Shown here piece after piece: positions 1-64,000 of a stretch of DNA of 64,000 bases. Origin of the DNA: Azospirillum lipoferum 4B (GTDB taxonomy: Bacteria; Pseudomonadota; Alphaproteobacteria; Azospirillales; Azospirillaceae). The stretch lies in assembly GCF_000283655.1 (NCBI RefSeq), contig NC_016586.1, positions 201,001 to 265,000 of the forward strand, written 5' to 3'. Below the pieces are notes generated by a model. The model did not search any database. It had not been told where the DNA came from and worked only from the letters and a program-made list of their open reading frames with translations. Positions within the stretch are counted from its first letter, which is position 1. Every line of letters starts with the position of its first letter. The translations under genes and the position numbers were made by a program.

Positions 1-1
1 C

Positions 2-589
2 AATCTGCTGCGGGCCTCCGAACTGATCGGCCGTTTCAAGCGCGTGGCCGTCGACCAGACGGGCGAGCTGCGCCGCCGGTTCGAGCTCGATGTCGTCTGC
101 GGCGAGGTCGTCGCCATGCTGCGGCCGACCTACAGGCATTCTCCGGTGTCCATCGATCTGAGGCTGCCCGGCGGCGTGGTGATGGACAGCTTTCCGGGTG
201 CTCTCGGCCAAGTGCTGACCAATCTGATGACGAATGCCATGCTTCACGCCTTTGCCGACGCGACGGCGGCGGGGAGCATCACCGTCGGCGCGACGCTGGA
301 GGAGGACGGCCGGCATGTGACCCTGACGGTGGCCGATGACGGGGCGGGCATCCCGGCGGCGGTTCTGCCGCGGATCTTCGATCCGTTCTTTACGACCAAG
401 CTCGGTTCGGGCGGCAGCGGGCTTGGCCTGCACATCGTCTACGCCATCGTCATGCGGGTTCTGGGCGGGGTGGTGGCGGTGGAGAGCCAGATCGGCCAGG
501 GAACCCGCTTTTCCATCGTCCTGCCGCTGGTGGCTCCGCAACAATCCGGGCAGGACGCCGTCGAGGAGCCGGTGATCATGCCCTCCTGA
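2..589 (+). CDS. Sensor histidine kinase, C-terminal part (5' end outside window)
   Basis: The reading frame is open from base 2, so the gene begins upstream of the window. What remains is the end of the dimerisation region and a complete HATPase_c domain. The N box contains LTNLMTNAM, the G1 box is DDGAGIP, the F box is FDPFFTTK and the G2 box is GGSGLGLHIV. The protein ends with a short acidic tail. This layout is typical of PAS- or CHASE-type soluble or membrane kinases of the HisKA class. The phosphoacceptor His and the sensor domain lie outside the window, so the signal is unknown. It may act with the REC protein encoded convergently at 616-2895, but only proximity supports that. Confidence 0.85.
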   Translation, partial: NLLRASELIGRFKRVAVDQTGELRRRFELDVVCGEVVAMLRPTYRHSPVSIDLRLPGGVVMDSFPGALGQVLTNLMTNAMLHAFADATAAGSITVGATLEEDGRHVTLTVADDGAGIPAAVLPRIFDPFFTTKLGSGGSGLGLHIVYAIVMRVLGGVVAVESQIGQGTRFSIVLPLVAPQQSGQDAVEEPVIMPS

Positions 590-615
590 CCGACCTGCCG
601 ATCCCGGTCCTGCGG

Positions 616-2895
616 TCAGGAAACCGCTGCCGGGAGCCGGGCCGGCATGTTGTCCAGGATCCAGCGCTCGAATTGCGGCGCCGGCATCGGCTTGGCATAG
701 AGGTAGCCCTGCGCGGCGTCGCAGCCGAGCGACCGCAGGATTTCCTCCTGCTCGGCCGTCTCGATCCCTTCGGCGAGGACGGTCATTCCCAGCTCATGAC
801 CGACCTTTACGATGGTTGCGGCGATGCTGCGGCTTTCCGGGACAGTGCCGAGATCGGTTACGAAGGAGCGGTCGATCTTGAGAACGGAGGCCGGGAGTTG
901 CTGCAGCCGCGACAGCGACGAGTAGCCGGTGCCGAAATCGTCGATGGCGATGCTGAAACCCATGCCGCGAAGCGTCCGAACCGTCGCAAGGACCTGATCG
1001 TTCTCCATGGCGTGGCTTTCGGTGATCTCCAGTTCGATGTCGCGCGGGTCGGCGTTGCAGGACGAAAGGATGCGCTCGGCGCTGTGGACGAAACTGCCGT
1101 CGCGCAGCTGCCGCACCGAGACGTTGACGGCCATGCGCAGGCGCCCGACGGCACTGTCGCGCCAGTGGACCTGATGCAGGCAGGCCTGCCGCAGGACCCA
1201 TTCGCCCAGGCTGAGGATGTGGCCGGCATCTTCGGCAACCGGGATGAACTGGTCGGGTCTGACCCAGGTCCCTTCCGGCAGCTGCCAGCGCAGCAGAGCC
1301 TCGCTCCCGAAGGGGGTTCCGTCCGACAGGGCGATCTGCGGCTGGTAGACGAGAGAGAATTGACCGTTGGCTTGCGCTTCGGCAAGGCGGCTGACCAGCG
1401 AGAGCCGCCCGTGCAGTTCCTCTTCCATCGCGGGGTCGAAGCGCAGGATGCGGCCACGCCCGCTGCGCTTGGCTCCCTTCAAGGCCATCCCCGCCCGGCG
1501 GACCAGCCGATGGACGTCCGACTCCCGATCGTCGGCCAGCACGTAGCCGCCCGATATCCGGATATCGATGGGGTGTCCGTTGATGGTGAAGGGATCCGCG
1601 AAGCACAGGTCGACAGCGCGCACCAGATCCCGTTCATCGAGCGGCTGTTTCAGCCAGACCAGCACCCCGAACATGTCGCTGGCGATGCGGCTGACCGCGT
1701 GCCGGTCGCTGAACACCGAGCCCAGCCGGTTGGCCACCGCCAGCAGCAGCCTGTCGCCGGTCTCGTGTCCCAGTCCATCGTTCACCGATTGGAAATGGTC
1801 GAGGTCGAGAAGCAGGACCGTCAGCACGCCGGCCGACGGCGACTGGCGCGCGATCCGGCTGCCGATCTCCTCCAGGAACAGGGTGCGGTTGGCCAATCCC
1901 GTCAGCGTGTCGTAATAGGCGAGCGACCGGACGTCGTCGAGGAGCGAGACGTTGTCGAAGCCGAGCGCCACGTTGGAGCAGAAGACTTCCAGCAGGCGCC
2001 GAACGTCCGGCCCGATCTCCCGCCCGGTCGCGACGTAGATGGCCAGATCGTCCCCGGACTGGCCGGGGATATAGAGCACGGTGACGCCGTCCAGATAGAC
2101 GCTCCGCTTTCCTTCCAGCGCCGACGCGATCAGCGTGCGCAGCGGCCCGTCTTCCACATGGCTGAGGGGTGTGCCCGAGAGGTGGCAGAACGGACCGGCC
2201 GCCGCCAGGATGAGCGGTTCCTCGCCATTGCCGAGCCTCGCCGCCGTCGGCGGCGCCACACGGGCGAGAACGAAACCGTTCGCCTCGACATCGAGAAGGC
2301 CGCCGAGTTGCAGCAGGATGCCCTCGCAGAAGGAGCGCAGGGAACTGCGCCGGAACAGCCCCGCCGAGGCGGCGATGATCCGTTCCAAACCCTTGCGGCT
2401 CAACTCCAGCGCCTGGATGTGGCTGTATGCGCGCAACGCCGTGAAAAGCGACGTGAGCAACCGGTTGCGCGTCAGCTCCGACTTCGTCCTGTAATCGTCG
2501 ATGTCGTAGTCGCGGATCACCGCCAGTTCGGGCGCGTAACCCGGCTGGCCGGTGCGGAGCATGATCCGCAAGGTGGTGAGCTTCAGCTCCTCGCGGATGA
2601 TGCGGACCAGCTTCAATCCCGCATCCGGCGTCTCCATCACGACATCGAGAAGGATGACGGCGAAATCGCTGTCCGTCCGCAGGATGGCATGGGCCTCCGC
2701 CGCCGATTTCGCGTGGGTCAGTTCCAGACGCCGACCGAGAATGTCGATATCGTGGAGCGAGTACTTGGTCGAGGCATGCACGATCTCGTCATCGTCGACC
2801 ACCAGGAGGCGCCAGACCCGCCCGGGTGCCGTGCTGCCGATCTGGCCGTCATCCTCGATTATATCGAGTACGTCGTTATCATCGGATGCTTCCAT
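616..2895 (-). CDS. Response regulator: REC - DUF3369-like - degenerate GGDEF - EAL, probable c-di-GMP phosphodiesterase
   Basis: 759 aa from the ATG at 2895; a TTG 30 bases further upstream is also possible. The REC domain is at about residues 28-150, with the phosphoacceptor Asp in ILLDVVME (D84). A DUF3369-like linker follows (about 170-320), then GGDEF (about 330-490) and EAL (about 500-750). The GGDEF signature has become ASDMF (405-409), losing the Gly pair and the catalytic acidic residue, so cyclase activity is unlikely. The EAL side looks intact: EAL at 532-534, NVS, LEITES, DDFGTGYSS, LKID and AEGIET. Expected role: cytoplasmic c-di-GMP hydrolysis switched by phosphorylation, with the GGDEF domain perhaps binding GTP as an allosteric site. 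The partner kinase is unproven. Confidence 0.9.
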   Translation of the reverse strand: MEASDDNDVLDIIEDDGQIGSTAPGRVWRLLVVDDDEIVHASTKYSLHDIDILGRRLELTHAKSAAEAHAILRTDSDFAVILLDVVMETPDAGLKLVRIIREELKLTTLRIMLRTGQPGYAPELAVIRDYDIDDYRTKSELTRNRLLTSLFTALRAYSHIQALELSRKGLERIIAASAGLFRRSSLRSFCEGILLQLGGLLDVEANGFVLARVAPPTAARLGNGEEPLILAAAGPFCHLSGTPLSHVEDGPLRTLIASALEGKRSVYLDGVTVLYIPGQSGDDLAIYVATGREIGPDVRRLLEVFCSNVALGFDNVSLLDDVRSLAYYDTLTGLANRTLFLEEIGSRIARQSPSAGVLTVLLLDLDHFQSVNDGLGHETGDRLLLAVANRLGSVFSDRHAVSRIASDMFGVLVWLKQPLDERDLVRAVDLCFADPFTINGHPIDIRISGGYVLADDRESDVHRLVRRAGMALKGAKRSGRGRILRFDPAMEEELHGRLSLVSRLAEAQANGQFSLVYQPQIALSDGTPFGSEALLRWQLPEGTWVRPDQFIPVAEDAGHILSLGEWVLRQACLHQVHWRDSAVGRLRMAVNVSVRQLRDGSFVHSAERILSSCNADPRDIELEITESHAMENDQVLATVRTLRGMGFSIAIDDFGTGYSSLSRLQQLPASVLKIDRSFVTDLGTVPESRSIAATIVKVGHELGMTVLAEGIETAEQEEILRSLGCDAAQGYLYAKPMPAPQFERWILDNMPARLPAAVS

Positions 2896-3309
2896 TGATG
2901 ACCGCCCGGATCCCACCTGTTCCAACGGTGCCAGATTATTGCCTGGAACGGCGTGCGATCATGACGGTTGCGTGAAGATCATGTGACGGTCATCGAGTCG
3001 GATCGTCAAATCGCCAGTGCTCGGGGCCGCGGGGCAATCCGCTCCCCCGGCCGGGCGGGAAGTCCTGCGGATCGGCGGTGCAGGCGGCGGCCGACAGGCG
3101 ATAAATCGCACGCTGTGGACTTGAATGATGGTGGAAGCAAGTCCAGCTGAGATCCTGTGCTCGCGCCGAGGGGCGTCATCGCGTTTCGGGACTTCGACGG
3201 CTTCACCGACTTGGAATAAGGACCTGGCGCTTCCCATGACCGACCTGCATCGACCGCTCACCGTCGGCCAGCGCCCTGCAAGCATCGGGACGATGCGGGC
3301 GCAGACGCC
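2896..3309. other. Intergenic region with a small inverted repeat
   Basis: This 414-base gap separates the leftward REC-EAL gene from the rightward DedA gene and should hold both promoters. The only structure seen is a dyad with 8-base arms, TGGACTTG at 3116-3123 and CAAGTCCA at 3138-3145, separated by 14 bases. No convincing -35/-10 pair or small gene was found. Confidence 0.4.
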
Positions 3310-3960
3310 GTGCTGACGGGATTGCCGGATTTCGCAGCCCAGGGGGCCGCTCTCGCCGCCTTCATCGAAGCGCATGCGGACTGGGCGGAAGTCATCATCT
3401 TCCTGATGGCGTTTGCGGAGGGGCTGACGCTCGTCGGGCTTCTCGTTCCCGGCGTTGTCATGCTGATCGCGGCCGGTGCACTCGTGGGCGCGGGCGTTCT
3501 CGATTTCTGGTCGGTCTATCTGGCCATCGCGGGCGGCGCCATCCTGGGTGACGCCACCTCCTACTGGCTGGGTCGCCGCTATGGCGAGCGCATGTTCCGG
3601 ATATGGCCGCTGAGCAGGCAGCCCGACCTGCGCCGCCGCGGCGAAGCCTTCTTCCTGCGTCATGGAAGCAAGAGCGTGTTCCTGGCGCGCTTCATCGGCC
3701 CGCTGCGCGCGGTGGTGCCGACGACGGCCGGCATGATGGCGATGCCCCATCGGAAGTTTCAGACCTTCAACGTCCTGTCGGCCGTGATCTGGGCGCCGCT
3801 GCTGATGTCGCCGGGCCATCTTGCCTGGACCGGCTACGATTTGAGCGGAATGGGTGGCCGCGCCGCACCGGCGGTCGACGCCAATGCGGGGCAGGGCGCG
3901 GCAAGATCCTGCGCGCCCGCTCCACCCGTTGCCGGGCTGCCGGAAAGAACGGGGTGCTGA
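3310..3960 (+). CDS. DedA-family (SNARE-associated) inner-membrane protein
   Basis: 216 aa from a GTG start. The core matches the DedA/VTT family: FAEGLTLVGLLVPGVVMLIAAG, then GDATSYWLGRRYG, then LARFIGPLRAVVPTTAGMM, the re-entrant loop and Arg-containing motif of the family. Members are polytopic inner-membrane proteins involved in lipid flipping, proton-motive-force homeostasis and envelope stress. The last 40 or so residues are Ala/Gly/Pro-rich and lack the final hydrophobic helices that many DedA proteins carry, so the C-terminus may be shortened or altered by drift. No Shine-Dalgarno of note precedes the GTG. A hairpin overlaps the stop codon. Confidence 0.8.
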   Translation: MLTGLPDFAAQGAALAAFIEAHADWAEVIIFLMAFAEGLTLVGLLVPGVVMLIAAGALVGAGVLDFWSVYLAIAGGAILGDATSYWLGRRYGERMFRIWPLSRQPDLRRRGEAFFLRHGSKSVFLARFIGPLRAVVPTTAGMMAMPHRKFQTFNVLSAVIWAPLLMSPGHLAWTGYDLSGMGGRAAPAVDANAGQGAARSCAPAPPVAGLPERTGC

Positions 3961-3969
3961 CCCCCGTTC
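3947..3969. terminator. Hairpin at the end of the DedA gene
   Basis: Perfect 8-base stem GAACGGGG / CCCCGTTC with a 7-base loop spanning the stop codon. There is no T tract, so it may work as a bidirectional structure between the DedA gene and the truncated gene that faces it. Confidence 0.5.
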
Positions 3970-4030
3970 CCGGCCTGACGACCGTGTCCGTCCGGTTCGC
4001 TCCGCCGGAGTTCGCCCTGCGCCCGCCTTC

Positions 4031-4166
4031 CTATGCCCGCTTGTAGGTCATCAGGAAGGCCACGGTGCAGAGAAGGGGGAGTCCGGCGTCGCGCATGTCG
4101 AAATTGAGGTGGAGCATGGCGGCATAGAGAACGATGCCGATGGTGGCGATGGCCGGCAACAGGGTG
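4031..4166 (-). pseudogene. 3' remnant of a membrane-protein gene cut by the ISAs1-family element
   Basis: Reading leftward from the IS boundary, an open frame of 44 codons runs to a TAG at 4031-4033. The peptide has two hydrophobic stretches (LLPAIATIGIVLYAAML and GLPLLCTVAFLMTY) and a basic end (YKRA), the look of the last two helices of a transporter such as an amino-acid permease. No start codon or N-terminal half is found on the far side of the IS, where an unrelated reductase gene lies. So the 5' part was lost, or was removed together with one flank of the IS. The family cannot be fixed from 44 residues. Confidence 0.6.
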
Positions 4167-4188
4167 CAGGGCCACGGGGTCAGGTTAA
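4167..4188 (+). repeat. Left terminal inverted repeat of the IS
   Basis: Pairs with 5412-5433, 18 of 22 positions identical. Mismatches are at positions 7, 11, 13 and 14 of the repeat. Confidence 0.8.
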
Positions 4189-4230
4189 CGATTGACGATG
4201 AGGATTCCCTGTTGGTGGGGAGTGTGATTC

Positions 4231-5415
4231 ATGGAGGGCCTACCCGACGAGAGGGAGGCTCGGATGTCCGAGGAGTTCGACGAGACGTTCCAGCGGTCGC
4301 GCCTGCGCAGCCTGCTTGACCATTTTTCCGTCCTTAAGTACCCGCGCGAGGCTCCGGAAGTCCGGTACCCGCTGCGGGAGGTGCTGTTTCTGGTGGTGGC
4401 CGCGACCATAGCGGACTGTGAGGACTACGATGAGATCGCCCTTTGGGGGCGTAATCATCTGGAGTTCCTGCGGCGCTTTTCGGAGTTCCACTTCGGCACG
4501 CCGTGTGCGGACTGGCTTCGGGTGGTGATGAACCGGATTGGGCCGGACCTGTTCCAGGCCTGCTTTACCGATTGGGCGTTGGCGTTGCGCCCGGACGCGC
4601 CGAAGCTGATCGCCATCGACGGCAAGACCTCGCGGCGCAGCCATGACCGGGCCGCCGGGCGCAAGGCGCTGCATCTGGTGTCTGCCTGGGCCACCACCGA
4701 ACGCCTGGTGCTGGCCCAGGAAGCCGTGGACGAGAAGGAGAACGAGTGCGCGGTGATCCCCGAGATCCTGGAGCGCCTGGATCTGAACGGCGCGGTGGTC
4801 ACCATCGACGCCATCGCCTGCAATCCCGCCATCGCCACAGCCATCACCGAGCGCAAGGGCGACTATCTGCTGGCGGTAAAGGCCAATCAACCAACCCTGT
4901 TCGCCGAGATCGGCCGTTACTTCGATGATCCCGAGGCCCGGATCGCCGAGCACACCGCTGTCGACAAAGGCCATGGCCGGATCGAGAGCCGCCGCTATGC
5001 CGTCAGCCAGGAGGTCGACTGGCTGTCGGGCGACCGGCGCTATCCCGACGAACCCCGCTTCCCTCACCTCAAGACCATCGCCCTGGTCGAGAGCGTCGTC
5101 GAAAAGGCCGGCAGCGTAAGCACCATGCGGCGCCTCTTCCTCAGTTCGGCCGCGCTCACCTCCCACCGCCTCGAACAAGCTGTGCGCGGGCACTGGGGCA
5201 TCGAAAACTGCCTGCACTGGGTCCTCGACGTCACCTTCCGCGAAGATCACCGCCTGCGAAAAGGACACGGCGCCCGGAACATGGCCGTCGTCCGCCACTT
5301 CGCCATCAATGCCGTCCGCGTGGGAAAGGGAAAACACTCCATCAAATCAACCAGAAAGCTCGCAGGCTGGGACCCAAACGTCCTGGCAAACCTGCTTACA
5401 CCTTCATCGCATTAA
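4231..5415 (+). CDS. ISAs1-family transposase
   Basis: 394 aa, the normal size for the family. An N-terminal DDE-associated domain (DHFSVLKYPREAPEVRYPL) is followed by the DDE nuclease core: AIDGKTSRRSHD with the first Asp, VVTIDAIACN with the second, DYLLAVKANQPTL, and HWGIENCLHWVLDVTF with the Glu. No frameshift or stop is seen, so it is probably active. The ATG at 4231 has a strong Shine-Dalgarno (GGGGAG) 7-8 bases upstream; an in-frame ATG at 4264, also preceded by GGGAGG, is an alternative. Confidence 0.93.
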   Translation: MEGLPDEREARMSEEFDETFQRSRLRSLLDHFSVLKYPREAPEVRYPLREVLFLVVAATIADCEDYDEIALWGRNHLEFLRRFSEFHFGTPCADWLRVVMNRIGPDLFQACFTDWALALRPDAPKLIAIDGKTSRRSHDRAAGRKALHLVSAWATTERLVLAQEAVDEKENECAVIPEILERLDLNGAVVTIDAIACNPAIATAITERKGDYLLAVKANQPTLFAEIGRYFDDPEARIAEHTAVDKGHGRIESRRYAVSQEVDWLSGDRRYPDEPRFPHLKTIALVESVVEKAGSVSTMRRLFLSSAALTSHRLEQAVRGHWGIENCLHWVLDVTFREDHRLRKGHGARNMAVVRHFAINAVRVGKGKHSIKSTRKLAGWDPNVLANLLTPSSH

Positions 5416-5433
5416 CCTGGACTCGTTGCCCTG
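5412..5433 (-). repeat. Right terminal inverted repeat of the IS
   Basis: Inverted partner of 4167-4188. It overlaps the TAA stop of the transposase. Confidence 0.8.
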
Positions 5434-5512
5434 ATGCCGCTATGCAACCCTGGTTGGGGGGCTGCAGCCGCGGCCCAGCGGGATCTGGAGACAGTCGATA
5501 CCGGCCCTGCGC

Positions 5513-6157
5513 TTATATTCGGATGAAGTTTTGCGCCGACAATGGACCGAAGGGCAGGGATGCCAGCGGGCCGCCGACGTCAAGCGCGCCAAGGTCAACC
5601 GGGGCGAAACCCATATCCTTGATGATCTTGCGGATTTCGGCCTTTGCAGCGGCGTCATCACCTGAATAGAACAGCACGCGCTTGCCGCTCGCCACCTCCG
5701 GCTCCTTCAGAACGTTGACATCAAGGTGGTTGAACGCCTTGACGACCCGAGCGCCCGGAACAAACTGGTGGAATATTTCGCTGGAATGTTTGCCATTCAG
5801 ATCGACCGCCTTGATGCCATAGGCTGCAAGCGGATTGCTCGGATCTGTGGCGTCGGGTGAATTGGGATCGATGAACTCTACCGGGTTGGTGCCATCAATG
5901 ACGATGCGGCCATTCCACGCCGGCAAGTTGGTGAACACCTTCTCCACATCAACCCAGCGCACGGCGGCGAAAACGATGTCGGCGCTTGCTGCCTCCTCAA
6001 CCGTTCCCGCTTTGATCGAGGGGCCCAGTTCTTCAACCAGCGAGGCCAAGGATTGCGGACCGCGACTGTTTGAGATTGTTGCAGAAATGCCCTTTTTAGC
6101 AAGAGCGCGTGCAACGTTGGAGCCAAGGGCGCCAGAACCGATGATACCAATACTCAT
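5513..6157 (-). CDS. NADPH-dependent F420-reductase-like NAD(P)-binding protein
   Basis: 214 aa from the ATG at 6157, which is preceded by AAAGGA; the longer frame would start inside a palindrome and is less likely. The N-terminus is a Rossmann fold, MSIGIIGSGALGSNVARAL, with the GxGxxG motif and NSRG at the end of the second strand, as in NADP-binding reductases. VIDGTNP and KAFNHL motifs fit the F420:NADP oxidoreductase / YqcK-like superfamily. Such stand-alone proteins are often dinucleotide-dependent reductases of unknown substrate, and F420 use is not implied. It lies just downstream of an Rrf2 regulator on the same strand, which probably controls it. Both genes look less GC-biased than the rest of the window and sit beside an IS, suggesting acquisition by transfer. 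Confidence 0.75.
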   Translation of the reverse strand: MSIGIIGSGALGSNVARALAKKGISATISNSRGPQSLASLVEELGPSIKAGTVEEAASADIVFAAVRWVDVEKVFTNLPAWNGRIVIDGTNPVEFIDPNSPDATDPSNPLAAYGIKAVDLNGKHSSEIFHQFVPGARVVKAFNHLDVNVLKEPEVASGKRVLFYSGDDAAAKAEIRKIIKDMGFAPVDLGALDVGGPLASLPFGPLSAQNFIRI

Positions 6158-6231
6158 AGCTTTGTCCTTTAGAAGCAGGGGCTTGAGGAGATGAAAACCG
6201 TCAGCGCCCCGAAGGCTGATCAGTGTTTCGG

Positions 6232-6266
6232 CAGTCATTTCGGCGCCCTGGGCGCCGAAATGACTG
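6232..6266. repeat. Perfect 16-bp inverted repeat between the Rrf2 and reductase genes
   Basis: Arm CAGTCATTTCGGCGCC and its exact complement are separated by only 3 bases. It lies 75 bases upstream of the reductase start and 39 bases past the regulator stop. There is no T tract on the minus strand, so it could be an operator, a transcript-processing hairpin or an attenuator rather than a simple terminator. Confidence 0.75.
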
Positions 6267-6304
6267 TGTGTTGTTGACGTAACGACATTTATTGGCGTGC
6301 CAGA

Positions 6305-6751
6305 TCACCAGACGAGTGGAATGGAAAACCTGCCAATCGCCGCCACATCGGCAGCGATATCTGCAATGGTTGCCTTTGCGAGTTCATCTTCGAGTGCTGT
6401 GCGTGCACGCAACAAGGTTGGCTTTAGAGCCGCAAGAATGTTGCCGCCAACGGCACAGTTCTCACAGGGTGGGGTCCGATGCAGCGAAAACAATTCGGTA
6501 TCTTCAACGGCTCGATAGACATCGAGCAACCGTATCTCGTTGGCCGGCTTTGCCAGCAAAGAACCCCCTCCAGCTCCAAGCTGCGACCGTGTCAATCCCG
6601 CATCATTCAAACGGGATAAAAGTCCCCGCACAACGACCGCACCTGTGTTTGCCGAATAAGCCAGATCCTCAGAACGCATTGGCTTGCCATCCGTTACCGC
6701 AAGACAGGTCAAGATGTGAACGGCAACAACAAAGCGGGTACTGGTTGGCAT
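6305..6751 (-). CDS. Rrf2-family transcriptional regulator
   Basis: 148 aa from the ATG at 6751; an in-frame start 13 codons upstream overlaps the promoter and is less likely. The sequence STRFVVAVHILTCLAV, SEDLAYSANTGAVVVRGLLSRL, GLTRSQLGAGGGSLLAKP is the winged helix-turn-helix of the Rrf2 family. The sensor region keeps only two closely spaced Cys (PPCENCAVGGN) instead of the three-Cys cluster of IscR. It may therefore sense redox or thiol stress, or hold a different ligand, as YwnA/CymR-like members do. The reductase gene follows on the same strand after 147 bases and is the obvious target. Confidence 0.85.
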   Translation of the reverse strand: MPTSTRFVVAVHILTCLAVTDGKPMRSEDLAYSANTGAVVVRGLLSRLNDAGLTRSQLGAGGGSLLAKPANEIRLLDVYRAVEDTELFSLHRTPPCENCAVGGNILAALKPTLLRARTALEDELAKATIADIAADVAAIGRFSIPLVW

Positions 6752-6776
6752 GGCGCTATCCGTCTGTGTGTCGATA

Positions 6777-6805
6777 CCATTATTACACACTCATGGGGCT
6801 GTCAA
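6777..6805 (-). promoter_or_regulatory. Candidate promoter and autoregulatory site of the Rrf2 gene
   Basis: On the minus strand TTGACA (6800-6805) is followed after 17 bases by TAATGG (6777-6782); TAATAA at 6780-6785 is an alternative -10. A TGTGT...ACACA dyad spans the -10 region, where an Rrf2 dimer could bind. Confidence 0.5.
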
Positions 6806-7249
6806 CAGGTCATTTGCCTGGAACCTCGTTTGAACATCGCTTCAATCGCTGGATCTTACACCATCTCGCCCGACAGCCAGAGGGAGCGGTTGTTTTGGCG
6901 TAAGTCCTAACCGTAAACGAATGCATTCCACCCTGGGCAACCTTTCCAATGGCATTCGAGGAGACGTGGCGCCGCCAGCGTAGCGCGTGGGCGGTATAAC
7001 CCTCCGGCTATGGGAGGCGTTGCACGGGGCCAAGGTCATCGGCGTCTTGTCTGGGCGTGCGCTCCAGCGATACGTCCGTCATGGCGAATCTGCGAACGGT
7101 CATCTGCGTCTCCTTGAAGAGAGGGCCGATCCACCCAAGCCGATATCGGATTTGCTGCGGCACAGGGTGGCAGCGGCACAAAAGGGCGGAGAGCGAAAAT
7201 CATCAATGCGCCGTCCTTTCCGCCCTCCGCAAAGCCGACATCCCCGCCG
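6806..7249. other. Intergenic region, no recognised gene
   Basis: Apart from the 31-codon frame listed separately, this stretch holds only weak structure. A dyad CGAATGC...GCATTCG lies near 6919-6959, and a CCTCC/GGGAGG hairpin near 7000-7020. No transposase or regulator remnant could be named. Confidence 0.35.
7008..7103 (-). CDS. Possible small protein (31 aa)
   Basis: The ATG at 7103 has an unusually good Shine-Dalgarno on the minus strand (CAAGGAGACGCAG then ATG). The frame runs 31 codons to a TAG, and a CCTCCC...GGGAGG-type hairpin lies at the stop. The peptide begins MTVRRFAMTDVSLERT and is polar and charged, with no signal peptide or membrane segment. It could be a real small protein, or the truncated start of a larger gene broken nearby. 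It diverges from the TPP-riboswitch operon. Confidence 0.3.
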   Translation of the reverse strand: MTVRRFAMTDVSLERTPRQDADDLGPVQRLP

Positions 7250-7279
7250 TTGACAGACGGCGCGATGGTCTTCTAGGCT
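7250..7279 (+). promoter_or_regulatory. Promoter of the TPP-riboswitch operon
   Basis: TTGACA at 7250-7255, an 18-base spacer and TAGGCT at 7274-7279. The predicted start near 7285 coincides with the 5' edge of the riboswitch aptamer. Confidence 0.65.
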
Positions 7280-7281
7280 CC

Positions 7282-7405
7282 GTCCCGTTCCCAGGGGAGC
7301 CTCGTTCAGGAGGCTGAGACACCCGCCGGCCCGGTCCTTCGCGTCCAGGCGACGCGGCAACCCTTCGAACCTGATCCGGGTCATGCCGGCGTAGGGATGC
7401 GGGAC
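7282..7405 (+). ncRNA. TPP riboswitch (THI element)
   Basis: The conserved aptamer landmarks are present in order. GGGGAGCC is at 7294-7301 and CTGAGA at 7314-7319. The 3' block, around 7364-7397, contains CCCTTCGAACCTGAT and GCGTAGGGA. The outer P1 helix can pair GTCCCG (7282-7287) with CGGGAC (7400-7405). TPP binding normally represses expression. In Gram-negative bacteria this is usually done by hiding the ribosome site, and here CCCCC at 7440-7444 could pair with the GGGG run just before the LuxE-like start. Other architectures in the 115-base platform are possible. Confidence 0.92.
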
Positions 7406-7519
7406 GAGAAGGCCTTTGCGGCCGACGCGCAGATCCATACCCCCACAGGCTTGTCCCGGATTCGTTTGTTGCTCCATCGGTCGGTGCCGCATGGAGAAAT
7501 CGGGGCGGGGAGTGCGGCG

Positions 7520-8620
7520 GTGAGCGCGATCTACGACAGCGTGATCTACGACAGGGTCCTGGCCTTCATGGAGGCCGACATCGGAACCGGGGCGGCGGCC
7601 GACGAGGCCTTCAACGCCCTGGCGCTGGCGGTGTTCGCCCATCAGTTCGAGCACAACCAGCCCTATCGCCGCTTCGCCATGCAGCGCGGCCGGACGCCGC
7701 GCGGGGTGAAGAGCTGGCGCGACATCCCGGCGGTGCCGATCAACGCCTTCAAGGACCTGACGCTCAGCTGCCGCCCGGCGGAGGAGTCCGCCCGCATCTT
7801 CATGACCAGCGGCACGACCAAGGGCGGCATCCGCGGCCAGATCCACCACACTACCCTGACGGTCTATGACCGCTCCATGCTGCTCAACTTCCGCCGCCGC
7901 TTCATGCAGGAGGCAGAGCGGATGGCGATGGGCATCCTGTTCCCGACCGAGACGGCGATGCCGAACTCCTCGCTCGCCCATTACCTGGAGCTGGCGCGGG
8001 CGGAGTGCGGCACGCCGGACAGCCGCCATTGGATCGGCGAGGCGGGCATCGACACCGCCGGGCTCTACGACCGGTTGGATGCCGCCGAACGGTCGGGGCT
8101 GCCCTTCGCGCTGCTGGGCGCCAGCTACGGATTCGTGCATCTGATGGACGCCATGGCGCGCGACGGACGCCGTTTCGCCCTGCCGGAGGGGAGCCGCATC
8201 CTCGACACCGGCGGCTTCAAGGGCCAGTCGCGCGAACTGGAACCGGACGAGTTCTATGGCCAGCTGGCCGAATTCTTCGGCGTGCCGCGCCAGCGCTGCA
8301 TCAACATGTACGGCATGACGGAGCTGAGCACTCAGTTCTACGACGACGGCAACGCGGTCTGCCCGTCGCTGAAATCCGGCCCGCATTGGATCCGCAGCCG
8401 CGTCGTCGATCCCTTGTCCGGGCGGGACGTGCCGGCCGGCGGTATGGGCGTGCTGGTGCACCATGATCTGGCCCACGTCAACTCCGTCGCCGCCATCCTG
8501 ACCGAGGACGCCGGCATCCTGGAGGAGGGCGGGTTCCGCCTGCTGGGCCGCGTCGCCGGGGCGCAGGCCAAGGGCTGTTCGCTGGCGGTGGAGGATTTCC
8601 TCGCCGCCGCGCGCGGTTGA
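7520..8620 (+). CDS. LuxE-like acyl-activating enzyme (acyl-protein synthetase family), TPP-riboswitch controlled
   Basis: 366 aa from the GTG at 7520, preceded by GGGGAG (7507-7512). An upstream in-frame ATG at 7397 lies inside the riboswitch and is rejected. Length and motifs match LuxE, a branch of the ANL superfamily: IFMTSGTTKGG (ATP/AMP loop), LLGASYGFVHLMDA, and CINMYGMTELSTQFYD, the AMP-site motif. LuxE proteins activate a carboxylate with ATP and pass the acyl group to the reductase LuxC. The gene overlaps the LuxC-like gene by 4 bases, so a complex is likely. There are no luciferase genes (luxAB), so bioluminescence is not the role. Given the TPP switch, the substrate is more likely a carboxylated thiamine fragment than a fatty acid (inference). 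Confidence 0.85.
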   Translation: MSAIYDSVIYDRVLAFMEADIGTGAAADEAFNALALAVFAHQFEHNQPYRRFAMQRGRTPRGVKSWRDIPAVPINAFKDLTLSCRPAEESARIFMTSGTTKGGIRGQIHHTTLTVYDRSMLLNFRRRFMQEAERMAMGILFPTETAMPNSSLAHYLELARAECGTPDSRHWIGEAGIDTAGLYDRLDAAERSGLPFALLGASYGFVHLMDAMARDGRRFALPEGSRILDTGGFKGQSRELEPDEFYGQLAEFFGVPRQRCINMYGMTELSTQFYDDGNAVCPSLKSGPHWIRSRVVDPLSGRDVPAGGMGVLVHHDLAHVNSVAAILTEDAGILEEGGFRLLGRVAGAQAKGCSLAVEDFLAAARG

Positions 8621-10101
8621 ACGGGACCGCGGCCTTGGCCTTCCGCGACGAACCGGAACTGGCAGGCCATCTGCCCGGCCTGCCGCCGGATGCGGTGGAG
8701 CGGCGCGTGCTGACCTTCGGGTCGGGCGCTGCGGCGTTGCGCGTGGCGGTGCCGGTGCTGGATTCCGGGCAGGTGGAGCGGGTCGCGGCGACGGTCCGGG
8801 CGGCGGCGCGCGGCTATCTGAAAACGCTGCCGACGGCGCACATCGTCGCGGTGATCGATGTGGCGATCCAGCGGCTGCTCGACCGCGAGGACCCATGGCG
8901 CCGCCGGGCGGAGCGGTTGCTGCCCATCGTCACCGGCTATGACGCCGAGATGGTGCGTCTGGGGCTGACCGGCTATCTGAAGACCTTCCGCGCGCATGAG
9001 TTGCGTCGCTTCCTGGCGGAGGATTTCGCCAACCCGCTGGTGCTGGACGAATTCCAGCCGGCGCCCAAGGGCGGCTTCACCCGCGCCTTCGGCCCCGACC
9101 TGCTGCTGCATGTCTGGGCGGGCAATGTGCCGGGGCTGCCCTTGTGGAGCCTGATCTCCGGCCTGCTGGTGAAATCCGGCACGGTCGGCAAGCTGCCCAG
9201 CGCCGAGCCGCTGTTCGCGGGCTGGTTCGCCCAATTGCTGGCGGAGATCGACCCCAGGCTGGGCGACTGTCTGGCGGTAGTGTGGTGGAAGGGCGGCGAT
9301 GCGGCGGCGGAGCGGGCATGGCTGGCCCAGGCCGACACGGTGGTCGCCTATGGCGGCAATTCGGCGCTGGCGGCGATCCGCGACCGGGTGCCGGTGACCA
9401 CCCGCTTCCTGCCCTACGGCCACAAGATCAGCTTCGCGATGGTGTCGCGCGCCGCCCTCGACCCGCGGCGGGCGGGGGAGACGGCGCGGCTGGCCGCCCA
9501 CGACATCGCCCGCTACGACCAGCAGGGCTGCTATTCGCCGCAGACCCTGTTCGTCGAGCGCGGCGGCCGGCTGTCGCCGCAGGATTTTGCCGTCCTGCTC
9601 GCCCAGGAACTCGCGGTGCAATCCCGCAAGCACCCGCGCCGTGCCCTGTCGATGGCGGAGGCCGGGGAGGTCGCCGGCTGGCGCGACGGGCAAGCGATGC
9701 GCGGCCTGGACGGGTCCGGCCATCTGCTGCTGTCGGATCCGGCAGGCGGCTGGTGCGTGTCCTGCACCGACGCGCCGGACGGGTTGGCGCCGACCGCGCT
9801 GAACCGGACGATTTCCGTGGTCGCGGTGGACGATCTGGCGGAGGTGGCGGGCCGCGTCGCACCGCACCGCGCCGTGCTGCAGACCGCCGGCATTGCAGCG
9901 CCGCCGGAAGAGTTGTTCCGGCTGGCCGGGCCGCTGGGTGCGGCTGGGGTGACGCGGCTTTGTGCCTTGGGTGGCATGACCGCGCCGGAGGCGGGTTGGC
10001 ACCATGACGGCCGGTTCAACCTGCTGGATCTGGTGACGGTGACGGAGATCGAACGCTCGGCGGAAGCGCTGGCGGAGGGGTTGGCCCGCTATGCCGATTG
10101 A
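8617..10101 (+). CDS. LuxC-like acyl reductase (aldehyde-forming), TPP-riboswitch controlled
   Basis: 494 aa from a TTG start whose TTGA overlaps the previous stop. It belongs to the LuxC acyl-CoA/acyl-protein reductase family, part of the aldehyde dehydrogenase superfamily. HVWAGNVPGLPLWSLISGLLVKSGTVGKLPS forms the nucleotide and substrate region. VVAYGGNSAL and FLPYGHKISFAMV follow. DQQGCYSPQ carries the catalytic Cys (C305), which takes the acyl group from LuxE. The C-terminal half is complete. The expected reaction is acyl-S-enzyme + NADPH to aldehyde. Its 3' end overlaps the ABC ATPase gene by 11 bases, tying reduction to transport. Confidence 0.85.
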   Translation: MNGTAALAFRDEPELAGHLPGLPPDAVERRVLTFGSGAAALRVAVPVLDSGQVERVAATVRAAARGYLKTLPTAHIVAVIDVAIQRLLDREDPWRRRAERLLPIVTGYDAEMVRLGLTGYLKTFRAHELRRFLAEDFANPLVLDEFQPAPKGGFTRAFGPDLLLHVWAGNVPGLPLWSLISGLLVKSGTVGKLPSAEPLFAGWFAQLLAEIDPRLGDCLAVVWWKGGDAAAERAWLAQADTVVAYGGNSALAAIRDRVPVTTRFLPYGHKISFAMVSRAALDPRRAGETARLAAHDIARYDQQGCYSPQTLFVERGGRLSPQDFAVLLAQELAVQSRKHPRRALSMAEAGEVAGWRDGQAMRGLDGSGHLLLSDPAGGWCVSCTDAPDGLAPTALNRTISVVAVDDLAEVAGRVAPHRAVLQTAGIAAPPEELFRLAGPLGAAGVTRLCALGGMTAPEAGWHHDGRFNLLDLVTVTEIERSAEALAEGLARYAD

Positions 10102-10873
10102 CCCGCCGGCCTTCCTGAGCTTCGAGGGCGTGCGCTTCGATTACGGCGCCGCCGCCATCGTCGATGGCGTCGACTGGTCGGTCGGCCGGGGCGCCATCCA
10201 CTGCCTGCTGGGGCGCAGCGGTTGCGGCAAGACCACGCTGCTGAAGCTGGCCGCCGGGCTTCTCTCCCCCGCCGCGGGAGGGGTGCGGCTGGACGGCGTG
10301 CCGGTGCGCGGGCCGGGCGATGCGGTGGGCTTCGTCTTCCAGGCGCCGACGCTGCTGGAATGGCTGACGGTGCTCGACAATGTGCTGCTGCCGGTGACGC
10401 TGCACCGCCGCGCCAGCGCCGACGACCGCGCCCGCGCGCTGGACCTGCTGGAACTGGTCGGGCTGGCCGGGCTGTCGGAGCGGGGGCCGCGGGCGCTGTC
10501 GGGCGGTCAGCAGAGCCGGGTGGCGCTGGCCCGCGCGCTGATCGCCGATCCGGCGCTGCTTCTGCTCGACGAGCCCTTCGCCGCGCTGGACGCCCTGACG
10601 CGCGAGGAGCTGCAGGAGGATCTGCTGCGGCTGTGCGCGCAGCGCGGCACCACCGCGCTGTTCGTCACCCACGACATCGCCGAGGCGGTCTATCTGGGCG
10701 ACCGCGTGGCGGTGATGGCGGACGGGCGGCTGCGCCACAGCGTGTCCATCGACCTGCCGCGTCCGCGCCCGCGCGATGTGCGCTATGACCCGCGATTCAA
10801 CGCGCTGTGCCGCGAGCTGCGCCATGCCATGGACGGCGCGTCCGGCGTCCGGCGGGCGGAGGCGGCGGAATGA
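10091..10873 (+). CDS. ABC transporter ATPase, SsuB/TauB/ThiZ type
   Basis: 260 aa. Walker A is GRSGCGKTT, the Q-loop lies in VFQAPTLLEWLTV, the signature is LSGGQQSRVALARAL, Walker B is LLLLDEPFAALD and the switch His is in FVTHDIAEAV. This subtype serves NMT1/THI5-like binding proteins (sulfonates, nitrate, pyrimidine precursors). The start overlaps the LuxC-like gene and the stop overlaps the permease start (ATGA), so the three are translationally coupled. In this riboswitch context it is best compared with ThiZ of HMP-precursor importers, but sequence alone cannot tell ThiZ from SsuB. Confidence 0.9.
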   Translation: MPIDPPAFLSFEGVRFDYGAAAIVDGVDWSVGRGAIHCLLGRSGCGKTTLLKLAAGLLSPAAGGVRLDGVPVRGPGDAVGFVFQAPTLLEWLTVLDNVLLPVTLHRRASADDRARALDLLELVGLAGLSERGPRALSGGQQSRVALARALIADPALLLLDEPFAALDALTREELQEDLLRLCAQRGTTALFVTHDIAEAVYLGDRVAVMADGRLRHSVSIDLPRPRPRDVRYDPRFNALCRELRHAMDGASGVRRAEAAE

Positions 10874-11619
10874 CCAACCGCCTCGCTGCGATCCTGCTGC
10901 CGCTGCTGCTTCTGGCGGGGTGGGAGGGCTATTGCCGCTGGTCGGGGATTCCGGCGCTGGTGCTGCCGCCGCCCTCCGCCGTGGGGGCTGCGCTGTGGAG
11001 CGGTCTGGCGAGCGGACGGCTGCTGCCGCATCTGGCGGTGACGGCTGCGGAGATGGCGCTCGGTCTCGGCATCGGCTGCCTCGTCGGTTTCGTCGCCGGG
11101 GTGGCACTGGCGGAGGTCGCGGGACTGCGCCGGCTGCTCTACCCCTATGTCATCGCCAGCCAGGTGGTGCCGAAGCTGGCGCTGGCGCCGCTGTTCATCC
11201 TGTGGTTCGGCTTCGGCATGACCTCCACCGTCGCGATCACCGCGTTGATCTGCTTCTTCCCGCTGCTGGAGAACACGCTGACGGGCCTCGACCGCGTCGA
11301 TCCCGCCAAGCGGGAGCTGTTCCGCATGCTGCGCGCCGGGCGCTGGCGCACCCTGACGCGGCTCAAGATTCCCGCGGGCCTGCCGGTGATCCTGGCCGGG
11401 CTGCGCGTGGCGGTGGTGCTGGCGCTGGTCGGTGCCGTGGTGGGGGAGTTCATCGGCGGGCGCCAGGGGCTGGGCGCCTCGATCATCGCTGCGCAGGGGA
11501 TGATGGACACCCCGCTGATGTTCGCCCTGTTCGCGGTCATCACCGCGCTGGGCATGCTGATGTATCAGGCCACGCTGCTGATCGAGCGGTGGCTGTTGTC
11601 TCGACAGGCGAAAGGATAG
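10870..11619 (+). CDS. ABC transporter permease, SsuC/ThiX type
   Basis: 249 aa from the ATG that overlaps the ATPase stop. It has about six membrane segments, the first being LAAILLPLLLLAGWEGY. The EAA-type cytoplasmic loop is RMLRAGRWRTLTRLKIPAGLPVILAGLRVAV, which binds the ATPase, and VVGEFIGGRQGLGASI follows as in the BPD_transp_1 family. It would form a homodimeric channel. A longer frame starting at 10807 is only readthrough of the overlapping region and lacks a membrane-protein start. Confidence 0.9.
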   Translation: MTNRLAAILLPLLLLAGWEGYCRWSGIPALVLPPPSAVGAALWSGLASGRLLPHLAVTAAEMALGLGIGCLVGFVAGVALAEVAGLRRLLYPYVIASQVVPKLALAPLFILWFGFGMTSTVAITALICFFPLLENTLTGLDRVDPAKRELFRMLRAGRWRTLTRLKIPAGLPVILAGLRVAVVLALVGAVVGEFIGGRQGLGASIIAAQGMMDTPLMFALFAVITALGMLMYQATLLIERWLLSRQAKG

Positions 11620-11626
11620 CAGGGAA

Positions 11627-12625
11627 ATGGGTCTGTTTTCTCGTTTGGTGGGGGCATCCGCCCTTGTCGGGACGCTGCTGCTGGGCGGCATGTCCGGCGC
11701 TTTCGCCCAGGCACTGGACAAGGTGACGGTGGCGGGCTGGAGCCAGCCGATCAGCGAGATCACCAACCTGCTGGCCGAACCCGACAAGGGCTTCTTCAAG
11801 GCCAAGGGCATCGCGCTGGACTATGTGCCCGGCACCGGCGGCGGGTCGGCGATCCAGACCATGCTGACCGGCAAGGCCGACGTCGCCTTCACCGATCCCG
11901 CCGCCCTCTATCTGGCGCTGGACAAGGGCGAGAAGCTGGTCGCCATCTACAACATCTATCCGCAGAACGTCTTCAACGTGGTGTCGCCCAAGGCCAACGG
12001 CATCGCCAAGCCCGCCGACCTGAAGGGCAAGCGCGTCGGCGTCTACAGCCTGTCGAGCGGCACCCGCCAGAATCTGGCCGTGCTGCTGCATCAGGTGGGC
12101 TTGAGCGAAAAGGACGTGACCATCGAGGTGACCGGGCTGCTGAACTTCGCCCCGGTGATCCAGGGGCAGGTGGACGCCACGGCGGCGACCGACACCGGCC
12201 TCTACGTCGCGCGGCTGAAGGGCCTGCCCGAGGTGAACGTGATCGAGGTGCGCGACAGCCTGAACCTGCCGAGCGACATCTTCGTGGTGACCGAGGAGAC
12301 CTATCGCAGCAAGAAGCCGCTGCTCGCCCGCTTCCTCGCCGCCTACCGGGACAGCGCCGCCTGGATGATCGCCAACCCGGAGGAGGCGGCCCGCCTCGCC
12401 GTCACCCGCGCCATCAACGGGTCGGACGAGGCGGTCAACCTGGGCATCATCAAGCTGCGCAACGCCTCCACCGTGTCGGAGACGACGGAGCGCGAGGGGC
12501 TGGGCGCCTTCGATCCCGGCGTGATGCAGAAGGGCGCCGACACCTTCCACCAGCTGGGGCTGATCGCCCGCCCGCTCGACATGGGCACGGTGGTGCGCAC
12601 CGACCTGATCCCACCCAAGCAGTGA
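11627..12625 (+). CDS. NMT1/THI5-like periplasmic substrate-binding protein
   Basis: 332 aa with a Sec signal peptide ending near AFAQA (about residue 25). The mature part has the NMT1 fold: a glycine-rich ligand loop YVPGTGGGSAIQTMLTGKADVAFTDPAALY, and LKGKRVGVYSLSSGTRQNL in the second lobe. Yeast THI5, bacterial ThiY and the SsuA/TauA proteins share this fold; ThiY binds a formylated aminopyrimidine. Under a TPP riboswitch, a pyrimidine or thiazole fragment of thiamine is the best guess for the ligand. The gene starts 7 bases after the permease stop. Confidence 0.88.
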   Translation: MGLFSRLVGASALVGTLLLGGMSGAFAQALDKVTVAGWSQPISEITNLLAEPDKGFFKAKGIALDYVPGTGGGSAIQTMLTGKADVAFTDPAALYLALDKGEKLVAIYNIYPQNVFNVVSPKANGIAKPADLKGKRVGVYSLSSGTRQNLAVLLHQVGLSEKDVTIEVTGLLNFAPVIQGQVDATAATDTGLYVARLKGLPEVNVIEVRDSLNLPSDIFVVTEETYRSKKPLLARFLAAYRDSAAWMIANPEEAARLAVTRAINGSDEAVNLGIIKLRNASTVSETTEREGLGAFDPGVMQKGADTFHQLGLIARPLDMGTVVRTDLIPPKQ

Positions 12626-12635
12626 CGGGACCGTC

Positions 12636-13409
12636 ATGGATTTCCAGGGCAAGGCCATCCTCGTCACCGGCGCCGGGCGCGGCATCGGCGCTGCCATCGC
12701 CCGCGCCTTCGCCGCGGAAGGGGCCATGGTGGCGGTCAACTACCTCCGCAACCAAGCTGCTGCGGAAGCGGTGGCGGCGGAGTGCCGGGCACTGGGCGGC
12801 GACGGGTTGCCGCTGCGCGCGGACGTGACCGACGCCGTGGCAGTCGCTGGGATGGTGGAGACGGCGGTCGCGGAGTTCGGCGGGCTGGACGTGGTCGTCA
12901 ACAACGCCTTCGCGCCCTATGTCTTCGACCCGGACCGGCGGCGGCTGTTCTGGGAAACCGAGTGGGACGACTACCAGACCCAGATCGACGGGGCGCTGAA
13001 AAGCACCCACGCCGTCTGCCGGGCGGTGCTGCCGGCGTTGCGCCGGCGGGGCGGAGGCAGCATCGTCAACATGGCGACCGACCTCGTGGCGCGGCCGACC
13101 GTGCCATACCACGACTACACCACCGCCAAGGCGGCGCTGATCGGCTTCAGCCGCACCCTGGCGGCGGAGCTGGGGCCGTTCGGCATCCGCGTCAACTGCG
13201 TGGCGCCGGGGCTGGTCTATCCCACCGACGCCAGCCGGTCGACGCCGGAACCGGTGAAGGACCGCATCACCGCCCTGACGCCGCTCGGCCGCATCGCGAC
13301 GCCGGAGGATGTCGCCGGGCCGGTGCTGTTCCTTGCCTCCGACTGGAGCCGCTTCATGACCGGCCAGACGCTGACGGTGGATGGCGGGCTGGTGATGGGC
13401 GGCACCTGA
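12636..13409 (+). CDS. Short-chain dehydrogenase/reductase in the TPP-riboswitch operon
   Basis: 257 aa classical SDR. The cofactor motif is TGAGRGIG (residues 10-17), with DVTD and NNAF, and the active site is YTTAK. The usual catalytic Ser position reads NMATD, apparently Thr instead of Ser. There are no obvious acidic residues after the second strand (VNYLRN), which favours NADP(H). It lies 10 bases after the binding-protein gene, so it is the last tightly linked gene of the operon. The logical role is to reduce the aldehyde made by the LuxC-like enzyme to an alcohol. The generic 3-oxoacyl-reductase annotation such sequences receive would be uninformative here. Confidence 0.85.
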   Translation: MDFQGKAILVTGAGRGIGAAIARAFAAEGAMVAVNYLRNQAAAEAVAAECRALGGDGLPLRADVTDAVAVAGMVETAVAEFGGLDVVVNNAFAPYVFDPDRRRLFWETEWDDYQTQIDGALKSTHAVCRAVLPALRRRGGGSIVNMATDLVARPTVPYHDYTTAKAALIGFSRTLAAELGPFGIRVNCVAPGLVYPTDASRSTPEPVKDRITALTPLGRIATPEDVAGPVLFLASDWSRFMTGQTLTVDGGLVMGGT

Positions 13410-13519
13410 CCCATATCGCGCCGACGGCCGGCTGGGCTATGCTCCGCCCCCGGCCCCGCCGTTCGACCCCGACCGGCAGCCGGCAGGTCCGCTTTCTCAG
13501 CCATCAAGGTGCCGTCACC

Positions 13520-14212
13520 GTGACCGATCCCACCGACAGCCTCGAGTCCCGCCCCATCCGCGCCGTCGCCTTCGATCTCGACGGCACGCTGGTGGACAGT
13601 GTCGCCGACCTGATGCACGCCGCCAACCTCCTGCTCGCCGAGCTGGGACGCCCGCCGGTCGACCTGCCGTCGGTTCGGTCCTTCGTCGGCGATGGAGCGC
13701 CCAAGCTGGTGGAGCGCGTGCTGGCCGCCACCGGCGGGGTTCCGGCCGCGGAGGAAACCGCCCGCTGCCTTGCGCGATTCCTGTCGATCTACGAGGCCGA
13801 TCCCAGCGCCCACAGTCAGCTTTATCCCGGTGTCGCCGATACCTTGGACGCGTTGGCGGCGGCCGGGCTGCGGCTCGGCGTCTGCACCAACAAGCCGATG
13901 GCGGCGACCCTGAGGCTGCTCGACGATCTGGGGATTGCCGGCCGTTTCGCCGCCGTGGTCGGCGGGGACAGCTATCCGACCCGCAAGCCCTCGCCTGAAC
14001 CGGTGCTGGGATTGCTGGACAGGCTGGGCGTGCAGCCGAATGAGGCGGTCTTCGTCGGCGACAATGAGCATGACGTCGCCGCCGCCCGCGCGGCAGGTGT
14101 CGCGCGGGTGCTGGTGGTGCCCTACGGTTACGCCCGGGTTCCGCTCGACACTCTCCCGCATGACGGAATTCTCGACGGCTTCGCCGACCTGGCGAAGCGG
14201 CTGTCGCGCTGA
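13520..14212 (+). CDS. gph: HAD-superfamily phosphatase, phosphoglycolate-phosphatase-like
   Basis: 230 aa from a GTG start; the frame is open further upstream but has no family similarity there. HAD motif I is FDLDGTLVDS, motif II is CTNKPM, motif III is the Lys of TRKPSPEPV, and motif IV is FVGDNEHDVAAA. Together with the alpha-helical cap (type C1) and the length, this matches Gph, which removes 2-phosphoglycolate. It is 110 bases from the riboswitch operon and may have its own promoter. A role in dephosphorylating a thiamine intermediate cannot be excluded, but nothing specific supports it. It ends 7 bases before the convergent serine dehydratase stop. Confidence 0.8.
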   Translation: MTDPTDSLESRPIRAVAFDLDGTLVDSVADLMHAANLLLAELGRPPVDLPSVRSFVGDGAPKLVERVLAATGGVPAAEETARCLARFLSIYEADPSAHSQLYPGVADTLDALAAAGLRLGVCTNKPMAATLRLLDDLGIAGRFAAVVGGDSYPTRKPSPEPVLGLLDRLGVQPNEAVFVGDNEHDVAAARAAGVARVLVVPYGYARVPLDTLPHDGILDGFADLAKRLSR

Positions 14213-14218
14213 GCGGCG

Positions 14219-15625
14219 TCAGGCCGCCCAGGTGACGCCGTCGGCATCCTGTGTCTGCGGCGCGGTCTGCGCGACCACCTTGACCGCCAGACCGCCGCAG
14301 GAGGTTTCGCGGTATTTCGGGTCCATGTCCTTGCCGGTCTCGAACATCGTCTCGATGACCTTGTCGAGCGACACCAGCGGTTCGCTGGTCCGGTGCAGGG
14401 CCATGCGCGTGGCGTTGATCGCCTTCATGGCGCCCATGGCGTTGCGTTCGATGCAGGGGATCTGCACCTGCCCGCCGACCGGGTCGCAGGTCAGGCCGAG
14501 ATTGTGTTCCATCGCGATCTCGGCGGCGATGCACACCTGTTCGGGGCTGCCGCCCATCAGGTCGGCGAGCCCGCCGGCGGCCATCGAGCAGGCGACGCCG
14601 ACCTCGCCCTGGCAGCCGACCTCGGCGCCGGAGATGGAAGCGTTCCGCTTGTAGAGCGCGCCGATGGCGGCCGACGCCAGGAAGAAGCGGACACAGGCGT
14701 CCTCGTCCAGCGGCTTGATGAAGTTGTGGTAGTAGGCGAGCACCGCCGGGACGATGCCGCAGGCGCCGTTGGTCGGCGCGGTGACGACGCGGCCGCCCGC
14801 CGCATTCTCCTCGTTCACGGCGAAGGCGAACATGTTGACCCAGTCGACGACGTTCATCGGGTCGCGCGACAGCGCTTCCGACGAGGCCAGCTGGCGGCGC
14901 AGGATGGCGGCCCGGCGCGGGACCCGCATCGGTCCGGGCAGCACGCCCTCGGTCGTCATGCCGCGGTCCATGCAGGCGCGCATCGTCTGCCAGATGTTGG
15001 CGAAATAGTCGCGGATTTCCTGGTGGCTGTGCAGGCGCAGCTCGTTCTGCAGGATCAGGCCGGAGAAGGACAGGCCGGTCTTCCGGCAGTGGTCCAGCAG
15101 CTCGGCGGCAGAGGCGTAAGCGTAGGGAAGCTCCACCTCCTCGCCGCTCTGCTTGCCGAAATTCTCGTCCTCGACGACGAAGCCGCCGCCGATGGAGTAA
15201 TAGGTCTTACCCAGCAGCAGCCGGTCGCCGTCGAAGGCCTGGATCGTCATGCCGTTCTCGTGCCGGGGCAGGTTCGACCGGTGGAAGGTGATCGCGGCCG
15301 GCGGGAAATCGATGGGCTTGCCCTCCTGTCCCAGCGGCAGGCTGTGCGAATTGCGCACCTGCTGCAGGAAGGCGGGGATGGTGTCGATGGCGACGGTGTC
15401 CGGCAGGTTGCCGGCGAGGCCGAGCATGAGGGCGACGTCGGTGTGGTGGCCCTTGCCGGTCAGCGCCAGCGAGCCGTAGACGTCGACCGCGACGCGGGTC
15501 GTGGCATCGAACCCGCCGCAGGAGCGCAGGGCATCCACGAACTGCTTGGCTGCCCGCATCGGTCCCACCGTGTGCGAACTGGAGGGGCCGATACCGACCT
15601 TGTAGAGGTCGAACATGCTGATCAT
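14219..15625 (-). CDS. sdaA: L-serine dehydratase (iron-sulfur, single chain)
   Basis: 468 aa from the ATG at 15625, preceded by AGGAAGGAAG. It converts L-serine to pyruvate and ammonia in the cytoplasm. The N-terminal beta domain starts MFDLYKVGIGPSSSHTVGPM, whose SSSHT is the substrate motif. The alpha domain holds the [4Fe-4S] Cys residues, including NGACGIVPAV, EVGCQGEVG and TCDPVGG. The fused alpha-beta form is the usual proteobacterial SdaA. It follows the serine permease gene on the same strand after 100 bases. The product, pyruvate, is the ligand sensed by BtsS-type kinases, one of which is encoded next door. Confidence 0.95.
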   Translation of the reverse strand: MISMFDLYKVGIGPSSSHTVGPMRAAKQFVDALRSCGGFDATTRVAVDVYGSLALTGKGHHTDVALMLGLAGNLPDTVAIDTIPAFLQQVRNSHSLPLGQEGKPIDFPPAAITFHRSNLPRHENGMTIQAFDGDRLLLGKTYYSIGGGFVVEDENFGKQSGEEVELPYAYASAAELLDHCRKTGLSFSGLILQNELRLHSHQEIRDYFANIWQTMRACMDRGMTTEGVLPGPMRVPRRAAILRRQLASSEALSRDPMNVVDWVNMFAFAVNEENAAGGRVVTAPTNGACGIVPAVLAYYHNFIKPLDEDACVRFFLASAAIGALYKRNASISGAEVGCQGEVGVACSMAAGGLADLMGGSPEQVCIAAEIAMEHNLGLTCDPVGGQVQIPCIERNAMGAMKAINATRMALHRTSEPLVSLDKVIETMFETGKDMDPKYRETSCGGLAVKVVAQTAPQTQDADGVTWAA

Positions 15626-15725
15626 GGCGTGCTTCCTTCCTGTGCCGGTTCTTCTCTTCGCCGCTTCGGGCGGCGTCCCGCCGTTGTCGGACGGGGCGCC
15701 ACCCTGGGGCGAAGCGGTGGGATTG

Positions 15726-17000
15726 TCAGAGGCTGAGCAGGGAGTAAAGGATGGCGGACATCGCGACGCTGCCGATGAAGATCACCACCACGTTGCCCGG
15801 CTGGCCGGCGTATTTGCGCATGGCCGGCACCTTGCGGATCGCGTACATCGGCATGATGAAGAGCAGGGCGGCGATGATGGGACCGCAGAGGGATTCGATC
15901 ATGCCCAGGATGCTGGGGTTGAGCGTGGCGGCGATCCACACGGCGGCGACCATGAACAGGGCGCTGAAGCTGTTGATCGCCTTGAGGTTGACGGGTTTGC
16001 CCTGGCTGCGAAGCTGCTGCGAGATCAGACCGTTCAGGCCTTCGCGGGCGCCGAGATAGTGGCCGAAGAAGGACTTGGTGATCGCCACGAACGCCACGGC
16101 CGGGGTCAGGAGGGCCATCAGCGGGTTGTCGAACTTGTTGCCGAGATAGGACAGGATGGAGATGTTCTGGGCCTTCGCGTCGGCCAGTTCCTGCGGGGTC
16201 AGGCTGAAGACGCAGCTGAAGACGAAGAACATGACGACCAGGACCATCATGACGACCGCATATTTCTCGATGCGGGTGGTCTGCGCTTCAGCCTCTTCGC
16301 CATACTGGTTCTGCTGGGCGACGACGAAGCGCGAGATGGCCGGGGAGTGATTGAAGGAGAACACCAGCGCCGGGATGCTGAGCCACAGGGTCAGGCTGAA
16401 CTGGCCGGCGGTCGGGGCTTGCTCGAGGATCGCGCCGTTCCAGTCAGGGGCGAGATACAGGCCGATGCCCATCAGGACCAGCACGAAGGGATAGACGAGC
16501 CAGCTCATGACCCGGACGACCATCTGCTCGCCCAGCTTGATGACGGCCATCAGCCCGAGGATCAGGCCGAGCGACAGCAGGATGCGCGGTGGCGGCACCA
16601 TGCCCAACTGATGCACCATGAAGCTCTGGACCGTGTTGGTCAGGCCGACGCCGTAGATCAGCAGGATCGGCAGGATGGTGAAGAAGTACAGCAGGGTGAT
16701 GAGCTTGCCCGCGGTGGCACCGAAATGCTCGGTCACCACCTCGGTGATGTCGCTGCCCGGTTTGGACGAGGACAGGATGAAGCGGCACAGGCCGCGATGG
16801 GCCAGATAGGTCATCGGGAAGGCGATGACCGCCATCACCGCCAGGGGCCAGAAGCCGCCGAGCCCGGCGTTGATGGGAAGAAAAAGCGTGCCTGCGCCAA
16901 TAGCCGTTCCGAACAGCCCAAGCATCCACATGGTGTCATGCTTGGTCCACGGCAGTGGAGGATTGCCAAGCCTCGTGGATTCCGTTGAGATGCTGACCAT
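15726..17000 (-). CDS. sdaC: Serine/threonine permease of the HAAAP family (SdaC-like)
   Basis: 424 aa from the ATG at 17000, which has GGAGGC just upstream; a frame 30 codons longer lacks a ribosome site. It has about eleven membrane segments, starting [27 protein letters not shown], the HAAAP signature. [13 protein letters not shown] and [11 protein letters not shown] are also family motifs. It is a proton-coupled inner-membrane importer of L-serine (and possibly threonine). It is probably the first gene of an sdaC-sdaA unit, divergent from a LytS/LytTR pair, with three 20-bp direct repeats in between. Confidence 0.92.
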
Positions 17001-17336
17001 TTTTATGCCTCCAGCATGCCTTCGTTCGTGGATGTTCAGGCCATCACGGAAAGGCTGCGCTTTGTTGACCTGGAGGAAGCCTAGCAACACACCGCCGGCA
17101 ATTCCTGGCCGAACTCAGGAGCGGTGGAATAGCGAAATGAGCGGCGGAATGGAAAAATGAGCGGAGGCGGCCGGGGGCGAGCGGCGGCCTGCGGGGGGTG
17201 AACGGCGCGTCCCGCCGCTTCCCACTGGCCTTTCGGCCGGGGATGGTTCACACCATGCGCCTCAACCCAGCACATGCCGTCGCTCACCTGCCCGGACCCG
17301 ACGGTCCGGATGCGCGGGTGTAGGGAGCTTCAACCG
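17001..17336. promoter_or_regulatory. Divergent sdaC / btsS-like control region
   Basis: This 336-base region holds both promoters. Its main feature is the tandem repeat array at 17118-17177; the rest is GC-rich with no clear -35/-10 pair. Confidence 0.5.
17118..17177. repeat. Three direct repeats of 20-bp period, probable LytTR operator
   Basis: GGAGCGGTGGAAT (17118), TGAGCGGCGGAAT (17138) and TGAGCGGAGG (17158) begin exactly 20 bases apart. LytTR regulators bind short direct repeats spaced by about two helical turns. On the opposite strand the core reads CCGCTCA, resembling the ACCRCTYA half-site reported for E. coli BtsR (spacing there about 21). Confidence 0.6.
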
Positions 17337-19031
17337 ATGCAAATTGATCCCGTGGGCCTCTCGCTGGTCCTGCTCCAGCAGATGTGCGTCTATCTTGTGG
17401 TGGCCTATCTCCTCAGCCGGACGAAGATCTTCATTCCGCTGACGCATGCGACGATCCGACCGCCGCACAAGCTGGCCTGCTACGTCATCTTCTCGCTGTT
17501 CTGCATCATGGGGACCGTGCTCGGCATGCCGGTGGTCCATGCCATCGCCAACACGCCGGCGATCGGCGCCGTTCTCGGCGGTCTTCTCGGCGGTCCGGTT
17601 GTCGGGCTTGCGGTCGGCATCACCGGCGGGCTGCACCGCTATTCGCTGGGCGGCGCCTTCGCGCTCGCCGCCGCCATCGACATCGTCGTGCAGGGCGTGC
17701 TGGGCGGCCTGATGCACCGCCACCTCATCAGGCGGGGCAGGATCCGCACCCTGTTCGATCCGGTCAAGGCCGGCGCGCTGACCTTCGTCGGGGTGGTGCT
17801 GGAACTGCTGATCGATCTCGCGGTGGCGAAGCCCTTCGACCAGACGCTGGAGATCGTCAAGCTGATCGCGGTGCCGGAGCTGATCGCCAATTCGCTGGGC
17901 GCGGCGATGTTCATGGGCATCCTGCTCGACCGCCGGGCGCTGATCGAGCGGCAGTCCAGCCTGTTCTCCGCGAAGGCGCTGGCAATCGCCGCGCGGGCCG
18001 ACGGCGTGCTGCGCCGCGGCTTCAACCAGGAAAACAGCATGACCGTCGCCCGGATCATCTATGAGGAGACCGGGGTGGGTGCCGTCGCCATCACCGACCG
18101 CGAGAAGATCCTCGCCTTCATCGGCATCGGCGACGACCATCACCTGCCCGGCACGCGGATTTCCTCAACCAGCACGCTGGACGCCATCGCCAACAACGAG
18201 GTCACCTATGCCGACGGCAACGAGGTGGCCTATCAGTGCTCGATCAGCCCGACCTGTCCGCTGGGGGCGTCGCTGGTCATCCCGCTGGTCGGCGAGGACA
18301 GCCATGTCATCGGCACGATCAAGCTGTACGAGCCCAAGACCAAGCTGTTCTCCACCATCAACCGCACGCTGGGGGAAGGCATCGCCAAGCTGCTGTCGAG
18401 CCAGATCCTCGCCGGGCGCTACGAGCAGCAGAAGGCCCTGCTGGCGCAGGCGGAGATCAAGCTGCTGCATGCCCAGGTGAACCCGCATTTCCTGTTCAAC
18501 GCGCTGAACACCATCGCCGCCGTCACCTGCGACGATCCGGAAAAGGCCCGCGACCTGATCGGCGACCTGTCCACCTTCTTCCGCATGAACCTGAAACGCC
18601 CGAGCCAGATCGCCCCCCTGGCCGAGGAGATCGAGCATGTGAACGCCTATCTGCAGATCGAGCTGGCGCGCTTTTCCGACAGCCTGTCGGTGGACATCGA
18701 CATCCCCGACAGCCTTGGCCGGGTGCGGCTGCCGGCCTTCACGCTTCAACCGGTGGTGGAGAATGCGATCAAGCACGGCACGTCGCAGCTTCTCCGTCCC
18801 GGCCATGTCTCGATCAAGGCCCGCGATGACGGCGACGTTCTGGTCATCGACGTGGAGGACGATGCCGGGCTTTACGAGGCGAAACCGGCAGGCCAAGGGC
18901 TAGGCATGAGTCTGGTCGACCGCCGCATCAAGAACTGTTTCGGTCCGTCCTACGGTGTTACCGTCGCGTCCGAGCGGGACGTCTTCACCCGCATCACGAT
19001 CCGGGTTCCTCTGGAGGCCGCTTTCAAATGA
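17337..19031 (+). CDS. btsS: LytS/BtsS-type sensor histidine kinase
   Basis: 564 aa from the ATG at 17337, which has GGGAG 9 bases upstream. The 5TMR_LYT membrane domain (about residues 1-200) contains multiple helices and the family loop GGPVVGLAVGITGGLHRYSLGG. A GAF-like domain (about 220-360) follows, with CSISPTCPLGASLVIPL. The His_kinase domain has HAQVNPHFLFNALNTIAAV with the phospho-His, and the HATPase contains VVENAIKHG. The closest known relative is E. coli BtsS (YehU), a high-affinity pyruvate sensor. Its stop overlaps the regulator start (ATGA). The neighbouring serine uptake and deamination genes produce pyruvate, which supports the assignment. Confidence 0.85.
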   Translation: MQIDPVGLSLVLLQQMCVYLVVAYLLSRTKIFIPLTHATIRPPHKLACYVIFSLFCIMGTVLGMPVVHAIANTPAIGAVLGGLLGGPVVGLAVGITGGLHRYSLGGAFALAAAIDIVVQGVLGGLMHRHLIRRGRIRTLFDPVKAGALTFVGVVLELLIDLAVAKPFDQTLEIVKLIAVPELIANSLGAAMFMGILLDRRALIERQSSLFSAKALAIAARADGVLRRGFNQENSMTVARIIYEETGVGAVAITDREKILAFIGIGDDHHLPGTRISSTSTLDAIANNEVTYADGNEVAYQCSISPTCPLGASLVIPLVGEDSHVIGTIKLYEPKTKLFSTINRTLGEGIAKLLSSQILAGRYEQQKALLAQAEIKLLHAQVNPHFLFNALNTIAAVTCDDPEKARDLIGDLSTFFRMNLKRPSQIAPLAEEIEHVNAYLQIELARFSDSLSVDIDIPDSLGRVRLPAFTLQPVVENAIKHGTSQLLRPGHVSIKARDDGDVLVIDVEDDAGLYEAKPAGQGLGMSLVDRRIKNCFGPSYGVTVASERDVFTRITIRVPLEAAFK

Positions 19032-19747
19032 TCAACGTGCTCATCGTCGATGACGAACCGCTGGCACGCAAGGAGCTTCGCCGCGTTCTCTCGAAGGCCG
19101 CCGACATCGCCATCGTCGGGGAATGCAGCAACGCCATCGACGCCATCGGCGCGATCAACCGGGAAAAGCCGGACGTGGTGTTCCTGGACATCCAGATGCC
19201 GCGGGTGAGCGGCATCGAGATGCTGAGCATGCTCGACCATGAGAAGATGCCGCACATCGTCTTCCTGACCGCGTACGACGAGTATGCGGTCCAGGCGTTC
19301 GAACAGCACGCCTTCGATTACCTGCTGAAGCCGGTCAACCAGGCCCGTCTCGACAAGACGCTGCAGCGCCTTCGCCGTGACCGCGAGCCGCAGAAGATCG
19401 ACCAGCTTCCGGGCGCCAACCAGCTCCGCCAGATTCCCTGCTTCGGGCAGCACCATGTGCAGCTGGTGCGCATGGAGGATGTCGAGCATGTGGCGTCCGG
19501 CGTCAGCGGCGTCTATGTGGTCTCCACCGACGGCACCGAACGGCCGACGGAGCTTCCCCTCCACATCCTTCAGGACCGGACGCCGCTGCTGCGCTGCCAC
19601 CGGCAATATCTGGTCAACACCGATTGCATCGAGAAGATCAATTTCCTTGAGAACGGCCTCGCGGAAATCAGCACGAAGCGCGGGCAGGTCATTCCCGTCA
19701 GCCGGCGCTTCTTCCCGCAGATCAAGGAGCGGCTCGGGATCCTGTGA
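19028..19747 (+). CDS. btsR: LytTR-family response regulator (BtsR-like)
   Basis: 239 aa. The receiver domain (1-120) has the acidic pair DDEP, phospho-Asp in VVFLDIQMP and the Lys of LLKPVN. The C-terminal LytTR DNA-binding domain (about 140-238) includes GVYVVSTDG, LLRCHRQYLVNTDCI and VIPVSRRFFPQIKERL. It is translationally coupled to the kinase. The direct repeats at 17118-17177 are its likely binding sites, controlling sdaC-sdaA and perhaps its own operon. E. coli BtsR targets a pyruvate transporter; here the target would be serine use. Confidence 0.88.
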   Translation: MINVLIVDDEPLARKELRRVLSKAADIAIVGECSNAIDAIGAINREKPDVVFLDIQMPRVSGIEMLSMLDHEKMPHIVFLTAYDEYAVQAFEQHAFDYLLKPVNQARLDKTLQRLRRDREPQKIDQLPGANQLRQIPCFGQHHVQLVRMEDVEHVASGVSGVYVVSTDGTERPTELPLHILQDRTPLLRCHRQYLVNTDCIEKINFLENGLAEISTKRGQVIPVSRRFFPQIKERLGIL

Positions 19748-19774
19748 CGGCGAAGCCTTGGAATTTGTGAGTTT

Positions 19775-22357
19775 TTAGGGCAGCTGGACCGCCGACTGCC
19801 ATTGCTGCAGGAAAGTCCCGCGCTTGAGCGGGTCGAGGAAGACCAGCAGCGCCGCACTGAGCGCGATGGGCTGCAGCGGCGCCACGGTGCTGGAGCGCAG
19901 GCCGGCCGCCGAGGCCTCGAGGGTCACCGAGGAGGACAGCGCGTAGAGGGCAGAGCGGTCGGCGACCACCTCCTGCCCGCGGGTGGACAGCAGGTAATCG
20001 ATGAACAGGCCGGCCAGCCGGGGGCGCGGGGCCGATTTCGGGATCACCGCCACGCGCGAGATGACCAGCGTGTAGTCCTCCGGCATCACGATGCCGATGG
20101 GGGCGCCGGCCGCCACCCGCGCCCGCGCGTAGGAGCCCAGCACATTGTAGGCGATCAGCGCCTCGCCCCGCTCCACCATGTCGAGAAGGTCGGCGCTGCA
20201 GCAGGCCGTCCGCACCTGGGCGTTTCCCATCAAGGCCACGAGTTGCCAGTATTGGCTGAACAGCAGCGCGTCGTGCGAGGCCAGAAGATAGCCGATGCCG
20301 CTGATCGTGACGTCGTAGGTGGCGACCAGCCGGCCATATTCGGCGCGACCCTCGCGCAGCAGCCGGATCAGCGCCTCGCGGGTGCGCGGCACCCGGTCTT
20401 CGGGCAGGCGGTTGCGGTCATAGGCGATCACCGCCGGCTCGAAGGTGAAGCCGAAGGCCTCGTTCCGCCAATTGGCCCAGCCCGGCAGGAGTTGGCTGCC
20501 GGCCGGGATGTGGGGTTGGGTGTGGCCGTCATTCACCAGCTTGACCTGAAGGTCGGCGGCGGAGCTGATCAGCAGATCCGGCTTGTCCGTCTCGGCATCC
20601 CTGACCGCGCGGGCGTACAGCTCGGACGTGCCGACGTCGACATACTCCACCGTGATGTCCGGATGCACGCGCTGGAAGTCGAGGACCAGCGGCTCCATCG
20701 CCTGACGGTCGGTGGCCGCATGGATGCGCAGCCGGTCCCGCGCCGTGCCGGGGGCCGGGTAGGTGATGGTCTGTGTCGCCGTTTGCGCCGCCGTTTGAGC
20801 TGCCGCCTGCTGGGGCGACCACAGCGCGGTCAATGCCGCGAAGGCCAGGACCAGCAATGCCGTCTGGCCGCCGGACGGGGTGGCGACCGGCTCGGATGCG
20901 GCAGTGGAGTTGGCGAGCGCGCCGGGGAAGTCGATCCGCGCCACCAGCCCGCCGCCCGGACGGTCGAGCAGCGACAGGGCGGCGCCGTGCGCCTCGGCAA
21001 CGGAATGGACGATGGCCAGCCCCAGCCCGCTGCCGGCGACCCCGGCCGCCGAACTGCCGCGTCCGAAGCGGGTCAGCACCTTCGTCTTTTCCGCGTCGGG
21101 AATGCCGGGACCGCGGTCGGCCACCTCGATGCGCAGGCCGCGGTCGCCGGGCCGCCGGGCCAGGGACACGTCTATGGTGCCGCCAGACCCTTCATGCTTC
21201 ACCGCACCGGCGTATTTCACCGCGTTGTCCACGAGGTTGGTCAGCGCCTCGCGCAGGCTGATGGCGTCGCCGGGGACCAGCCCCGGTTCGGCCGCGGGAT
21301 CGACCTCCAGCCGGATCGGCGTCTCTCCGGCGACGGGCCGCGCCCGCTGGATCACCTGCTCCAACAGGGCGCCGATGTCCACGTCCTCCGGATTCAGCGC
21401 CTCGCTGCGGTGCATCACCATGGCGTGGTTGAGAAGCTGGCTGGTCAGCTGGCTCGCCTCCACCGCATTGCGGTGGACGCGCTGGGCGATGCGGCGCAGG
21501 GCGGCGGGGTCGTCCTCGTCCGCCGCAAGCTCGGCCTGCAGGCGCAGGCTGGCGAGCGGCGTGCGGATCTGGTGGGCGGCGTCGGCCAGGAAGGTCTGCA
21601 TGGTGTCCAGGTTCGACTTCAGCCGCTCCATCAGCTGGTTGATCGCATGGACCAGCTGCGACACCTCCTGCGGCGGCGGCATGGCGATGGGGGAGAGGTC
21701 GCGGGCATGCCGGTCGCGCAGCACGCGCTCCAGCGAGCCGAGCGGCGCCAGCGCCTGCCGGATGCCGAACCACACCAGCCCGGCTAAGGCCAGCATGGCG
21801 AAGACGATGGGCAGGAAGGCGTTGGCGAGGATGTCGCGCGCCAATGCCTGCCGCTCCTCCCGCGTCTGGGCGACGGCGATGGTGACCCAGCCGGCGAGCC
21901 CCGGCTGCGCCACGAAGCGGTCCAGCGTGGCGACGCGCACCCGCGCATCGCGGTAGGTGGCATCGGCGAATTGTGGGCGGACGCTTGTGCCGGACTTGGC
22001 GGTCACCGGCAGGTCGTCGTACCCCGTGACCGGCGATCCGTCCGGCGCGACGATGCGGTAGAACAGCCGGTCGCGACCGCCGCCCTGCTCCTCTCCCCCC
22101 TGTGCGAGGATGCTGAGCGAGGAATAGGGCAGATCGACCAGGAATCGGCCGTCCTGGACGCGCACCGTGTCGGCGATGGACAGGGCGGAGGCCGCCAGCA
22201 GGCGGTCGAAGGCGGCATCGGCGGCGCGCCGGGCATAGGCGTCGACGAACAGGAACAGGCAGCCGGTCAGAACCGCCAGCACGCCGAGCAGCCGGATGAA
22301 CAGTCGGCGGCGCAGCGAATAGGTCCCCTCACTCCCCGTTGCGGATTTCCGCCACAT
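19775..22357 (-). CDS. TctE-like histidine kinase fused to a periplasmic substrate-binding protein
   Basis: 860 aa from the ATG at 22357, overlapping the upstream regulator gene by 29 bases. TM1 is at about 20-38, a 2CSK-type periplasmic domain at 40-175 and TM2 at about 178-200. HAMP follows, then HisKA with ADAAHQIRTPLASLRLQ (H262), then HATPase with LVDNAVKYAG and GSGLGLAIV (to about 475). A third hydrophobic segment (497-519) then ends in an AAA-Q signal-peptidase-like site. The last 340 residues are an ABC-type binding domain (DRLRIHAATDRQAMEPLVLDF, VEYVDVGTSELYARAV, DLLISSAADLQVKLVNDG). The topology puts the kinase inside and the binding domain outside. Operon context suggests control of the TctCBA transporter. 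It may have arisen by fusion of adjacent kinase and binding-protein genes. Confidence 0.85.
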   Translation of the reverse strand: MWRKSATGSEGTYSLRRRLFIRLLGVLAVLTGCLFLFVDAYARRAADAAFDRLLAASALSIADTVRVQDGRFLVDLPYSSLSILAQGGEEQGGGRDRLFYRIVAPDGSPVTGYDDLPVTAKSGTSVRPQFADATYRDARVRVATLDRFVAQPGLAGWVTIAVAQTREERQALARDILANAFLPIVFAMLALAGLVWFGIRQALAPLGSLERVLRDRHARDLSPIAMPPPQEVSQLVHAINQLMERLKSNLDTMQTFLADAAHQIRTPLASLRLQAELAADEDDPAALRRIAQRVHRNAVEASQLTSQLLNHAMVMHRSEALNPEDVDIGALLEQVIQRARPVAGETPIRLEVDPAAEPGLVPGDAISLREALTNLVDNAVKYAGAVKHEGSGGTIDVSLARRPGDRGLRIEVADRGPGIPDAEKTKVLTRFGRGSSAAGVAGSGLGLAIVHSVAEAHGAALSLLDRPGGGLVARIDFPGALANSTAASEPVATPSGGQTALLVLAFAALTALWSPQQAAAQTAAQTATQTITYPAPGTARDRLRIHAATDRQAMEPLVLDFQRVHPDITVEYVDVGTSELYARAVRDAETDKPDLLISSAADLQVKLVNDGHTQPHIPAGSQLLPGWANWRNEAFGFTFEPAVIAYDRNRLPEDRVPRTREALIRLLREGRAEYGRLVATYDVTISGIGYLLASHDALLFSQYWQLVALMGNAQVRTACCSADLLDMVERGEALIAYNVLGSYARARVAAGAPIGIVMPEDYTLVISRVAVIPKSAPRPRLAGLFIDYLLSTRGQEVVADRSALYALSSSVTLEASAAGLRSSTVAPLQPIALSAALLVFLDPLKRGTFLQQWQSAVQLP

Positions 22358-23003
22358 ATCCCAGCCCCCGAACCGTGCGGATCTCCATCGACGATCCCTG
22401 CATCTTGCGCCGCAGCCGCGAGACGTACAACTCGATGGCATTCAGCGCGGTGGGCTGGTCCAGGCTGAACAGGCGGTCCATCAGATCCTCCTTCGACATC
22501 ACCGCGCCGAGGTGGCCGAGGAAAAGCTCCAGCAGCCGGAACTCGCGCCCGCCCAGCTCGACCGGCCGCCCGTCGACCTCCACCAGCTTGGCGGCGGCGT
22601 CGAACAGGATGTTGCCGAACTGGGTGCGCGACGACGCCATGCCGTGGGAGCGGCGCAGCAGTGCCCGGCAGCGCGCCTCCAGCTCGCGCAGGTCGAACGG
22701 CTTGACGATGAAGTCGTCGGCGCCGAGGTCGAGCAGGTCGATCTTCACATCCACCTGCGACCGGGCGGTCATCATCAGCACCGGCGTGGCGTTGCGGCGG
22801 CGGCGCAGCTGGCCCAGCAGCGCCTGCCCGTCGATGCCCGGCAGCATGATGTCGAGAAGAACCAGCTGATAGGGCTCCCGGCGCAGCAGCTCCTCCGCCT
22901 CATGGCCGTCGGCCACCCAGTCCACCGCATAGCCCAGCTTGCGCAGGCGATGGACGATGGCGTCGGCCAGATCCTCGGTGTCTTCGACGACGAGAATGCG
23001 CAT
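22329..23003 (-). CDS. tctD: OmpR/PhoB-type response regulator, TctD-like
   Basis: 224 aa. The receiver domain has VVEDTEDL, phospho-Asp in VLLDIMLPG (D51), MMTAR and the KPFD Lys. The winged-helix Trans_reg_C domain (about 125-220) has LGGREFRLLELFLGHLGAVMSKEDLMDRLF and IELYVSRLRRKM, then TVRGLGYV. It pairs with the fused kinase encoded immediately downstream (overlapping genes). PhoB-type regulators bind direct repeats of 11-bp period, and exactly such a repeat lies in front of the operon at 29022-29039, so autoregulation is likely. Confidence 0.9.
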   Translation of the reverse strand: MRILVVEDTEDLADAIVHRLRKLGYAVDWVADGHEAEELLRREPYQLVLLDIMLPGIDGQALLGQLRRRRNATPVLMMTARSQVDVKIDLLDLGADDFIVKPFDLRELEARCRALLRRSHGMASSRTQFGNILFDAAAKLVEVDGRPVELGGREFRLLELFLGHLGAVMSKEDLMDRLFSLDQPTALNAIELYVSRLRRKMQGSSMEIRTVRGLGYVAEIRNGE

Positions 23004-23037
23004 GGGCTGCCCCTCCGGTCTGGACCCGTCCGACGCC

Positions 23038-23865
23038 TCAATGGGCCATCAGGATCGGCAGTGTGGGCGGTTCGCGCAGGATGTCCAGTGTCACGCCGCC
23101 CCACACCCGCTCGCGGACGCGGCTGTGGCCGTAGCCGCCCATCACCAGCAGGTCGCAGCCCAGCGCCTGGGCGTTCTCCAGCAGCGCCCGGCTGACGCCG
23201 GAGGACACGGAGATGCGCTGGACGGTGGCGACGATGCCGTGCAGGGCGAGATAGCCGGTCAGCCGGTCGGGATCGGCCGAGCGGCTGTCCTGCGGCGTGT
23301 CGGTGGACAGCACGACGACCTTGCCGGCCCGGTGCAGGAAGGGGATGGCCGTGGCGACCGCGCGGGCCGCCGCCGCACCGCCGTCCCAGGCGACCGCGAC
23401 AGTGTTGCCGAGCGACGGCGGCTCCGCCTTCGGTGCCAGCAGAAGCGGCCGGCCGGAGCCGAACAGCGCCGCCTCGATCACCGGACCCATGGCGTTGGTG
23501 CCGTCGGACGCCTGGGCGATCACGGCGATGTCGGCCAGCCGAGCCTCCTCCGACACGGTTTCCGCCAGCGGGCCGGTCGCCTGTTGCCAGGAGGCGGTGA
23601 CGCCGCCATGGCGGCCGCGGAATTCGTCGAACAGCTGGTGGGCGGCGTCCACCACCTCCACCTGTTCGGCTTGGCCGATGCGGATCAGCTGCTCCACCAG
23701 CGCCTTGGGTATGGCGGCGCTTTCGATGGAGGTGCGGATTTCCACCTGCGGCATGACGCTGAGCCCCTCCACATGGGCGCCGAAACGTTCGGCGACCAGG
23801 AAGGCGGAGGCGACGGCGCGGCGGTCCAGCGGACGGCCGGTGAGGGGAACGAGAACCTTCTTCAT
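23038..23865 (-). CDS. Universal stress protein with two Usp domains
   Basis: 275 aa from the ATG at 23865 (GGAG upstream). The first Usp-like half begins MKKVLVPLTGRPLDRRAVASAFLVAERFGAHVEGL. The second half begins NTVAVAWDGGAAAARAVATA and ends with the ATP-binding motif region LLVMGGYGHSRVRERVWGG. Tandem Usp proteins are cytoplasmic nucleotide-binding factors linked to stress or energy state. It lies inside the tct array, 34 bases from tctD and 26 from the TerC gene, so it is probably co-transcribed with the transporter. Confidence 0.88.
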   Translation of the reverse strand: MKKVLVPLTGRPLDRRAVASAFLVAERFGAHVEGLSVMPQVEIRTSIESAAIPKALVEQLIRIGQAEQVEVVDAAHQLFDEFRGRHGGVTASWQQATGPLAETVSEEARLADIAVIAQASDGTNAMGPVIEAALFGSGRPLLLAPKAEPPSLGNTVAVAWDGGAAAARAVATAIPFLHRAGKVVVLSTDTPQDSRSADPDRLTGYLALHGIVATVQRISVSSGVSRALLENAQALGCDLLVMGGYGHSRVRERVWGGVTLDILREPPTLPILMAH

Positions 23866-23891
23866 TGCGTGTTCTCCGTACAGGGACCGGC

Positions 23892-24572
23892 TCACAGGAT
23901 CAAGGCGGTGTGGTTAAGCACCTCCCGGCTGCCGCGCCAGATCATGTCGAGGGCGACGTAGGTGATGATGAGAAGGCCGACCCAGCCGATCCAGCGGTGC
24001 TTGTGCAGCATGTGCGCGATCACGTTCGCCGCAGCACCCATCAGCACGACCGACAGGATCAGGCCGATGACCAGGATGGTCGGATGGTCCTTGGCGGCGC
24101 CGGCCACCGCCAGCACGTTGTCGAGCGACATCGACACGTCGGCGACGACGATCTGCCAGATGGCCGCGCCCACCGTGGTTCCGGCCGCCGCTGCCGCCGC
24201 CGCGGTGCCGACCGCTGCGCCACCGCTGCCGGCGGAGACATCGGGCGCTGCCATCGCCTCGTCCGGCGCGACCTCGTCCGTGCCATGGGAGCGCAGCTCG
24301 CGGAACATCTTCCAGCACACCCACAGCAGCAGCACGCCGCCGGCCAGGGTCAGGCCGATGATGGCGAGAAGCTGAGCGGTGATCAGCGCGAAGAAGATGC
24401 GCAGCCCGATGGCGGCGGCGATGCCCCAGAAAATGACCTTCCGGCGCTGGGCCATCGGCACCGCGGCAGCGGCCATGCCGACGACGATGGCGTTGTCGCC
24501 GGCAAGCACGAGATCGATCGCGACGACCTGCCCCAACGCGACGAGCTGCGGCCAAAGATCGAGGGAGTCCAT
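23892..24572 (-). CDS. TerC-family membrane protein (YjbE-like)
   Basis: 226 aa from the ATG at 24572; a GTG two codons upstream is possible. The family signatures are both present: IDLVLAGDNAIVVGMA and DVSMSLDNVLAVAGAA, whose Asp/Asn pairs sit in the membrane and probably bind divalent metal ions. There are about seven helices, and an Ala/Gly-rich cytoplasmic linker near residues 110-140 (GGAAVGTAAAAAAAGT) separates the two halves. Relatives export manganese or support metallation of exported proteins. Its position in a tricarboxylate-transporter operon is unusual, although citrate is carried as a metal complex, so metal handling is a plausible link. Confidence 0.88.
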   Translation of the reverse strand: MDSLDLWPQLVALGQVVAIDLVLAGDNAIVVGMAAAAVPMAQRRKVIFWGIAAAIGLRIFFALITAQLLAIIGLTLAGGVLLLWVCWKMFRELRSHGTDEVAPDEAMAAPDVSAGSGGAAVGTAAAAAAAGTTVGAAIWQIVVADVSMSLDNVLAVAGAAKDHPTILVIGLILSVVLMGAAANVIAHMLHKHRWIGWVGLLIITYVALDMIWRGSREVLNHTALIL

Positions 24573-24630
24573 GAACACAAGTCCTTCCGGATGTCAGGCT
24601 GGGAGGGGGAAGCCGGCAAAGAGTGGGCGA

Positions 24631-26151
24631 TCAGACCGTCGAGGTCTTGCCGGCATGGTCGGACGCGGCGGTCCGGTTGCGGCGGCGCATCACCAGCGGG
24701 CCGACCACCAGCAGCAGGGCGATGGCGAGCAGCGCGGCGGAAATCGGATGGGTGATGAAGACGGTGGCGTCGCCCTGGCTGATGGCGAGCGCGCGGCGGA
24801 ACTGCTGTTCGGCCAGCGGCCCCAGGATCAGCCCGACGACGCAGGGCGCCACCGGCACGTTCAGCACCCGCATGCCGAAGCCGACCAGCCCGATCACCCA
24901 CAGGATGACCAGATCGACCACATTGTTGTTCAGCGTGTAGGCGCCAAGCGTGGAGAACACCAGGATGCCGGCATAGAGCCAGGGCCGCGGGATGACCAGC
25001 AGCTTCACCCACATCCCCACCAGCGGCAGGTTCAGCAGAAGCAGCAGGACATTGCCGACATAGAGGCTGGCGATCATGCCCCAGACCAGTTCCGGGTTGC
25101 TGTCGAACAGCGTCGGGCCGGGCTGCAGGCCGTATTGCTGGAAGGCGGCCAGCATGATTGCCGCCGTGGCCGAGGTCGGCAGGCCGAGCGACAGCAGCGG
25201 CGCCAGCACGCCGGCGGCTGACGCGTTGTTGGCGGCCTCCGGGCCTGCCACCGCCTCGATGGCGCCGTGGCCGAACTCCTCCGGCTTCTTCGCCAGACGC
25301 TTTTCGACAAGGTAGGACAGGAAGGTCGGGATCTCGCTGCCGCCGGCCGGAAGCGCGCCGATGGGGAAGCCCAGCAGGGTGCCGCGCAGCCAGGGCTTCC
25401 AGGAGCGCGACCAGTCCTCGCGGCTCATCCATTTGGAGCCCTTCAGCGCATAGACCTCCTCCCGCTCGAAGCGGAAGCGCGAGGCGACATAGAGCGTCTC
25501 GCCCACCGCGAACAGCCCGACCGCGACGACGACGGTGTCGATGCCGTCCAGCAGCTCCGGCACGCCGAAGGCCAGCCGCGCCTGACCGGTCTGCATGTCG
25601 ATGCCGACCAGCCCCAGCGCCAGCCCGAGGAACAGGCTGCCCAGCCCGCGGGCCAGCGAATTGCCCAGCACCGCGGTGACGGTGGTCAGCGCCAGCACCA
25701 TCAGGGCGAAATACTCCGCCGGGCCGAACAGCAGCGCCATCTTCACCATCAGCGGCGCCACGAAGGTCAGCGCCGCGGTGGCGATGGTGCCGGCGATGAA
25801 GGAGCCGATGGCGGCGGTGGCGAGCGCCTGGGCGCCGCGGCCCTGGCGGGCCATGGCATGGCCGTCGATGGCGGTGACGATGCTGCCCGACTCGCCCGGC
25901 GCGTTCAGCAGGATCGAGGTGGTGGAGCCGCCATACATGGCGCCGTAATAGATGCCGGCGAACATGATGAAGGCGGAGGTCGGCTCCAGATGGTAGGTGA
26001 CAGGCAGCAGCAAAGCCACGGTTAGCGCCGGGCCGATGCCGGGCAGGACGCCGACCGCCGTGCCCACGGTGACCCCGATGGCCGACCACAGCAGGTTGTA
26101 GGGCGTCAACGCCACGAGAAATCCGTGGCCGAGCGCGGCGAGGGTGTCCAT
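24631..26151 (-). CDS. tctA: Tripartite tricarboxylate transporter, large membrane subunit TctA
   Basis: 506 aa, the usual length. It starts [41 protein letters not shown], the TctA signature with the conserved GxLPGIGP. A second copy of the re-entrant motif is in [18 protein letters not shown]. It has about twelve membrane segments. It forms the sodium- or proton-driven channel for citrate or related carboxylates, working with the small subunit TctB encoded 27 bases upstream and a TctC binding protein. Confidence 0.95.
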
Positions 26152-26178
26152 GGATGCGTTTCCTTCCCGAAAGGACGC

Positions 26179-26661
26179 TTATTCGGCCGGCAGGAACCAC
26201 TCGCCGACGGTGCCGATCGGCAGGTTCAGGTCGAGGCCGTAATTGAAGACCGCGAAGGTCGCGCCGGAGAGCACGAGCCCGAATGCGGCGTTCACAAAAA
26301 AGCGGCGGTTGCCGAAGGCGCGCGCCACCGCGACGAACAGAAGGGCGGCGGCCGGAATCCAGCCGAGATACTCGATCAGCAGGAACTGCGCGGCCAGCCC
26401 GGCCGCGACCAGCATCACCGCCCGCAGGTCCAGTTCCAGCCCGCCATCATGGGCGATGTGACCGGCGAAGGCCTCGCGCAGCAGCGACAGGGCGACCAGC
26501 ATCAGGCCGGCCGAGATCAGGTAGGGGAACAGGGCAGGGCCGACGACTCCGCGGCCGGCGGACGGGGTCAGCATGGTCTCGACGGCGATCAGGGCGCCCA
26601 GGGCGAACAGGCCGCCGCCGAGCAAGGCTTCGCCGATCCGCAAACTGCGGCCAGTGGTCAT
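26179..26661 (-). CDS. tctB: Tripartite tricarboxylate transporter, small membrane subunit TctB
   Basis: 160 aa from the ATG at 26661 with GGGAGG upstream. It has four hydrophobic segments: IGEALLGGGLFALGALIAVE, GPALFPYLISAGLMLVALSLL, AVMLVAAGLAAQFLLIEYLG and FFVNAAFGLVLSGATFAVF. GRGVVGPALFPY is the TctB motif. It assembles with TctA in the inner membrane. The apparent long frame upstream is a shadow of the neighbouring tctC gene. Confidence 0.9.
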   Translation of the reverse strand: MTTGRSLRIGEALLGGGLFALGALIAVETMLTPSAGRGVVGPALFPYLISAGLMLVALSLLREAFAGHIAHDGGLELDLRAVMLVAAGLAAQFLLIEYLGWIPAAALLFVAVARAFGNRRFFVNAAFGLVLSGATFAVFNYGLDLNLPIGTVGEWFLPAE

Positions 26662-26729
26662 CGCATCCTCCCGGTGTCTATTCGGTGGCGGGCGCTCCCG
26701 ATTTACGGGCGCCCGCGCCGTTGCCGCAG

Positions 26730-27707
26730 TTACTTGGCGATGCCGAGTTCCTTCAGCGTGCCTTCGATGCGGGTGCGGTCTTCCTTCAGGAAGCCGGCGA
26801 ACCGGTCGGCCGGCTGGTACTGGTCGATCCAGCCGCGCTGCTTCAGGATTTCCTGCCATTCGGGGCTGGCGACCGCCTTGGCCACCGCCTCCTGAAGCTC
26901 CTTCATCTCGGCCGGCTTGGCGTTGGCCTGGGCGAAGATGCCGCGCCAGTTGACGAATTCCAGGTCGACTCCCTGTTCCTTCAGGGTCGGGGTGTCGGTG
27001 CCCGGCAGGCGCTGCGGCGCGGAGACGGCGATGGCGCGCAGCTTTCCGGCCTGGATCTGCGGCGTGAATTCGGAGTAGCCGCCCAAGCCCAGCGTGACGT
27101 GGCCGCCCAGCGCCGAGGCCAGCAGCTCGCCGCCGCCGGCGGTGGCGACGTAGTTGACCTTGGCCGGATCGACGCCGACCGCCTTGGCGATCAGCCCGGC
27201 GAGGATCTGGTCGCTGCCGCCGGCAGACCCGCCGCCCCACGACACCGAACCGGGATCGGCCTTGAACTTCTGCAGAAGGTCGCCGAAGGACTTGATGGGC
27301 GAGTCGGCCGGCACGACGATGCCGGTGTATTCGCCGGTCAGCCGGGCCAGCGGCGCCACCTGCTCCAGCGTGACCGCGGATTTGTTGGTGACGATTGCGC
27401 CCAGCATGATCTGGCCGCCGACCAGGATGGCGGGGTTGCGCTTCTTGGCGGTGACGAACTGCGCCAGTCCGATGGTGCCGCCGGCGCCGGGGATGTTGGC
27501 GACTTGGACGCCGGAGGCCAGCTTCTGGTTCTGCAGAACCTGCTGCAGCGCGCGCGCATGCTGGTCCCAGCCGCCGCCGGGGCTGGCGGGGGCGATGATC
27601 TCCAGCCCCTTCAACTCGGCCAGGGACGGGGTTGCGGTGACGGTGCCGGCGATCAGGGCGGCGGCGGCGAAGAGACCTTTGAAGAAGGTGGCGTGACGGG
27701 TACCCAT
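26730..27707 (-). CDS. tctC: TctC-family periplasmic binding protein (copy 1)
   Basis: 325 aa with a Sec signal peptide ([24 protein letters not shown]). The Bug/TctC fold is marked by [40 protein letters not shown] and [19 protein letters not shown], the two loops that clamp a carboxylate ligand. It delivers the substrate to TctBA. It is about 70% alike by eye to the second TctC encoded just upstream, suggesting a tandem duplication with drift in ligand range. Confidence 0.93.
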
Positions 27708-27767
27708 GGGGATCCTCCTGGTGTTTTTGTTGATGAGGTGCGTTACGGGATCGCGGTGCTCGAGGCG

Positions 27768-28739
27768 TTACTTGACGAGGCCGAGGTCGGTCAGCACGGA
27801 GCCGATCCGGCTGCGCTCCTCCTTGAGGAAGGCGGCGAAGCGGTCGGCCGGCAGGTAGAGGTCGATCCAGCCGCGCTCCTTGGCGATCTGCTTCCATTCG
27901 TCGGTCTTGACCATCGCGCCGACGGCCTCGTCCATCGCCTTCAGCTCGTCCGCCTTCAGGTTCCCCGGTGCCATCACGGCGCGCCAGTTCACCAGTTCGA
28001 CATCGACGCCCTGTTCCTTGAAGGTCGGGATGTCGATGCCGGGCACGCGCTGCGGCGCGGAAATGGCGAGCGCGCGCAGCTTTCCGGCCTGGAGCTGCGA
28101 GGCCATCTCGTTGTAGCCGCCGGTGGCGACGGTGATATGGCCGCCCAGGATCGACGCCATCATCTCGCCGCCGGCCCCGGCCGCGATGTAGTTCATCTTG
28201 CCGACATCGCCGCCCGCCGCCTTGATGAGCAGGGCGTACAGGATGTGGTCGGGGCTGCCGACGGCGAAGCCGCCCCAGGACACCGAGCCGGGATCGGCCT
28301 TGAACTTCCGGATCAGGTCGTCGAGCGTCTTGATCGGCGAATCCGCCGCCACGACGATCGGCTGGTATTCGCCGGTCAGGCGGCCCAGCGGCGTCACCTG
28401 ATCGAGCGTCACCGGCGACTTGTTGATCAGGATGGCGCCGATCATGCCGAGGCCGCTGATCATCATGCCGGGATTGCGCTTCTTCGCCGTGACGAACTGG
28501 CTGAGCCCGATGGTGCCGCCGGCGCCGGGGATGTTGACCACCTGGACGCCGGAGGCGAGCTTGTGGTTCTGCATCACCTGCTGCATCGCGCGGGCATGCT
28601 GGTCGTAACCGCCGCCGGGATTGGCCGGGGCGATGATCTCCACCGATTTCAGTTCGGCGGAAGCCGGTGCGGTGAAGGATGCGGTGCCGAACGCCACCGC
28701 CGCTGCGAATGCCAGCTTGGCGGAAATGCCGACTTTCAT
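27768..28739 (-). CDS. tctC: TctC-family periplasmic binding protein (copy 2)
   Basis: 323 aa from the ATG at 28739 with GGGAGG upstream; the longer open frame adds 59 residues without a ribosome site. The signal peptide is KVGISAKLAFAAAVAFGTASFTAPASA. The clamp motifs match copy 1: [40 protein letters not shown] and VSWGGFAVGSPDHILYALL. The second loop differs (GFAVGSPDH versus GGSAGGSDQ), which may change ligand choice. It is the first gene of the array and follows a 257-base predicted leader. Confidence 0.92.
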   Translation of the reverse strand: MKVGISAKLAFAAAVAFGTASFTAPASAELKSVEIIAPANPGGGYDQHARAMQQVMQNHKLASGVQVVNIPGAGGTIGLSQFVTAKKRNPGMMISGLGMIGAILINKSPVTLDQVTPLGRLTGEYQPIVVAADSPIKTLDDLIRKFKADPGSVSWGGFAVGSPDHILYALLIKAAGGDVGKMNYIAAGAGGEMMASILGGHITVATGGYNEMASQLQAGKLRALAISAPQRVPGIDIPTFKEQGVDVELVNWRAVMAPGNLKADELKAMDEAVGAMVKTDEWKQIAKERGWIDLYLPADRFAAFLKEERSRIGSVLTDLGLVK

Positions 28740-29152
28740 GATGAACCCTCCCGACTGATTCTGTCCCCGTTCGGACTTATCGTTGATGACCCGGTTGACC
28801 TGCCGGCAGAGACGGCTGCGCCGCCCCGCTGCCAGGCTGCCCGGGCCGTCGCTCCGCAAACGGCATATCCGGGAGCAGGATCGATCCGCCGGCGCCTGCG
28901 CCGTGCGCGGCGCCATGGAAAACGGGTATGCGGCCTTCTGCCGGAGGCCGCGCGGGCTGGTCCGCCATGACGTTTCTCCCCAGAGCGATTATTCGTGTTG
29001 GTGATTATCTATCAGACGAACCTGTCATGAACCTGTCAGCCTTCGAGGGGGAGGGCGAAATATCCGGGATCGCGACAATCGGCTGGGCGTGCCGGGCCGG
29101 GTTCCGGCCATGGCGCACTGAAACGGGGGGCCAAAGCCTCCGTCCGGCGGGC
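28740..29152 (-). promoter_or_regulatory. Promoter and leader region of the tct operon
   Basis: A GATAAT -10 on the minus strand at 29004-29009 lies 12 bases downstream of a tandem repeat that covers the -35 area (29022-29039). The leader between about 28997 and tctC is GC-rich with no clear terminator or riboswitch. Confidence 0.5.
29022..29039. promoter_or_regulatory. Tandem 11-bp direct repeat resembling a Pho box
   Basis: CTGTCA at 29022-29027 and again at 29033-29038 give CTGTCATGAACCTGTCAG, 15 of 18 positions as in the enterobacterial Pho-box consensus. It overlaps the expected -35 of the tct promoter. Either PhoB or the co-encoded TctD-like regulator could use it. Confidence 0.6.
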
Positions 29153-29785
29153 TCAGCCGGCCAGCCCGTGGGCGATGGCGATGCGGATCAGGGCGCGGGT
29201 GCTGTCGGCGCCCAGCTTGTCCTTGATCTGGGTGCAGGCATTGGCCACCGTCTTCTGGCTGATGCCGAGCGTTTCGCCGATGGCCGCGGTGGTCATCCCG
29301 CGGCCGACCAGCGCCAGGATCTCCCGCTCGCGCTGGGTCAGCGGTGCCAGCGGGTCGGCCGGCGCCGTCAGGGTCATCAGCGCCAGTTCGCGGGCGAGCG
29401 CGTTGTCGAGATGGATGCGCCCGGACAGCACGGTGCCGATGGCCGAGGCCAGACTGTCGGGCGCGTCGTTCTTGGTGACATAGCCCCTGGCGCCCGCCTT
29501 CAGTGCGCGGGCGGCGATGGCCGGGTCCTCATGCATGCTGAAGATCAGCACCGGCACCGCCGGGTTTTCCGTCTGCATGCTGCGCAGCACCGCCATGCCG
29601 CCGCCGTCCCCCGGAATGTTCAGGTCGAGGATGACGACGTCCGGCCGCTCGGTCCGCCACAGGGCGAGCGCGCTGTCGACGTCCTCCGCCTCCACCACGC
29701 GCCCCAGCGCCGCTTCGGCCAGCAGCCGCTGGCAGCCGGCGCGGACGATGGGATGGTCGTCGACGAGAAGGATGGTGCGGGTCAT
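29153..29785 (-). CDS. NarL/LuxR-family response regulator
   Basis: 210 aa. The receiver domain has VDDHPIVRAG, phospho-Asp in VVILDLNIPG and the Lys in YVTKNDAP. The C-terminal GerE helix-turn-helix is LTQREREILALVGRGMTTAAIGETLGISQKTVANACTQIKDKL. It pairs with the kinase encoded directly upstream (4-base overlap). Similar pairs sit next to quinoprotein ethanol dehydrogenase genes in pseudomonads (ExaD/ExaE-type control), so regulation of exaA across the divergent region is the best hypothesis. Confidence 0.88.
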   Translation of the reverse strand: MTRTILLVDDHPIVRAGCQRLLAEAALGRVVEAEDVDSALALWRTERPDVVILDLNIPGDGGGMAVLRSMQTENPAVPVLIFSMHEDPAIAARALKAGARGYVTKNDAPDSLASAIGTVLSGRIHLDNALARELALMTLTAPADPLAPLTQREREILALVGRGMTTAAIGETLGISQKTVANACTQIKDKLGADSTRALIRIAIAHGLAG

Positions 29786-31113
29786 GCCATGCGCTCCAGG
29801 CGATCCGTTGCCGAATTATGCGCGGGCCGGGGCAGCCGTGCCGACACCCTGGTGCCGCCGCCTTCGGCCGGGCCGATGGACAGGCATCCGCCCAAGGCCT
29901 GCACCCTCTCCGTCATGCCGGAAATGCCGAAGCCGGCCCTGTGCGGATCGTCGCCCACAGGCAGGCCGGGAGCAAGGCCGGGTCCGTCGTCGGTGACCGC
30001 CACCTCCACCCTGTCGGCATCGATCCGCAAGGAAACCGCGACCGCCGACGGCACGGCATGCCGCAGGGCGTTGACCAGCGATTCCTGCACCAGCCGGTAG
30101 AGGGTCAGGCGCAGCACCTCCTCGCAGCCGTCGAGATCCGCCGCGGCACCGGGCGGTTCGAAGGAGAGCGTCCAGGCCACATCGGGTTTGCGCCGCATCC
30201 AGTCGCCGACCAGTTCGGTCAGCGCCTCGCTCAACGGCAACTGGTCGAGCAGGGCGGGGCGCAGGCGGACCAGGATGCGGCGGCTGAGCTGGTGGACCTC
30301 CGCCGCGGTGTCGAGGATCTTGCGCGCGCGCTCCGCCGCCTCTTCCCCATCGGCCCGCCCTTCGGCCAGCCGGAGGAGCCGTCCGGCATCGACCTTGATC
30401 GCGAACAGCGCGGCGCCGAGTTCGTCATGGATGTCGCGGGCGATCTCCCGCCTTTCGGAATCCTGTGCCGCGACGATCCGCTGGCCGACGCGGCGGTTCT
30501 CCTGCTCGGCCGCGGCGAGACCGTCGGCCAGCGCGGCGATTCCGGTTCCGAGCCGGCGAAGCTCGGGAACGCCCCCGCTGTCGAAGGCGAAGCGGTAGTC
30601 GCCCTCGCGCAGCCGCTTCACCCCGGCCTCCAGCCGCGACAGCGGCGCCAAAGCCCGCCCCACCGCCAGGAAGGCCGCCGCCAGCAGCAGCACGCCGACC
30701 GCCAGCACCGCGGCGGCGAGATCGCTCATATCCTCCCAGACCTCGGCGATCTCGTCCCCAGGCTCGGCCACGACACGCAGCGTGCCGGTCAACCGCAACT
30801 CCTGCGGCTCGACGGCGATCAGCGCGGTGAACCAGTCCGGCGCCCGTCCGCTCTCCGTCTCCGGTCCGGCAGCATCGTCGCCCTCGACGAAGCGCAGATG
30901 GCGCAGCCCCAGCCCGTTCAGCATTCCGGGGCCGCCGGCCAGCGTTCCGCGCTCCGTCACCGCAAGGCCGAGCGCGCGGCCCAGTTCGAGCGCCGACGCC
31001 ATCTCCGCCCGCACCGCGTCGCGGGCGTTCGCGACCATCACCGCGCCGCCGGCCACCGTCATCAGCAGCAGGAAAAGGCCGATCAGGGCCAGGATGCGCA
31101 TCTTCAGGGACAC
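29782..31113 (-). CDS. Membrane histidine kinase of the HisKA_3 (NarX/DegS-like) class
   Basis: 443 aa. The N-terminal membrane anchor (MRILALIGLFLLLMTVAGGAVMV) and a second segment near 135-155 (LAAAVLAVGVLLLAAAFLAV) enclose a periplasmic sensor of about 110 residues. HAMP and a coiled coil follow. The HisKA_3 motif is QDSERREIARDIHDELGAALFAIK, with the phospho-His in DIHDE. The HATPase ends with VTDDGPGLAPG and GFGISGMTERVQALGG. It is transcribed away from exaA. Confidence 0.88.
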   Translation of the reverse strand: MSLKMRILALIGLFLLLMTVAGGAVMVANARDAVRAEMASALELGRALGLAVTERGTLAGGPGMLNGLGLRHLRFVEGDDAAGPETESGRAPDWFTALIAVEPQELRLTGTLRVVAEPGDEIAEVWEDMSDLAAAVLAVGVLLLAAAFLAVGRALAPLSRLEAGVKRLREGDYRFAFDSGGVPELRRLGTGIAALADGLAAAEQENRRVGQRIVAAQDSERREIARDIHDELGAALFAIKVDAGRLLRLAEGRADGEEAAERARKILDTAAEVHQLSRRILVRLRPALLDQLPLSEALTELVGDWMRRKPDVAWTLSFEPPGAAADLDGCEEVLRLTLYRLVQESLVNALRHAVPSAVAVSLRIDADRVEVAVTDDGPGLAPGLPVGDDPHRAGFGISGMTERVQALGGCLSIGPAEGGGTRVSARLPRPAHNSATDRLERMA

Positions 31114-31609
31114 CGCCGCCCGCTCCGCTATAGGACCATTGGCGGAATGTTAGTCCATCAATCTGTTTGCCTGCCATCCGCCCTTCGGACAATGGGCGGC
31201 GAACGGCGCCACATGGTTCCGCCCGTCGGCAAGCGACACGGGAAAAAATCCCGTATCGTTCGGGAAATCGACATGCGCGGACTTCAAGAAAATCTTCCCC
31301 GGAATGTCGAATGGAAAGGTAGGCCCGCCGGGAAGACTATGGGGACAGGCAGGACATGGCCCTGTGCGCCGGGCGGGATGCACAGAACAGCCTTCGACAG
31401 CGTCTTGCCGGCAAAGCGCCGCCTTCGGGCATGACACCGTCACGCACGGCCGCCTCCGCATCCGGGCGGCACAGCCTCCCGCCGTTGCCGGAGGGGGAGC
31501 GGCCGGCGTGACGGTTTCCCGCTGCCGCTGCCTGCACGCTCCTGCAGGGCGCCTTGAGCACTCCATTGCCGACCATCGCCGTCTCACGGCCAATCAACGG
31601 GGGAAACGC
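31114..31609. promoter_or_regulatory. Divergent control region between the kinase and exaA
   Basis: 496 bases without a gene. Dyads seen: ACGGGAAAAAATCCCGT at 31238-31254 (6-base arms) and CCGCCC...GGGCGG near 31178-31199. The former is a candidate binding site for the NarL-type regulator. The second half of the region is GC-rich with no clear promoter. Confidence 0.4.
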
Positions 31610-33505
31610 ATGACACTTTCGTCCAACACCACCACTGCGCCCAACGCCGGCCGGTCCCGGCTGCATCGTCGTCTCGGCCTTGCCGCGGCGGTCGCCGGGC
31701 TGCTGCTGACGGCGGCCGTTCCCGCGCTGGCCGGCGAGGTCAGCTGGGACGCCATCGCCAGCGACGCGAAGAATCCCGGCGACGTGCTGATGTACGGCAT
31801 GGGGGTGGAGGGCAAGCGTTTCAGCCCGCTGAAGCAGATCAACGCCGAAAGCGTGTCGCGCCTCGTCCCGGCCTGGTCCTTCTCCTTCGGCGACGAGAAG
31901 CAGCGCGGGCAGGAAACCCAGGCGCTGGTGCATGAGGGGGTGATCTACGTCACCGCCTCCTACTCCCGCATGTTCGCGCTGGACGCGAAGACCGGCAAGC
32001 GGCTGTGGAGCTACGCCCACCGCCTGCCCGACGACATCCGGCCCTGCTGCGACGTCGTCAACCGTGGCGCGGCGATCTATGGCGACAAGGTGTTCTTCGG
32101 CACGCTCGATGCGTCCGTCGTCGCCCTGAACAAGGACACCGGCAAGGTCGTCTGGAAGAAGAAGTTCGCCGATCACAAGGTCGGCTACACCATGACCGGC
32201 GCGCCGACCATCGTGAAGGACCAGAAGAGCGGCAAGGTGCTGCTGATCCACGGGTCGTCGGGCGACGAGTTCGGTGTGGTCGGCCGGCTGTTCGCCCGCG
32301 ATCCCGACACCGGCGACGAGGTGTGGATGCGCCCGCTGGTCGAAGGGCACATGGGCCGGCTGAACGGCAAGGACAGCACCCCCACCGGCAGCGACAAGGC
32401 TCCGTCCTGGCCGCGTGACAAGGACGGCAAGCTGGTCGAGGCGTGGAACCATGGCGGCGGCGCGCCCTGGCAGAGCGCCACCTTCGACGTGGAGACCAAC
32501 ACCATCGTCATCGGCACCGGCAACCCGGCGCCGTGGAACGGCTGGGCGCGCTGGCCCGGCGACAGCCTCTATACCTCCGGCCAGGCCTATGTCGATCCAG
32601 CCACCGGCGAACTGAAGGGCTTCTACCAGCACACGCCCAACGACACCTGGGACTTCTCCGGCAACAACGAGCTGGTGCTGTTCGACTACATCGACGCCTC
32701 CGGCAAGACGGTGAAGGCGACGGCGCACGCCGACCGCAACGGCTTCTTCTATGTCACCGACCGCGTGAAGCTGGCGACGGCCGGCGGCGAGCCCAACAAG
32801 CCGAACAGCGTGCTGGCCGCCTATCCCTTCGTCGACGGCATCACCTGGGCCAAGGGCATCGACCTGAAGACCGGCCGCCCCATCGAGGTCGAGGGCCAGC
32901 GTCCGGCCCTGCCGGCCGAAGGCGAGAAGCGCGGCAAACCGGTCGAGGTGTCGCCGCCCTTCCTCGGCGGCAAGAACTGGAACCCGATGTCCTACAGTGA
33001 GGACACCAAGCTGTTCTACATCGCCGCCAACCATTGGAAGGAGGATTACTGGACCGAGCATGTCGGCTACAACCCCGGCGCGGCCTATCTCGGCATGGGG
33101 TTCCGCATCCACAAGATGTTCGACGACCATGTCGGCATCCTGCGGGCGCTCGATCCGACCACCGGCAAGATCGTCTGGGAACACAAGGAGGAACTGCCGC
33201 TGTGGTCCGGCACGCTGGCGACCGCCGGCAATCTGGTCTTCACCGGCACCGGCGACGGCTATGTCAAGGCGTTCAACGCCAAGACGGGCGAGGAGCTTTG
33301 GCGCTTCCAGACCGGTTCGGGCATCATCTCGTCCCCCGTCACCTGGGAGCAGGACGGGGTGCAGTATGTCGGCATCACCACCGGCTATGGCGGCGCGGTG
33401 CCGCTGTGGGGCGGCGATCTGGCCGACCTGACCACCCGCGTGACCCAGGGCGGGTCCTTCTGGGTGTTCAAGCTCGCCGACGTGAAGGTCTCCAGCACCA
33501 AGTGA
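31610..33505 (+). CDS. exaA: PQQ-dependent alcohol (ethanol) dehydrogenase, ExaA type
   Basis: 631 aa from the ATG at 31610, which has GGGGGAA upstream; the open frame to the left has no family similarity. It has an exported signal peptide (LGLAAAVAGLLLTAAVPALAG). The eight-bladed propeller enzyme oxidises ethanol and other alcohols in the periplasm and passes electrons to a cytochrome c. The vicinal disulfide is C146-C147 (RPCCDVVNRG). The catalytic Asp is in NDTWDFSGNNE (D348). The residue two positions later is Ser (S350), not the second Asp typical of lanthanide XoxF/ExaF enzymes, so a calcium enzyme is predicted. Close matches to Pseudomonas ExaA include NHWKEDYWTE and YGGAVPLWGGD. PQQ synthesis genes and the cytochrome are not in the window. 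Confidence 0.93.
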   Translation: MTLSSNTTTAPNAGRSRLHRRLGLAAAVAGLLLTAAVPALAGEVSWDAIASDAKNPGDVLMYGMGVEGKRFSPLKQINAESVSRLVPAWSFSFGDEKQRGQETQALVHEGVIYVTASYSRMFALDAKTGKRLWSYAHRLPDDIRPCCDVVNRGAAIYGDKVFFGTLDASVVALNKDTGKVVWKKKFADHKVGYTMTGAPTIVKDQKSGKVLLIHGSSGDEFGVVGRLFARDPDTGDEVWMRPLVEGHMGRLNGKDSTPTGSDKAPSWPRDKDGKLVEAWNHGGGAPWQSATFDVETNTIVIGTGNPAPWNGWARWPGDSLYTSGQAYVDPATGELKGFYQHTPNDTWDFSGNNELVLFDYIDASGKTVKATAHADRNGFFYVTDRVKLATAGGEPNKPNSVLAAYPFVDGITWAKGIDLKTGRPIEVEGQRPALPAEGEKRGKPVEVSPPFLGGKNWNPMSYSEDTKLFYIAANHWKEDYWTEHVGYNPGAAYLGMGFRIHKMFDDHVGILRALDPTTGKIVWEHKEELPLWSGTLATAGNLVFTGTGDGYVKAFNAKTGEELWRFQTGSGIISSPVTWEQDGVQYVGITTGYGGAVPLWGGDLADLTTRVTQGGSFWVFKLADVKVSSTK

Positions 33506-33549
33506 GCCGGTCCAGCAGGATGATTCCAGGCCGGATGATCCCAGAGGAG

Positions 33550-33576
33550 CCGGGGCGGTTACCGCCCCGGCCTTTT
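33550..33576 (+). terminator. Rho-independent terminator of exaA
   Basis: Stem CCGGGGCGG / CCGCCCCGG (9 bp, perfect) with loop TTA, followed by CCTTTT. Confidence 0.85.
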
Positions 33577-33594
33577 CCCAACGGAGGCAACATC

Positions 33595-34263
33595 ATGACG
33601 TCGCGCAAGAAGGCCCTGCTCCCCAGCTTGGCAGGATGCGGCCTTGTCCTTTGCATGCTGGCGCCCGCCGCCTCGGTCCTCTCCGCGGAGGTGGAAAGCG
33701 CCGCGCTGGAGAAGGCAGCCGAAGATCCGTCCGCCCGCCCGGTCGGCGGTGGCGAGGAGGAACGGGCCACCAGCGTGAACGGCTGCACGCTCGCCCCGCG
33801 CGTGACCTGTCCCAACCTCGACCTGCGGCACCGCAACCTGCGCGGGTTGGCGCTGGCGGGGGCCGATCTGCACGGAGCCAACCTGATGCGGGCCGACCTG
33901 CGCAACGCCGATCTGCGCGGGGCCAACCTGTCGGGCGCCATCCTCGACGGCGCCGATCTGCGCACCGCCTTCCTGCAGGGGGCGAAGCTGTCCGGTGCGC
34001 GTCTGCGCGGCGCCAATCTGGAATTCGCCCGGGCCACCGGCGCCGATTTCACCGGCACGGATCTGACCGCCGCCAACCTGGAGGCGATCCGCGCCGACAA
34101 GATCAATCTTACCGGCGCGAGCCTCGAAGGCGCCAACCTGCAGGAGGCGAAGCTGTCCCTGTCCAACCTGTCGGGCGCCAATCTGGACGGGGCGAAAATC
34201 CGCTTCGCGATCTTTCAGAACGCGCTGATGACCGGCTGCAAGTCTTGCCCGTCCGACTGGTAA
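33595..34263 (+). CDS. Exported pentapeptide-repeat protein
   Basis: 222 aa from the ATG at 33595 (ACGGAGG upstream). Residues 1-31 form a signal peptide (LAGCGLVLCMLAPAASVLSAE), possibly with a lipobox-like Cys. From about residue 75 to 212 there are roughly 25 tandem pentapeptides of the A(D/N)LxX type, such as GADLHGANLMRADLRNADL. These fold into a right-handed quadrilateral beta helix. Two Cys pairs flank the helix (CTLAPRVTC and CKSC), suggesting disulfides. Function is unknown. It follows the exaA terminator closely but has its own ribosome site; any link to ethanol oxidation is only positional. Confidence 0.85.
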   Translation: MTSRKKALLPSLAGCGLVLCMLAPAASVLSAEVESAALEKAAEDPSARPVGGGEEERATSVNGCTLAPRVTCPNLDLRHRNLRGLALAGADLHGANLMRADLRNADLRGANLSGAILDGADLRTAFLQGAKLSGARLRGANLEFARATGADFTGTDLTAANLEAIRADKINLTGASLEGANLQEAKLSLSNLSGANLDGAKIRFAIFQNALMTGCKSCPSDW

Positions 34264-34279
34264 GGGACTGTCGCCCCGG

Positions 34280-34588
34280 TCAGGCGATGCGGCGCAGCAG
34301 GTCGATCCGCAGCGGCTCGCCCAGCAGCGTGTCGAACTGCGCTGCGAGCCCGGTGAAGGCAGCGCCCGCCGCATGGGCGTCGAGTGCCGCCTGATCCTGC
34401 CAAACTTCGTACATCACGATGGTGCCGGGCCGCTCGCGGCTGACATGGGCGGAGTAGGCGAGGCAGCCCGGCTCCGTCAGGACGGTCGGGACGATGGCGG
34501 TGATGGCATCGGCCAGCGCCTGCTCCTGTCCGGGCTTGGCGACGAGATAGGCGACGAGTTGCACCTGATCGCTGGGCGGAACGGTCAT
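34280..34588 (-). CDS. Antibiotic biosynthesis monooxygenase (ABM / YgiN-like) domain protein
   Basis: 102 aa from the ATG at 34588 with AAGGAA upstream. The single ABM domain shows VQLVAYLVAKPGQEQALADAI, EPGCLAYSAHVSRERPGTIVMYEVWQDQAALDAHA and HAAGAAFTGL. Such small dimeric proteins include quinol monooxygenase YgiN and heme-degrading relatives; the substrate cannot be told from sequence. It is transcribed away from the RHH-regulator gene. Confidence 0.85.
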   Translation of the reverse strand: MTVPPSDQVQLVAYLVAKPGQEQALADAITAIVPTVLTEPGCLAYSAHVSRERPGTIVMYEVWQDQAALDAHAAGAAFTGLAAQFDTLLGEPLRIDLLRRIA

Positions 34589-34786
34589 TCTGAAAATTCC
34601 TTCTGGGCGGAGTTGGCCGGGACCGGTGCGGTCGCCGGCCATTTCTGTGTTCCGGCTGGGATTAAATCGCATCCCGCCGCGGAATCGAAAAATTCATTGT
34701 TCCGATCCCAGCCAGAAAGAAACCCGATTGTTCGTACAGGTTCGGGAGAACACCGGTGCCGGCCTTGAACGGAAAGCACATTACAT

Positions 34787-34820
34787 CCATCTACCATCCA
34801 GTCGGATGGCGGAAGGATGG
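34787..34820. promoter_or_regulatory. Four-half-site operator in front of the RHH regulator
   Basis: Two CCATC half-sites (34787-34791, 34794-34799) face two GGATGG half-sites (34804-34809, 34815-34820). The central pair forms the perfect dyad CCATCCAGTCGGATGG. Ribbon-helix-helix dimers bind such tandem short sites, so autoregulation is likely. Confidence 0.55.
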
Positions 34821-34826
34821 TCGGCG

Positions 34827-35246
34827 ATGAGCGATACGGCCCGTGACCTGCGGCCCAAGGCAGGCGACAGCGAGAAGATCACGATCAATCTCGGTTATGT
34901 CGACCTGGGCCATATCGATCTGCTGGTCGATGAAGGGTTCTATTCGAACCGCACCGACTTCATCCGCACGGCCATCCGCAATCAGGTCGACCGGCACGCC
35001 GACGTGGTCCGCCAGACAGTGACGCGCAAGAGCGTCGATCTGGGCCTGCGCCATTTCAGCCGTGCCGACCTGGAAGCGGCGCAGGCCGAAGGGCGGATGC
35101 TGGACATCCGTGTCCTCGGGCTCGCCACGATCGCCCAGGACGTTTCCGCCGACCTCGCCCGCGCCACCATCGCCTCGCTGACCGTGCTGGGGGCGCTGCA
35201 TGCGCCGGCCGCCGTCAAGGCGGCGCTCGCCGACCGCATCCGCTGA
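34827..35246 (+). CDS. Ribbon-helix-helix (CopG-like) transcriptional regulator
   Basis: 139 aa from the ATG at 34827; the ATG at 34806 lies in the operator and is less likely. The RHH domain is KITINLGYVDLGHIDLLVDEGFYSNRTDFIRTAIRNQVDRHAD, with the DNA-contacting strand (KITINL) and two helices. The C-terminal part (RHFSRADLEAAQAEGRMLDIRVLGLATIA) probably mediates oligomerisation. The next gene, 61 bases downstream, is a PHB-depolymerase-family esterase and is likely co-regulated. Confidence 0.85.
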   Translation: MSDTARDLRPKAGDSEKITINLGYVDLGHIDLLVDEGFYSNRTDFIRTAIRNQVDRHADVVRQTVTRKSVDLGLRHFSRADLEAAQAEGRMLDIRVLGLATIAQDVSADLARATIASLTVLGALHAPAAVKAALADRIR

Positions 35247-35307
35247 CGCACTCGGCATCATTCCCGAATTTGGCCCGAACCTGGCCTGAACCTCGAAAGA
35301 CCCCCTT

Positions 35308-36528
35308 ATGCCCAACTCACGCCCCACCGGCTTCCTGCCCGGCATGGACGAGGTCGCCCGACTGACCCGCTCCGGCCAGCTTGCCGAGGCGACCGGCCTT
35401 GTTCAGCGCCTGCTGCGGGGGACGGGCGAACCCGGCCCCACAGCCGCGCCGGATCCCTCCGTGATAGAGGGCGAGTTCACACGGCTCGATTCCGCACCCA
35501 AGACCGAAAAGGCGCCGGGAAACAGGCCCGGCCATGCGGCGAGAACCGGTCTGGGCGAGACCCTGCGCGGCCTTGCCGCCCGCCTGCGGCCGACCGGGCT
35601 GCATGGTGCGGGGATGGGCGCGCCCCGTCTGCCCGCCGACCCGCTGCCCGACGGTGCGTCCTTCGTGACGGCATCCCACAGCGGGGCATCGGGAACCCGC
35701 GCCTACAAGCTCTATGTGCCGGCCAACCGAGGCGAGGGGCCGTGCCCGCTGGTGGTGATGCTGCATGGCTGCACCCAGTCGCCCGACGATTTCGCCGCCG
35801 GCACCCGGATGAATGCCTTCGCCGAGCGGCATGGTGTGTTCGTCGCCTATCCGGAACAGCCGGCCTCGGCCAACCCCCAGCGCTGCTGGAACTGGTTCAA
35901 GCCGGAGGACCAGCACCGCGATCGTGGCGAGCCCGACCTGCTGGCGGGCATCACCCGCCGGATCATGGGCGAGCATCCCATCGACCCGAACCGCGTCTAC
36001 ATCGCCGGCCTGTCCGCCGGTGGTGCGGCGGCGGCGATCATGGCGGCGGCCTATCCCGATCTCTATGCCGCGGTCGGCGTGCATTCCGGTCTGCCCGCCG
36101 GTGCCGCCGGCGATCTCCCTTCCGCCCTGGCGGCCATGCGCCAGGGTGGCCGGGCGGCTCCGACCCGCGCAGGGAACGGCCGCAAGGTGCCCACCATCGT
36201 CTTCCACGGCGACCGGGACACGGTGGTGAACCCGCAGAACGGCGATCAGGTCGCGGCCCAGGCGACCGCCGCCACTGCCGGCCTGCGCACCGAGACGCAG
36301 CAGGGGGAAGCCTCTGGCCGGCGCGCCTACAGCCGGACCCTCCACACCGATCCCTCCGGTCGGACATTGTGCGAGCAGTGGACCATCCATGGCGCCGGAC
36401 ATGCCTGGGCGGGCGGAAGCCCTGCCGGATCCTACACCGACCCGCAGGGACCGGACGCCACGGCGGAGATGATACGCTTCTTCCTGGAGCACCCGGTCGA
36501 GCCGCCGATGTCGGCGAAGCGGGACTGA
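35308..36528 (+). CDS. PHB depolymerase-family esterase
   Basis: 406 aa. An N-terminal region of about 130 residues (PGMDEVARLTRSGQLAEATGLVQRLL) precedes an alpha/beta hydrolase of the LpqC/esterase_phb family. The oxyanion region is LVVMLHGCTQSPDDFAAGTRMN. The nucleophile is in YIAGLSAGGAAAAIMAA. The acid is in FHGDRDTVVNP and the His in WTIHGAGHAWAGG. There is no clear signal peptide, so it may act on intracellular polyhydroxyalkanoate granules or short esters. It starts just after the RHH regulator on the same strand. Confidence 0.88.
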   Translation: MPNSRPTGFLPGMDEVARLTRSGQLAEATGLVQRLLRGTGEPGPTAAPDPSVIEGEFTRLDSAPKTEKAPGNRPGHAARTGLGETLRGLAARLRPTGLHGAGMGAPRLPADPLPDGASFVTASHSGASGTRAYKLYVPANRGEGPCPLVVMLHGCTQSPDDFAAGTRMNAFAERHGVFVAYPEQPASANPQRCWNWFKPEDQHRDRGEPDLLAGITRRIMGEHPIDPNRVYIAGLSAGGAAAAIMAAAYPDLYAAVGVHSGLPAGAAGDLPSALAAMRQGGRAAPTRAGNGRKVPTIVFHGDRDTVVNPQNGDQVAAQATAATAGLRTETQQGEASGRRAYSRTLHTDPSGRTLCEQWTIHGAGHAWAGGSPAGSYTDPQGPDATAEMIRFFLEHPVEPPMSAKRD

Positions 36529-36908
36529 AGACCGGCATACGCCGATTCCACACCCTGTGGGAGGGCGGCGCCCGCGCCCGCCTCTCCCAGGGCCAGGGAG
36601 CGCATGTGGTCGGCCAGCAGCCGTCCCATGATGCCGCCGAGACGGGTCAGGTTACGGCAGAAAGCCGGTGGAAAAGCGCCGGAACGGAACGGTCTGCGTG
36701 GGCACGAAGGAAACCCGCAAACTGTTTAGCATACGACTTTCTTTCAGATGGGGTCGTCCGGGTCGATTGGGTGGCGAGGCTTCCGGCAATGCCCATTTTC
36801 CGCTGGACAGCCTCGGGGTGGCGGGGATATCCAGAGTCATAGAGTGTTGCGAGAACTAACAATTTCTGTCCGGCAGCGCTTGCCGGCCAGACAGCGGCAG
36901 GCAGAGCG
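36529..36908. other. Intergenic region before the kyn operon
   Basis: 380 bases, less GC-rich in the middle. A leader hairpin CCGGCA-GCGCT-TGCCGG lies at 36870-36886, 23 bases before kynU. The short open frames on the minus strand here show no family features. No clear promoter was found. Confidence 0.4.
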
Positions 36909-38102
36909 ATGACGGATTTCCAAGCGACCCGTGCCCGCTTCCGCATTCCCGACGGCGTGATTTATCTGGACGGCAACTCGCTGGGACCGCTGCCGGTCGC
37001 CGCGGAGGAGCGGGTGGCCCGCACCCTGACCGCGGAATGGGGCGGCCAGCTGATCCGCGGCTGGAACAGCGCCGGCTGGATGGTACAGCCGCGCGTCGTC
37101 GGCGACCGCATCGCCCGGCTGATCGGCGCACCGGCCGGCAGCGTGGTGGTGGGCGACACCCTGTCGATCAAGGTCTATCAGGCGCTGGCCGCAGCCCTGG
37201 CGATGCGGCCGGACCGCAGCGTCATCCTGTCCGACAGCGGCAACTTCCCGACCGACCTCTACATGGCGGAAGGGCTGATCGAGACGCTCGGCCGCGGCCA
37301 TGTCCTGAAGGCGGTGGCACCGGAGGAGGTGGAGGCTGCGATCGGCGAGGATGTCGCCGTGCTGATGCTGACCGAGGTCGATTACCGGACCGGCCGTCTG
37401 CACGACATGGCGGCGCTGACCGCCAAGGCCCATGCGGCGGGTGTGGTGACGGTGTGGGACCTCGCCCATTCCGCCGGTGCGCTGCCGGTCGATCTGGCCG
37501 GTTCGGGCGCTGATTTCGCGGTCGGCTGCACCTACAAATACCTGAATGGCGGGCCGGGGGCGCCGGCCTTCATCTATGTCGCGCCGCGCCATGCCCGGTC
37601 GGCGCGGCCGGCCCTGTCCGGCTGGATGGGGCATGAGGCGCCCTTCGCCTTCGACCCGTCCTATCGCCCCGGCGAAGGGGTGGAGCGGATGCGCGTCGGC
37701 ACCCCGCCGGTGATCGCGCTGGCCGCGCTCGACGCTGCGCTGGACGTGTGGGATGGGGTCGATATGGCCGATGTCCGCCGCACCTCCATCGCGCTCTGCG
37801 ACCTGTTCATCGAACTGGTGGAGGCGCAATGCCCGGCGCTGGAATTGGCCTCACCGCGCGACGGCACGCGGCGCGGCAGTCAGGTGTCCTTCCGCCATCC
37901 CCACGGCTACGCCATCATGCAGGCGCTGATCGACCGCGGCGTGATCGGCGATTTCCGCGCGCCGGACATCCTGCGCTTCGGCTTCACTCCGCTCTACATC
38001 GGCGAGGCGGAGGTGCGCGGCGCCGTCGCCGTGCTGAAACAGGTGTTGGACGGCGGGCTTTGGGACCGGCCCGACTATCACAGGAAGGCCGCCGTAACAT
38101 GA
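36909..38102 (+). CDS. kynU: Kynureninase
   Basis: 397 aa PLP enzyme, the typical length. It cleaves L-kynurenine to anthranilate and alanine in the cytoplasm. [12 protein letters not shown] and [14 protein letters not shown] are family N-terminal motifs. [13 protein letters not shown] and [15 protein letters not shown] hold the Asp that contacts the pyridine ring. The PLP Lys is in [28 protein letters not shown] and [14 protein letters not shown] complete the small domain. It overlaps kynA by 4 bases (ATGA). First gene of a kynU-kynA-kynB operon. Confidence 0.95.
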
Positions 38103-38965
38103 GCAAGCGTGACATGAGTGGGCGTGACAGGAGCAAGCCTTACGACCCGGCGGACGAGGGCGCGCAGATGGCCTTCGACGGGCGGATGTCCTACGGCGAC
38201 TATCTGCAGCTCGACCGCATCCTGGGCGCGCAGATGCCGCGTTCCACCGCCCATGACGAAATGCTGTTCATCATCCAGCACCAGACGTCGGAGCTGTGGA
38301 TGCGGCTGGCGGTCTACGAGATCCGCGCCGCGCGCGAAGCGATCAGCGCGGACCGGCTGTCGCCGGCCTTCAAGATGCTGGCCCGCGTCGCCCGCATCTT
38401 CGAACAGCTGAATTCCGCCTGGGACGTTTTGCGCACGATGACGCCCAGCGAATACACCCGTTTCCGCGACGATCTCGGCCAATCCTCCGGCTTCCAGTCC
38501 TACCAGTATCGGGAGATCGAGTTCCTGCTGGGCAACCGCAACCCGGCGATGCTGCGCCCCCACGCCCACCGGCCGGAAATCCACGCCATGCTGGAACAGG
38601 AGCTGTCCCGCCCCAGCCTGTATGACGAGGCGCTACGCCTGCTCGCCCGCAACGGCATCCCGGTTCCGGCCGAAGTGCTGGAACGCGACGTGTCGCAGAC
38701 CCATCAGCCCAACGACGGCGTGACGGAGGCGTGGCGGGTCATCTACCAGTCCCCCGAAGACCATTGGCCGCTCTACGAGCTTGCCGAGAAGCTGGTGGAT
38801 TTCGAGGATTACTTCCGCCGCTGGCGCTTCAACCATGTGACGACGGTGGAGCGGGTGATCGGCTTCAAGCGCGGCACCGGCGGCACCGGCGGCGTGTCCT
38901 ATCTTCGCAACATGCTGGCGGTTGAACTCTTTCCGGAACTCTGGCGCGTGAGGACGGTGCTGTGA
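38099..38965 (+). CDS. kynA: Tryptophan 2,3-dioxygenase
   Basis: 288 aa, all-alpha heme enzyme. It opens the indole ring of L-tryptophan to N-formylkynurenine. [35 protein letters not shown] (with the catalytic-site His, HDE) and [17 protein letters not shown] are diagnostic. The proximal heme His is in [29 protein letters not shown]. The first 20 residues are variable and charged. It overlaps both neighbours by 4 bases, indicating translational coupling. Confidence 0.95.
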
Positions 38966-39795
38966 GCGGCTTGCAGGCAATCGCCGATTGGGACGACGCC
39001 TACAGCAACGGCGCCTATATTCCTGGCGGCGACGCCTATCCGGCGCGCTGGGCGGAACTGGCGGCGGCCTTCCGGGCAGAACTTTCCGCCGTCGGCCGGG
39101 CAGAGTTGGACCTGTCCTATGGCGAGGGTGCGCGGGAGCGTTACGACCTGTTCCGCCCCGACGGAGCGGCCAAGGGCACTGTCGTGTTCGTCCATGGCGG
39201 CTATTGGATGGCCTTCGACAAGGGGCGCTGGTCGCATCTGGCGGCCGGCGCTCTCGCCCGCGGCTGGGCCGTCGCGATGCCCAGCTACACGCTCTGCCCC
39301 GAGAGCCGCATTGCCGGCATCACCCGGCAGGTTGCGCGCGCGGTGGAGGCCATCGCGCAGGCCCAGCCGGGACCGCTGCGCCTGACCGGCCATTCCGCCG
39401 GCGGCCATCTGGTCAGCCGTCTTGCCTGTGCCGATGCGCTTTTGCCGCCGGAGGTGCAGGGGCGGGTGGAGCATGTCGTTTCCATCAGCGGCCTGCACGA
39501 TTTGCGGCCGCTGCTGAACACCCGCATGAACGCCACGCTGAACCTGGACGAGGCGGAGGCCGCGGCGGAAAGCCCGGCCCTTCTGCGCCCGCGGCCGGGC
39601 ACCCGCATCACCTGCTGGGCGGGTGCCGCCGAACGGCCGGAGTTCGTCCGGCAGACGGAACTGCTCGCCAACATCTGGCATGGGTTGGGGGCGGCGACCG
39701 AATTGCGGCTGGCCGGCGGGCGCCATCACTTCGACGTCATCGACGATCTGGCCGATCCGGACTCCGAACTGGTGGAGGCTTTGCTGGGGCGTTGA
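38962..39795 (+). CDS. kynB: Kynurenine formamidase (alpha/beta-hydrolase type)
   Basis: 277 aa from a GTG overlapping the kynA stop. It has the hydrolase fold with the oxyanion motif [15 protein letters not shown], the nucleophile in [13 protein letters not shown], and a final His in [10 protein letters not shown]. It removes formate from N-formylkynurenine, completing tryptophan to kynurenine before KynU acts. This is the esterase-like form, not the metal-dependent KynB. The symbol follows function; other schemes use different names. No anthranilate-degrading genes follow in the window. Confidence 0.85.
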
Positions 39796-39867
39796 AGCGG
39801 TGTTCCGCCGATGCTCACAGCGCCCCAAGAGGATCGTGCAAGCATCGGCGCGGAATGAGCCGGTCGG

Positions 39868-40494
39868 TCAGCCTAGGAAGGGCTTTCCCATCGGCAGCAC
39901 GTCGCGGCCGAAGACGTCGAGGAAGACGGCGTGCGCCATGCCGTACAGCGCCAGACCGGCGCAGATCATCAGTTCGTAGCCGGCGATCACCGTGAAGACG
40001 TGATCGGCGAAATGGGCCAGATCCAGCAGGACGAAGCCGGCCAGCAGCGTGATGAAGATCAGGCCCAACACCCGGCTGATCCGCATGGCGCCGATGGTCA
40101 TGATCGCGGTGTAGAACGTCCAGGCGACCAGAAACCAGCCGATGTCCGTCTCGCCGACGGTGAACAGGCCCGTCTTGTTGCCGATCAGGATCAGGCAAAG
40201 CGAGATCCAGAAGCAGCCGTAGGAGGTGAAGGCGCTGTAGCCGAAATTGTTGCCCGCCTTCATTTCCTGCAGGCCGGCGATCATCTGCGCCGCCCCGCCG
40301 AAGATCAGGCCGAGCCAGACCACCGGGCCGATGTCGACCCAGCCGACATTGTGGAACTGCAGAAGCAGGGTCGACAGCCCGAAGCCGGCAAGGCCGACGA
40401 CGGCCGGATTGCCATGCTTGAGCGGGGCGTGAGAAGCGGTTTGACCGGCTTCGACGGACGAGGCCGGTTTCGCGACGAGGACGGATACTGACAT
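39868..40494 (-). CDS. satP: Acetate/succinate transporter of the GPR1/FUN34/YaaH family
   Basis: 208 aa from the ATG at 40494; the longer frame has no ribosome site. It has six membrane helices. The family signature NPAVVGLAGFGLSTLLLQFHNVG opens the first helix. GGAAQMIAGLQEMKAGNNFGYSAFTSYGCFWISL matches the conserved second and third helices of SatP, which form a hexameric anion channel for acetate. It stands alone, convergent with kynB. Acetate made by ExaA-driven ethanol oxidation is a possible substrate source, but the genes are 6 kb apart. Confidence 0.9.
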   Translation of the reverse strand: MSVSVLVAKPASSVEAGQTASHAPLKHGNPAVVGLAGFGLSTLLLQFHNVGWVDIGPVVWLGLIFGGAAQMIAGLQEMKAGNNFGYSAFTSYGCFWISLCLILIGNKTGLFTVGETDIGWFLVAWTFYTAIMTIGAMRISRVLGLIFITLLAGFVLLDLAHFADHVFTVIAGYELMICAGLALYGMAHAVFLDVFGRDVLPMGKPFLG

Positions 40495-40653
40495 TCTGGT
40501 TCCAGTCTCGCGGGCGGCAACCTTGAGCCCGCCCGCGGCAAAGAAGGTGTTGGAAAAGGGCGGACATCGCACGGCCGCCTCCACCTTTAAGACCACGTTC
40601 CCGCGCGCCGATGAAGTGGTCATACCAGCGACATACCACCGCATCCGTATGCG

Positions 40654-41580
40654 TCAACCGGGCGGCGTCCGATGGCCCGGGGCTGTTTTGTCGAAATCGA
40701 TCCGTGGAATGCCGAGCTCTTCGACAAGCCACGTCACGAAGCAGCGGAAGGCGTGTTTGCGTTCGGCCCCCTTCGGCCAGACCATCCAGTGCGCGACATG
40801 CCGCAGGCTTTGCGATTGTCCCTCCAGCGGTGCCACAAGCTGGCCGGACTGCAGTTCGCGCTCTGCCAGACGCGTGGATTCCAGCACGACGCCGACCCCG
40901 TTCACCGCCGCGGCAATCGCCATGAAGCTGCGGTCGAAGCGCGGTCCCGCCGGGGTGGCGGCGATGGCGGAGTTCGCGTCGAACCACATCGGCCAGGTGA
41001 CCCGGTTGTGGTCGCTGCGGACGAGCGGGACCGACAGCAGATCGTCGATGGCGGTGACCCGCGACGCGATGGCCGGCGCGCACAGCGGGCAGACCGTCTC
41101 CTGCCCCAGCGGGATCGCCACCACGTCGGTCTGGCGCGGCTCGCCGTAGACGATGGAGAGGTCGTATTCCTCCGACGGGAACAGCGGGTAGTCCGGGCTG
41201 GCCGACAGCTTCAGCTCCACCGCCGGGAAAAGCCCCAGGAAGCGGCCGAGCCGCGGCGACAGCCATTGCGCGGCGAAGGAAGGCGCGCAGTGGACCCTGA
41301 TGCGCGCCGGGCCGGCGGTCGTGATCTCCTGCAGGCCGCGTTGCAACTGGTCGAAACCGTTCATGACGTGCCGATACAGCGTCCGCCCTTCCGGCGTCGG
41401 CTCGATCTTCCGTGGCGAGCGCTGGAAAAGGACCGTTCCCAGCATGCGCTCCAGCTCGCGGATCGCATGGCTGACGGCAGACGGCGTGACCGCCAGCTCC
41501 TGCGCCGCGGCGGCGAAGCTGCCCAGGCGGCAGGCCGCCTCGAAGGCGCGAAGCTGGGTCAGCGGGAGACGGCCGGCCAT
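40654..41580 (-). CDS. LysR-family regulator, GcvA-like
   Basis: 308 aa from the ATG at 41580. The helix-turn-helix is LTQLRAFEAACRLGSFAAAAQELAVTPSAVSHAIRELERMLGTVLFQR. The effector domain (about 90-300) has the GcvA-type features IRVHCAPSFAAQWLSPRLGRFLGLFP and LSIVYGEP. It is divergent from the SDR-transketolase-dehydrogenase-kinase operon, the classical arrangement for an activator. Two dyads sharing GCAA/TTGC cores lie in the 310-base gap. The ligand is likely an intermediate of that pathway. Confidence 0.9.
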   Translation of the reverse strand: MAGRLPLTQLRAFEAACRLGSFAAAAQELAVTPSAVSHAIRELERMLGTVLFQRSPRKIEPTPEGRTLYRHVMNGFDQLQRGLQEITTAGPARIRVHCAPSFAAQWLSPRLGRFLGLFPAVELKLSASPDYPLFPSEEYDLSIVYGEPRQTDVVAIPLGQETVCPLCAPAIASRVTAIDDLLSVPLVRSDHNRVTWPMWFDANSAIAATPAGPRFDRSFMAIAAAVNGVGVVLESTRLAERELQSGQLVAPLEGQSQSLRHVAHWMVWPKGAERKHAFRCFVTWLVEELGIPRIDFDKTAPGHRTPPG

Positions 41581-41890
41581 AGGTGAATCCAATTCATGAC
41601 CTGTTGCAAACGATGCGTTTGCCAGATGGTCCGCAGTGGTGCAAGTCTTTCCTTGCGCCGCCGCCGTTCGAAAGAACCCGCCAAGGCAAGACCCATAGGT
41701 TCGGTACAGCACTGAGATCAAACTGACGGATCGGGCAGTAAATCCTGCACTGCCTGAACGGAATGCACGGCGACAGCATCCACGTTCCGGCGCGCTCCCG
41801 CACGGCACGGGAGATGAGCCTTCCTCACGAACTTCTTCGCTCCCCGCCGCGCCGGGGAGCGGCCCCTCGAACAGAAAAGGCCCCATAACA
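41581..41890. promoter_or_regulatory. Divergent LysR / operon control region with two dyads
   Basis: GCAAACGATGCGTTTGC at 41606-41622 (6-base perfect arms) fits a T-N11-A LysR box. GGTGCAAG (41638-41645) and CTTGCGCC (41652-41659) form a second, slightly imperfect dyad. The spacing suits a recognition site plus an activation site. Confidence 0.55.
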
Positions 41891-42655
41891 ATGCAGCAGA
41901 GTTCGCTCCTCGACGGCAAGGTTGCCGTGATTTCCGGCGCCGCCTCCCTCCGCGGCATCGGCATGGCCACCGCAAGGATGTTCGCCGAGCAGGGCGCCAA
42001 AATCGCGATCCTCGATCTCGACGGCACGGCCGCCGCCGACGCGGCTGCGCTGATCGGGCCGGCGCATCGCGGCTATGCCTGCAACGTCACCGACCGGGCC
42101 GCCTGCCAGGGCGCGGTGGAGCGCGTCCTCGCCGATTTCGGGCAAATCGACATCCTGGTCAACAACGCCGGCATCACCCAGCCGGCCAAGACCGTCGACA
42201 TCGACCCGGAAAGCTGGGACCGCATCCTCGACGTCAACCTGCGCGGCGTGCTGTACCTGTCGCAGGCGGTGATCCCGCACATGCAGCAGCGCGGCCAGGG
42301 CTCCATCGCCTGCATGTCGTCGGTGTCGGCGCAGCGCGGCGGCGGCATCCTCGGCGGTCCGCATTACTCGGCGGCCAAGGCCGGCGTGCTCGGCCTCGCC
42401 AAGGCGATGGCGCGCGAACTGGGCAAGGACGGCATCCGCGTCAACTGCGTGACGCCCGGCCTGATCCAGACCGACATCAACGCCGGCAAGATCAGCGACG
42501 ACAAGAAGGTGGAGATCCTGGCCGGCATCCCGCTGAACCGCCTGGGCAACGTCCAGGACGTGGCCGGCGCCTTCCTGTTCCTGGCCTCCGACCTGTCCGG
42601 CTACATCACCGGTGCCGTCATCGACGTCAACGGCGGCATGCTGATCCACGGCTGA
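41891..42655 (+). CDS. Short-chain dehydrogenase of the transketolase operon
   Basis: 254 aa classical SDR. The cofactor loop is SGAASLRGIGMATARMF, a variant with two extra residues before GIG. ILDLDG with Asp after the second strand favours NAD(H). NNAG is at about residue 90. The active site is SSVS followed by YSAAK. The C-terminal GNVQDVAGAFLFLASDLSGYITGAVIDVNGGM is standard. It probably oxidises a polyol, sugar or hydroxyacid at the entry of the pathway, giving the keto compound used by the transketolase. The exact substrate cannot be read from the sequence. Confidence 0.88.
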   Translation: MQQSSLLDGKVAVISGAASLRGIGMATARMFAEQGAKIAILDLDGTAAADAAALIGPAHRGYACNVTDRAACQGAVERVLADFGQIDILVNNAGITQPAKTVDIDPESWDRILDVNLRGVLYLSQAVIPHMQQRGQGSIACMSSVSAQRGGGILGGPHYSAAKAGVLGLAKAMARELGKDGIRVNCVTPGLIQTDINAGKISDDKKVEILAGIPLNRLGNVQDVAGAFLFLASDLSGYITGAVIDVNGGMLIHG

Positions 42656-42745
42656 CCGCGCTGCCCCGTCCTTGCCGATTTCCGACCATCCCATCCTTCA
42701 TCGACCGCCGTCCGCCAAAGGACTGCGACGAGGAGACTTGCGCCC

Positions 42746-44743
42746 ATGATCCCCGCTGCCCCCTCTGCGGCCGCCGATCCCCGCCTGATGGCGAACGCGA
42801 TCCGCTTCCTGTCCATCGACGCCATCGAGCGCGCCACCGAAGGGCACCAGGGCGTGCCGCTGGGCATGGCGGAAATCGCGACGGCCCTGTTCACGCGGCA
42901 TTTCAAATGCAACCCGGCCGATCCGCGCTGGCCGGACCGCGACCGCTTCGTCCTGTCGAACGGCCATGGGTCGATGCTGCTCTATTCCCTGCTGCATCTG
43001 CTGGGCTACGAGCGCATCTCCCTCGACCAGATCAGGAATTTCCGCGAGCTCGGATCGCATTGCGCCGGCCATCCCGAATACGATCCCGATGCCGGCATCG
43101 AGGTCACCACCGGACCGCTCGGCCAGGGCATCGCCAACGCCTTCGGCATGGCGGTCGCCGAAGCCTATCTGAACGCCAAATACGGCTCCGCCCTGGTGGA
43201 CCATCACACCTACGCCTTCGTCGGCGACGGCTGCCTGCAGGAGGGTGTCGGGCAGGAGGTCATCCAGCTCGCCGGCCATCTGCGGCTGGGCAAGCTGGTC
43301 TTCTTCTGGGACGACAACAGCATCACCGACGACGGCAGCACGGTGCTGTCGATCAGCGAGGATGTCGCCGCCCGCTTCCGCGTCGCCGGTTGGCATGTGC
43401 AGGAGGTCGACGGCCATGATGGCGAGGCGGTGTCGGCGGCCATCGCGCTGGCCAAGAAGGACCCGCGCCCGTCGATGATCGCCTGCCGCACGGTGATCGC
43501 CCGCGGCATCCCGCGCCTGGAGGGCCAGCGCGGCGGCCACAGCGCCCGCCTGTTCAAGGAGGATCTGGCGGCGACGCGCGCCAATCTGGGCTGGCCGCAC
43601 CCGTCCTTCACCGTGCCCGACGAGGTGCTGTCGGCTTGGCGCAACGCCGCTGCGCGCCATGGCGGGGAGTATGAGGCGTGGCACCGCCGCATCGCCGCCC
43701 TGCCGGACAAGGAACGAGCCGAGTTCACCCGCGTGATCGAGGGCCGGCTTCCCGATGGCTGGCGCGACATGCTGCTCGCCTACAAGAAGCGCATGGCCGA
43801 CGAGCGGATCGCCCAGCCTTCCATCCAGGCGTCCGGCGACATCACCACGCTGCTGGCCGAGGTGCTGCCGGAGATGATGATCGGCTGCGCCGACCTGGAG
43901 GCGCCGACCAACCACAAGCGCAGCCGCACCTCCTTCACCCCCGATGAACCCGCCGGCACCTATGTCCATTGCGGTGTGCGCGAGCATGCGATGGGGGCGA
44001 TGGTCAACGGCATGGCCGCGCATGGCGGGATCATCCCGGTCAGCGTCACCTATCTCGCCTTCTCCGACTATCAGCGGCCGACCTTGCGCATGGCGGCGCT
44101 GATGGGCCTGCCGGCGCTTTACGTCTTCAGCCACGATTCCCTGGCGGTCGGCAAGAACGGGCCGACGCACCAGCCGGTGGAGATCCTCGCCTCCTTCCGG
44201 GCCATGCCGAACATCCTGGTGATGCGCCCGGCCGATGCGGTCGAAGCGGCCGAATGCTGGGAGATCGCGCTGGAACACCGGACCGGCCCCAGCATGCTGG
44301 TCTGCTCCAAGCAGGCGCTGCCCCCGACCGGCCGCCCCTACGGTGCAGAGAATCTGACGCGGCGCGGCGCCTATGTGCTGGCCGAGGCCGAAGGCGGCAA
44401 ACGTCTGGTCACGCTGATGGCGACCGGTTCGGAGGTGGCGCTGGCCCTGGAGGCGCGCAGCACCCTGCAGGCCGAGGGCATTCCCACCGCCGTGGTGTCG
44501 ATGCCCTGCTGGGAACTGTTCGACCGGCAGGACGACGCCTACCGCGCGGAGGTGATCGGCACCGGCACGGTGCGCGTCGGCATCGAGGCGGCGGTCCGGC
44601 TGGGCTGGGACAAATATGTCGGCGAAACCGGCGGCTTCATCGGCATGACGGGCTTCGGCGCCTCCGGCCCGGTCGACGCCCTGTTCGAACGCTTCGGCAT
44701 CACCGCGGCCCAAATCGTGGCCGAGGTCAAGCGCCGGCTCTGA
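42746..44743 (+). CDS. Divergent transketolase with altered phosphate-binding pocket
   Basis: 665 aa, full-length (PP, Pyr and C-terminal domains). ThDP/Mg motif GDGCLQEGVGQE..DDN (about 160-191); NGHGSMLLYSLLHLLGY and TTGPLGQGIANA are standard, and the activating Glu is in GVREHAMG (E413). By-eye alignment with E. coli TktA shows changes exactly where sugar phosphates bind. R358 of the ASRKAS motif becomes Ile (PSIQAS, residue 360). D469 of GEDGPTHQP becomes Asn (GKNGPTHQP, 471). R520 of LSRQ becomes Lys (CSKQ, 522). His461 is kept (H463). This suggests non-phosphorylated substrates. It lies between an SDR and a hydroxypyruvate-reductase-like gene, so it is a catabolic enzyme rather than the housekeeping pentose-phosphate one. 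Confidence 0.88.
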   Translation: MIPAAPSAAADPRLMANAIRFLSIDAIERATEGHQGVPLGMAEIATALFTRHFKCNPADPRWPDRDRFVLSNGHGSMLLYSLLHLLGYERISLDQIRNFRELGSHCAGHPEYDPDAGIEVTTGPLGQGIANAFGMAVAEAYLNAKYGSALVDHHTYAFVGDGCLQEGVGQEVIQLAGHLRLGKLVFFWDDNSITDDGSTVLSISEDVAARFRVAGWHVQEVDGHDGEAVSAAIALAKKDPRPSMIACRTVIARGIPRLEGQRGGHSARLFKEDLAATRANLGWPHPSFTVPDEVLSAWRNAAARHGGEYEAWHRRIAALPDKERAEFTRVIEGRLPDGWRDMLLAYKKRMADERIAQPSIQASGDITTLLAEVLPEMMIGCADLEAPTNHKRSRTSFTPDEPAGTYVHCGVREHAMGAMVNGMAAHGGIIPVSVTYLAFSDYQRPTLRMAALMGLPALYVFSHDSLAVGKNGPTHQPVEILASFRAMPNILVMRPADAVEAAECWEIALEHRTGPSMLVCSKQALPPTGRPYGAENLTRRGAYVLAEAEGGKRLVTLMATGSEVALALEARSTLQAEGIPTAVVSMPCWELFDRQDDAYRAEVIGTGTVRVGIEAAVRLGWDKYVGETGGFIGMTGFGASGPVDALFERFGITAAQIVAEVKRRL

Positions 44744-44781
44744 CCGCGCCGCCCCCCTCTTTCGTGACCAAGGACATCGTG

Positions 44782-45747
44782 ATGCGCAAGATCGTCTTCC
44801 TCGACCGCGCCACCCTCGCCCCGCAGATCCGCCTGCGCAAGCCGGGCTTCCCGCATGAGCTGGTCGAACATGCCCAAACGACGCCGGATCAGGTGCTGGA
44901 CCATCTGGCCGGTGCCGAGATCGCCATCGTCAACAAGGTGCAGCTGACGGCCGACCTGCTGGAGCGGCTGCCGCAGCTGAAGCTGATCGCCGTCGCCGCC
45001 ACCGGCACCGATTGCGTCGACAAGGAATATTGCCGGACGCATGGCATCGCGGTGAGCAACATCCGCGGTTATGCCATCAACACGGTGCCGGAACACACCT
45101 TTGCCCTGATGCTGGCGCTCCGCCGCAACATCGTGCCCTTCCGGCAGGATGTGCTGGACGGCGAATGGCAGAAATCCGGCCAGTTCTGCTTCTTCAACCA
45201 CCCCATCCACGATCTGCAGGGCGCCCGGCTCGGCATCATCGGCGAGGGCGTGCTGGGCCAGCGGGTCGCCGACATCGCCCGTGCCTTCGGCATGGTTCCG
45301 CTGTTCGCCGCGCACAAGGGCAAGTCCGGCCTCGGCCCGCTCTACACGCCGTGGGACGTGGTGCTGGAGACCAGCGACATCATCACCCTGCACAGCCCGC
45401 TCACGCCGGAGACGCGCGGCATGATCGCCATGCCGGAGTTCCGCCAAATGAAGCGCCGGCCGCTGATCATCAACACCGCGCGCGGCGGTCTGGTGGTCGA
45501 GGAGGATCTGGTGACCGCCCTGGACGAGGGGCTGATCGGCGGCGCCGGCTTCGACGTGACGCTGCCCGAGCCGCCGCCGGCCGACAGCCCGCTGATGCGC
45601 ATCGCCGGGCGGCCCAACGTCATCGTCACGCCGCATCTGGGCTGGGCGTCGGACGAGGCGCAGCAGGCGCTGGCCGACCAGCTGATCGACAACATCGAGA
45701 ACTTCGTTGCCGGAACCCCCAGCAACCTCGTGATGGGTGCTTACTGA
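44782..45747 (+). CDS. D-2-hydroxyacid dehydrogenase, hydroxypyruvate/glyoxylate reductase type
   Basis: 321 aa from the ATG at 44782 (AAGGAC upstream). The substrate domain is residues 1-100 plus the C-terminus. The Rossmann motif is LGIIGEGVLGQRVADIARAFGM. The catalytic Arg is in INTARGGLVVEEDL and the catalytic His in VTPHLGWAS. AATGTDCVDKEYCRTHGIAVSNIRGYA matches the glycerate dehydrogenase (HprA) group. The following glycerate 2-kinase gene implies that it makes D-glycerate from hydroxypyruvate. It starts 38 bases after the transketolase. Confidence 0.9.
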   Translation: MRKIVFLDRATLAPQIRLRKPGFPHELVEHAQTTPDQVLDHLAGAEIAIVNKVQLTADLLERLPQLKLIAVAATGTDCVDKEYCRTHGIAVSNIRGYAINTVPEHTFALMLALRRNIVPFRQDVLDGEWQKSGQFCFFNHPIHDLQGARLGIIGEGVLGQRVADIARAFGMVPLFAAHKGKSGLGPLYTPWDVVLETSDIITLHSPLTPETRGMIAMPEFRQMKRRPLIINTARGGLVVEEDLVTALDEGLIGGAGFDVTLPEPPPADSPLMRIAGRPNVIVTPHLGWASDEAQQALADQLIDNIENFVAGTPSNLVMGAY

Positions 45748-45826
45748 CGAACGCCGATGCCGGCGGGGTGGTCGGAAACCGACCGGCCATCTCCCTTTCC
45801 CATCACCGACCCGAGCGAGGACCAGC

Positions 45827-47101
45827 ATGATGGCCGCCGATCCGCGCGACCTCCTGCGGCGGATGTTCGACGCCGCCATCGCCGCGGCGCAGCCTGCGCT
45901 GTGCCTGCCGGCCCATTTGCCGGAGCCGCCGAAGGGGCGGCTGATCGTGATCGGCGCCGGCAAGGCCTCCGCCGCCATGGCGCGGGCGGTGGAGGATAAC
46001 TGGCTGGGACCGCTGACGGGGCTCGTCATCACCCGCTACGGCTATGCCGTGCCCTGCGAGCGCATCCGCATCGTCGAGGCGGCGCACCCGGTGCCCGACG
46101 CCGCCGGTCTCGCTGCGACGGGCGAGATCCTGCACCTCTTGCGCGGTCTTACGGCGGACGATCTGGTGCTCTGCCTGATCTCCGGCGGCGGATCGGCGCT
46201 GCTGACGCGGCCGCTCGACGGGCTGACGCTGGCGGACAAGCAGGCGATCAACCGCGCCTTGCTCGCCTCCGGCGCGACGATTTCCGAGATGAACTGCGTG
46301 CGCCGTCACCTGTCGGCGGTGAAGGGCGGCCGGCTGGCCGCCGCCTGCGCCCCGGCGCGGGTGGTTACGCTGCTGATCTCCGACGTGCCGGGCGACAACC
46401 CGATGGACATCGCCTCCGGTCCGACGGTGGTCGATCCCACAACTTGCGCCGACGCGCTGGCGATCATCCGGCGCTATGGCATCACGGTTCCGGCGGCGGT
46501 GCTGGACGTGCTGGAGAGCGGCCGCGGCGAGAGCATCGAGCCCGGCGACCTGCGGCTGGCCGGTGCGGAGACGCGCATCGTCGCCACGCCGCAGATGGCG
46601 CTGGAGGCCGCCGCGGCGGTGGCGCGCGAGGCCGGCTATCCCGTTCACATCCTGGGCGACGCCATCGAGGGCGAGGCCCGGGACGTCGGCAAGGTAATGG
46701 CCGGCATTGCCTTGCAGGTGGCAAGACGGGGACAACCCTTCACCGCGCCATGCGTGCTGCTTTCCGGCGGCGAGACCACGGTGACGCTGCGCGGTGCGGG
46801 CCGCGGCGGGCGCAATGTGGAGTTCCTGCTGTCGCTGGGCGTGGCGCTGGACGGCTGTCCCGGCGTGCATGCCCTGGCCGGCGACACCGACGGCGTCGAT
46901 GGCGTGGAGGAGATCGCCGGTGCCACTCTCGGCCCCGACAGTCTGGCGCGGGCCTGGGGCCTCGGACTCCGGCCGAAGGAGAGCCTTGCCAGCAATGACG
47001 GGCACGGTTTCTTCGAGGCGCTGGGCGACAGCATCGTCACCGGCCCGACCCTGACCAACGTCAATGATTTCCGTGCGATCCTGATCACCGGTTCGCGCTG
47101 A
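45827..47101 (+). CDS. ttuD: Glycerate 2-kinase, MOFRL family (TtuD/GckA)
   Basis: 424 aa from the first of two adjacent ATGs (45827 or 45830; GAGGACC upstream). It phosphorylates D-glycerate to 2-phosphoglycerate, which enters glycolysis. The N-terminal GckA domain has IVIGAGKASAAMARAVE, CLISGGGSALLTRP and EMNCVRRHLSAVKGGRLA. The MOFRL domain at the C-terminus has LLSGGETTVTLRGAGRGGRNVEFLL, AGDTDGVDG and SNDGHGFFEALGDSIVTGPTLTNVNDF. It is the last gene of the operon; its 3' end overlaps the convergent FadR-type gene by 17 bases. Confidence 0.93.
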   Translation: MMAADPRDLLRRMFDAAIAAAQPALCLPAHLPEPPKGRLIVIGAGKASAAMARAVEDNWLGPLTGLVITRYGYAVPCERIRIVEAAHPVPDAAGLAATGEILHLLRGLTADDLVLCLISGGGSALLTRPLDGLTLADKQAINRALLASGATISEMNCVRRHLSAVKGGRLAAACAPARVVTLLISDVPGDNPMDIASGPTVVDPTTCADALAIIRRYGITVPAAVLDVLESGRGESIEPGDLRLAGAETRIVATPQMALEAAAAVAREAGYPVHILGDAIEGEARDVGKVMAGIALQVARRGQPFTAPCVLLSGGETTVTLRGAGRGGRNVEFLLSLGVALDGCPGVHALAGDTDGVDGVEEIAGATLGPDSLARAWGLGLRPKESLASNDGHGFFEALGDSIVTGPTLTNVNDFRAILITGSR

Positions 47102-47792
47102 GACCGCCCTCGTTTCCGCCTTGCCGCAGGGTGCGAAGGACCGCATCGGCGGTGCGGCGGCTGTGGTCGGCCAGCAGGGCGGCGGTGGCGGCGGCATCGC
47201 GGCGGCGCAGGGCATCCATGACCGCCTCATGCTCCGCCAGCGAATGTTGCCAACGGTCGGCATCGTAATTGGCCAGCGAGCGCGCCCGGTTGAGCTGGGC
47301 GGCGAAGCCCTTGTAGGTCGCCTCCAGCACCGGATTGCCGGCCATGGCGACGATCCAGCCATGGATGCGGCGGTTGGTGGCGGAATAGGCGGCGCGCTCC
47401 CCCGCCTGGAACTGGGCGACGAGTTCGCCGTGCAGCCGGTCCAGCTCCGCGAACGCCTCGACCGAGCCGTTCGTGCAGGCGAGCCGGCCGGCGAGGCTCT
47501 CCAACGCCTCCATCACCTCGAAGATCGCGGCGATCTCCGTGGGATCGATGGGCGTCACCACCGCGCCGCGGTGCGGGCGCAATTCCACCAGCCCTTCGGC
47601 CGCCAGCACGCGCAGCGCCTCGCGTAACGGCGTGCGGGAAACGCCGAGCTGTTCGCACAGCTCCATTTCCGGCACGCGGCGGCCGGGCGGCAATTCCCCC
47701 TCCAGGATCATCGCCCGCAGTTCCGCCACTGCGGAGTGATGCAGCGTTTCGCGGCGCAGGGGGCCGGCGGCGGGTTTTGCGGGGCTGTCCAT
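47085..47792 (-). CDS. GntR-family regulator, FadR/FCD subgroup
   Basis: 235 aa from the ATG at 47792; starts at 47837 or 47876 lack ribosome sites. The winged helix is LRAMILEGELPPGRRVPEMELCEQLGVSRTPLREALRVLAAEGLVEL. The FCD effector domain (about 90-225) has the metal-binding-type residues in FEVMEALESLAGRLA, NRRIHGWIV and HEAVMDALRRRD. It is divergent from the ABC transporter/hydantoinase operon and probably represses it through the TTGTATACAA site at 47950-47959. The ligand is likely a hydantoin, dihydropyrimidine or a related acid. Confidence 0.9.
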   Translation of the reverse strand: MDSPAKPAAGPLRRETLHHSAVAELRAMILEGELPPGRRVPEMELCEQLGVSRTPLREALRVLAAEGLVELRPHRGAVVTPIDPTEIAAIFEVMEALESLAGRLACTNGSVEAFAELDRLHGELVAQFQAGERAAYSATNRRIHGWIVAMAGNPVLEATYKGFAAQLNRARSLANYDADRWQHSLAEHEAVMDALRRRDAAATAALLADHSRRTADAVLRTLRQGGNEGGLSANR

Positions 47793-47949
47793 GGTCGATC
47801 CGGCGAGGTCTGTTCTGCTGCATACTTGGGCATTCATGCGCAAACGATGCCATGCGCTCAAAAATAAGGCAAGCAACCTCGTTGATGATCCTTCGCATTA
47901 AAACTGCTGTAAATAACTGTAATAAAACGATAATTACAGAATAGAGATT

Positions 47950-47959
47950 TTGTATACAA
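47950..47959. promoter_or_regulatory. FadR-type operator TTGTATACAA
   Basis: Perfect 10-bp palindrome matching the GT-N-AC core used by FCD-type GntR regulators. It lies 59 bases upstream of the binding-protein start, in an AT-rich patch (47880-47960) that stands out in this GC-rich window. It overlaps a TACAAT -10-like hexamer. Confidence 0.7.
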
Positions 47960-48017
47960 TCTGGCACGGTGCTTGCGACAGAGGTGGAAACGCAACCGCA
48001 TCTGGAGCCGAAGCCTC

Positions 48018-49043
48018 ATGTCGATCCGGTCCCTCACCCTGAACGCCGTCGCCGCCATGACGCTGGCCCTGTCCGGGCTGGCCGCCGCCGCCCCGACGGC
48101 GCAGGCCGCCGATGCGGAAGCCGTGAAGCTCGGCTTCGCCAAATGCGCCCATTGCCTGCCGATGGCGCTGACGCCCGATCTGGCGAAGGGCGTTTCGATC
48201 GAGGCCATCAACTTCAATTCCGGCAACGACGTGCTGACCGCCCTGGTGTCCAAGAGCATCGACGTGGCGCAGGTTACCTACCTTCACTACGTCACCGCGC
48301 TGGACAAGGGCTTCGACGTCGTCGCCATCTCCGGTCAGGTCAATGGCGGGTCGGAGATCGTCACCGCCAAGGGCATCGACCTGAAGGCCGGCGACTGGGC
48401 CGGGCTGAAGGCGCTGGCCGCCTCCCGCAAGGCGAAGGGCGAGCCGCTGCGCGTCGCTGCCTCGCGCGGGAACGCGCAGGACATCCACATGCGCGGCGCC
48501 TTGCAGAAGCACGGCATCGACGTCAACAAGGATGTCCAGTTCATCAACATCCCCAACCCGTCCGACCATGCCGCTGCCCTGCAGCGCGGCGAGGTCGACG
48601 TGATCTGCACGGTGGAGCCCTTCGCCTCGCAGATCCGCAGCACAGGCGTCGGCGTGCATTTCGCGCTGCCCTACGATCAGGCGGCCGGCAACCTGACCAA
48701 CCTGATCGTCACCCGCTCCGACGTGATCAAGGAGCATCCCAAGGCGGTCGAGGCCACCGTCGCCTCGGTGGTGGCGCTGGTCGACAAGCTGAAGACCGAC
48801 CGCACGGTGTGGGTCGACACCATCAACAAATACACAGGCCTCAACAAGGACATCGCCGCCGCGTCGCTGGAGAACGCCTTCCCCGACTACGCCATCCACA
48901 AGGACAGCACCGTCGCCATCGCCGCGATGATGCGGGAGCTGAAGTATATCAGCAAAGACGTGTCGGACGCTGTGGTGAAGAACATCGACTACCGGTTCCT
49001 CGAGGCGGTGACGAAGAAGCCGAAGAGCGAGCTGGGGGGCTGA
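48018..49043 (+). CDS. NMT1/TauA-like periplasmic substrate-binding protein
   Basis: 341 aa from the ATG at 48018 (GGAG upstream). The signal peptide is SLTLNAVAAMTLALSGLAAAAPTAQAA. The mature protein has the SsuA/TauA/NMT1 fold: LGFAKCAHCLPMALTPDLAKGVSIEAINFNSGNDVLTALVSKSIDVAQVTYLHYVTAL. The CxxC in KCAHC near the ligand pocket is unusual for the family and may form a disulfide. Second-lobe motifs are LRVAASRGNAQDIHMRGAL and RGEVDVICTVEPFASQI. The ligand is probably a small ring compound handled by the downstream hydantoinase. Confidence 0.88.
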   Translation: MSIRSLTLNAVAAMTLALSGLAAAAPTAQAADAEAVKLGFAKCAHCLPMALTPDLAKGVSIEAINFNSGNDVLTALVSKSIDVAQVTYLHYVTALDKGFDVVAISGQVNGGSEIVTAKGIDLKAGDWAGLKALAASRKAKGEPLRVAASRGNAQDIHMRGALQKHGIDVNKDVQFINIPNPSDHAAALQRGEVDVICTVEPFASQIRSTGVGVHFALPYDQAAGNLTNLIVTRSDVIKEHPKAVEATVASVVALVDKLKTDRTVWVDTINKYTGLNKDIAAASLENAFPDYAIHKDSTVAIAAMMRELKYISKDVSDAVVKNIDYRFLEAVTKKPKSELGG

Positions 49044-49053
49044 GGGTTAAGCA

Positions 49054-49178
49054 TTGCCCCCACCCCGACGTATTGCCCCCACCCCGACCCTCCCCCGCTG
49101 GGCGGAGGAGGGGGTTTATCGCGGAAGTGGCGGCAGTCCCCTCCCCCGCCCAGCGGGGGAGGGTTAGGGTGGGGGCAA
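49054..49178. repeat. Large interspersed inverted repeat inside the ABC operon
   Basis: A left arm of 42 bases (49073-49114) and a right arm of 41 bases (49138-49178) are complementary at nearly all positions. Both open with TTGCCCCCACCC and contain CTCCCCCGCTGGGCGG. A partial copy of the arm start (TTGCCCCCACCCCGACG) precedes at 49054-49070. It begins 11 bases after the binding-protein stop. REP-like or small palindromic elements of this type are often multicopy in alphaproteobacterial genomes and can stabilise or attenuate transcripts. Confidence 0.8.
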
Positions 49179-49229
49179 GCGGTCCTGCCCTTCCTCGACA
49201 TCATCTGACGACCATCGAAAGGCCGGTCC

Positions 49230-50036
49230 ATGACCGCATTGTCGAAATCCTGGGAGCGCGCGGTCGTTCCCGTCCTGATCCTCGCGGCCTGGGAGATCGT
49301 GTCGCGGTCCGGCCTGCTGCCGGCGGCCCTGCTGCCGGCACCCTCCATCGTGCTGCACAGCTGGGCCGACTGGGTGCTCGGCTTCGACGAGACGACGCAG
49401 GCCAACAGCGGGCGCTGGCTGGCCGACGCGCTGTCCAGCGCTCTTCGGGTCGCCGCCGGCTACGGCATCGCGGTGGCGAGCGGCGTGCTGCTGGGCATCG
49501 CCATCGGCTGGTGGAGCTGGGTGGAGCGCGCCATCGAACCGACCATCCAGATGCTGCGCCCGGTGCCGCCGGTGTCCTGGATCCCGGTGGCGATCATCTG
49601 GTTCGGCATCGCCAACAAGCCGGCGATCTTCCTGGTCTTCCTCGGCGCCTTCTTCCCGATCCTGATGAACACCATCCATGGCGTGAAGACCGCCGACCGC
49701 AACCTGATCCGCGCCGCCTCGATGATGGGCGCCACCGAACAGCAGCTTCTGCGCCATGTGGTGTTCCCGGCGGCGCTGCCCAGCATCTTCGCCGGCCTGC
49801 GCATCGGCATCGGCGCCGCCTGGATGCTGACCGTCACGGCGGAGATGGTCGCGGTCAAGAGCGGGCTCGGCTACGTGCTGTGGGACAGCTACTACTTCCT
49901 GCGCTACGACCTCGTCCTTGCCGCGATGGCCAGCATCGGGTTGCTGGGCTACGCCACCGACGCGCTGATCAAGCTGCTGATGTCCGCGGCGCTGCACTGG
50001 CAGCACGCCTCCACGCTCCAGAGCCGGGAGGGCTGA
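49230..50036 (+). CDS. ABC transporter permease, SsuC/TauC type
   Basis: 268 aa with six membrane segments. The coupling loop is IRAASMMGATEQQLLRHVVFPAALPSIFAGLRIGIGAAW, followed by TAEMVAVKSGLGYVLWDSYYFLRYD, as in sulfonate/nitrate/pyrimidine importers. An ATG at 49230 starts the frame 51 bases after the palindromic repeat. It is coupled to the ATPase gene 4 bases downstream. Confidence 0.92.
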   Translation: MTALSKSWERAVVPVLILAAWEIVSRSGLLPAALLPAPSIVLHSWADWVLGFDETTQANSGRWLADALSSALRVAAGYGIAVASGVLLGIAIGWWSWVERAIEPTIQMLRPVPPVSWIPVAIIWFGIANKPAIFLVFLGAFFPILMNTIHGVKTADRNLIRAASMMGATEQQLLRHVVFPAALPSIFAGLRIGIGAAWMLTVTAEMVAVKSGLGYVLWDSYYFLRYDLVLAAMASIGLLGYATDALIKLLMSAALHWQHASTLQSREG

Positions 50037-50040
50037 GCCC

Positions 50041-50823
50041 ATGGCCTCCATCGAACTGCAGAACATCACCAAGATCTACAGCGACACCAAGCGCAAGCGC
50101 GACCTTCTGGCCATCGACGACGTCAGCCTGACGGTGGAACGCAACGAGTTCCTTTGCCTGCTCGGCTCGTCCGGCTGCGGCAAATCCACCCTGCTGAACA
50201 TGATCGCAGGGTTCGAGAAGCCGACCAAGGGCACCGTCACCGTCGGCGGCAAGCCGGTGGACGGCCCCGGTGCCGACCGCGGCATGGTGTTCCAGCAGGC
50301 CACCCTGATGCCCTGGCTTCCGGTGTGGGAGAACATCGCCTTCCACCTGCGCCTGAAGGGCTGGCGCAAGGCCGACCGCCGCGCCGCCGCCCAGGAATAC
50401 ATCGACCTCGTCGGGCTGAAGGGCTTCGAGAACCATTACCCGGCCGAACTGTCGGGCGGCATGAGCCAGCGCGTCGGCATCGCCCGCGCCCTGCTGCTGA
50501 ACCCGCAGGTCATCCTGATGGACGAGCCCTTCGCCGCGCTGGACGCCCAGACCAAGATGGACATGCAGGAGGAGCTGGTCGCCATCTGGCAGAAGCAGCG
50601 CTGCACCATCGTCTTCGTCACCCACAGCGTTGACGAGGCCCTGGTGCTCGGCACACAGGTGGCGGTGCTGACCAGCCGGCCGGGCCGCCTGCGCGAACGC
50701 ATCGAACTGGATCTGCCGCGCCCGCGCGACATCACCAGCCCGCGCTTCAACGACCACAAGCGCCACATCCTGAACCTGATCCGGGAAGAGGGCCTGCAAC
50801 AGCGGCAGGTCGCCGCGGCATGA
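50041..50823 (+). CDS. ABC transporter ATPase, SsuB/TauB type
   Basis: 260 aa. Walker A is GSSGCGKSTL, the Q-loop is in FQQATLMPWLPVWENI, the signature is LSGGMSQRVGIARAL, Walker B is VILMDEPFAALD, and the switch His is in FVTHSVDEAL. It works with the preceding permease and binding protein. It differs from the other ATPase of this class at 10091-10873, so the two importers are separate systems with different control (TPP riboswitch versus FadR). Confidence 0.92.
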   Translation: MASIELQNITKIYSDTKRKRDLLAIDDVSLTVERNEFLCLLGSSGCGKSTLLNMIAGFEKPTKGTVTVGGKPVDGPGADRGMVFQQATLMPWLPVWENIAFHLRLKGWRKADRRAAAQEYIDLVGLKGFENHYPAELSGGMSQRVGIARALLLNPQVILMDEPFAALDAQTKMDMQEELVAIWQKQRCTIVFVTHSVDEALVLGTQVAVLTSRPGRLRERIELDLPRPRDITSPRFNDHKRHILNLIREEGLQQRQVAAA

Positions 50824-51005
50824 CGGGCGCCTTTCAACCGCAGGACCTTTTGCCGACCGGTGCCACCGCTATCGCCGGCGAAGCCTTCATCGGCGATGGA
50901 GCCGGGGTGATCGAGGATGTGGCGCTCGGCATCCACGGCGGTCGCCCGCGCCCTGTGGGCGCGTACCTGTCACCCAATCAGTCAAAGAAAGACGAGTTCC
51001 CCGAG

Positions 51006-51737
51006 ATGACCAAGCGCGTTCTTCTGGGCATGCTGACCCCGTCCTCCAACACGGTGCTGGAACCGGTGACCGCCGCCATGCTGAGCGGCCTGCCGGAGGT
51101 GAGCGCCCATTTCGGCCGTTTCACCGTCAAGGAGATCTCGCTGCGCGCCGCGGCGCTCGACCAGTTCACCGACGCGCCCTTCCTGGACGCCGCCCGGCTC
51201 TTGGCCGATGCGCAGCTGAATGTGATCGGCTGGAACGGCACCTCGGCCGGCTGGCTCGGCTTCGACGCCGACGTGAAGCTGTGCAAGGCGATCGAGGATG
51301 AGACCGGGATCCCCGCCTGCACCTCCATGCTGGCGCTGAACGAGATCCTGGAGACGACGGGGCGCAAGCGCTTCGCCATCGTCAGCCCCTATCTGGACGA
51401 GATTCAGGACAAGATGGTCGCCAACTACAACGCCGCCGGCTTCGAGGTGGTGGCCGAACGGCACCTGAACGACCGCGGCAACTTCTCCTTCTCCGAAATC
51501 AGCGAGGAGCGGATCGAGCGCATGTGCCTGGAGGTGGCGGAAGCCAAGCCGGAGGCCATCGCCATCATCTGCACCAACATGCGCGGCGCCCCGGTGGCGG
51601 AGCGGGTGGAAAAGGCGCTGGGCATCCCCGTCTACGACACGGTGTCCACCGTGCTGTGGAAGGCGCTGCGCATGACCGGCGTCGACACCCGCCGGGTCCA
51701 GGGCTGGGGCAGCCTGTTCCGGGAACTGCACGGCTGA
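51006..51737 (+). CDS. Asp/Glu racemase - maleate isomerase - arylmalonate decarboxylase superfamily protein
   Basis: 243 aa from the ATG at 51006, the normal family length. The frame stays open to an ATG overlapping the ATPase stop (50820), adding 62 residues with no family match. Family motifs are GMLTPSSNTVLEPVTAAML and NVIGWNGTSAGWLGF. The second half has FAIVSPYLDEIQ and IIICTNMRGAPV. Racemases and maleate isomerases use two Cys. Here the first is absent (NGTS, residues 77-80) and only C189 remains. That is the pattern of arylmalonate decarboxylase (Gly-Thr-Ser plus one Cys). Next to a hydantoinase a racemase role was expected, but the residues favour decarboxylation or one-base chemistry. 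Confidence 0.8.
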   Translation: MTKRVLLGMLTPSSNTVLEPVTAAMLSGLPEVSAHFGRFTVKEISLRAAALDQFTDAPFLDAARLLADAQLNVIGWNGTSAGWLGFDADVKLCKAIEDETGIPACTSMLALNEILETTGRKRFAIVSPYLDEIQDKMVANYNAAGFEVVAERHLNDRGNFSFSEISEERIERMCLEVAEAKPEAIAIICTNMRGAPVAERVEKALGIPVYDTVSTVLWKALRMTGVDTRRVQGWGSLFRELHG

Positions 51738-51760
51738 CGCGACAGGAAGGGGAGGGGAGC

Positions 51761-53197
51761 ATGGATTTCGATCTGGTCATCCGCAACGGCACGGTCGCCA
51801 CCGCGTCGGACATGTTCAAGGCCGATGTCGGCGTGAAGGACGGCACGGTGGCGGCGCTCGGCACCGGCCTTGCCGCCGGGCGGGAGGAGATCGACGCCGG
51901 CGGGCTGCTGGTTCTGCCGGGCGGGGTCGACGGCCATGTCCATTTCGACCAGCCGACCGGCGACGAGTCCGTCATGGCCGACGATTTCCTGTCGGGCACC
52001 CGCTCGGCGGCCTTCGGCGGCACCACCACGGTGCTGCCCTTCGCCTGCCAGCAGAAGGGCCAGTCGCTGCGCGCCGCGGTGGAGGACTATCACCGCCGCG
52101 CCGCCGGCAAGCCGGTGATCGATTACGCCTTCCACCTGATCGTCACCGACCCGACGGAGCAGGTCCTGGGGCAGGAACTGCCGGCGCTGATCCGCGACGG
52201 CTACACCTCCTTCAAGATCTATATGACCTATGACGCGCTGAAGCTGAACGACCGCCAGATCCTGGAGGTGCTGGACATCGCGCGGTCAGAGGGCGCCATG
52301 GTGATGATGCATGCGGAGAATGCCGACTGCATCGCCTGGCTGACCGAGAAGTTGGAGCGCGCCGGCCAGACCGCGCCCTTCTTCCACGGCGTCTCCCGTC
52401 CCCGCGTGGCGGAGCGCGAGGCGACCCACCGCGCCATCTCGCTGGCGGAGCTGGTGGACGTGCCGATCCTGATCGTCCATGTCTCCGGCGCCGACGCGGT
52501 GGAGCAGATCCGCTGGGCGCAGGGCCGGGGCCTGCGCATCTATGCGGAGACCTGCCCGCAATACCTGTTCCTGACCGCCGACGATCTGGGCGGGGAAGGA
52601 TTTGAGGGCGCGAAATGCATCTGCTCCCCGCCGCCGCGCGATGCCGCCAACCAGCAGGTGATCTGGGACGGGCTGACCGGCGGCACCTTCCAGGTCTTCT
52701 CCTCCGACCATGCGCCGTTCCGTTTCGACGGGCCGGGCGGCAAGAAGGTGAACGGAGAGAAGGCCCCCTTCCGTTGCGTGCCCAACGGCATTCCGGGGGT
52801 GGAGACCCGGCTGCCCCTGCTGTTCTCCGAAGGCGTGATGGCGGGTCGGATGGATCTGACGAAGTTCGTCGAGCTGACCTCCACGAATCCGGCCCGCATG
52901 TATGGCCTGCACCCGCGCAAGGGGACCATCGCCGTCGGGTCGGACGCCGACATCGCGATCTGGGATCCCGCGCGCAAGGTGACGATCACCAACGGCATCC
53001 TGCACCACGCGGTCGACTACACCCCCTATGAGGGGATCGAGGTCACCGGCTGGCCGGTGGTCACGCTGTCGCGTGGCGAGGTCGTGTGCCGCGATGGCGC
53101 GCTGCTGGCGTCGCCGGGCCGAGGCGCCTTCCTGCCCTGCGGCCTGCCGGCCCCGGCCCGGCCGAAGGGAGCACCGGCCCCGGCCTTGCCCTTCTGA
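51761..53197 (+). CDS. D-hydantoinase / dihydropyrimidinase
   Basis: 478 aa from the ATG at 51761, preceded by GGAGGGGAG. It hydrolyses five- or six-membered cyclic diamides (hydantoins, dihydropyrimidines) to N-carbamoyl amino acids in the cytoplasm. Binuclear metal site: VDGHVHFDQP, the carboxylated Lys in YTSFKIYMTYD, His in MMHAEN and VHVSG, and Asp in SSDHAPF. GGTTTVLPFACQ and TSTNPARMYGLHPRKGTIAVGSDADIAIWD are family motifs. No N-carbamoylase is linked in the window. The C-terminal tail is Pro/Ala-rich. Confidence 0.9.
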   Translation: MDFDLVIRNGTVATASDMFKADVGVKDGTVAALGTGLAAGREEIDAGGLLVLPGGVDGHVHFDQPTGDESVMADDFLSGTRSAAFGGTTTVLPFACQQKGQSLRAAVEDYHRRAAGKPVIDYAFHLIVTDPTEQVLGQELPALIRDGYTSFKIYMTYDALKLNDRQILEVLDIARSEGAMVMMHAENADCIAWLTEKLERAGQTAPFFHGVSRPRVAEREATHRAISLAELVDVPILIVHVSGADAVEQIRWAQGRGLRIYAETCPQYLFLTADDLGGEGFEGAKCICSPPPRDAANQQVIWDGLTGGTFQVFSSDHAPFRFDGPGGKKVNGEKAPFRCVPNGIPGVETRLPLLFSEGVMAGRMDLTKFVELTSTNPARMYGLHPRKGTIAVGSDADIAIWDPARKVTITNGILHHAVDYTPYEGIEVTGWPVVTLSRGEVVCRDGALLASPGRGAFLPCGLPAPARPKGAPAPALPF

Positions 53198-53202
53198 CGG
53201 GA

Positions 53203-53240
53203 GGACGGACGCGCCCGCACGGTGCATGGCGCGTCCGTCC
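53203..53240. terminator. Bidirectional hairpin between the hydantoinase and the next convergent gene
   Basis: Perfect 13-bp stem GGACGGACGCGCC / GGCGCGTCCGTCC with a 12-base loop that can itself pair GCAC with GTGC. It starts 6 bases after the hydantoinase stop and ends 8 bases before the facing stop. Confidence 0.8.
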
Positions 53241-53247
53241 GTTGCCG

Positions 53248-53844
53248 TCAGATCCGTTTGAAGCCCTGCGCTCCCACCAGCGTCACCACCTGTCCGGCGA
53301 TGGTGGCCCGGCATAGGAACTCCCCGCCCTTTGGATTGCTCATGCGGAAGGCCACGACGCTGTCATCCTCGCGGAGCTGATCGAGAACACGCGATTTCTT
53401 CGGGACCGCGCTCTTGCAGGCGGACAGTGCATTCTCGATCTGTTGGGCGGCCTGCTCGAACAGGGCGGTCTCGGTGGTCATGGCGAAGCGCGGCCGGTAA
53501 CGCTCGCGCTCGAAGGCCAACTGACGGCGGGCCTCCTCCAGCCGGGCCTGCTCCTGCTGGCGTTGCCAGCGGTCGCGTTCGTTCTGTTCATGGATTTCGA
53601 GGATGCGCTTGTTCTCCTCCTCCTTCGCCTTGCGGGCGCGGTCGCGGTCGCTGATGATTTCGCTACCTTTGCGGTCGCAGTCGATGAGGGGGTTCGTCTC
53701 CTCCAGATGGATGGCGTCCTTCATGCTCGGCGGATGGCCGGCGTCCTTGCCGTCCGCTATGTAGTGACAATTGTATTCGTTGGCGGACGCCGCGGCCGGG
53801 AACAGGCCGAGGACTGCGGCGGCAAGAAGGACGGCGCGGAGCAT
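53248..53844 (-). CDS. Exported protein of unknown function with a charged coiled coil
   Basis: 198 aa from the ATG at 53844 (GGAAAGG upstream). The signal peptide is LRAVLLAAAVLGLFPAAASANE. A short Cys-containing N-terminal segment (EYNCHYIADGKDAG, LIDCDRKG) is followed by a strongly charged helix at about 60-125 (ARKAKEEENKRILEIHEQ). A small C-terminal domain with two more Cys (SACKSAVPKK, EFLCRATI) ends the protein. No family is recognised. It is probably periplasmic. It stands alone between two convergent units. Confidence 0.7.
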   Translation of the reverse strand: MLRAVLLAAAVLGLFPAAASANEYNCHYIADGKDAGHPPSMKDAIHLEETNPLIDCDRKGSEIISDRDRARKAKEEENKRILEIHEQNERDRWQRQQEQARLEEARRQLAFERERYRPRFAMTTETALFEQAAQQIENALSACKSAVPKKSRVLDQLREDDSVVAFRMSNPKGGEFLCRATIAGQVVTLVGAQGFKRI

Positions 53845-54028
53845 GGATTGGCCTTTCCGGCGGATGCTTCGGGGCGCCGGATTGCGCCTTGGTCGTCCCT
53901 GGAGGGGACAGCGCCACCCGGCATTGGAGAAACACCCGCCGTCGGACCTTATTCCGTCTGAAACCCTCATCCGCCGATAATGGCGGTTGAAGCACCGGAT
54001 ATCGTTCCCGTGCCGCCGCAGCGGTCGA

Positions 54029-55222
54029 TCAGACAGCCACCCGCTTCTCGCGCACGGCCTCGATGGTCCGCATCACGCCGCGCAGCTCGGCGAGACCCTT
54101 CAGCCGGCCGACGAAGGAATAGCCGGGGTTCATCGTCTGGCCGATGTCGTCGCCCAGCAGATGGCCGTGGTCGGGACGCATCGGGATCTGGGCGTCGGCG
54201 CGGCCGGACTGCTTGCGGCGGGCCTCCTCCTCGATCAGCGCCGCGGCCACGCCGATCAGGTCGGTGTCGCCGCCGAGATGGTCGGCCTCGTAGAAGGAGC
54301 CGTCCGGCTCGTGCGTGGTGTTGCGCAGATGGACGAAGTGGATGCGCGGCGCGAATTCCTTCGCCATCGCCACCAGATCGTTCTTCGGGTTGGACCCGAA
54401 AGACCCCGTGCACAGCGTCAGTCCGCAGGCTTCCTGTGGTACGGACTTGAACATCGCCCGCACATCGTCGGCGGTGGACATCACGCGCGGCAGGCCGAAA
54501 ATGGGGAAGGACGGATCGTCGGGGTGGATGCACAGCCGCACCCCTTCCTCTTCCGCCACCGGCGTGATCTCGCGCAGGAACTCGACCAGATTGGCGCGCA
54601 GATCCTCGACGCCGATCTCCTGGTACAGCTCCAGCATGCCGCGGAAGCTGTCGCGGTCATAGGCGAAGTCGCGCGCCGGCAGCCAGTCGATCAGGTTGCG
54701 TTCCAGCTCCGCCACCTGCTCCACGCTCATCGCCTCGAACCGCGCCTTGGCGGCGGTGATGTGGGCGGGATCGTAGCTGGCCTCGGCATTGCGGCGTTTC
54801 AGCACGAACAGGTCGTAGGCGGCGAAATCGACGCTGTCGTAACGCAGGGCATAGCCGCCGTTCGGCAGCCGGTGCATCAGGTTGGTGCGGCTCCAGTCGG
54901 TGATGACCATGAAGTTGTAGCAGACCACCGGGATGCCGGCGCGGGCCACATTGCGGATCGACTGCTTGTAATTGTCGATCTTGGTGCGGAAGTCGCCGGT
55001 GCGGGTCTTGATCTCTTCGCCGACGCCGATGCTCTCCACCACGGCCCATGTCAGGCCGGCGGCCTCGACCATGGCGCGGCGCTTCTGGATTTCCTCAGGC
55101 GTCCAGACGCTGCCCTGGTTCATATGGTGCAGCGCCGTGACGATGCCGGTTGCACCGGCCTGACGGGCCTTCTCCAGGGAGACGGGATCGTCCGGGCCGA
55201 ACCAGCGCCAGGTTTCCTGCAT
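54029..55222 (-). CDS. uxuA: Mannonate dehydratase
   Basis: 397 aa from the ATG at 55222 (AAAGGACC upstream). It dehydrates D-mannonate to 2-keto-3-deoxygluconate. It has the TIM-barrel N-terminus [40 protein letters not shown], and the metal-site region [29 protein letters not shown] and [22 protein letters not shown] near the C-terminus is the UxuA signature. Second enzyme of the hexuronate (glucuronate) branch, downstream of uxuB on the same strand. Confidence 0.95.
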
Positions 55223-55276
55223 GATATGGTCCTTTCAAAAACGGGTCTGCATGCGACGGTCGTGGCCGCCGCGATT

Positions 55277-56800
55277 TCACGGGTTGGCGAGGAAGGCGGT
55301 CAGCGTCCCGGCGACGCCGACGGTCATCAGCCTGTCGAGATGGCGGACCACCGCGTCGCGGAAGCCGGCCTCGGCGACCAGTTCGGGCGCGAAGATGTCC
55401 TCGATGGCGAACAGGGCCGCCGCCAGCGCACCGGGATCACCGGCATGGACGCGGGCGATGCGGGTCAGCCCCGCCGCCATCGGATCGGCGACCACATAGG
55501 CGTTGCCGGCCTCGTCCTTTTCCAGCAGGAAGCGCATCCAGGCCGCGACGGCCAGCGGGATCACCGCCGGTGCCTTGCCGGCGGCGAACAGCTCGCGGGC
55601 CGGCTCCAGCAGGCGTGGCGGCAGCTTCTGCGATCCGTCGGACGAAATCTGGATGGTGCGGTGGCGGATGCCCGGATTGCGGAAGCGCGCCTCCAGCGCC
55701 GCGGTGTAGGCCGGAATGTCGGTCCCCGGCACCGGCGGCAGGGTGGGGATCAGGTCCGACGCCCACAGCCGGTGCATGATGGCGGGCAGCTGCGGGTCGG
55801 TCATGGCGTCGGCGATGGTCTCGATCCCGGAGATCACCGACAGGTAGGCCAACAGCGAATGGGCGCCGTTCAGGCAGCGCAGCTTCATCAACTCAAACGG
55901 ATGGACATCGTCGACCAGGATGGCGCCGGCCTTTTCCCAGGCCGGCCGGCCGAGCGGGAAGCGGTCCTCGATCACCCACTGTTTGAACGGCTCGGTCACC
56001 ACCGGCCAGGCGTCGGCGCAGTCCAGCGCCGCGTCCACCGTGGCGCGGTCGGCGTCCTGGGTGGCCGGCGTGATGCGGTCGACCATGGTGCAGGGGAAGC
56101 TGACATTCTCCGCGATGTAGGCGGCAAGCTCCGGGTCGCGCAGCTCGGCATAGCGGACGACGATCCCCTTAACCTTGATGCCGTTCTGGGCGAGGTTGTC
56201 GCAGACCAGCACGGTGAAGGGCGGCTGTCCGGCGGCGCGGCGGCGGCGGATGGCCTCGCACAGCAGGCCTGGCACGCTGCGCGGTGCCGTGGGAGCGGCA
56301 AGGTCGGCGCGGATCAGCGGATGCGCCTCGTCCAGCGAGCCGGTGGCGGCATCCTGGCAATAGCCCTTCTCGGTGACCGTCAGGGTGACGATGCGGATCT
56401 CCGGCTTCGCCGTCAGGGCCAGCACCTCCTCCAGCTGGTCGCCGGTCGCCATGGCGTCGAGGAAGGAGCCGACCACGCGCAGGCGGTCGCGGGTTCCCTC
56501 GCGCACCAGCAGCGTGTAGAGGCAGTCCTGCGGCTTCAGCGCGTCGCGGATGGCCGGCGACAGCGGATCGACGCCGACGATGCCCCAATCCTTCTCACCG
56601 GCGGCCAGCACGTCGTCGGTATAGGTGGCGAGATGGGCGCGGCAGAAGGCGCCGAGGCCGATATGGACGATGCCGGGCGTCACCGCGGCGCGGTCGTAGG
56701 CGGGGCGTTCGACCGCCGGCGGCAGGCGGCGGAGGGTATCGGTGGAAAGGCGGGTTTGTGAAGGACGGGCCGCCAGCAGGGCGGTGTTCGCGTCGGGCAT
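55277..56800 (-). CDS. uxuB: Mannitol dehydrogenase-family fructuronate reductase
   Basis: 507 aa. Polyol-specific long-chain dehydrogenase. The Rossmann region is GIVHIGLGAFCRAHLATYTDDVL, with GVDPLSPAI. The catalytic region FELMKLRCLNGAHSLLAYL carries the invariant K-x5-N-x2-H. The context with mannonate dehydratase and a hexuronate-type MFS points to D-fructuronate to D-mannonate with NADH; a mannitol or arabitol dehydrogenase is the alternative. It is 54 bases from uxuA. Confidence 0.88.
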   Translation of the reverse strand: MPDANTALLAARPSQTRLSTDTLRRLPPAVERPAYDRAAVTPGIVHIGLGAFCRAHLATYTDDVLAAGEKDWGIVGVDPLSPAIRDALKPQDCLYTLLVREGTRDRLRVVGSFLDAMATGDQLEEVLALTAKPEIRIVTLTVTEKGYCQDAATGSLDEAHPLIRADLAAPTAPRSVPGLLCEAIRRRRAAGQPPFTVLVCDNLAQNGIKVKGIVVRYAELRDPELAAYIAENVSFPCTMVDRITPATQDADRATVDAALDCADAWPVVTEPFKQWVIEDRFPLGRPAWEKAGAILVDDVHPFELMKLRCLNGAHSLLAYLSVISGIETIADAMTDPQLPAIMHRLWASDLIPTLPPVPGTDIPAYTAALEARFRNPGIRHRTIQISSDGSQKLPPRLLEPARELFAAGKAPAVIPLAVAAWMRFLLEKDEAGNAYVVADPMAAGLTRIARVHAGDPGALAAALFAIEDIFAPELVAEAGFRDAVVRHLDRLMTVGVAGTLTAFLANP

Positions 56801-56952
56801 GATGGGCTCCGGTTCGCGGCGGTCGCTGCGGTCACCCGGTTTTTCCGCTGTCGCGGAGTGTCGCGGGGGGCCGGTGCACCGTCATTCGGTCAGGCTTGGA
56901 TTGTTCGGGAAAACTCCGGGGCGGGGTGCCCCGGAGCCTTGGAGTGGGCGTG

Positions 56953-58314
56953 TCAGACCTCGATGCCGGCCGGGGTGCGGCCCGACCCGGTCTTCGGCAG
57001 GATGAAGTGCATGATCGCCAGACCGACGAGGTAGAGGACGGAGGCGATGCCGAACAGCACCTGATAGTTGCCGTTGGTGGCGTCCAGCAGGCGGCCGACG
57101 CCCATCGACACGAACATGCCGACGAAATAGGCGCAGAAGCCGCCGATGCCGACCACCGAACCCACCGCGTTGCGCGGCATGGTGTCGGACACGATGGTGT
57201 AGACGTTGGCCGAATAGCCCTGGTGGGCGGAGGCGGCAATGCCGATCAGCAGCACGGCCACCCACATGTTGGACACGGTGGAGGCGAAGAAGACCGGCAG
57301 CACGCACAGGCCGCAGACCAGGAAGGTCAGCTTGCGGGCGCGCAGCGGCTTCATCCCGCGCTTGATCAGGTGGGAGGAGAACCAGCCGCCGCCGACGCTG
57401 CCGAAATCGGCCATGGTGTAGATGATGATCAGCGGCAGCATCGCCCCGAACAGGTTGACGCCATACTGCGTGTTCAGGAAGCCCGGGACCCAGTTCAGGT
57501 AGAACCACCAGACCGGAGCGGAGAAGCAGGTGCCGACGATGTTCGCCCAGGTGCCGCGGTAGCTCAGCAGCTTGATCCAGGGGATGTTTTCCTGCGGCAG
57601 CACCGGGTCGCTGCGGATATAGGCGAGCTCCTCGGCCGTCAGCTTCGGATGCTCTTCCGGCTTGCGGTAGATCAGCAGCCAGGCGATGACCCAGAAGAAG
57701 CCGATGCCGCCGGTGACCAGGAACGCCGCCTGCCAGCCGAAGGCGACCAGCAGGATCGGCACCAGGATCGGCGCCACGACCGCGCCGACGTTGGAGCCTG
57801 CGTTGAAGATGCCGGTGGCGAGCGCCCGTTCCTTGGCCGGGAACCACTCCGACACCGCCTTGATCGAGGCCGGGAAGTTGCCGCCTTCGGTCAGGCCCAG
57901 GCCGGCACGCGCCACCTTGAAGCCGAAGACGCTGCCCATGAAGGCGTGGATGCAGGCGAAGAAGCTCCAGCCGGCGACGGCGGCCGGCAGGCCGATGCGG
58001 ATGCCGACCTTGTCCATCAGGCGGCCGCAGCCGATGTAGCCGAAGGCGTAGGCCAGCGAGAAGGCGGCGACGATGTCGCCATAGTCGGACTCGGTCCAGC
58101 CCATGTCGCCCATCAGCGTGGACTTCAGCAGGCCCAGGACCTGACGGTCCATGTAATTGATGGTCGTCGAGAAGAAGAGCAGGGCGCAGATGGTCCAGCG
58201 GTAGCGGCCGATGGCCTTGCTCACCGTGACCGCCGCCTTGCCGATGCCGCCGGCCCTGCCGGCCGGCTCCGCCGACTGCGCGGGGGCGGCGCCGGCAATG
58301 ATCTGTTCGCTCAT
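56953..58314 (-). CDS. MFS transporter, ExuT-like hexuronate symporter
   Basis: 453 aa from the ATG at 58314 (TGGAGAT upstream); the longer frame adds an unlikely Gly-rich leader. It has twelve helices and belongs to the anion:cation symporter branch. The first helix (RWTICALLFFSTTINYMDRQVLGLL) carries the ExuT/GudP-type NYxDR motif. GLTEGGNFPASIKAVSEWFPAKERALATGIFNAGSNVGAVVAP is the family's central signature. It probably imports glucuronate or galacturonate. First gene of the uxu unit. Confidence 0.88.
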   Translation of the reverse strand: MSEQIIAGAAPAQSAEPAGRAGGIGKAAVTVSKAIGRYRWTICALLFFSTTINYMDRQVLGLLKSTLMGDMGWTESDYGDIVAAFSLAYAFGYIGCGRLMDKVGIRIGLPAAVAGWSFFACIHAFMGSVFGFKVARAGLGLTEGGNFPASIKAVSEWFPAKERALATGIFNAGSNVGAVVAPILVPILLVAFGWQAAFLVTGGIGFFWVIAWLLIYRKPEEHPKLTAEELAYIRSDPVLPQENIPWIKLLSYRGTWANIVGTCFSAPVWWFYLNWVPGFLNTQYGVNLFGAMLPLIIIYTMADFGSVGGGWFSSHLIKRGMKPLRARKLTFLVCGLCVLPVFFASTVSNMWVAVLLIGIAASAHQGYSANVYTIVSDTMPRNAVGSVVGIGGFCAYFVGMFVSMGVGRLLDATNGNYQVLFGIASVLYLVGLAIMHFILPKTGSGRTPAGIEV

Positions 58315-58780
58315 GATTTGGCATCTCCAGCCAGGACGCGTGTCACCGCCGCCGGTCTTCGATCCGGCACCCATGGCCGATCCTGCACCGGTCATGGGCG
58401 CGCCGAAGGGCATGCGCGGAAGCCGGTATTCCGGGCTCCCACGCTGCGTCGGGCGGCGGTTTCTCGCGTTTCAGCACTGTCTCCTGGAGCAGTCCGGCCA
58501 TCGTCGGGAGCGGTGCCGCTTCGGTACCGTTCGTGGCGTTGCATACTACCATTCCAGTTGCTGGTATATTAGTTGCGCCCCCGGCCGGCGGTCAATCGAA
58601 CCATCTGCGGCATTTCGTCAGGTTGCCGCTGGCCGAGAGGTTGAGCCGTCACATATCAAACCGAGATAACTCGAAAGCCTAGGAGCAACCCCGATGTACA
58701 AAATCAGGGGATCCGCATGAAGATCGCAGACTAAGGCTGGTCAAGGTGCAGGAGACGGCAGGGTGGGGGAACCGAGTGCC
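58315..58780. promoter_or_regulatory. Divergent region: uxu promoter/operator and diguanylate-cyclase leader
   Basis: 466 bases without a gene. The left half is the uxu leader. A good minus-strand promoter lies at 58566-58595, and a dyad just downstream of its -10 is a candidate repressor site. Nothing clear was seen in front of the diguanylate cyclase. Confidence 0.5.
58566..58595 (-). promoter_or_regulatory. Promoter of the MFS-uxuB-uxuA unit
   Basis: On the minus strand TTGACC (58590-58595), an 18-base spacer and TAATAT (58566-58571). The dyad TACCA (58547-58551) / TGGTA (58562-58566) covers the start region, where a GntR-type repressor would block initiation. The leader is about 240 bases. 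Confidence 0.6.
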
Positions 58781-59899
58781 ATGGCGACGATCATGACGGC
58801 GTTGGCCGGCGGCGTGGGGCTGCTTGCCCTCATGACCCTCGCTTATGGGACCGTCCTCTACCGGCTGAGTGACCGGCCGTGGCTGCGGCAGATATGCCTT
58901 GGCCTGATGTTCGGCGCCGGCGGGGTTGCGGCGATGCTTCAGTCGGTTCCGGTCGTGCCCGGCGTCTATCTGGACGTGAAGGCGGTTCCGGTCGCGCTGG
59001 CCGCTCCTTTCGGCGGCATGCTGACCGCCCTCCTGGCCGCCGCCATCGTGGCGACGGGCCGGATCGCCGTCGGCGGTGCGGGCATGCTTCCCGGCGTGAC
59101 CGGGATCCTGCTGGCCGGGGGGATCGGATTCCTGATCGCCTGGCTGACGCCCGCCGCGGAATGGCGGGGAGCGAGGCCGTTGTTCCTGCTGGCTCCCATT
59201 GCATCGCTTCACACGCTCAGCATCTTCGTGCTGCCCTGGGGCGTGGCCCTGCCGACCTTCATCCATGGCGGGCTTCCGGTCGCCCTCTTCACGGTGGTCG
59301 GCATCCTGATGCTGGGAACGATGCTGGCCCGCGAGCGCCGCCGCGTCGATACCGAGCGGGTGCTCCGCGACGCCGCACTCAGCGATCCGCTGACCGGCCT
59401 TGCCAACCGCCGGGCCTTCTTCGGCGCCATCGACCGCGAGGTCGCCGGCGCGCTGCGCCAACATACGCCGGTGTCGCTCCTGCTGCTGGACATCGATCAT
59501 TTCAAGGAGGTCAACGACGCCCGCGGCCACGACGCCGGCGATGCCGTGCTGGTGGCCTTGAGCCGCGTGTTGCAGCGCGGCGTGCGGCAGAGCGACCTCG
59601 TCGCCCGTTTCGGTGGCGAGGAATTCGCCATCCTGCTTCCCTGCACGGCGCTCGAGGGCGCCTTCCTGCTCGCCGAGCGCCTGCGCTGTGCCGTGCGCGA
59701 TTGCGGCGTCGAGCATGACGGCGCGCTGCTGCGTGTGACCGTCAGCATCGGCGTCTCCACCCTCGCCCCGAATTCGGACCGTCCCGACACGCTGATCAAG
59801 GCGGCGGACATTGCGCTTTATCGCGCCAAGTCGGACGGCCGGGACCGGGTGTGCCGGGACCGCGCGCTCTGTCCGCCGGAACCGGTGCCGGTGGCTTAA
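58781..59899 (+). CDS. Membrane diguanylate cyclase with 5TMR-LYT-like sensor
   Basis: 372 aa from the ATG at 58781 (GGGGGA 11 bases upstream); a GTG at 58763 is an alternative. Residues 1-190 hold about six membrane helices of the 5TMR_LYT type (LYLD-VKAVPVALAAPFGG-like loop and RIAVGGAGMLPGVTGILLAGG). The GGDEF domain (about 200-365) has DPLTGLANRRAFF, LLLDIDHFKEVND and an intact active site ARFGGEEFAILL. The inhibitory RxxD is present (RQSD, five residues before GGEEF). It should make c-di-GMP with product inhibition. The sensor domain is of the same class as in the BtsS-like kinase, so a small metabolite may be the signal. Confidence 0.9.
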   Translation: MATIMTALAGGVGLLALMTLAYGTVLYRLSDRPWLRQICLGLMFGAGGVAAMLQSVPVVPGVYLDVKAVPVALAAPFGGMLTALLAAAIVATGRIAVGGAGMLPGVTGILLAGGIGFLIAWLTPAAEWRGARPLFLLAPIASLHTLSIFVLPWGVALPTFIHGGLPVALFTVVGILMLGTMLARERRRVDTERVLRDAALSDPLTGLANRRAFFGAIDREVAGALRQHTPVSLLLLDIDHFKEVNDARGHDAGDAVLVALSRVLQRGVRQSDLVARFGGEEFAILLPCTALEGAFLLAERLRCAVRDCGVEHDGALLRVTVSIGVSTLAPNSDRPDTLIKAADIALYRAKSDGRDRVCRDRALCPPEPVPVA

Positions 59900-59915
59900 A
59901 CGCTGTTCGCGGCCG

Positions 59916-60668
59916 TCACCCTGTCTGCCGGGCGCGGGGGGAGGCGCAGGCGGCGGCGACCACCTCGCCGGTCCGGCCGACATGGTGGACGAACAGATGC
60001 TCCGCGGTCTTGCCGTCGCGGGCCTCCAGCGCCGCCAGGATCTCGCGGTGCTCCAGCACCGATTCCTTCCATCGCCCCTGGGCGCCCAACGCGAAGTAGC
60101 GCGCCCGCGCCAGCCGGCCGAGCAGCCGGTCATGCGCCTCGACCAGCGCCGGGTTCTTGGCGCTCGACACGATCAGCCGGTGGATCTTCTGGTTGATCGC
60201 GAAATACTCCTCCAGCGCGCCGGCCCCCTGCAGCGCCTCGATCTTCTCCTGGAAGCCGCGCAGGCGGCGCAGGTCGGCGGCGGTCATCCGTTCGGCGGCG
60301 AGTCGGGCGGCGAAGCTCTCGATGCAGCCTTCCGCCTCGAACAGGTGGGTCAGCTCGGCGGCATCGAGCGGGGCGACGATGGCGTTGCGGTTGGGGCGCA
60401 GCATGACCAGCCCGTCCGCGGCCAGCAGCTTCAGCGCCTCGCGCAGCGGCGTGCGGGAAATGCCGAGCTTCTCGCTCAGCTCCGGTTCGATCAGGCGGGC
60501 GGACGGCGCCAGCTCGCCATAGATGATCATGTCGCGCAGCCGGTCCACCGCCATGTCCGCCAATGGCGGCGTCGGCACCGCGCGGCGTCGGCGCGGCGGA
60601 GCGGTGTCCAGCGAGGTGTCCGGCGTGTCGTCCGGCCTGTCATCGTCGAAGGTCATGGTCGGGCTCAT
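59916..60668 (-). CDS. GntR-family regulator, FadR/FCD subgroup
   Basis: 250 aa from the ATG at 60668, whose ATGA overlaps the amidase stop. An unstructured Asp/Arg/Pro-rich leader (about 35 residues) precedes the winged helix LRDMIIYGELAPSARLIEPELSEKLGISRTPLREALKLLAADGLV. The FCD domain follows (LFEAEGCIESFAARLAAERM, NQKIHRLIV, LEHREILAALEARDG). It is the last gene of an MFS-amidase-regulator unit and probably senses the substrate of that unit. Control of the uxu genes 2 kb away is possible but less likely. Confidence 0.9.
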   Translation of the reverse strand: MSPTMTFDDDRPDDTPDTSLDTAPPRRRRAVPTPPLADMAVDRLRDMIIYGELAPSARLIEPELSEKLGISRTPLREALKLLAADGLVMLRPNRNAIVAPLDAAELTHLFEAEGCIESFAARLAAERMTAADLRRLRGFQEKIEALQGAGALEEYFAINQKIHRLIVSSAKNPALVEAHDRLLGRLARARYFALGAQGRWKESVLEHREILAALEARDGKTAEHLFVHHVGRTGEVVAAACASPRARQTG

Positions 60669-62065
60669 GGCTGGGACTCCGGCCCGCATCCGGCGAGCGT
60701 TTCCTCTGCGAAAGCGGCGAAGCGCAGCACCCGGCGGTCCATCCCGCGCGGCGCCACGATCTGCAAGCCCACCGGCAGCCCGCCACGCCCCGTCCCGCAG
60801 GGCAGGCTGAGCGCCGGAACCTTGGCGTGGTTGAACAGCGGGGTGAAGACGGCATGCGCCCGCGGCGGCACCGGCTGTCCGCCGATGGTTTCCGGTCCCA
60901 GCCGGTCCAGCGGCCAGGCGGCGCAGGGCGTGGTCGGCCCGACGATCAGGTCCACCGAAGAAAACTGCGCAGCCAGCGCGCGGCCGACATCGACGCCGAG
61001 CAACTGCGCCGCCGCGACCTCCGCCCCGCTCAAGGACAGTCCGCGCTCGATCTGCACGGCGATGTCGGGATCGAACAGGCCGGGATCACGGCGGAAGGCC
61101 TCGCCATAAAGTGCGGCGAGCCCGGCATGCTGCAGCGGCATCAGCGCGGTTTCGGTGACGCCGGCCGGCCAGTGTGGGAACCGGCCTTCTGGACGGACGA
61201 CGCGGGCACCGGCGCCGGCCAGTACCTCCACCGCCCGCTCCACCGCGTCGCGGACATCGTCGTCAACCGGCGCGTCCAGGCCGAATGCCGGGCTGTAGGC
61301 GACGGTCAGGGACGCAATCGGCCGCTCCTCCGCCGGGGCGATGGCGGCGCTGTCGGGATCGCGCGGGTCGGGGCCGGCCAGTGCCTCGAACATCAGGGCG
61401 GTGTCGGCGATGTCGGCGGCGATGGGCGCCATCACCGCGATGCCGACGAAGGGCTCGGCGAAGCCGGGGCCGTAGGGGATGGCGCCGAAGCTGGGCTTGA
61501 AGCCGACCGCGCCGACATGGGCAGGCGGGCGGCGGCTCGATCCGCCGGCATCGGTGCCGAGCGCCAGCGGTACCAGCCCGCCCGCCACCGCCGCAGCCGG
61601 CCCGCCGCTGGAGCCGCCGGGGGTCAGATTCAGGTCCATCGGGTGGCGGGTCGGGCCGAACAGCGGGTTGGTCGTGACGCCCTTGCAGGCGAATTCCGAG
61701 CTGTTGGCCATGCCGACGACGACCGCACCGGCACGGCGCAGCCGCTCCACCGCGATGGCGTCGGCGGGGGCGCGGAAGTCGGCGAACAGGCGCGATCCCT
61801 GGGTGACGCGCCGGCCGGCGACCCAGATGGTGTCCTTGACCGCCACCGGCACGCCCGCCAGCGGCAAATTCTCTCCTGCGGCAAGGCGGCGGTCCACCGC
61901 GTCGGCCTCGTCCAGCGCCTGCTCGGCATGGACGGCGACCAGGGCGTTCAGGGCAGGATTGCCGGCGGCGATGCGGGCAAGTGCAGCTTCGGTCACGGCG
62001 CGGGCATTGCTGCGTCCGCTCCGCACGGCTTCGGCCTGAGCCATGGCGCGAAGGGGAAGGGTCAT
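60665..62065 (-). CDS. Amidase signature-family enzyme
   Basis: 466 aa from the ATG at 62065, overlapping the MFS stop by 4 bases. The Ser-Ser-Lys triad is visible. Lys is in GVPVAVKDTIWVAG. The cis-Ser is in LTPGGSSGGPAAAVAGG, and the nucleophile region is GTDAGGSSRRPPAHVGAVGFKPS. The family hydrolyses C-N bonds in amides, ureas or carbamates; the substrate pocket cannot be read. The C-terminal FTPLFNHAKVPALSLPCG is usual. It is translationally coupled to an exporter/importer-type MFS and a GntR regulator. Confidence 0.9.
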   Translation of the reverse strand: MTLPLRAMAQAEAVRSGRSNARAVTEAALARIAAGNPALNALVAVHAEQALDEADAVDRRLAAGENLPLAGVPVAVKDTIWVAGRRVTQGSRLFADFRAPADAIAVERLRRAGAVVVGMANSSEFACKGVTTNPLFGPTRHPMDLNLTPGGSSGGPAAAVAGGLVPLALGTDAGGSSRRPPAHVGAVGFKPSFGAIPYGPGFAEPFVGIAVMAPIAADIADTALMFEALAGPDPRDPDSAAIAPAEERPIASLTVAYSPAFGLDAPVDDDVRDAVERAVEVLAGAGARVVRPEGRFPHWPAGVTETALMPLQHAGLAALYGEAFRRDPGLFDPDIAVQIERGLSLSGAEVAAAQLLGVDVGRALAAQFSSVDLIVGPTTPCAAWPLDRLGPETIGGQPVPPRAHAVFTPLFNHAKVPALSLPCGTGRGGLPVGLQIVAPRGMDRRVLRFAAFAEETLAGCGPESQP

Positions 62066-63252
62066 CGCTTGTCTCCGAGAAGGCTCAATCCCGCCAGTGC
62101 CGCCAACAGCCCCACCACGAGATAGCCGGCGGCGAGGCTGCTGACCGCGGCGGCGGCGACCAGCAGGACCGGGCCGGCGATCAACCCGGCGAAGCCGCCG
62201 ACCATCACCGCCCCCGTCGCCTCGCCGATGCGGCCCGCCGGCGCCAGCCGCGCCACCTCGGCCAGGAACACACCGTTCCAGCCGCTGGCGGTCAGCCCGA
62301 ACAGGAAGGTCAGCGCCACCAGCACCGGGAAGGGCAGGGAGGCGCCGGCCAGCGCGACCAGCACCGACGCGGCGGCCATGCCCAGCCCGAGCAGACCGAC
62401 CAGCAGGCGCGGCGAGACCCAGCGCGACGCGACCACGCCCCAGCCGAGCCGCCCGGCCAGCCCGCCGGCCTGTCCGGCCGCCAGCGCAACGCCGGCGGCG
62501 ACATGCTCCAGCCCGAGTTCCGCCACGGCGAAGACCACGAAGAAGCCATTGAGCGTCAGCTGGCTCGCCGCATAGGGGGCGGAGACGAGAGACAGCCGCC
62601 GCAACGCCGGATCGCTGCGCAGCAGCCGGATCGCCGTCACCAGCCCGAAGGCGGAGGTGGCGGACCGCGTCAGCGGATCGTAGGCCGTCCGCAGCCGTTC
62701 GAAGGGCAGGACGCAGACCAGCGCCAGCGCGGCGATGGCGGCATAGCCGGCGCGCGGATCGGCGACGGTGGCCAGCAGCGGCAGGGCCAGCGAACCGGCC
62801 ATGGCGCCGATCTGGTTGCCGGTCTGCCGGACGGAGAATACCATCGGCCGGTCGGCTTCGCGCACCAGCTGCCCGAGGATGGCGGCGCTGGCCGGCGTCT
62901 CCGGCCCGCAGGCCAGCCCGATGGCGATCCCCGCCGCCAGCAGCGCCAGGGAGCCGCCCCCCGTCATCGCGCACAGCATGGCAGCGGCCACCGCCACCGC
63001 GCAGAAGCTCGCCACCCGGAAGGAGCCCAGCCGCCCGGCCAGCACGCCGCCGCCCAGCGATGCCACCATTCCCACGGCGAAGCCGGTGGTGGTGAACAGG
63101 CCGAGCCCCGCCGGGTCGATGCCCATGCGCGGCGCCAGCACGCCCGGCGCGAACAGGGCGAGAGCCACCAGGGCCTGCAGGCCGGTCATTCCCAGCAGTG
63201 CCGGCAGAAGCGGCGGCTGCGCTGGCGCGTCCGCCGCGGATTCGGCTACCAT
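62062..63252 (-). CDS. MFS transporter
   Basis: 396 aa, twelve predicted helices. The N-terminus is LLPALLGMTGLQALVALALFAPGVLAPRMGI. The loop 2-3 motif GGGVLAGRLGSFR, RQTGNQIGAMAG, and the mid-loop GRLGWGVVASRWVSPRLL place it in the major facilitator superfamily, similar to cyanate/glucarate-type uptake carriers. The substrate is unknown. It is divergent from the HIUase-like gene with 26 bases between starts and coupled to the amidase. Confidence 0.85.
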   Translation of the reverse strand: MVAESAADAPAQPPLLPALLGMTGLQALVALALFAPGVLAPRMGIDPAGLGLFTTTGFAVGMVASLGGGVLAGRLGSFRVASFCAVAVAAAMLCAMTGGGSLALLAAGIAIGLACGPETPASAAILGQLVREADRPMVFSVRQTGNQIGAMAGSLALPLLATVADPRAGYAAIAALALVCVLPFERLRTAYDPLTRSATSAFGLVTAIRLLRSDPALRRLSLVSAPYAASQLTLNGFFVVFAVAELGLEHVAAGVALAAGQAGGLAGRLGWGVVASRWVSPRLLVGLLGLGMAAASVLVALAGASLPFPVLVALTFLFGLTASGWNGVFLAEVARLAPAGRIGEATGAVMVGGFAGLIAGPVLLVAAAAVSSLAAGYLVVGLLAALAGLSLLGDKR

Positions 63253-63278
63253 TGCGGAAACTCTGACCTGGAGGCGGC

Positions 63279-63632
63279 ATGGCCGGCGGTATTTCGATTC
63301 ACGGCGTGGACGTGGCGCGCGGCGTCGCCGCCGAAGGGCTGCGGGTGGAGCTTTACGCCCTGACGCCCGACCGCCGTCTGCTGGCCGACGGCCGTCTCGG
63401 CGCCAACGGGCAGCTCGACCACCCCACGGTGCGTGGCGAGGGCATTGCCCCCGGCCCGCACGAGGTGCTGTTCCATGTCGGCGACTGGCTGCGCGCGGCG
63501 GGATATCCGGAGGAGCAGACCCGCTTCCTCGACGTCATGCCATTCCGCTTCAAGGTGACCGACCTGGACCGCCATCTGCATCTGCCCTTCAAATTCACCC
63601 CCTTCGGGGTTTCTCTCTTTCTGGGTGTGTAG
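63279..63632 (+). CDS. Degenerate 5-hydroxyisourate hydrolase-like (transthyretin-fold) protein
   Basis: 117 aa, the size of HIU hydrolases. It has the fold's N-terminal strand ISIHGVDVARGVAAEGLRVELYAL (H8) and the C-terminal RHLHLPFKFTPFG. True HIUases need a catalytic Arg in the strand after the first loop, where this protein has Gln (ANGQLDHP, Q45). They also end in Tyr-Arg-Gly-Ser, which is replaced here by LFLGV. So it is probably not a HIU hydrolase but a ligand-binding or repurposed relative. No uricase or OHCU decarboxylase genes are near. It sits between the amidase/MFS unit and a polyamine-type ABC transporter. Confidence 0.75.
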   Translation: MAGGISIHGVDVARGVAAEGLRVELYALTPDRRLLADGRLGANGQLDHPTVRGEGIAPGPHEVLFHVGDWLRAAGYPEEQTRFLDVMPFRFKVTDLDRHLHLPFKFTPFGVSLFLGV

Positions 63633-63638
63633 GGGGGA

Positions 63639-64000
63639 TCAGGTCAACCGCTTCGACAGGCCGGCGACGCGCTCCATCACCATCATCAGCGCGATGGTGG
63701 CGACGATCAGCACGCCCGACAGCGCCGCGACCGTCACGTCCAGCTTGCCTTCCAGATCCTGCCACATGCGGATCGGCAGCATGTCGGTCGCGGCGTCGCG
63801 CAGGAACAGCGACACCGGCACATTGTCGAAGGACGCCATGAAGGCGATGAATCCGCCGGCCATGATGCCCGGCCGGATCAGCGGCAGGGTGATGCGGCGG
63901 AAGGTGAACCAGCGGGTGGCGCCCAGGCTGGCCGAGGCCTCCAGCAGGGTCGGGTTCATCTGCGCCAGCGAGGCCACGGTGTTGCGCACCACGAAGGGCA
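63639..64000 (-). CDS. ABC transporter permease, PotC/PotI type (3' part, continues outside window)
   Basis: The frame is open to the right edge of the window. The visible 120 residues contain the EAA loop LLEASASLGATRWFTFRRITLPLIRPGIMAGGFIAFMASFDNVPVSLFL. Two membrane segments follow, the last being LDVTVAALSGVLIVATIALMMVM. FDNVPVSLFL is the mark of the spermidine/putrescine permease subfamily (PotC). It is convergent with the HIUase-like gene, 6 bases apart. Confidence 0.88.
   Translation of the reverse strand, partial: PFVVRNTVASLAQMNPTLLEASASLGATRWFTFRRITLPLIRPGIMAGGFIAFMASFDNVPVSLFLRDAATDMLPIRMWQDLEGKLDVTVAALSGVLIVATIALMMVMERVAGLSKRLT

Follow-up and report, generated by a model that had tools for sequence, protein, structure and literature searches.

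A TPP-riboswitch operon with Lux-type reductase genes in Azospirillum lipoferum 4B and its probable role in salvage of an oxidised thiamine pyrimidine

In luminous bacteria the substrates of LuxE and LuxC are long-chain acyl groups, and the chemistry is one in which the acid is activated with ATP, held as a thioester on LuxE, transferred to LuxC and reduced with NADPH. ThiXYZ, which takes up thiamine pyrimidines, is a three-part ABC system with a TPP riboswitch and a binding protein (ThiY) of the NMT1/THI5 type. In the TenA/YlmB salvage of base-degraded thiamine, a damaged pyrimidine is taken up and HMP is restored from FAMP, as described in the accessible text of PMC5627462. The operon examined here lies in a 64,000-nucleotide stretch of Azospirillum lipoferum 4B DNA (hereafter the window) and has features in common with all three systems. 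It shares both protein families of the LuxC-LuxE fatty acid reductase (PDB 7xc6), with both acyl-carrying cysteines conserved; however, its LuxE-type and LuxC-type pair is only 24% identical to the lux pair of a plasmid record (L122), the operon LuxE proteins form a clade of their own in a tree whose other LuxE rows are very long-branched and of uncertain placement, and the operon adds TPP control, an importer and an SDR. The likeness to ThiXYZ, known here from the genes, covers the three-part importer, the type of binding protein and the riboswitch, whereas in our operon the importer is coupled to acid-reducing enzymes. With TenA/YlmB it would share the logic of taking up a damaged pyrimidine and restoring HMP; that route hydrolyses off a formyl group and an amine, while the operon would reduce a carboxylate at the expense of ATP and NADPH.

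The operon leader is an Rfam TPP riboswitch. A covariance-model search with cmscan matched RF00059 over the complete model (1–105) at positions 7283–7415 of the forward strand with 59.6 bits against a gathering score of 54.3, which bears out the full THI element read from the letters in the initial annotation, and this was the sole Rfam match at the gathering threshold across the window. Our own TPP model gave the leader 93.6 bits, the window being part of its training set. Upstream, at 7250–7279 on the same strand, the two hexamers of a possible promoter are present as annotated (TTGACA at 7250, TAGGCT at 7274), with 18 bases between them; however, the second hexamer is weak, agreeing with TATAAT at three of six positions, and a promoter scan of the leader returned no site above threshold. 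A scan for terminator-like sites near the riboswitch was also negative. Since the leader and start region folded no more strongly than shuffled sequences, we make no claim for an anti-start structure, and it is from the aptamer class that TPP would be expected to lower expression.

Six tightly packed genes follow on the forward strand, and Pfam matches back the identity previously assigned to each: a LuxE-type acyl-adenylating/acyl-protein synthetase (7520–8620; PF04443, 68 bits), a LuxC-type acyl-protein thioester reductase (8617–10101; PF05893, 293.9 bits), an ABC importer ATPase (10091–10873; ABC_tran PF00005, 108.4 bits) and permease (10870–11619; BPD_transp_1 PF00528, 98 bits), an NMT1/THI5-type binding protein (11627–12625; PF09084, 160.6 bits) and an SDR oxidoreductase (12636–13409; adh_short_C2 PF13561, 212.1 bits) predicted to carry out an aldehyde-to-alcohol step. 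The first four genes overlap in succession (luxE/luxC, luxC/ATPase, ATPase/permease) and the two other gaps measure 7 and 10 bases, in agreement with the packing first noted; the GTG start of luxE at 7520 was placed from its relatives.

The LuxE-type and LuxC-type proteins met the Pfam gathering scores and carry their predicted acyl-accepting and catalytic cysteines. Aligning LuxE with its relatives and with its L122 counterpart placed the acyl-accepting residue at Cys353, the motif of which is kept in 79 of 79 aligned proteins. Cys305 of LuxC, in the motif DQQGCYSPQ, was correctly positioned in the initial annotation and is kept in 80 of 80 proteins (from the best 80 of 268 loci), with W in place of the motif's Y in two of them. 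The LuxC of 7xc6 was the sole PDB sequence match of the LuxC-type protein. Neither protein reached its curated bioluminescence equivalog (NF052244, 66.5 of 550 bits; NF052251, 88.7 of 750 bits), and since these cut-offs are missed by far, genuine bioluminescence genes were ruled out. No luxAB or luxD occurs among the six genes, the other four being ABC parts and the SDR.

Other occurrences of the riboswitch-luxE-luxC unit are spread over Alpha-, Beta- and Gammaproteobacteria and Bacilli. Our own TPP model matched 76 of 80 loci, these being the best 80 of 268 found and so biased to close relatives, with 12 of the 80 having trained the model. As this model has just seven base pairs and scores seven Bacilli loci weakly (26.7–39 bits), Rfam counts are given as well: 36 of the 51 thi-clade loci examined attained the RF00059 gathering score, the 51 comprising the window (1/1) and sets of 11/14, 6/10, 8/9, 7/10, 3/3 and 0/4, of which the 11/14 and 6/10 sets were selected by size and interest rather than at random and the 0/4 set was selected for being missed by our own model. 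Among loci with LuxE outside the clade the count was 0 of 9, two of them weak partial LuxE matches; these nine loci and the 3/3 set end some 1.5 kb past the gene. At three loci (L022, L028 and L057) the TPP element was absent even at E 1; an early regex scan for the riboswitch gave stray matches and was left out of all counts. The nearest relative genome (6.9 Mb) has five TPP elements, so that, by a rough estimate, chance would place one in the 300 bases ahead of any particular gene about once in some thousands of cases; the arrangement described here is found again in distant phyla. In certain groups carriers are rare, numbering 1 in 198 in the family of genome G069 and 12 in 398 among Bacilli, one of the 12 being weak.

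Further evidence was sought in the neighbouring genes, and a thi gene was present in 15 of 104 loci. In seven Betaproteobacterial loci (L042, L044, L050, L053, L059, L071 and L167) thiD stands immediately before luxE, between it and the riboswitch, the naming resting on Pfam for L042 and L044 and on NCBIfam for L044. Other orders were luxE..SDR-thiM-thiD-thiE (L077), luxE..SDR-thiM (L154) and tenI-thiO-thiG-thiF-luxE..SDR (L161); in L036 thiC precedes luxE, each with its own TPP element, and in L171 and L172 a convergent thiD follows the SDR. The earlier statement that no ThiD lies nearby holds for the window, where tblastn with ThiC, ThiD, ThiE, ThiF, ThiG, ThiM, ThiO, ThiW, TenI and NCS2 queries gave zero matches at E 1e-4, but not for those relatives with thiD inside the operon.

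The thiamine genes of the carrier genomes gave a mixed picture of co-occurrence. All 40 carriers examined have ThiD, but so do all 14 control genomes, and its mere presence is therefore of little weight; a strong ThiG was found in 39 of the 40. The 40 are 39 genomes from the 80 loci, the genome of L045 being left out, plus G001, which was added for ThiD, ThiC and ThiG. ThiM exceeded its cut-off in only 19 of 57 carriers (12 of these 39, and 7 of a further 18, which comprise 10 of the 12 Bacilli carriers and 8 of the 17 from the Ramlibacter family). Two more lay just below the cut-off, and two Bosea genomes gave matches in two pieces, near 100 bits; in the remaining 34, nothing better than a partial match of 28 bits was seen. 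With the limit loosened to E 0.001, some ThiM match appeared in 27 of 39 and 14 of 18 genomes, those of 28 bits or less being counted as absent. Two carriers, G053 and G069, are without ThiC, have at best a 26-bit partial match to ThiM and keep ThiG and ThiD, which points to HMP as their need. A role of the operon as a ThiC substitute was rejected, as carriers are not enriched for thiC loss: no thiC match was found in 8 of 66 carriers overall and, within one family, in 5 of 17 carriers vs 71 of 183 non-carriers, assuming that the same 200 genomes were drawn for both searches, with which the listed members agree.

The binding protein has an apparent export signal, judged by eye. Its nearest NCBIfam model was the sulfonate-type SsuA_fam, below cut-off (102.1 vs 163.5 bits). 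A PDB profile search gave 14 matches, the top ones being 4nmy and 3qsl with no ligand stated; THI5 and ThiY ranked ahead of the taurine-binding protein, and TAXI/GluR0-type proteins scored about equal to THI5 and ThiY. The HMP-P synthase THI5 bears a cysteine-rich iron motif. The window protein contains no cysteine, nor do 18 aligned rows past column 30, and the missing motif speaks against identity with that synthase. With 299.1 bits the SDR exceeded the 292-bit cut-off of a 3-oxoacyl-ACP reductase model, and it is FabG-like; its YxxxK motif, Y161 and K165 by alignment, is found in 72 of 75 SDR translations. In lactobacilli, Niallia and two other Bacilli, the ABC importer is replaced behind the TPP riboswitch by an NCS2 permease (L116, L117, L159 and L162), or by an NCS2 permease plus ThiW, which carries the thiazole part (L119). 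These permeases were closest to xanthine permease models, below cut-off, a likeness that does not single out a pyrimidine. In the nearest genome a second ABC ATPase-permease pair (L111) also stands behind a TPP element, suggesting that the importer of the operon carries something else.

From this comparison, we propose that the TPP-repressed operon probably salvages the oxidised pyrimidine half of vitamin B1, converting 4-amino-2-methylpyrimidine-5-carboxylate to HMP. At low TPP the riboswitch would permit expression, and the binding protein, permease and ATPase, or the NCS2 permease in the lactobacilli, Niallia and the two other Bacilli, would import a carboxylated pyrimidine, most likely this acid. 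The LuxE-type enzyme would activate the carboxylate with ATP and hold the thioester on Cys353; the acyl group would move to Cys305 of the LuxC-type enzyme and be reduced with NADPH to the aldehyde, which the SDR would convert to HMP. ThiD would then phosphorylate HMP twice, and ThiE would couple the product to thiazole phosphate. The general scheme of the initial annotation, in which an oxidised fragment is imported, reduced from acid through aldehyde to alcohol and salvaged, fits the comparison and the conserved cysteines; its two equal options, the pyrimidine 5-carboxylate and thiazole acetic acid, no longer stand level. Placement of thiD in the operon, the nucleobase-type permease and the mostly missing or weak ThiM favour the pyrimidine over the thiazole. 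Counterpoints to the proposal as a whole are the FabG-type score of the SDR, the SsuA_fam likeness and the thiM linkage in L077 and L154. It is fairly likely, on the same comparative grounds, that bacteria obtain the thiamine pyrimidine in a third way, by acid uptake with Lux-type and SDR reduction, in addition to synthesis through ThiC and salvage through TenA.

Thiamine acetic acid is produced by thiamine-oxidising soil microbes. The main rival explanation, which we consider unlikely, is that this oxidised whole thiamine is imported, its side-chain acid reduced to thiamine and a kinase used to make TPP. It would account for riboswitch, importer and acid-reducing enzymes alike and, as it needs neither ThiM nor ThiD, is unharmed by the ThiM result; however, the thiD-luxE loci and the linkage to thiM-thiD-thiE or tenI-thiO-thiG-thiF better suit production of a fragment, an NCS2 permease suits a base better than a bulky cation, and ThiG is kept in G053 and G069. 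A little less probable is a ring acid of another kind, for example one derived from vitamin B6 or an antivitamin, which would be converted to a thiamine precursor or detoxified. ThiD resembles pyridoxal kinases, yet inspection of the operons by eye showed neither a B6 gene nor an enzyme that would rearrange the ring, and the cysteine-free binding protein is unlike THI5 with its cysteine cluster. In favour of such a ring acid, THI5 builds the pyrimidine from vitamin B6 and histidine, according to the accessible text of PMC10848271. Reduction of a fatty or other acyl group, with only indirect thiamine control, would agree with the activity of the Lux relatives in luminous bacteria and with the FabG-like SDR, but it is very unlikely given the distance from the curated Lux cut-offs, the separate clade lying nearly always behind a TPP element and the NMT1/THI5-type binding protein in the full form of the unit. 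Least probable by our estimate is 4-methylthiazole-5-acetate reduced to HET for ThiM, rejected for most carriers despite the thiM genes after the SDR in L077 and L154, since its product would need the ThiM that most carriers lack or have only in weak form, since nearly all have a strong ThiG, and since even the tenI-thiO-thiG-thiF operon of L161 lies in a genome (G615) without a ThiM match. Carboxythiazole (cHET), considered from the accessible text of PMC10881298, was dropped as a cargo. We know of no use for the product of reducing the cHET acid.

The initial annotation knew of no described pathway of this form, and no description of the operon was found in the accessible text of the literature searched (PMC10881298, PMC10470507, PMC12452182, PMC2211319, PMC5627462 and PMC3766115); subscription papers, supplements and regulon databases, mostly outside that text, may hold one. 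Reports of the pyrimidine acid in the habitats of the carriers were likewise not found there, with one review naming the compound. If the proposed salvage of the pyrimidine acid is true, nature would recycle vitamin B1 from an oxidised form absent from the accessible text of the vitamer papers examined, and the pyrimidine acid could sustain some bacteria that lack ThiC. Lux-type reductases would gain a vitamin substrate outside bioluminescence, and proteins whose annotation reads 'long-chain fatty acid--CoA ligase' or 'acyl-CoA reductase' would acquire a function. It would also follow that soil, plant and marine habitats contain enough of the oxidised vitamer to sustain a dedicated and widespread operon.

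The initial annotation had read an operon under a TPP riboswitch, and this held. The element (window 7283-7415, + strand) scores 59.6 bits against RF00059 (gathering score 54.3) and is the sole Rfam match at the gathering threshold in the whole window. Six genes follow it 3' on one strand, overlapping or at most 10 bases apart, in the order proposed: LuxE-type, LuxC-type, ABC ATPase, permease, NMT1/THI5-type binding protein and SDR. Of the promoter suggested, the first hexamer is perfect, but the second is poor. Among named plasmid records the nearest belongs to Azospirillum ramasamyi, with 95.3% identity in LuxE; among genome contigs it is one of Azospirillum sp. B21, with 95% identity in LuxC. 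About 2 kb 5' of the operon, an ORF of 394 aa (4231-5415, +) resembles, by eye, an ISAs1-type transposase; another ABC permease and ATPase pair (49263-50769, +) is kin to the operon importer (ATPase 46%, permease 30% identity).

Relatives were taken as the best 80 of 268 from a LuxC scan of a species-genome collection, and these include Azospirillum, Bosea, Polaromonas, Ramlibacter, Variovorax, Pantoea, Enterobacter, Roseovarius, marine alphaproteobacteria, Domibacillus, Metabacillus and others. In a census of 104 loci (L001-L080, L153-L172 and L116-L119), the order luxE-luxC-ATPase-permease-binding protein-SDR occurred in 57 and luxE-luxC-SDR without more in 21; an NCS2 permease preceded luxE in four, ThiW plus NCS2 was found in one, and a further thi gene lay within 14 (counted apart from the ThiW locus). 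Contig ends truncate five loci; L021, at a contig end, is without luxE, and L169 has an additional ATPase match. On a Pseudomonas silvicola plasmid (L121:8944-12216), luxE, luxC and SDR matches fall in several pieces, resembling decay. Six three-gene loci of marine alphaproteobacteria (L027, L031, L038, L039, L041 and L052) have, by eye, a dienelactone-hydrolase-like gene directly 5' of the riboswitch and, in several, metH-like and metF-like genes close by.

The TPP riboswitch belongs to the luxE-luxC unit. A search for such pairs under RF00059, as the initial annotation had advised, found the gathering score reached in 36 of the 51 loci tested from the clade of thiamine-linked LuxE proteins, four of the 51 having been picked as misses of our own TPP model. 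That model, built from 16 elements, matched 76 of the 80 loci, 12 of which had supplied training elements, each of these 12 reaching the Rfam cut-off. The matches lie 5' of luxE or of a thi gene preceding it, and in L036 also 5' of thiC; no match was obtained in L021 (cut off), L022, L028 and L057, where an Rfam search likewise returned no TPP element even at E 1. A control Pfam search for LuxE in 289 genomes of the class gave matches in 12 (10 over cut-off), four of them clade members. Each of these four has a TPP element, with Rfam showing it for three and the remaining one being that of the nearest genome. No TPP element was found within about 1.5 kb of nine LuxE genes outside the clade (eight, two being weak partial matches, and one from Bacilli). 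When 34 LuxE proteins were placed in a tree, those linked to thiamine all fell to one side of a single branch (support 97/94), the outer branches being very long and the tool warning of false joins. Locus L158 carries two divergent TPP elements (8157-8459), one 5' of luxE-luxC-SDR and the other 5' of a PF09819 membrane protein, presumably YkoE-like. In the nearest genome (contig C3, 680000-688600), a TPP riboswitch precedes an ABC importer with a Peripla_BP_6 binding protein, by eye of the branched-chain-amino-acid type, possibly a further thiamine-related importer of unusual type.

In luminous bacteria, LuxE activates its substrate with ATP and holds it as a thioester before transfer to LuxC, where NADPH reduces it. 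The sole PDB sequence match in the LuxE and LuxC alignments was 7xc6, in which both proteins of luminous bacteria were solved together. The LuxC cysteine and that near the LuxE C-terminus align with those of a plasmid-borne lux pair (L122), which we take to be Photorhabdus-type, and are kept in 80/80 and 79/79 relatives, respectively. The SDR active-site tyrosine and lysine are kept in all 15 aligned rows, although the protein also exceeds the cut-off of a 3-oxoacyl-ACP reductase model. Against PDB, the binding-protein profile matched THI5 (2.1e-10), the FAMP-binding ThiY (4.3e-9) and a taurine-binding protein (4.1e-4); two proteins without a stated ligand ranked higher, TAXI/GluR0-type proteins about equalled THI5 and ThiY, and the nearest NCBIfam model, under its cut-off, was instead the sulfonate-type SsuA family. 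THI5 has a cysteine motif and the binding protein contains no cysteine, which rules out a THI5-like synthase. Given the kept LuxE/LuxC cysteines, the SDR residues and the THI5/ThiY-like binding profile, the simplest reading is that the unit would convert a predicted acid cargo to aldehyde to alcohol, which would pass to ThiD. Import of whole thiamine in oxidised form would also account for both the enzymes and the riboswitch.

As to which half of thiamine would supply the acid, a choice that the initial annotation had left open, four lines of evidence (thiD linkage, the NCS2 permease, locus L161 and ThiM) point to the pyrimidine rather than the thiazole. The thiD gene lies directly 5' of luxE, behind the riboswitch, in seven Betaproteobacterial loci (including L167, of Ramlibacter's family) and is convergent, after the SDR, in L171 and L172. 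Against this, thiM is linked to the unit in two loci. Two lactobacilli, Niallia and two other Bacilli have no ABC importer and instead an NCS2 nucleobase-type permease ahead of luxE, behind a TPP element. On the Niallia megaplasmid this permease adjoins ThiW, behind two tandem TPP elements (L119:6667-6963) 5' of thiW-NCS2-luxE-luxC-SDR; if ThiW carries the thiazole part, the NCS2 permease should carry something else. The lactobacillar form sits on small plasmids with mobile genes (L116 and L117) and its listed protein accessions are identical, suggesting recent spread. In the single Bacilli genome with L161, a TPP element precedes tenI, thiO (so called on account of its position and of Pfam DAO), thiG, thiF and then luxE to SDR in one direction, so that thiazole genes are already within the same gene set; this genome has ThiC and no ThiM match.

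ThiM was over cut-off in only 19 of 57 carriers (12/39 and 7/18) and at best a 28-bit partial match in 34, with G067 and G522 just under cut-off and two Bosea genomes giving two-piece matches of about 100 bits. In most of these carriers, HET formed from a thiazole acid would find no known kinase. ThiG was strong in 39 of 40 carriers. ThiD was found in 40/40 (39 exceeding the cut-off and one being split), yet all 14 control genomes have it too, so its presence by itself decides nothing. ThiC was missing in 8 of 66 carriers overall, some being small assemblies (e.g., G163 and G118); the unit is no marker of ThiC loss, since within one family 5 of 17 carriers had no thiC match versus 71 of 183 non-carriers. 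Carriers G053 and G069 are without ThiC, have ThiM at most as a 26-bit partial match and possess ThiG and ThiD, the gene content predicted of an organism that would need HMP only.

In the parts covered, two surveys present TPP regulons as made up of transporters and genes for biosynthesis (PMC3766115; PMC2211319), the former text containing neither 'luxC' nor 'reductase' and the latter neither 'acyl' nor 'reductase'. The passages covered elsewhere describe TenA/YlmB salvage with ThiXYZ-type import in Paenibacillus (PMC5627462) and name HMP, AmMP and FAMP as pyrimidine vitamers, a pyrimidine carboxylate not being among them (PMC10881298; PMC10470507). A pathway of this form is not described in the literature searched. 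Salvage of a vitamin fragment is of a kind already known; what is new, relative to that literature, is the chemistry by which it would proceed.
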